Assembly (NCBI GenBank): GCA_000991805.1
Contig: LBSF01000004.1
Location: 1 to 17,366 of the forward strand
Length of the DNA: 17,366 bases
Reading direction: 5' to 3'
From: a candidate division WS6 bacterium GW2011_GWC2_36_7
Lineage (GTDB): Bacteria; Patescibacteriota; Dojkabacteria; SC72
A program made the position numbers and the translations under genes. The notes below the pieces were generated by a model. The model worked only from the letters and a program-made list of their open reading frames with translations. It did no database searches and had not been told where the DNA came from. Shown piece by piece: positions 1 to 17,366 of this stretch. How positions within the stretch are numbered: position 1 is the first letter of the stretch; the number at the start of each line of letters is the position of its first letter.

Positions 1-468
1 ATATCTGAAAATCATGCTATTGCTTTTACTTCAAGGGTTACGCTAAATAATTTGAGTGTGCCTGGTGGATATGGTGGAGTCGCCCATTTCCCAATGCTTG
101 ATATTGTACATCCAGCAACAGAAGAAAATATAGAATATTTAATAACTGAGGTTAGGAGAAAATGTGGATTAGAAAAATTCTTTGTTTTAAAATCATCTAA
201 CAATGGAATGATGGTTATTGGTGCAGAGCTATTTGATGAAGAGAATTTCGAAGCATTTCTTTTTGATTCATTATCAATTAATCATGTTGAAACACAGGGT
301 ATAGATGGTTATTGGCTAGATGATAGGTGGGTCTCAAGATGTTCTCAGGACGGTGTAGCTGAGACTGGGAATAGGATAAATAGATGGAGATTTAATGGTG
401 CGTTAAGAAAAATGGCTAGCCCTCCTCAAAAACCTGATGAGCCAATAATAATGGGGGCATCATTTTAG
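1..468 (+). CDS. Hypothetical protein, 5'-truncated by window edge
   Basis: The reading frame is open from base 1 to a TAG at 466-468, giving 155 residues, so the gene begins outside the window. A TTG at 52 could be read as a start, but the frame continues upstream with coding-like residues. I do not recognise the family. The C-terminal part has a pattern of Asp-x-x-Trp followed by an LRK-type motif and a Pro-rich KPDEP tail. This loosely recalls the region around the catalytic core of small archaeo-eukaryotic primase-like proteins, but the resemblance is too weak to name a function. The gene is followed at once by a strong hairpin at 482-526 and converges on the MFS transporter gene. Confidence 0.7.
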   Translation: MSENHAIAFTSRVTLNNLSVPGGYGGVAHFPMLDIVHPATEENIEYLITEVRRKCGLEKFFVLKSSNNGMMVIGAELFDEENFEAFLFDSLSINHVETQGIDGYWLDDRWVSRCSQDGVAETGNRINRWRFNGALRKMASPPQKPDEPIIMGASF

Positions 469-481
469 ACTATTGATTCTA

Positions 482-526
482 GGGTGCCCGATATATCTTC
501 TTTCGAAGAAAAATATCGGGACACCC
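482..526. terminator. Bidirectional hairpin terminator between convergent genes
   Basis: A long inverted repeat pairs GGGTG-CCCGATAT (482-494) with ATATCGGG-A-CACCC (513-526), with one bulged base. The interior contains a second symmetrical stretch, TTCTT...AAGAA, which lengthens the stem. It sits between the stop at 468 and the convergent MFS stop at 546. No long U-tract follows on either side, so termination efficiency is inferred from the length of the stem. Confidence 0.65.
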
Positions 527-545
527 CTCATTCATTTACCAAATA

Positions 546-1688
546 CTATTTTGATATTATCTTCGGTTTAAAGAAGATAGCTAAAAGAGATATAACTCCA
601 AGCACTGTAAATGCTATGAATACTCCTTTAGTATCTACTAAAAAACCGATAACAGGATTAAACACTGTTAACATCAAGCGTCGTGCCATGTTCACAAAAG
701 ATAGTACAGTTGATCTTTGATCTTCCTCTATCTCGTTGTTCACATTATCTGAAACTAGTGTCGAAACTTGCAGTCCTAATCCGCCAGAAAAAGCCAATAC
801 GAAAAGAATTCCAATTGTATTATGCAATACCCCTCCTATGATGAATCCTAATCCAACAATTATGGCTATTAAGATTAGAACTTTCTTAAGGCCTAGTTTC
901 TTGAAAAGAATAGGGAATAGTCTGAGAACTAAAAGCTGACTTCCTAGTAGTACTATTCTGTATTCACCAAACGCGATGTCATCAACAGAAAGTACTCTGA
1001 GGGCTTGCTGGTATAGCCAGATTACAAAATAACTAGTTGAACCCAGTAAGCCTGTATATATTGCTAACTTTCTTAAAGTAATATTACTTTTTAAAAGTTG
1101 GAACGCTTCCTTAGCTACTTCAGTTGGTTTCCTTTTTTTCTTACCGCCTTGTGCGGGTTTAATAAGAAAGCCCAAGAGAAGTATAACAAGGAGGTTCGTA
1201 AATATTCCTAATCGGAATATTTGTTGTACTGGTAGCAATGTATTTATGTATATAAATATTACAGATGCTACAATCATCCCTATGATGTTAAAAGTCTTTG
1301 CAGTTGCATAAATTTGTTTAAATTCACTTTGAATATTGTATTTCTCTGCTATTCCGTACATCCATGCTTCCTTAGATCCCGATATAAAGGCTATACCTGC
1401 AGCAAATATGAATTCTGAAAGTAGGAACAGCCATATGTTAGGTACAATACTGTATGTAATTGTTCCTATGATTGTAAGAATATATCCTATTAGCACGGAT
1501 TTCTTCTTCTCTAGGATGAATATCCATAGTGTAAACCAACTTTGAAGCATTTGGGTTTGAGTTTGATTTAGTCCGCCCCAGTCTCGAAAGAATATCAAGA
1601 GTACGGAACCAATTAACTCTAAACCTAATATGAAGTCTACTATCCAGAACAGGTATATTTCCTTTGGCCAAGCAAATATCTTTTTCAT
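546..1688 (-). CDS. MFS-family transporter lacking motif A
   Basis: A hydrophobic protein of about 380 residues with roughly 11-12 predicted membrane helices and the overall plan of a drug/solute-efflux major facilitator. It should sit in the inner membrane; the substrate is unknown. The start at 1688 is chosen because a clear AGGAG lies seven bases upstream of the ATG; an in-frame ATG 15 codons earlier lacks this. The end of helix 2 reads WIFILE and is followed directly by KKKSVLIG. In relatives the segment IPTG..AD..GR stands between these two parts, so the cytoplasmic motif A loop (about 12 residues) is missing without a frameshift. The second-half counterpart is present (VLSFVNMARR, then GFLVDTKG). 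The gene is preceded by a 275-nt structured leader with a terminator. It may be a working variant or a decaying gene. Confidence 0.85.
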   Translation of the reverse strand: MKKIFAWPKEIYLFWIVDFILGLELIGSVLLIFFRDWGGLNQTQTQMLQSWFTLWIFILEKKKSVLIGYILTIIGTITYSIVPNIWLFLLSEFIFAAGIAFISGSKEAWMYGIAEKYNIQSEFKQIYATAKTFNIIGMIVASVIFIYINTLLPVQQIFRLGIFTNLLVILLLGFLIKPAQGGKKKRKPTEVAKEAFQLLKSNITLRKLAIYTGLLGSTSYFVIWLYQQALRVLSVDDIAFGEYRIVLLGSQLLVLRLFPILFKKLGLKKVLILIAIIVGLGFIIGGVLHNTIGILFVLAFSGGLGLQVSTLVSDNVNNEIEEDQRSTVLSFVNMARRLMLTVFNPVIGFLVDTKGVFIAFTVLGVISLLAIFFKPKIISK

Positions 1689-1734
1689 TTCGTTTCTCCT
1701 TTTTAAAATATGTATTTGGTTATTAATGAACAAT

Positions 1735-1760
1735 ACCTACAAATATTTAAATTTGTGGGT
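1735..1760 (-). repeat. Inverted repeat in the MFS leader
   Basis: ACCTACAAAT (1735-1744) and ATTTGTGGGT (1751-1760) form a 10-position stem with one mismatch and a 6-nt loop. It lies between the leader terminator and the MFS ribosome-binding site. It could be an RNA hairpin affecting translation of the transporter, or an operator. Confidence 0.45.
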
Positions 1761-1796
1761 GTATAACTTCCAAATACAATTAGCTTTTAAAAGGGA

Positions 1797-1963
1797 AAAC
1801 AAAAAACCTCCAGTATTTGGAGGCTATTCACTGACAATTTGGTTAGGAATTATGCAATAGATAGGTCTCCAATATAGTGTGTTGCGTGTAGAACGTAACC
1901 ACACATAGATGGCTTGGTTGTAGCGAACTTATTAATTTGTCTATTGCTTATGTTTTGCATAAT
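1797..1963 (-). ncRNA. Candidate structured RNA / regulatory leader upstream of MFS gene
   Basis: No convincing ORF lies here. A minus-strand promoter at 1970-1999 would start transcription near 1963 and the terminator at 1801-1823 would end it, giving about 165 nt. The predicted 5' end (ATTATGC... and GCAATAGA, 1963-1940) is complementary to TCTATTGCATAAT (1861-1849). This forms a 13-bp closing stem split by a bulge of about 10 nt on the 5' side. A TTGGAG at 1872-1867 can pair with the left arm of the terminator (CTCCAA, 1822-1817), which is a possible antiterminator. It matches no riboswitch consensus I know (purine, SAM, TPP, FMN, T-box and others checked by eye). The alternatives are a 6S-like or other small RNA, or an attenuating leader for the transporter. 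Confidence 0.5.
1801..1823 (-). terminator. Rho-independent terminator, minus strand
   Basis: Read on the minus strand, CCTCC-AAATA-CTGGAGG forms a compact GC-rich hairpin (1823 down to 1807) followed immediately by six T residues (1806-1801) and then GTTTT. This is a textbook intrinsic terminator. It lies 112 nt upstream of the MFS start and downstream of a promoter at 1970-1999. It therefore either ends a small RNA or acts as a conditional attenuator for the MFS gene. Confidence 0.8.
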
Positions 1964-1969
1964 GGGGAG

Positions 1970-1999
1970 ATTATATACTCATTTAAATGAGGAATGCAA
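1970..1999 (-). promoter_or_regulatory. Promoter of the structured RNA / MFS leader
   Basis: On the minus strand, TTGCAT (1999-1994), an 18-nt spacer and a perfect TATAAT (1975-1970). The expected start, about seven bases on, falls on the first base of the long closing stem of the structured RNA. This makes the call mutually supporting. Confidence 0.65.
1978..1991. promoter_or_regulatory. 14-bp palindrome in the promoter spacer, candidate operator
   Basis: CTCATTTAAATGAG is a perfect palindrome located exactly between the -35 and -10 boxes of the promoter at 1970-1999. That is a typical position for a repressor dimer. The regulator is unknown; the nearby winged-helix-like gene at 2052-2285 is a candidate by proximity only. 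Confidence 0.45.
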
Positions 2000-2016
2000 G
2001 AGGAATACAAAGGAAT
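1989..2016. repeat. Three helically phased AGGAAT direct repeats
   Basis: AGGAAT occurs at 1990-1995, 2001-2006 and 2011-2016. The first two sit in 11-bp units that differ at one position (GAGGAATGCAA and GAGGAATACAA). Spacing of 11 and 10 bp puts all three on one face of the helix. They overlap and extend upstream of the -35 box of the promoter for the structured RNA. Confidence 0.55.
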
Positions 2017-2031
2017 GTGCATAAAATGCAC
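2017..2031. repeat. Small inverted repeat downstream of the winged-helix gene
   Basis: GTGCAT-AAA-ATGCAC is a perfect 6-bp stem with a 3-nt spacer, just beyond the minus-strand stop at 2052. It has no real T-tract. It may be a weak transcript end for that gene or part of the adjacent control region. Confidence 0.3.
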
Positions 2032-2051
2032 TTTGCTTTATTAAATTTTTA

Positions 2052-2285
2052 TTATACATATTTATATTTCACTAATCTAAATAACCCTTTCTCCGGTTTG
2101 TATACCATATCTGGATATCTTTCTACTAATTTCCATACACATCCATTTATTGTCTTAGGATGGAATGATGGGTATGATGTTTTAATCATAGTTAATAGTT
2201 CTGACCAATGTATTCCTTCCGGATTGTTTTCTAATATCTCTAATATCTTTGTATATATTTGTCCTGTGATTGTTGGTTTTTGCAT
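2052..2285 (-). CDS. Small winged-helix-like protein (HARE-HTH-like)
   Basis: Encodes 77 residues beginning MQKPTITGQI. The central part, EGIHWSELLTMIK...HPKTINGCVWKLVERYPDMVYKPEKGLFRL, has the helix-turn-helix-wing rhythm of HARE-HTH-type domains: an entry Ser-Glu-Leu helix, a recognition helix ending in W-x-L, then a Lys/Arg-rich wing. The role is probably DNA or RNA binding, but no target is known. The frame is open further upstream to 2369. I prefer the ATG at 2285 because a promoter-like TATACT ends five bases before it, and because the longer form would run into the promoter region of the divergent dehydrogenase gene. It may regulate the adjacent MFS leader, but this is context only. 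Confidence 0.6.
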   Translation of the reverse strand: MQKPTITGQIYTKILEILENNPEGIHWSELLTMIKTSYPSFHPKTINGCVWKLVERYPDMVYKPEKGLFRLVKYKYV

Positions 2286-2290
2286 ATTCA

Positions 2291-2320
2291 AGTATATATG
2301 AAAATCCTTACTGATGGGAA
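2291..2320 (-). promoter_or_regulatory. Promoter for a leaderless winged-helix gene
   Basis: Minus strand: TTCCCA (2320-2315), an 18-nt spacer, TATACT (2296-2291), then five bases to the ATG at 2285. Transcription would start at or next to the initiation codon. No SD is present. Confidence 0.45.
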
Positions 2321-2338
2321 ATTTGTAAAATTTAGCTG

Positions 2339-2344
2339 TATAAT
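2339..2344 (+). promoter_or_regulatory. Possible -10 box for the dehydrogenase gene
   Basis: A perfect TATAAT lies 27 bases before the ATG at 2372. No good -35 box is visible at the usual distance, and there is no SD between the box and the start, so this is a tentative call. Confidence 0.35.
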
Positions 2345-2371
2345 TGACTAATAATATCTCAAAACACATCT

Positions 2372-3112
2372 ATGGAATTAAAAGATAAAGTTGTTCTAAT
2401 AACAGGTTCTTCAAGTGGTATAGGTAAAACTACAGCAATCAGATTTGCAAAAGAGGGAGCAAAAGTGGTGATTAACTATCATATTAACGAAGAAGGAGCT
2501 AATGAAACCCAAAAGGAGATAGAAGCAATAGGTGGGGATTGTTTAGTAGTAAAAGCAGATGTCTCCAAACCAGAGGAAATAAGTATGTTGTTTAAAAAGG
2601 TGATAGAGAAGTATTCTACGGTAGATGTGTTGATAAATAATGCTGCTATCCCAAATGATAAGGTTCCATATCTTGAAGCGACACCAGAAGATATATACGA
2701 ATTAGTAAATACTGATTTAGTAGGGCCAATGTTATGTTCTAAAAAGGCTATAGAGCTTATGCAAAAGCAAGGTTATGGGAAAATTATCAATACTAGCTCA
2801 ATAAGAGGTTGGGAATATGGTGGTAGATCTGTTGTTTATGCTTCCTCTAAGGCTGGTTTAAACAGCTTCTCAAGAACTTTAGCTAAGATGGTAGCTCCAG
2901 AGATTCAGGTTAATGCTGTGGCTCCTGGCTTTGTTAAAACTAGGAACTATGACAAGATGTCTGAAGAACAATGCAAATCATTTATAGAACAAACTGTCTT
3001 AAAGAGATGGGTTACAGAGGATGAAATAGCTGATGCGTTTATATTTCTATGCAAGAATGATGCTATGACAGGACAGGTGATATATGTAGATGCAGGGTTT
3101 ACGCTAAAATAA
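2372..3112 (+). CDS. Short-chain dehydrogenase/reductase, FabG-like
   Basis: A full-length classical SDR of 246 residues with a Rossmann fold. Visible motifs are the nucleotide-binding TGSSSGIG (11-18), the adenine-ring DV at 63-64, NNAA (89-92, usually NNAG), the helix-4 Asn (N113), the catalytic Ser (S143), and Tyr-x-x-x-Lys (Y156, K160), with S-to-Y spacing identical to FabG. It probably reduces a keto group with NAD(P)H in the cytoplasm. Without a fatty-acid synthesis neighbourhood I do not call it fabG; sugar or polyol oxidoreduction is equally possible. The HEPN gene follows after 28 bases, so the two are probably co-transcribed. Confidence 0.88.
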   Translation: MELKDKVVLITGSSSGIGKTTAIRFAKEGAKVVINYHINEEGANETQKEIEAIGGDCLVVKADVSKPEEISMLFKKVIEKYSTVDVLINNAAIPNDKVPYLEATPEDIYELVNTDLVGPMLCSKKAIELMQKQGYGKIINTSSIRGWEYGGRSVVYASSKAGLNSFSRTLAKMVAPEIQVNAVAPGFVKTRNYDKMSEEQCKSFIEQTVLKRWVTEDEIADAFIFLCKNDAMTGQVIYVDAGFTLK

Positions 3113-3140
3113 TTGCATAAATTAAAATAGGAACGTTTGT

Positions 3141-4223
3141 ATGATTGATAGATTTGCAGACTGTGTATTTATCGGTTTTAAAGCTGAACAGCTGAAAAAT
3201 CTTCCATTACTTTCAAAAAAGGCTCCTTTGGAATATTGGAATTTACAGAAAATGTCCTATTATCAATTCATTCGTAGATTGAAAGCCAAGGTTCCACCCG
3301 CAAACGAAAATGTTTCTAAACACAACTATTCCGTAGAAAAAGAAGATAAGCAATTTGGAATTGGAATTACAAAAGAGGAGTATGAAAAATTATCATGGGG
3401 GATTCTTTTTCCCAATTATTATGACTATAACTTTTATCATTTTACATTTTGTCTTTATGAATTTAAGGATTTTTTTCTTACTCCAGATATTCTGGTAACT
3501 AATATAGGCATCCAGTGGTTTCCTAGAGACAAGAATGATGCTTATATGCAATTATGGTTTGAAGATGAATTACTAGAAATCATTAATTCAGGATTTCATA
3601 ATTTTTATGAAAAATACCATCAAACGTTTAGTAGAATAATAATAGATTATTCTCAGATATCCAAATGGAGCCAAGAAGATTGGCGAATATATATGTCATT
3701 CAATCTATATCGAGACTTTCATACTTATAAAACAGAAAGACATCTTCTAACTTGGCAAAAAGAGTTTGTCGATTCAATGACTATCTTCGAAATGCTTTTG
3801 ACTGCAGAAGAGAATGAGCAAACTGAGATTGGATACCGACTGAAGAAGAGATTTGGTCTTCTTTTGGGAAAACAATTTCCTGATTATGCTACAGTTTTAA
3901 GTAAAGCCTATAAATTTAGAAGTGAATTTGTGCATGGATCTATATTTGTAGGATTAAAGAAAAGGACCAAGGTGGGTGATGATGAAGCTTCTGGAATAGC
4001 GAATTTGACATTTTCAAAAGAGGTTTTGTATATAAGTACAGAAATTCAAAGATACCTAAGATATTTAGTCTTTATGTATGCAGTTCTTTATGAGGAAATG
4101 ATTAAAACATCTTCAGATTTTAAAGATGTTATTTCTGCTTTAGAGGCGGGGTTACTGGATGATTTTACAAAGAAGAAAATACAGAAAATAGTTTCAAAAA
4201 CAATACGATGGCTCCCCGAGTAG
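3141..4223 (+). CDS. HEPN-domain protein (ApeA-like), candidate defence RNase
   Basis: Encodes 360 residues. The first 200 match nothing I know. The region from about 205 to 325 follows the pattern of ApeA-type HEPN domains: a helix with FEMLLTAEENEQTEIGYRLKKRFGLLLG, then YKFRSEFVHG. The last holds the RxxxxH motif (R260, H265) that forms the active site of HEPN ribonucleases. Proteins of this plan occur in abortive-infection and other antiviral systems and cut RNA when triggered; the trigger and target here are unknown. An AGGA lies about nine bases before the ATG. It sits 28 bases after the dehydrogenase. Its last five codons overlap the 3' end of the antisense tRNA-Asn gene, which is odd for an old resident gene and fits insertion beside a tRNA. 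Confidence 0.75.
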   Translation: MIDRFADCVFIGFKAEQLKNLPLLSKKAPLEYWNLQKMSYYQFIRRLKAKVPPANENVSKHNYSVEKEDKQFGIGITKEEYEKLSWGILFPNYYDYNFYHFTFCLYEFKDFFLTPDILVTNIGIQWFPRDKNDAYMQLWFEDELLEIINSGFHNFYEKYHQTFSRIIIDYSQISKWSQEDWRIYMSFNLYRDFHTYKTERHLLTWQKEFVDSMTIFEMLLTAEENEQTEIGYRLKKRFGLLLGKQFPDYATVLSKAYKFRSEFVHGSIFVGLKKRTKVGDDEASGIANLTFSKEVLYISTEIQRYLRYLVFMYAVLYEEMIKTSSDFKDVISALEAGLLDDFTKKKIQKIVSKTIRWLPE

Positions 4224-4283
4224 GACTCGAACCTACAACCGAACGGTTAACAGCCGTTTGCTCTACCATTGAGCTATCGAGGA
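4209..4283 (-). tRNA. tRNA-Asn (anticodon GTT)
   Basis: The minus strand folds as a complete cloverleaf. The acceptor arms are TCCTCGA (from 4283) and TCGGGGA, with one T-G pair. The D arm is GCTC/GAGC. The anticodon stem AACGG/CCGTT encloses CTGTTAA (anticodon GTT). The variable loop has five bases. The T stem is GTAGG/CCTAC with loop TTCGAGT, the discriminator is G, and CCA is encoded (4211-4209). The 3' 15 bases overlap the end of the HEPN gene on the other strand. Confidence 0.95.
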
Positions 4284-4298
4284 TTATCAACAACAGCT

Positions 4299-4327
4299 AT
4301 TATATCCACTCAATCCTTATTCTGCAA
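4299..4327 (-). promoter_or_regulatory. Promoter of tRNA-Asn
   Basis: Minus strand: TTGCAG (4327-4322), a 17-nt spacer and a perfect TATAAT (4304-4299), about 16 bases before the mature tRNA 5' end. The -35 box lies within the last codons of the upstream gene ending at 4317. Confidence 0.55.
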
Positions 4328-4835
4328 CATCATCATCACCTAATTTGTCATACATATAGGGTTCAATAGATTCTGTATATTTTGAATTAGGCTCATCATA
4401 TGGCATATACGTAATACTAATCTTATGACCATCGCTAAGTGTAGCCGAATTATCAACATCTTCTTCTCTCTCAATACCCCTAACTATTCTAAACACCGCT
4501 TGATCAATAGCAGCCCTGTTAGGGTCTTCCTCACCTTGAACATTGAAATCCCATATATCAAAATCATCATCCAAAGATTTTAGTAACAAACAATTACCTG
4601 ATTTTGCTAAGTTATTTTTCATCTCTACCCTTCTTCTAGTTGCCAATATCCTGTCCTTACTAGTTTGACCCTCTCTCTTCTTTTCTAAATGCCAAAACAT
4701 ATTACCCATCTGTATCTCTTCGAACATATCTGGGTATCTCTGTATTAATTCTTCTGTTCGAGTTATTAATGCTGGTGTCTTACTATCATGTAAATCATCA
4801 TCATCTTGGTTACTACCAGGTATATAGTCTCCCAT
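4317..4835 (-). CDS. Hypothetical acidic protein
   Basis: A protein of 172 residues beginning MGDYIPGSNQ, with no family that I recognise. It is rich in Asp and Glu, especially near the start (DDDDLHD) and at the end (KLGDDDVAE). The middle has a basic, probably helical stretch (KKREGQ, then ATRRRVEMK). No signal peptide or membrane helix is visible. The frame stays open upstream. An alternative ATG at 4889 adds 18 residues, and anything longer runs through hpf on the opposite strand and is spurious. It is divergent from hpf and lies upstream of tRNA-Asn on the same strand. That it is a real gene is supported by its length and by the lack of a competing frame. Confidence 0.6.
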   Translation of the reverse strand: MGDYIPGSNQDDDDLHDSKTPALITRTEELIQRYPDMFEEIQMGNMFWHLEKKREGQTSKDRILATRRRVEMKNNLAKSGNCLLLKSLDDDFDIWDFNVQGEEDPNRAAIDQAVFRIVRGIEREEDVDNSATLSDGHKISITYMPYDEPNSKYTESIEPYMYDKLGDDDVAE

Positions 4836-4920
4836 AATATTTACAAGTCTAAAGTTATATTTGCTCTCTTGTACATACCAATATATCATTAAATATATAT
4901 AACTTGTAAGGGTAATAAAT

Positions 4921-5523
4921 ATGGAAAAAAAGATCATACAAGTAACATTCGTAGGAATGGAACCTACAGAGGCGTTAAGGAAATATCTACTAGAGAAGAT
5001 ATTAAAAAAAGAGAATCTTTTAGAAGAGGCAACAAAGGTCGAAGTATTTCTTAAGGAACAAACATACAGCAAGGGCATACAAAATGATTTTAGAATAGAT
5101 ATAGATGTATATTTACCAAAGGCAGCTGTTAGAGTAGAGGAGAGTGGTTCCGAAATGTATGCAAATATAGATAAGGCAACAGACGTATTGTTTAGAAGAT
5201 TGAAAAGGTACAACGATCAGAAAGCCCATTGGGAGGGACAAGAATCATGGAGAGTACTAGAGGCAGAAGTAGCTCAGGAATCTATCTCTAACGAGCCTGA
5301 GATCCCTCTTGATGACTATTCTGACTATGTACCCAAGATAGCCAAGAGAAAGATAGCAGATGATATGTCTCCATTAGAAGAGGGAGAAGCAATTGAGAGG
5401 ATGGAGCTAATGGGATATGATCATTTCCTTTTTAGGAATAAAAGTACAAACAAGATATCTATGATATACCGAAGGAAAAAGGGAGACTATGGACTAGTAG
5501 AACCACCGGATGATTTAGTTTAA
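4921..5523 (+). CDS. hpf: Ribosome hibernation promoting factor, long form
   Basis: Encodes 200 residues, typical for the long-form factor that dimerises 70S ribosomes into inactive 100S particles in starvation. The N-terminal S30AE domain (about 5-105) binds the 30S decoding region; its end shows the usual DKATDVLFRRLKRYNDQ pattern. A variable acidic linker follows (about 106-140). The C-terminal S30AE_C dimerisation domain (about 148-195) shows SPLEEGEAIERMELMGYDHFLFRN and then YRRKKGDYGLVEP, which are diagnostic. An AGGG about 10 bases upstream of the ATG may serve as SD. The gene is divergent from the acidic orphan at 4317-4835, with a short promoter region between them, and ends at a strong terminator. 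Confidence 0.93.
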   Translation: MEKKIIQVTFVGMEPTEALRKYLLEKILKKENLLEEATKVEVFLKEQTYSKGIQNDFRIDIDVYLPKAAVRVEESGSEMYANIDKATDVLFRRLKRYNDQKAHWEGQESWRVLEAEVAQESISNEPEIPLDDYSDYVPKIAKRKIADDMSPLEEGEAIERMELMGYDHFLFRNKSTNKISMIYRRKKGDYGLVEPPDDLV

Positions 5524-5536
5524 TATGTATTAACAA

Positions 5537-5566
5537 AAAAGGAGGCATTATGCCTCCTTTTCTTTT
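5537..5566. terminator. Bidirectional rho-independent terminator
   Basis: AGGAGGCA-TTA-TGCCTCCT (5540-5558) is a perfect 8-bp stem extended by A/T pairs. It is flanked by an A-run on the left and TTTTCTTTT on the right, so it can end hpf on the plus strand and the SurA-like gene region on the minus strand. Confidence 0.88.
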
Positions 5567-5581
5567 ACATATTCAATATAT

Positions 5582-6436
5582 TTACTTAGCTGTTAAGTTC
5601 TTAAATATATTAATGGTAGTTCCAAATAATCCATAGGTTGGCTTACTTGTAGCATTATTCTGAATCTTGTATTCAGCTTCTTTACTTGCCAACCATGTAG
5701 ATTTTGTATTTGAAACCTGCTGTTGAACATAGTAAGTTGTAGTCTGTGCTTTGTATGTATCAAAGTCTAGTTTCGCACCAGTTTCTAATGCAGCTGTTTC
5801 TGTTGGGAACATCTGTGCACTATACTGTGTGAAGAAGCTTTTGAGATCATCATCCGTATATGTAATGGTTGGAGTTAAAAGTTTGGTTGTCAGAATATCT
5901 AATTTAATCTCTTTCTTTAACTCTGTATCTGTAAGATTATTTGCTTTCAATGCTGCCTCATATTCTGTTTGTCCACCAAGACTGGTTACAATCTGATCAA
6001 CCTGAGTTTGAATCTCTTCGTCGGATGCTGTGATCTCAGCTTTCTTTGCTTCTTGTGCTATTACTTCGTTATCAATCAACTGTGTAGCTCCAGCTTGTCC
6101 ATATGCCTGTTGTAGTAACTTATTCCATTCAGATTTGGATATTCTTGTACCATTAACAATAGCTACACTGTAGTCATTGTTTAGATATTGAACACCAAGA
6201 TCAATTAATGCAAATGAACCAACTACTATCAACACAAGTGCTACGATTTTTAAAACTGTTTTTGAAGTCTTTGATTCCTTCATTTGAGTAAACATTTTTT
6301 TAAAATCAGGCATCTTTACCTTAATCTTTATATTTGAAAGATTTGGTTTCTTTACTACAAATTTAACCTTTGTAGGTGTGACTGAAGCTTTTGTTTGGGA
6401 CTTTTTAGTAGGGCTCTTTTTCTTATCTTTAGACAT
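5582..6436 (-). CDS. Membrane-anchored SurA/PrsA-like protein without parvulin domain
   Basis: Encodes 284 residues. A Lys-rich cytoplasmic tail (1-58) precedes one membrane helix (about 60-82), so the rest lies outside the membrane. Residues 90-200 match SurA_N/PrsA-type chaperone helices: VAIVNGTRISKSEWNKLL, a Q/N-rich helix pair, then ITYTDDDLKSFFTQY. In foldases a parvulin (PPIase) domain would follow. Here only a short linker leads to the returning C-terminal helix (about 225-260, ending WLASKEAEYKI). It is thus probably a chaperone-only holdase for exported proteins. The gene lies 70 bases downstream of the M23 gene on the same strand, with no clear terminator between, so it may belong to the same transcript. 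Confidence 0.78.
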   Translation of the reverse strand: MSKDKKKSPTKKSQTKASVTPTKVKFVVKKPNLSNIKIKVKMPDFKKMFTQMKESKTSKTVLKIVALVLIVVGSFALIDLGVQYLNNDYSVAIVNGTRISKSEWNKLLQQAYGQAGATQLIDNEVIAQEAKKAEITASDEEIQTQVDQIVTSLGGQTEYEAALKANNLTDTELKKEIKLDILTTKLLTPTITYTDDDLKSFFTQYSAQMFPTETAALETGAKLDFDTYKAQTTTYYVQQQVSNTKSTWLASKEAEYKIQNNATSKPTYGLFGTTINIFKNLTAK

Positions 6437-6506
6437 TGATGGACATATCTATGAATTTATTAATGTCTAGTTTAGCAGAATATCCTGTAAGTGGAAAGAG
6501 GGGGAG

Positions 6507-7781
6507 TTACTTTAGGTGAACATATATAGATCGTTTGCCATCACTCTGGACAACAATAGCATAGTTTTGATGACAACTATCAACACCTCGATACAAAGTC
6601 CCACCATATGCAGAGAGTACAGGTGCGTTGGCTGCTCCCGTAGGGCGGGAAAGATCTATGGCTCTTCCGTTATGGTAGTCTTGAGTCATGATTACAGTAC
6701 CTGCGATAGGAACCTGGTACTTGTTTGAGCGCACATATGGATAGTTCCAGCCATCATACGAACTTATGATCCCAGAACTTTCACCCCATACGAGATATCC
6801 TGCAAATGGGTCTACACTTGCTGAAAAAGTCCCAGATGTTCTTGTATCTATACCGAAATGCAAATGGGCACCTGTAGAACAAGCAGAGGTCCCGGGGTAT
6901 ACATATCCAATGATTGAACCTCTAGCAACAGGCCCACTGTTTACTATATCTCCCATATGGGCATTTATCCATGTAATAATAGCCGCATCTAATTGTGACT
7001 GTAGTGTTTTGTTTTGTCTTAAAGCAGAAAGTAATTCAGAAGATTTAGCTTGTGATTGAGCAAGAAGACTATTCTTTTCCTCAATCTGCGCTTTCAAGCT
7101 CTCATTTTGAGCGGCCAAATTAGACCTTTCGGAAAGAATAGCATCCTGTTTTGTTAACAGTTTTGTTTTTTGTTCAGAGAGATCATCTTCTTCTCTTTTA
7201 AGCGCAACTACTTTCTGAGAATAATCTTCTAAGGAAGCAATATCTTGTGCACGAGTGACTATTAAATATTTTGTTTTTCGCAATATGTTTGAAAAACTCT
7301 TGGAATCGAGGAATAGATCAAAAGGACTTAGGAATGAATACTTGTATGATTCTGAAATTCGTTGATTAACAGTACCTTCTAAGACGGAGATCTCTTGCTT
7401 CATCAGTGAGACAGAGTCTTCTTTCTCCTGTATATCCTGTTCTAGAAGTTTAATTTCAATATCATGTGCAGCTATTTCTATTTCCAATGATTTAATTAAT
7501 TTCTGAGTCTGACTTACTTGATTAGATATATATGTAATCTTTTCTTCAAGACTTAACTGTTTGTATTGCTCCTGGTTGAGTTGGTTTTGTAGTGTACCTT
7601 GTTGTTTTTGGAGTAGGGTAAATTGCTCAAGAAGATAGTTATAGCATTGTACTTCAGACATACTTCCTGGACAGGTAGTCGAGGCCGAAACTGGTTTGTC
7701 CTTGTATACCATCAAACCAATGAAAAAGGTAGTTAACAATATCGTAACTAAAGTTGTAGGAACCAACTTTTTAATATTCAT
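6507..7781 (-). CDS. Coiled-coil LytM/M23 peptidase (EnvC/PcsB-like) with permuted catalytic motifs
   Basis: Encodes 424 residues: an N-terminal hydrophobic signal/anchor (about 7-25), a long coiled coil (about 48-265) containing the EnvC/PcsB-type hairpin tip (FLSPFDLFLDSKSFSNILRK), then an M23-like region. In the usual order, HxxxD comes first, then YxHL, then HLHF. Here the C-terminal half comes first: GSIIGYVYPGT...TGAHLHFGID (H306, H308) and PFAGYL. The N-terminal half follows: GTVIMTQDYHNGRAIDLS (H370, D376, with two extra residues between them) and finally SIYVHLK (H422), where the protein stops. All expected zinc and catalytic residues are present, but rotated. The gene starts two bases after the ftsX stop, so it is probably the hydrolase or activator controlled by FtsEX at division. 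Confidence 0.88.
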   Translation of the reverse strand: MNIKKLVPTTLVTILLTTFFIGLMVYKDKPVSASTTCPGSMSEVQCYNYLLEQFTLLQKQQGTLQNQLNQEQYKQLSLEEKITYISNQVSQTQKLIKSLEIEIAAHDIEIKLLEQDIQEKEDSVSLMKQEISVLEGTVNQRISESYKYSFLSPFDLFLDSKSFSNILRKTKYLIVTRAQDIASLEDYSQKVVALKREEDDLSEQKTKLLTKQDAILSERSNLAAQNESLKAQIEEKNSLLAQSQAKSSELLSALRQNKTLQSQLDAAIITWINAHMGDIVNSGPVARGSIIGYVYPGTSACSTGAHLHFGIDTRTSGTFSASVDPFAGYLVWGESSGIISSYDGWNYPYVRSNKYQVPIAGTVIMTQDYHNGRAIDLSRPTGAANAPVLSAYGGTLYRGVDSCHQNYAIVVQSDGKRSIYVHLK

Positions 7782-7783
7782 AT

Positions 7784-8710
7784 CTATTTCAAATATCTCC
7801 TTACTGCACTAAAACTGCTAATTACACCTAGGAGAGAACCAAAGACGAGGTGAGTGATATAGTAGATAGGGATGAAGGCAATATTGGGAGTTCTTAAGAA
7901 ATTCAAATTAAAATCAGAAAGCATTTGATTTAACCAACTGGCAAAATCAGTACCTTGGGTATACGCTACTACAACATACCAAGGAATTATTATTAATGTA
8001 GCGGCTAAGAAGCCTCCAACTAAACCATAGAATGCCCCCTCAAGTATAAAAGGAGTCTTTATGAATGAATTGGTTGAACCTACTAAGTTCATAATCTGTA
8101 TTTCGTCCTTGTGTGCATTAATATTGAAACCAATAGTGATTCTAATTAAAAAGAAGGATATAACCAATAGGCCAGATATTAAAACAATAGCTCCAACATT
8201 GATTATTCTTGAAAGAGATTTTAGATTATCAACTACGTCTTTAAAGTACATAATCTCATCAATACTAGGATTTACATCCTTCTCCTGATTTACATTTGTA
8301 ATTACCTGAAGTAACCCATCTATATTGTAAGCTCTAATTTCTAAACTAGGTGGAAGTGAATCAGCTGTAACTGTTGAAATCAAATCAGGATTATCTGCAA
8401 AATCTTCTCTATATATTGAAAGTGCATCTTCTTGAGAGACATATTTAATGTCTGCGATTAATGTAGGGTCATATATCTTATCTCTAAGTGTAAGAATATC
8501 GGACTCGGGAGTATCTTTTTGGAAGAAGATTATAACCTGAGAGCGTTGTTCGTAATACTTAACTGCAACTCTACTAAGTATAGCAGCGCTTATGAAGAAA
8601 GAAGTTATGGAGAGTACTATTGTGCTAACAAAGATTGTAGCAAACGAAAGCCATCTATTTCTTCGAACATTCTTTTTGGTCGTATCAAATACTTTTGATG
8701 TCTTATTCAT
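7784..8710 (-). CDS. ftsX: Cell division protein FtsX
   Basis: Encodes 308 residues. An N-terminal basic cytoplasmic stretch precedes the first membrane helix (about 21-45). A large extracytoplasmic domain follows (about 50-165), with PPSLEIRAYNIDGL typical of FtsX. Three further helices form the C-terminal FtsX permease domain (around 172-195, 222-250 and 275-300). FtsX couples ATP use by FtsE to activation of a peptidoglycan hydrolase outside the membrane. The ATG overlaps the end of ftsE by eight bases, and the M23 gene follows two bases after the stop, implying translational coupling and a FtsE-FtsX-LytM complex. Confidence 0.92.
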   Translation of the reverse strand: MNKTSKVFDTTKKNVRRNRWLSFATIFVSTIVLSITSFFISAAILSRVAVKYYEQRSQVIIFFQKDTPESDILTLRDKIYDPTLIADIKYVSQEDALSIYREDFADNPDLISTVTADSLPPSLEIRAYNIDGLLQVITNVNQEKDVNPSIDEIMYFKDVVDNLKSLSRIINVGAIVLISGLLVISFFLIRITIGFNINAHKDEIQIMNLVGSTNSFIKTPFILEGAFYGLVGGFLAATLIIIPWYVVVAYTQGTDFASWLNQMLSDFNLNFLRTPNIAFIPIYYITHLVFGSLLGVISSFSAVRRYLK

Positions 8711-9629
8711 GTTTTTCTTTGTTTAAATAATTGGCGACATACTTTTCTAATTCGTCTTGTTGAGACTTATTGAGTTTCAGGTTATTAAGATCTGAGTTGG
8801 TCAGATTCAAAATCATATCTATATCAGATATCTTAGCCTTGTCAAAAATCTCATTAATCCCTATATCCAATCCTTTGAATTTTACATTCTCTTCCTCTTT
8901 CTTATTTTCTTTGTCTTTTGTTTCTTCTGCGGATGTCTTCTTTGGTGTCTTTACAGTATCATAGTCACCCTTATTGTCCGAGATTACCTTTCCCTGGTCT
9001 ATTCTTACAACTCTTGTTTTCATTTCGTTAACGATACCTCTATCGTGGCTAATAATCATGACTGTAGTTCCACCTTTATTGATTTTCTTTAGTATCTCTA
9101 AAACCTGCATAGCATTATCGGGATCGAGATTTCCAGTTGGCTCATCAGCAATAAATAGCTCTGGGTTATTGGCTAAGGCTCTAGCTATAGCTCCTCGTTG
9201 TTGTTCTCCGCCTGATAATTGGTGTGGAAAGAGATTTCTTCTGTCTTGTAAACCGACGGTTTCAAGGAGATAGTCAGTGGTTTCTTTAATTTCTTTGTCT
9301 TCTTTTCCTAAAATATCCAAAGCAAAGTTAATATTCTCCTCTAAAGTCTTGGTGCTGAGTAGTTTTATATCTTGAAAAACAATACCCAATCTCTGTCTGT
9401 ATGTAGGTAATAGTTTGGTAGGGATATTAGGGACATCGATTTCCTTAAAGAAAATGCTTCCTGATGTTGGGATTTCTTCTCGGATTAATAATCTCATTAA
9501 AGTTGTTTTGCCAGCTCCAGAAGGGCCAACCAAGAAAAAGAACTCTCCTTGGTCTACCTTGAAACCAACATCTTCTAATGCAATTATACCTCCATCATAT
9601 TTCTTACTTACTTTGTCAAAAAGTAACAT
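8703..9629 (-). CDS. ftsE: Cell division ATP-binding protein FtsE, with C-terminal extension
   Basis: Encodes 308 residues, about 80 longer than typical FtsE. The ABC ATPase core is complete: Walker A GPSGAGKTT (35-43), Q-loop Q86, signature LSGGEQQR (138-145), Walker B LFIADE (158-163, catalytic E163), D-loop region GNLD, and switch His H195. From about 220 a charged, low-complexity linker (KTSAEETKDKENKKEEE) leads to a C-terminal helical segment (about 255-308, DLNNLKLNKSQQDELEKYVANYL). This could be a protein-binding module, and I do not recognise it. The gene lies 35 bases after prfB with no SD, and its end overlaps ftsX by eight bases. The partner pairing with ftsX makes the FtsE name firm. 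Confidence 0.92.
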   Translation of the reverse strand: MLLFDKVSKKYDGGIIALEDVGFKVDQGEFFFLVGPSGAGKTTLMRLLIREEIPTSGSIFFKEIDVPNIPTKLLPTYRQRLGIVFQDIKLLSTKTLEENINFALDILGKEDKEIKETTDYLLETVGLQDRRNLFPHQLSGGEQQRGAIARALANNPELFIADEPTGNLDPDNAMQVLEILKKINKGGTTVMIISHDRGIVNEMKTRVVRIDQGKVISDNKGDYDTVKTPKKTSAEETKDKENKKEEENVKFKGLDIGINEIFDKAKISDIDMILNLTNSDLNNLKLNKSQQDELEKYVANYLNKEKHE

Positions 9630-9664
9630 GGCAGTTGTAGACAGTTTAAGTACTTGTGTATATA

Positions 9665-10750
9665 TTACTGTAATCTTATCTCCGCTTCAACAAATTCCTC
9701 TAAATTCCCGTCCAATACGGACTCAGGATTCTGTGATTCTATACCTGTTCTTAAATCCTTAACTAATTTGTATGGATGTAGTACATAATTTCTAATTTGA
9801 TTTCCCCATCCTGCGATTTTGTAATCTCCCTTTATCTGAGAAATCTCTTCTAATCTTTCATCCATTTTAATTCTCAAAAGTTTTGCTTTCAAGACCTTCA
9901 TAGCTGTTTCTCTGTTTTGAAGTTGGCTTCTTTGTTCTGAAGATTGGACGGTAATACCTGTTGGCATATGTGTGATTTGTACTGCAGAAGAGGTCTTGTT
10001 TACATTCTGTCCTCCAGGTCCTCCGGCTCTGACGGCCTTAAACTCTAAATCAGTCTCTGGAATTTGGATGTCTAGGTCTACATCTTCCATTATTGGTAAT
10101 ACTTCAACTCCTGCAAATGTAGTTTGTCTTAGGCCTTGTGCATTGAATGGCGATATTCTAACTAATCTGTGTGTGCCATGTTCTCGCTTGAGATATCCGA
10201 AGGCGTAGGTGCCAATTACATCCATAGTTACAGTCACAATACCAGTTTCAGTACCATTTAAAATCTCGGAGATATTATATTTCCATCCCATCTTGTCAAA
10301 ATACATTGTATACATTCTCATCAATATACTTGCCCAATCATTCGATTCAGTTCCGCCTTGCCCAGCATGTATGGTCAGTATAGCGTTAGCTTTGTCGTAT
10401 TTGCTGGATAAGAATTTCCTTATTGAGAACTTATCAAATCTCTGTCTTATGCTCTCATATTCTTCTATTAATTGATTTTGATCAGTTTCTCGCTCAATGG
10501 AATTAAAAAGTTCAACCAAGGAATTAGCTTCTTGTTGTAGTTTCTCTGCCGTCTCTATCTCTTCTCGAAGTTGTCCGGCTTCTTCCATTATTTTCTTTGC
10601 TGATTCGGTATCTTTCCAAAAATCCTCTAGAATGGTTTTGTCCTCTAAAACTTTTAGTTTTGATTTTTTTGAATCTAAATCAAGGCTAAGTAAAGTATCG
10701 GAGATATCCTTCTGTAAATCTTGTATATCCTTTTTGCGTAAATCTACCAT
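9665..10750 (-). CDS. prfB: Peptide chain release factor 2 (RF2)
   Basis: Encodes 361 residues, normal for RF2. The stop-codon reading tripeptide SPF (200-202) marks RF2 (UAA/UGA) rather than RF1. The peptidyl-tRNA hydrolysis motif GGQ is at 246-248, within AGGPGGQNVNK. The frame is continuous from the ATG at 10750, without the in-frame UGA that programmes the +1 shift autoregulating prfB in many bacteria; that site would be expected near codon 25, where LDLDSKK is read through. The gene heads the prfB-ftsE-ftsX-M23 cluster. A TATAAT ends seven bases before the ATG, suggesting a leaderless mRNA. Its presence agrees with UGA being a stop codon here. Confidence 0.95.
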   Translation of the reverse strand: MVDLRKKDIQDLQKDISDTLLSLDLDSKKSKLKVLEDKTILEDFWKDTESAKKIMEEAGQLREEIETAEKLQQEANSLVELFNSIERETDQNQLIEEYESIRQRFDKFSIRKFLSSKYDKANAILTIHAGQGGTESNDWASILMRMYTMYFDKMGWKYNISEILNGTETGIVTVTMDVIGTYAFGYLKREHGTHRLVRISPFNAQGLRQTTFAGVEVLPIMEDVDLDIQIPETDLEFKAVRAGGPGGQNVNKTSSAVQITHMPTGITVQSSEQRSQLQNRETAMKVLKAKLLRIKMDERLEEISQIKGDYKIAGWGNQIRNYVLHPYKLVKDLRTGIESQNPESVLDGNLEEFVEAEIRLQ

Positions 10751-10757
10751 AGTGTAT

Positions 10758-10787
10758 ATTATATGAGAGTAATCAATTAACTGCCAG
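10758..10787 (-). promoter_or_regulatory. Promoter of prfB-ftsEX cluster, leaderless
   Basis: Minus strand: CTGGCA (10787-10782), an 18-nt spacer, a perfect TATAAT (10763-10758), then seven bases to the ATG. Transcription would begin on the initiation codon. The -35 box lies only four bases upstream of the divergent gpmI start. Confidence 0.55.
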
Positions 10788-10791
10788 ACCC

Positions 10792-12441
10792 ATGTTTGAA
10801 TTCTTTAAAGCGAGACAACCAAATACTATTCCAGATGCAGATATGCTGAACAAGAAAAATCTTGTGGCATTGATCATATTGGATGGTTTTGGAGTACATC
10901 CGGATGCTGTTGGCAATGCTGTATTGGCAGCTAAGACTCCATTTTTAGATATTGCATGGACATATGGGAAGTCTACATTAATACATGCTTCGGGTACACA
11001 CGTAGGATTACCTCCAGAGGAGGCGGGGAATAGTGAGGTTGGGCATTTGAATATTGGAGCAGGCAGTGTGGTATATCAAACCTTACCCAGGATTAATGAC
11101 GCAATTGAAGCACACGAATTAGACAAGAATGAAATTCTCATGACTATGATTAACACGGCGAAGGAAAAACATACTAAAGTTCATTTGATGGGGATATTAA
11201 GTGCTGCGGGTGTACATGGTCATGTTAAACACCTCTATTCAATTCTTGAAATATGTAAAGCCAATGGGATTGATCCTATGTTGCATATTATATTAGATGG
11301 AAGAGATGCTCCTCCTCACGATGGGTATTTATATATGGATAGGCTCAAACAGAAAATCAAAGAGCTTGGAATCGGCCATATCGCATCTATACAAGGTAGA
11401 TTCTATGGTATGGATAGGGATAATCGATGGGAGAGAACAAAAGTTTCATACGATGCTATGGTTGGTTTGGCAGAAGAAGCTTTTGAAGACCCTAGTGAGG
11501 CAATACAAAAAGCCTATACAAGTGGTGAAGATGATCAGTTCTTTAAACCCAGAATGTGTATTAAAGATGGTTTGCCAATTGGAGCAATTAAGGATGGGGA
11601 TTCTATACTATTTTGGAACTATCGAGAGGATAGGGCAAGGCAGATAACTAAGGCTTTTGTTATGAAAGAATTTGCGCACTTTAATAGAAGAAACTATCCA
11701 AAAGACATTTTCTTTGCAACTATGACAGGTTACGAAGAAAATCTTCCAGCCCATGTTGTGTTTCCACCTCAACCTGTTAAGAAATCTCTTGCAGAGACAC
11801 TATCAACTTGTGGTAAAACGCAATTCCATATTTCTGAGACAGAAAAACAGATGCATGTGACCTATTTTTTCAATGGAGGTACTGAGGCGCCACACAATGG
11901 GGAAGTCTTCTTCACCATCCCCTCTCCCAAGGTAGATGACTATGCAGCGGTCCCTGCAATGAGTGCGGAGATAATTAGAGACGAAGTTATGAGTAAGATA
12001 GAGGATTTAAAAAAAGTGCATTACAATTTCATCTTAATTAACTTTGCTAATCCAGATATGGTGGGGCATACAGGTGATTACAAAGCTACTGTTCAGGGAA
12101 ATGAAATTATCGATAGTTGTACGGGAGATATTACAAAAGGAATTCTTGCTGCTGGTGGAACGGTAATAATAACTGCAGACCATGGGAATTGTGAGACCAT
12201 GATAAATAGGGTAACAGGAGAGATAGATATTGCACATACAAATAATCCTGTCCCATTGATTATTCTTTCAAGTCTTAAGGATATTCAACCTAGAGCTGGA
12301 TATCAGACGGTAAAGATAGGTACAGGGCCAAAAGCCAAGGCTACAGGGTTACTCGCTGATATTGCTCCAACATGTTTAAGTATCCTTGGATGTGATATCC
12401 CTGCAAATATGACGGGCGTAGATATTCGAAATATGCTATAG
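10792..12441 (+). CDS. gpmI: 2,3-bisphosphoglycerate-independent phosphoglycerate mutase
   Basis: Encodes 549 residues, slightly longer than the usual ~510. It interconverts 3- and 2-phosphoglycerate in glycolysis using two Mn ions. Motifs: metal ligand in LIILDGFG (D31), catalytic Ser in GNSEVGHLNIGAG (S81), HGHVKHL (142-148), DGRDAPP (169-175), FANPDMVGHTGD (D422, H426), TADHGNCE (D463, H464) and AHTNNPVPLI (H482). The first 20 residues precede the conserved start of the fold, so the ATG at 10843 (MLNKKN) is an alternative; neither has an SD. Divergent from prfB. It is convergent with uppP, and the two genes share the hexamer CTATAG as overlapping stop codons. Confidence 0.95.
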   Translation: MFEFFKARQPNTIPDADMLNKKNLVALIILDGFGVHPDAVGNAVLAAKTPFLDIAWTYGKSTLIHASGTHVGLPPEEAGNSEVGHLNIGAGSVVYQTLPRINDAIEAHELDKNEILMTMINTAKEKHTKVHLMGILSAAGVHGHVKHLYSILEICKANGIDPMLHIILDGRDAPPHDGYLYMDRLKQKIKELGIGHIASIQGRFYGMDRDNRWERTKVSYDAMVGLAEEAFEDPSEAIQKAYTSGEDDQFFKPRMCIKDGLPIGAIKDGDSILFWNYREDRARQITKAFVMKEFAHFNRRNYPKDIFFATMTGYEENLPAHVVFPPQPVKKSLAETLSTCGKTQFHISETEKQMHVTYFFNGGTEAPHNGEVFFTIPSPKVDDYAAVPAMSAEIIRDEVMSKIEDLKKVHYNFILINFANPDMVGHTGDYKATVQGNEIIDSCTGDITKGILAAGGTVIITADHGNCETMINRVTGEIDIAHTNNPVPLIILSSLKDIQPRAGYQTVKIGTGPKAKATGLLADIAPTCLSILGCDIPANMTGVDIRNML

Positions 12442-13239
12442 CAAGTATCCAAATACCAAAATAGCAACTCCGAGTATTATTCTGTATATACCAAATGCGG
12501 ATAACCATTTGTCTCGACTTATCTTCTTTAGAGCTATCAAAGAAATACAACCAACGATAAATGGAACAAGTAGAATTATCCCTAAATCGATGTAATTTGC
12601 CATAGTAAGAGTTGTGATAGTTGGAATTCCTGTATCTTGGGTCATCTTCAGAATTTCCCAAATAGGAGCTCCTATAAGAATGGGAAGTCCAAGAATCAAA
12701 CTGTATTCAAAAGCGGTGTATTTGTTAAGGCCTAACGCTATACCAGAAAGGGTCGTAACCCCAGATCTCGAAGTCCCAGGTATTAAAGCGATCGCTTGAG
12801 CGAAACCCATTATTAATGATTGTTGCCAGGTAACATTCTCCATATCTGTCACGCCACAATCATCATCCTTTTTGTTTTGAGCCAATATCATAAGTATACC
12901 CCAGAAGATTAAGGACACTGCTATTATCCAGTTGTCATGTAAGACAGACTCAATTTTAGATTCAAAGAGAACTCCTAAAATTGCAGAAGGAATAACTGAA
13001 AGAAGAATCTTTATATAGAAGGTCCATTTTTTCTTAGTAAAGAAATTAGAAAAAAGTTTCTTCCAGAAGAATGCCAATATTGCAATTGTTGTACCGATGT
13101 GTAAAGAGGATAATAAGAGCGTAGAAGTGGGGATATTAATCACTTGGCCTAGCAGGATTAAATGTGCACTACTAGAAATAGGAAGGAGCTCAGACAGTCC
13201 CTGTGTAATTGCAAGCGCCAATAGTTTTATACTTTCCAT
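12436..13239 (-). CDS. uppP: Undecaprenyl-diphosphatase UppP (BacA)
   Basis: Encodes 267 residues, a polytopic membrane protein of normal length. It removes a phosphate from undecaprenyl diphosphate to recycle the lipid carrier for peptidoglycan and surface glycans, and gives some resistance to bacitracin. Both family motifs are visible: the (E/Q)xxxE box QGLSELLPISSSAHL (Q13, E17, H26) and PGTSRSG (155-161, with R159). A polar cytoplasmic loop (AQNKKDDDCGVTDME, about 121-135) separates the halves. The last codons overlap the end of gpmI. It is divergent from the cohesin-like gene, with 29 bases between. Confidence 0.94.
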   Translation of the reverse strand: MESIKLLALAITQGLSELLPISSSAHLILLGQVINIPTSTLLLSSLHIGTTIAILAFFWKKLFSNFFTKKKWTFYIKILLSVIPSAILGVLFESKIESVLHDNWIIAVSLIFWGILMILAQNKKDDDCGVTDMENVTWQQSLIMGFAQAIALIPGTSRSGVTTLSGIALGLNKYTAFEYSLILGLPILIGAPIWEILKMTQDTGIPTITTLTMANYIDLGIILLVPFIVGCISLIALKKISRDKWLSAFGIYRIILGVAILVFGYLL

Positions 13240-13268
13240 TAATCTGATATTCTGAAGTAAGATATATT

Positions 13269-13976
13269 ATGTTAATATTTAATACCGTGATAGTCAAAAA
13301 ATATATAAAAACCATTCTCTTAACGTTCATCCTGGTAGGAATTCTTTTTGTATCTCCCTCGGAAGCTGCTGAACCAACGTTCTCTCTGTATCCTGATGGA
13401 GGAGTTGTTACCAACAAGAACAATGGTTTTACTGTAGATGTAATGATAGATTCTGCTGGAGAGGAGTTAGTATCTGCAAGATTTGTCATAACCTACGATC
13501 CTGAATATGTCCAGCTTAAAAAAGCTGAAAGAAATAATGCCCTCTTTGCTCAATGGCCAGAGGATGAGACAAGTATAGATAATGAAAATGGAGTAGTAAT
13601 GCTTACTGGCTTTTCTCAGTCTGGAACAGATACCCTCTATACTACTGCGGATGAGCCTGATGTAATGGCACGACTTTCATTTGAAGTTGTAAAATTAGGT
13701 GATACTACTTTGAACTGGGAATATTCAGGAAGCGATGATAACTTCAAGTCTGTCATGCTCGTAGATGGAAGTCCTCCTCAGAATGTATTGAGTACGAAAC
13801 CATCGTCAGCTACGTTTACAATTGAAAAAGAAATTGTTAATACTGCAATTGCTTGGAATAGGTACGTACTCATAGGTGGATTTGTATTAATACTTTTTGG
13901 TGGATTGATGATGTTCTCTGACCCTACAAAAAGATTTGCTAAAAGAGGTACTGTAGTTGTATATGAAGAAGACTAA
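13269..13976 (+). CDS. Cohesin-domain surface protein, membrane anchored
   Basis: Encodes 235 residues. A signal peptide (about 11-34, ending PSEAA) is followed by a single cohesin-like beta-sandwich (about 36-185): GFTVDVMIDSAGEELVSARFVITYDPEYVQL, a GFSQSGTD turn, then MARLSFEVVKLGDTTLNW. One C-terminal membrane helix (about 198-216) and a short basic cytoplasmic tail follow. The protein is thus displayed outside, tethered by its C-terminus. Cohesin-like domains bind other proteins; no dockerin is seen in this window. A GTG at 13287 is an alternative start nearer the signal peptide. The glycosyltransferase start overlaps its end, so the two are coupled. Confidence 0.75.
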   Translation: MLIFNTVIVKKYIKTILLTFILVGILFVSPSEAAEPTFSLYPDGGVVTNKNNGFTVDVMIDSAGEELVSARFVITYDPEYVQLKKAERNNALFAQWPEDETSIDNENGVVMLTGFSQSGTDTLYTTADEPDVMARLSFEVVKLGDTTLNWEYSGSDDNFKSVMLVDGSPPQNVLSTKPSSATFTIEKEIVNTAIAWNRYVLIGGFVLILFGGLMMFSDPTKRFAKRGTVVVYEED

Positions 13977-15099
13977 CTTACAAAACTTCCATAACAATGG
14001 TATGAGGGTTGCGTTAGTGACGGAATCTCTCTGGAGTATGGGTGGAGCGAATAGGGTATTAGAATCTTTTGCAAAGATGTATCCGGATGCTGATATATAT
14101 GCGCTATTTGGTGATACCAAATCTCTTTCCTCTGAACTTCAAAAACACAGGATAATATATTCGGCATTAAACAAAAGGTTGTTCATAAAACAGCTATACC
14201 GATATACATATCACCTTTGGCCATTACATATCGAAAAATTTGATCTTAGCCAATATGATCTTGTAATCTCCTCGAGCGCGAGTGTTGCTTTTGGGGTTAT
14301 AACTCCGATGACATGTAAACATATTGCCTATGTTCACTCTCCAATGAGATACCTGTGGGATTTGAAAGATGTGGGTATAAAAGAGTTAGTTTTTTTTAAA
14401 AGAATGGTAACTAATTTCTTGTTGGTATTCATAAGACTTTGGGAATCTTCCGCTTCTTCTCGTCCGGATATTTTAATATCTAACTCAAAATTCGTAGCCA
14501 GGCGTATTTCAAAGTATTGGGGCAGGGAAGTAGACTATGTTCTAACTCCTCCGGTACATTTCTATGAGGGTGTAATAAAGGATAAGAGTGAGAGGGGAAA
14601 GAAAGATCATGATAAATATATTGTAGCTGGAGCTCCATTTGAATTTAACAAGAAGGGTGAGTTTCTTTTGGAATGTATGAAAGATTCCAAGATTGTCTTA
14701 AAGCTAATTGGGAGTGGTTCTAAAGAACCTAGATTAAGAAGAAAATATTCTAAATACAAAAATATACAGTTCTTAGGAAAGATATCTGATGAGGAAAAAT
14801 GGAGAGTACTCTCAAAGGCTTCTGCTTTTGTTATGCCTGGTATTGAGGACTATGGCATCTTTCCTGTGGAGGCTATGTCTGCTGGTACTCCTGTGTTAGC
14901 TTACAAGGCTGGAGGAATATTGGAGAATCTGATGGAGGGTGTTAATGGATATTTTTTTACGGAATGGAATAGAGAGAATTTTGATGTTGGTTTAATGAAA
15001 GTTCTAAATGAGAAATGGAATTACAAGAAGATATCAGAATCAGTTAAGAGGAATAACAATAGTGAGGATATGTTTAAAAAGAGGTTTAAAGAGTATTAG
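13963..15099 (+). CDS. Glycosyltransferase, family 4 (mannosyltransferase-like)
   Basis: Encodes 378 residues with a GT-B fold. The N-terminal domain shows VALVTESLWSMGGANRVLESF, the acceptor-side G-G loop. HSPMRYLWD (about 125-133) is typical of WbaZ-like GT4 enzymes. The C-terminal donor-binding domain holds the EX7E motif in GIEDYGIFPVEAMSAGTPVLA (E295, E303). It probably transfers a sugar from a nucleotide donor to a lipid-linked or surface glycan at the inner face of the membrane. The ATG at 13963 lies inside the end of the cohesin gene. An ATG at 14002 (MRVALV) matches the usual family start and is a real alternative; neither has a good SD. Confidence 0.88.
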   Translation: MKKTNLQNFHNNGMRVALVTESLWSMGGANRVLESFAKMYPDADIYALFGDTKSLSSELQKHRIIYSALNKRLFIKQLYRYTYHLWPLHIEKFDLSQYDLVISSSASVAFGVITPMTCKHIAYVHSPMRYLWDLKDVGIKELVFFKRMVTNFLLVFIRLWESSASSRPDILISNSKFVARRISKYWGREVDYVLTPPVHFYEGVIKDKSERGKKDHDKYIVAGAPFEFNKKGEFLLECMKDSKIVLKLIGSGSKEPRLRRKYSKYKNIQFLGKISDEEKWRVLSKASAFVMPGIEDYGIFPVEAMSAGTPVLAYKAGGILENLMEGVNGYFFTEWNRENFDVGLMKVLNEKWNYKKISESVKRNNNSEDMFKKRFKEY

Positions 15100-15118
15100 T
15101 TGAATGTGGTACTGGTTT

Positions 15119-15145
15119 TTGATATTATCATACTGTTCTTAATGT
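15119..15145 (+). promoter_or_regulatory. Possible promoter of tRNA-Phe/tRNA-Gly
   Basis: TTGATA (15119-15124) and TAATGT (15140-15145) are separated by 15 bases and lie just before the first tRNA at 15149. The spacer is short and the -10 match is imperfect, so this is tentative. It would leave almost no 5' leader on the tRNA precursor. Confidence 0.3.
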
Positions 15146-15148
15146 AAT

Positions 15149-15224
15149 GCCGAGATAGCTCAGCTGGTAGAGCATTTGTCTGAAGAACAAAGGGTCCCCA
15201 GTCCGAACCTGGGTCTCGGCACCA
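15149..15224 (+). tRNA. tRNA-Phe (anticodon GAA), unusual T-loop
   Basis: A complete cloverleaf of 76 bases: acceptor GCCGAGA/TCTCGGC, D arm GCTC/GAGC, anticodon stem TTTGT/ACAAA around CTGAAGA (GAA), variable loop GGGTC, T stem CCCAG/CTGGG, discriminator A, and encoded CCA. The T-loop reads TCCGAAC instead of TTCGAAC, so position 55, normally the pseudouridine of T-psi-C, is C. Confidence 0.93.
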
Positions 15225-15228
15225 TTAC

Positions 15229-15305
15229 GCGAGAGTAGTTCAGTTGGCTAGAACGACACATTGCCAATGTGTAGGTCGCGGGTTCGAACCCCGTCTCTCG
15301 CTCCA
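15229..15305 (+). tRNA. tRNA-Gly (anticodon GCC)
   Basis: A complete cloverleaf of 77 bases: acceptor GCGAGAG/CTCTCGC, D arm with GTTC/GAAC, anticodon stem ACACA/TGTGT around TTGCCAA (GCC), variable loop AGGTC, T stem GCGGG/CCCGT with a normal TTCGAAC loop, discriminator T as expected for bacterial glycine tRNA, and encoded CCA. It follows tRNA-Phe after four bases and is probably on the same transcript. Confidence 0.96.
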
Positions 15306-15322
15306 TATTCAAATATACAATT

Positions 15323-15832
15323 ATGAATATTGTAGAATACAAAAAAGCAATTCAATTCCCACTTCGTCAATCAACGCTATGCTTCTTAATCAGAGATGAT
15401 GAAATTCTACTTGCTATGAAAAAACGAGGATTTGGAAAAGATAGATGGAATGGAGTAGGTGGGAAACCTGATGGAGAAGAAACAATTCTTGAGACTGCAA
15501 TACGTGAGACCCAAGAAGAAATTGAAGTAACCCCAAACGATATGGAGGTAGTAGCAATTCTTGATTTCTATTTTGTAAATAACCCAGATTGGAATCAGCA
15601 AGTAGTAGCATACTTTTCAAGAAACTGGGTTGGAGAGCCTAAGGAAACAGAAGAAATGAGACCTCAATGGCATAAGAAGGATCAATTACCAATTGAAGCT
15701 ATGTGGCCAGATGATGACTTTTGGCTTAATCCTGTTATAAATGGATCAAAGGTGAAGGCAGAGTTTTTGTTTGGAGAAAACGATATAGTGATGGATCACA
15801 ATGTTATGGAAGTTGAGGTTTTGGATATTTAG
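15323..15832 (+). CDS. Nudix hydrolase, MTH1/8-oxo-dGTP diphosphatase-like
   Basis: Encodes 169 residues. The Nudix box runs from G47 to V69: GKPDGEE, seven residues, then RETQEEIEV. The metal-binding Glu residues E62, E65 and E66 are present; the usual Gly near the end is Glu. WNGVGGK (42-48) before the box closely resembles the MTH1 family, which clears oxidised purine nucleotides such as 8-oxo-dGTP, so nucleotide-pool sanitation is the best guess. Substrate choice in Nudix enzymes cannot be read from the box alone. The gene starts 17 bases after tRNA-Gly without an SD and may be transcribed with the tRNAs. It converges on the VTT-protein gene with only three bases between stops. Confidence 0.88.
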   Translation: MNIVEYKKAIQFPLRQSTLCFLIRDDEILLAMKKRGFGKDRWNGVGGKPDGEETILETAIRETQEEIEVTPNDMEVVAILDFYFVNNPDWNQQVVAYFSRNWVGEPKETEEMRPQWHKKDQLPIEAMWPDDDFWLNPVINGSKVKAEFLFGENDIVMDHNVMEVEVLDI

Positions 15833-15835
15833 AAC

Positions 15836-16393
15836 TTATCCTTTAGAAAATAATAATCCTCCTGTATATCCAATATATGCAAATACAATAGCTCGAATTG
15901 TTTTACCTAATGTTACCGCTATTAAAAACTTCCACCACTTAATACCAAATGCACCTGCTACCAAACCAGCAACATCAAACAAAGGGTTAGGGATAAGTGC
16001 TAGTACAAAGATTGCCCATAATCCATATTTCTTAATCCTAATCTCCATTTTCTTGTATACCTTGCTTGATTTTACAATCCCACTACCACTATATCCAGCA
16101 AGATAGCCTACTAATTCCCCAAATGATGATGCTACTCCTACAGTTAAACCGACTAGAAGAGGATTGGCGAATACACCACCCAATAATACATTTAATGGGG
16201 CTAATACTGGTACAGGTATTAATACTGTAGCATTTCCTAAGAACATTATTAAAAATATTCCTACATATCCAAATTCTTGAAGATTACGTATCTCTTTATT
16301 AAATACAATTATTAATACTGATATAGCTATTGAAGCTAAGAGCATTAATAGATGTTTAATACCGAATTTTTCTTGTTTATTAGGTTCTTCCAT
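15836..16393 (-). CDS. VTT-domain (DedA/TVP38/SNARE-associated) membrane protein
   Basis: Encodes 185 residues. An N-terminal helix (about 14-31) is followed by the VTT domain (about 45-180). Marks of the family are the reentrant region IPVPVLAPLNVLLGGVF, SSFGELVGYLAGYSG (90-103) and ALIPNPLFDVAGLVAGAFGIKWWKF (132-156), where relatives carry N-P-x-x-x-D/N and a Gly-rich turn. Some VTT/DedA proteins flip lipids (undecaprenyl phosphate or phosphatidylethanolamine) across the membrane. A link with uppP in the same window is tempting but not shown. A TATAAT ends five bases before the ATG, so the mRNA is probably leaderless. Confidence 0.87.
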   Translation of the reverse strand: MEEPNKQEKFGIKHLLMLLASIAISVLIIVFNKEIRNLQEFGYVGIFLIMFLGNATVLIPVPVLAPLNVLLGGVFANPLLVGLTVGVASSFGELVGYLAGYSGSGIVKSSKVYKKMEIRIKKYGLWAIFVLALIPNPLFDVAGLVAGAFGIKWWKFLIAVTLGKTIRAIVFAYIGYTGGLLFSKG

Positions 16394-16398
16394 TGTTT

Positions 16399-16426
16399 AT
16401 TATACTGAATATTTATGGGAAACCAA
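16399..16426 (-). promoter_or_regulatory. Promoter of the VTT-protein gene, leaderless
   Basis: Minus strand: TTGGTT (16426-16421), a 16-nt spacer, TATAAT (16404-16399), then five bases to the ATG. The -35 box overlaps the T-rich tail of the terminator of the upstream gene. Confidence 0.6.
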
Positions 16427-16459
16427 GAAAACCGAGGGGTCCTATTTTGTAGAACCCCT
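16422..16459 (-). terminator. Rho-independent terminator of the gene at 16476-17009
   Basis: Minus strand: AGGGGTTC (16459-16452) pairs with GGACCCCT (16442-16435) across a 9-nt loop, with one T-G wobble pair, and is followed by CGGTTTTCTT. It lies 17 bases past the stop at 16476. Confidence 0.75.
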
Positions 16460-16475
16460 TGTTTGGGTCAGTTTT

Positions 16476-17009
16476 CTAATTCAGCTCTCTTAGGACACCG
16501 CCGTTATTCCTAAAAGTTTTGTTCAGAATTTTGATATCCATACCATTTTGAAGGACAATCAAAGCCCAGGAAATGCAGTTGATCCCGTTCTTTTGGTCAC
16601 GTCTCCAGTCGAGCACTTCCTTTGGATCGTGAAGGTTGAAAGGAAAATCCTTTTCTTTCCAGGCAAAGATGCCATCTTGATGTGCAATTAGCAACAGAAG
16701 CTCCGTTGAAACGATAGGTGCAGATTGCTTTTTAGGAAATGCAAGATATGCTTTAACATTTGCAAGATTCATGGGGGGCTTTTCTTCTACGATGGAAGCC
16801 TGATACAAGAAATCGTCTTCTTGAATTTCAAGTCCATCTTCAAGTCTTGCCAAGATTGATCCCATTGGATTCGCAATCAGCAGATTGCTATCATCAAAGA
16901 AATTGCGAACTTGTAAACCATGAGTTATAACTATTTCATGATTTCTAGTATTCCCATGTTCTTTTTTTACAACGATGGTTACGAGCTTGAGATTCTGATT
17001 ATCTGACAT
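16476..17009 (-). CDS. Hypothetical protein with a conserved-looking Cys segment
   Basis: Encodes 177 residues; not recognised. No signal peptide or membrane helix is seen; it reads as a soluble alpha/beta protein. The N-terminal half is beta-rich (KLVTIVVKKEHGN, EIVITHGLQVRNFF). The only cysteine (C145) sits in VLDWRRDQKNGINCISWALIVLQNG (133-156), which looks like the most constrained part and could hold a catalytic Cys, though no partner His/Asp can be assigned. The start has a strong SD (AAGGA) and an extended -10 promoter upstream. This contrasts with its mostly SD-less neighbours and suggests high expression or separate origin. It ends at its own terminator and is divergent from the radical SAM gene. 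Confidence 0.7.
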   Translation of the reverse strand: MSDNQNLKLVTIVVKKEHGNTRNHEIVITHGLQVRNFFDDSNLLIANPMGSILARLEDGLEIQEDDFLYQASIVEEKPPMNLANVKAYLAFPKKQSAPIVSTELLLLIAHQDGIFAWKEKDFPFNLHDPKEVLDWRRDQKNGINCISWALIVLQNGMDIKILNKTFRNNGGVLRELN

Positions 17010-17054
17010 AATACCCTTCCTTTTAAAAGATCCGGTTTGATTTGGCGGTTTGTT

Positions 17055-17063
17055 ATTATACCA
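17055..17063 (-). promoter_or_regulatory. Extended -10 promoter of the gene at 16476-17009
   Basis: Minus strand TGGTATAAT (17063-17055) is a perfect extended -10 (TGnTATAAT). No -35 box is clear, as is usual for this class. It gives a 5' leader of about 40 bases ending in the SD of the gene. Confidence 0.6.
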
Positions 17064-17077
17064 CTCCTATAGTATAT

Positions 17078-17105
17078 TTGTATTTCTTAAGAAATTTGTT
17101 AATAT
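17078..17105 (+). promoter_or_regulatory. Promoter of the radical SAM gene with two palindromes
   Basis: TTGTAT (17078-17083), a 16-nt spacer, TAATAT (17100-17105), then five bases to the ATG, so leaderless. Two perfect palindromes lie here: ATTTCTTAAGAAAT (17082-17095) in the spacer and GTTAATATTAAC (17098-17109) over the -10 box. Confidence 0.45.
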
Positions 17106-17110
17106 TAACT

Positions 17111-17366
17111 ATGAAATTAGCCACCAAACAAGCGAAATCAATACTAACCCCAAGCAAACTCCCCGGTGCAGATTATGTAGTAAATCCATATTCCGGATGT
17201 GCGTTTGGATGTGTATATTGCTATGCAGAATTTACTAGAAAATTCACAGGCCATATGGGTGATGAATGGGGTACATACGTAGATGCAAAAATAAATACAC
17301 CAGAGATATTTGAAAAAGAAATAGCCAATCTAACAAAAAAAGTAATTAAGAAAAATGAATTTAAAA
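17111..17366 (+). CDS. Radical SAM protein, spore-photolyase-like (3'-truncated by window edge)
   Basis: The first 85 codons are in the window, and the frame is open to the edge. The sequence reads MKLATKQAKSIL, LPGADYVVNPYSGC, then CAFGCVYCYAEF. The CxxxCxxC triad (residues 32, 36 and 39) that binds the 4Fe-4S cluster of radical SAM enzymes is thus complete. The surrounding NPYSGC and CYAEF, and the later GHMGDEWGTYVDAKIN, are typical of the SPL/Rv2578c-like group, proteins related to spore photoproduct lyase whose substrates are mostly unknown. Only the N-terminal part of the barrel is visible, so no substrate can be inferred. Confidence 0.88.
   Translation, partial: MKLATKQAKSILTPSKLPGADYVVNPYSGCAFGCVYCYAEFTRKFTGHMGDEWGTYVDAKINTPEIFEKEIANLTKKVIKKNEFK

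Follow-up and report, generated by a model that had tools for sequence, protein, structure and literature searches.

A predicted ribosome-controlled transcription attenuator with a leaderless uORF before an MFS transporter gene of a Dojkabacteria bacterium, and similar leaders elsewhere in the Patescibacteria

The window, by which we mean the whole stretch of DNA analysed here (17,366 nucleotides), is contig 4 of the 568-kb draft genome, 73% complete, of the candidate division WS6 bacterium GW2011_GWC2_36_7. Its minus strand carries a gene for an MFS transporter, which is preceded by a promoter-like site, a short open reading frame, a terminator and a further hairpin. The features of this region are the following:

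1970..1975, minus strand: -10 box TATAAT, with a predicted start site at about 1963; invariant in five aligned leaders
1850..1960, minus strand: putative leaderless uORF of 36 codons plus TAA, MQNISNRQINKFATTKPSMCGYVLHATHYIGDLSIA; start and stop common to five leaders, 35-37 codons
1867..1874, minus strand: segment 2, candidate antiterminator strand TATTGGAG, in uORF codons 29-32; complementary to segment 3
1814..1822, minus strand: segment 3, CTCCAAATA, terminator 5' arm plus loop; common partner of segments 2, 4 and 5
1801..1825, minus strand: intrinsic terminator, hairpin 1825-1805 and T-run; found by scan and in five leaders, -10.7 kcal/mol
1767..1777, minus strand: segment 5, GTATTTGGAAG, complementary to both segment 3 and 1719-1712; p 0.008 in the window
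1712..1777, minus strand: downstream hairpin, which with an extension is predicted to hide the Shine-Dalgarno (SD) site of the MFS gene; from folding and covariance model R2
1696..1700, minus strand: SD site of the MFS gene, AGGAG, within the AAAGGAG of the SD-hiding fold
546..1688, minus strand: MFS transporter gene, the gene proposed to be controlled; Pfam MFS_1

The window MFS protein falls into the generic MFS_1 family of Pfam. NCBIfam models of both drug and metabolite MFS transporters match it far below their cut-offs, the matches including L-lactate, Tet(40), multidrug and TetA(P) models, and also fucose and sialate carriers; it is a putative drug exporter. Several of the titled records nearest to it belong to Candidatus Dojkabacteria or to other Patescibacteria. 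At about 1509 on the minus strand, 11 residues are missing from the loop after the second predicted helix by comparison with six aligned relatives, which is either a deletion or an assembly error. An ORF of 105 aa without a Pfam match lies on the same strand at 2052-2369, just 5' of the attenuator promoter.

An earlier note, made from the letters of the window, had described a good minus-strand promoter in front of the leader. This holds for the -10 box only, which is invariant in the five leaders, whereas the -35 element is poor (TTGCAT, 3/6, spacer of 18, by eye) and the site is absent from the promoter-scan list. Two congeners share 97% and 95% identity with the window in the leader DNA, against 65% identity for the MFS protein, and the matched leader parts of two further genera of the family are 82% and 72% identical and lie directly 5' of an MFS homologue. 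In the 60 columns 5' of the -10 box, identity falls to 36/48, 30/57 (G004), 19/56 and 22/48 positions, so that selection appears to act on the leader at the level of the transcript. A near copy of the leader is also present in a contig titled Candidatus Moranbacteria (L032, LBQD01000006.1), where the MFS protein is 57% identical; either transfer between lineages or misbinning may account for it.

The ATG of the uORF lies about 3 nt past the predicted start site near 1963, and 8-9 nt past TATAAT in the five family leaders. Four relatives retain its frame, and so does a fifth, L032, which has lost 15 codons (45 nt) in frame and whose uORF still ends in GYVLHATHYIGDLSIA. Between G000 and G004 there are six substitutions, four of them synonymous, and one 3-nt gap; the four changes between G000 and G005 are all non-synonymous. 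As pN/pS amounts to 0.56-0.64 for the genus against G011 and to 0.95-1.40 for the pairs with G024, the whole peptide seems to be only weakly constrained at that distance. When the inner sequence is shuffled, the frame stays open in 7-13% of trials (long versions), and the open frame alone is weak evidence for a uORF. The case for a uORF is built instead on the start and stop shared between leaders, the in-frame indels, the place of the antiterminator within the frame, and the recurrence of the layout before other MFS genes. In G038, an inner ORF beginning MRDALALLS..., worked out by eye, was rejected as the uORF in favour of a leaderless frame that ends on the antiterminator.

Leaderless initiation looks to be a normal and common mode in the lineage of the window. 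The pattern TATAAT-N5-9-ATG occurs at 86 sites in the genome and its reversed control at 105, and the informative part is the sequence that follows the ATG, not the raw number of sites. Frames of at least 60 codons are opened by 53/86 of these sites, against 515/2997 of the other ATGs (30 fetched loci), while a short ORF followed by a terminator is found at only one of the 86, which is the window leader itself. Two long ORFs of the window, at 10750 and 16393 on the minus strand, have TATAAT 5-9 nt before their ATG, and the former is, by reading of its sequence, what we take to be release factor 2.

Past the uORF, the textbook terminator seen in the earlier note is listed by the scan at 1825-1805 and is present in the five relatives; terminator-like sites number three in the 1-kb region, against a mean of 0.3 in shuffles. 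The distance from its T-run to the MFS ATG is 112 nt, as had been claimed. The pairing of TATTGGAG (1874-1867) with the terminator arm CTCCAAATA (1822-1814), which had likewise been proposed from the window, is borne out by its relatives, since the six pairs TTGGAG/CTCCAA are found in all five rows, bar one C/A cell (G024). In the window, the predicted antiterminator duplex has an energy of -8.5 kcal/mol (p = 0.066 against shuffles) and the terminator one of -10.7 kcal/mol, and in the equilibrium fold of an RNA with segment 2 free the terminator still forms. A switch between the two would therefore have to be kinetic, with the antiterminator forming first.

The 13-bp long-range stem 1963-1940/1861-1849, also described in the earlier note, is not conserved. 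The MFE structure of the window retains 8 of its pairs. Over the five relatives, the first half is paired in 91% of cells and the second half in 70%, with five of six pairs of the latter broken in at least one row, and L032, a further relative, is without the 5' strand of this half. The covariation score of the stem was reached by 123/500 shuffles and its percentage of paired cells by 37/500. At 81.5% paired it exceeds slid versions of itself (34-42%), which is expected because the stem was read off one of the rows. A stand-alone 6S-like RNA, for which this end-pairing had been taken as a sign, was rejected in view of the unconserved long stem and the lack of any 6S match in Rfam. The fold-energy z is -1.89 for 1968-1795 and -4.15 for 1968-1695, folding being weak evidence for the first part of the leader and stronger evidence for the whole.

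The same layout recurs before other MFS genes. Recurrence was scored with a detector that looked for TATAAT (at most one mismatch), 4-10 nt, ATG, an ORF of 10-60 codons, and a terminator with at least 4 G-C pairs located between -35 and +130 relative to the stop. In a first set, which also covers MFS genes from archaea and from further records outside the CPR, 9/58 non-duplicate MFS upstream regions were positive, against 0/1120 dinucleotide shuffles and 1/120 upstream regions of other ORFs from the same loci. A second set gave 3/40 positives and a third 5/31, two of these being repeats of the second set. Counting the window, there are 16 distinct leaders, the hosts of which are Dojkabacteria, records titled Moranbacteria, Woesebacteria and Roizmanbacteria, and other genomes of the phylum. 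Throughout these leaders the ATG lies 6-9 nt past the -10 box, the terminator begins 18-34 nt past the uORF stop (16/16), and the best partner of the terminator 5' arm and loop is inside the uORF (16/16), where its start precedes the end of the stop codon by 10-39 nt in 15 leaders and by 46 nt in L031.

Taken individually, the antiterminator complementarity reaches p <= 0.05 in 10 of the 16 leaders and is not significant alone in L003 (the window, 0.066), L031 (0.13), L034 (0.12), L072 (0.14), L227 (0.36) and L053 (0.57), while those of L148 and L217 comprise 15 contiguous pairs. Fisher's combined p is 2e-12 for all 16 leaders and 1.6e-11 for the 13 that are left without three near copies (L031, L035 and L032), both values being rough because related rows are not independent. 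The layout is the same across lineages, and the uORF peptides and the terminators differ; the sequence has thus changed without loss of the complementarity. A quick tree of 87 MFS proteins, from which L034, L058 and L059 (below 300 aa) and near copies were left out, includes 14 proteins with the device. The label is clustered on this tree (0/500 shuffles were as low), partly via near copies, and it needs eight changes, at least five of which are forced by well-supported branches, so that the device would have been gained or lost repeatedly. By eye, no device was seen before six MFS genes that stand near positives on the tree (L070, L074, L041, L016, L038 and L050). ABC-F genes are frequent owners of such leaders in the papers listed; the same device was found at 0/22 usable ABC-F loci (30 fetched).

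Downstream of the terminator, the hairpin at 1735-1760 that had been remarked upon earlier is real and represents the tip of a larger element, 1777-1712, in which 2 of 16 pairs vary to another standard pair, one by a change in both strands and the other by a change in a single strand. The mean unpaired probability computed for AAAGGAG is 0.21 in the read-through RNA, against 0.76 when the RNA begins at 1777 (segment 5), and the SD site stays hidden (0.21) at equilibrium for RNAs beginning at 1963, 1876 or 1838. A downstream partner of segment 3 has a combined p of 2e-8 over 11 leaders, a test that leaves out L031, L035 and L032 as well as L040 and L053, in the last two of which terminator and gene are too close. 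It reaches p <= 0.008 in the window, L034, L033, L018 (14 pairs), L072 and L227, and p 0.05-0.09 in L217 and L226; L213, L148 and L224 have none (p 0.48-0.74). If segment 5 paired with segment 3, the SD-hiding hairpin could be opened, as a second tier of control. In L072, L226, L227 and L018, a hairpin with a shared (G)GTCTTAG...CTAAG-like motif comes after segment 5, 48-92 nt 5' of the MFS start. No other MFS upstream region of those scanned showed TCTTAG with such a hairpin, and all four carry the attenuator.

Comparison of related leaders thus brings out an ORF, a -10 box, a terminator, competing complementarities and their recurrence before MFS genes. We read the window element as a transcription attenuator that is controlled by the ribosome, has a leaderless uORF and acts on the MFS exporter gene, and give this reading, based on sequence, a probability of roughly 75%. 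The earlier note had proposed an attenuation leader with TATTGGAG as antiterminator and a metabolite as its signal. The former part is upheld by comparison and the latter is not, as a putative leaderless uORF occupies 1960-1850 in place of an aptamer, and the ribosome is therefore the likely sensor. RNA polymerase would start near 1963, and a ribosome would load on the 5'-terminal AUG (1960). Were the 36 codons read without delay, the ribosome would be past or over segment 2, segment 3 would pair with the 3' arm of the terminator, and transcription would stop at about 1801, leaving a terminated RNA of about 165 nt as the attenuated product. A stall 5' of about codon 25, as footprint arithmetic suggests, would leave segment 2 free to pair with segment 3 while the 3' arm has yet to be transcribed, and polymerase would continue into the transporter gene. 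After read-through, the downstream hairpin of the RNA would mask the ribosome-binding site of the MFS gene, and the pairing of segments 5 and 3 could open it in a vmlR-like manner. The inducer may most likely be a translation inhibitor that the pump exports; this is a guess, made because such a compound would fit both the target gene and the absence of a common peptide.

The same attenuator could also be imagined with a uORF that senses an amino acid or a metabolite, in the manner of trp- or cysteine-type leaders or by an arrest peptide, the MFS protein carrying the compound in question. The lactate, fucose and sialate carriers that appear beside drug pumps among the sub-cut-off NCBIfam matches would agree with such sensing, and so would the better conservation of the second half of the uORF than of the first (49/66 vs 19/45 in G011, and 42/69 vs 23/45 in G024). 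However, the 16 peptides, inspected by eye, display no run of one regulatory codon of the trp or Cys type and no convincing conserved or shared stall peptide, and we judge this version unlikely. Considerably less probable still is that 1960-1850 encodes a small protein independently and has a terminator of its own, followed by an MFS gene with its own promoter and no switch between them. An ORF and then a terminator, in a leader more conserved than the MFS gene, is what such an arrangement would look like, but the peptide is 15 codons shorter in L032 and wholly different between lineages while the layout is constant, the best partner of the terminator arm lies in the last uORF codons, and the scan lists no minus-strand promoter-like site between the terminator and the MFS start.

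The least credible of the explanations, to which we attach only a very slight chance, is a metabolite riboswitch in which the downstream hairpin (1777-1712), whose internal loops are nearly invariant, serves as the aptamer. The long invariant loop stretches over five leaders and the whole-leader fold z of -4.15 speak for a structured element of this kind. Nevertheless, the hairpin stands 3' of the terminator and thus cannot control it, and other lineages carry a different hairpin at that place. At the gathering threshold, Rfam 15 matched tRNAs only, in the window as well as in seven related loci, and at E up to 10 it returned only sub-threshold matches of the chance type; a known riboswitch was therefore rejected. 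Covariance model R2 of the downstream hairpin, at E <= 0.1, found matches in 5/85 genomes of the class, each 5' of an MFS gene, with its strong matches at the five MFS leaders only, and two weak ones (E 0.05 and 0.09) corresponding to the opposite strand of the same places. A widespread aptamer was discarded on this account.

Ribosome-sensing control by leaders is known from antibiotic-resistance genes elsewhere. The polycysteine ORFs of mycobacteria, with Cys in their name, are reportedly leaderless leader ORFs, their RNA being said to begin at or near the ATG; unlike these Cys leaders, the window leader has no codon run and its target is an MFS gene. For trpL of S. meliloti, too, the RNA is described as starting at or close to the ATG of its leader ORF; this leader, which concerns Trp, differs from the window leader in the same two respects (PMC7298713). 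A close system is the mef(E)/mel attenuator of Streptococcus, for which the available text describes an MFS efflux gene, a short leader ORF, a terminator and alternative pairing, together with a -10 box that precedes the start site by 7 bp and a weak A+U-rich stem-loop past the terminator (PMC4335068). According to the same text, its macrolide-specific leader peptide comprises 8 codons (MTASMRLR) with their own ribosome-binding site, 34 bases from +1, whereas the window uORF is predicted to be leaderless, has about 36 codons and contains the antiterminator strand (PMC4335068). Two tiers, namely transcription attenuation and an SD-hiding hairpin, are described in the accessible sections on vmlR of Bacillus subtilis, where pairing in the read-through RNA was proposed to open the hairpin (PMC9226507). 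There, as far as those sections go, the uORF has three codons, with its SD in an anti-antiterminator hairpin, and the gene encodes an ABCF factor, whereas the window uORF is long and predicted to be leaderless and the 5' arm of the terminator itself is the putative opening strand (PMC9226507). The window system would work like both mef(E)/mel and vmlR and differs from them in its leaderless, long uORF holding the antiterminator, and in its host. In the open-licence PMC literature, no report of such a device in CPR or Patescibacteria was found among the matches listed on leader peptides, attenuation, leaderless genes or uORFs, and the words 'regulation' and 'leader' are absent from the main text, in the version available, of a survey of CPR resistance genes (PMC8651080).

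On a wider scale, it may be that recurrent leaderless-uORF attenuators of the Patescibacteria (CPR) switch on MFS drug exporters when the cell's own ribosomes are inhibited, that some lineages add an SD-hiding hairpin which the terminator 5' arm can open, and that very small genomes thus hold a cis antibiotic-sensing circuit, gained or lost several times on the exporter tree; we would give this broader proposal an even chance. CPR bacteria are mostly uncultured and have unusual ribosomes. If the proposal is true, they detect translation stress in cis and link its detection to export, and each leader is a natural reporter of compounds that reach and stall CPR ribosomes. A leaderless uORF with the antiterminator in its own last codons would then look like a simple and repeatedly used solution.

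One further MFS leader, L225 (G465), has by eye a terminator, an antiterminator-like GCTTGGCT stretch, a longer 5' end and a uORF farther from the -10 box. It was therefore missed by the detector and stands outside the counts given above, and the true frequency of the device may be higher than counted.
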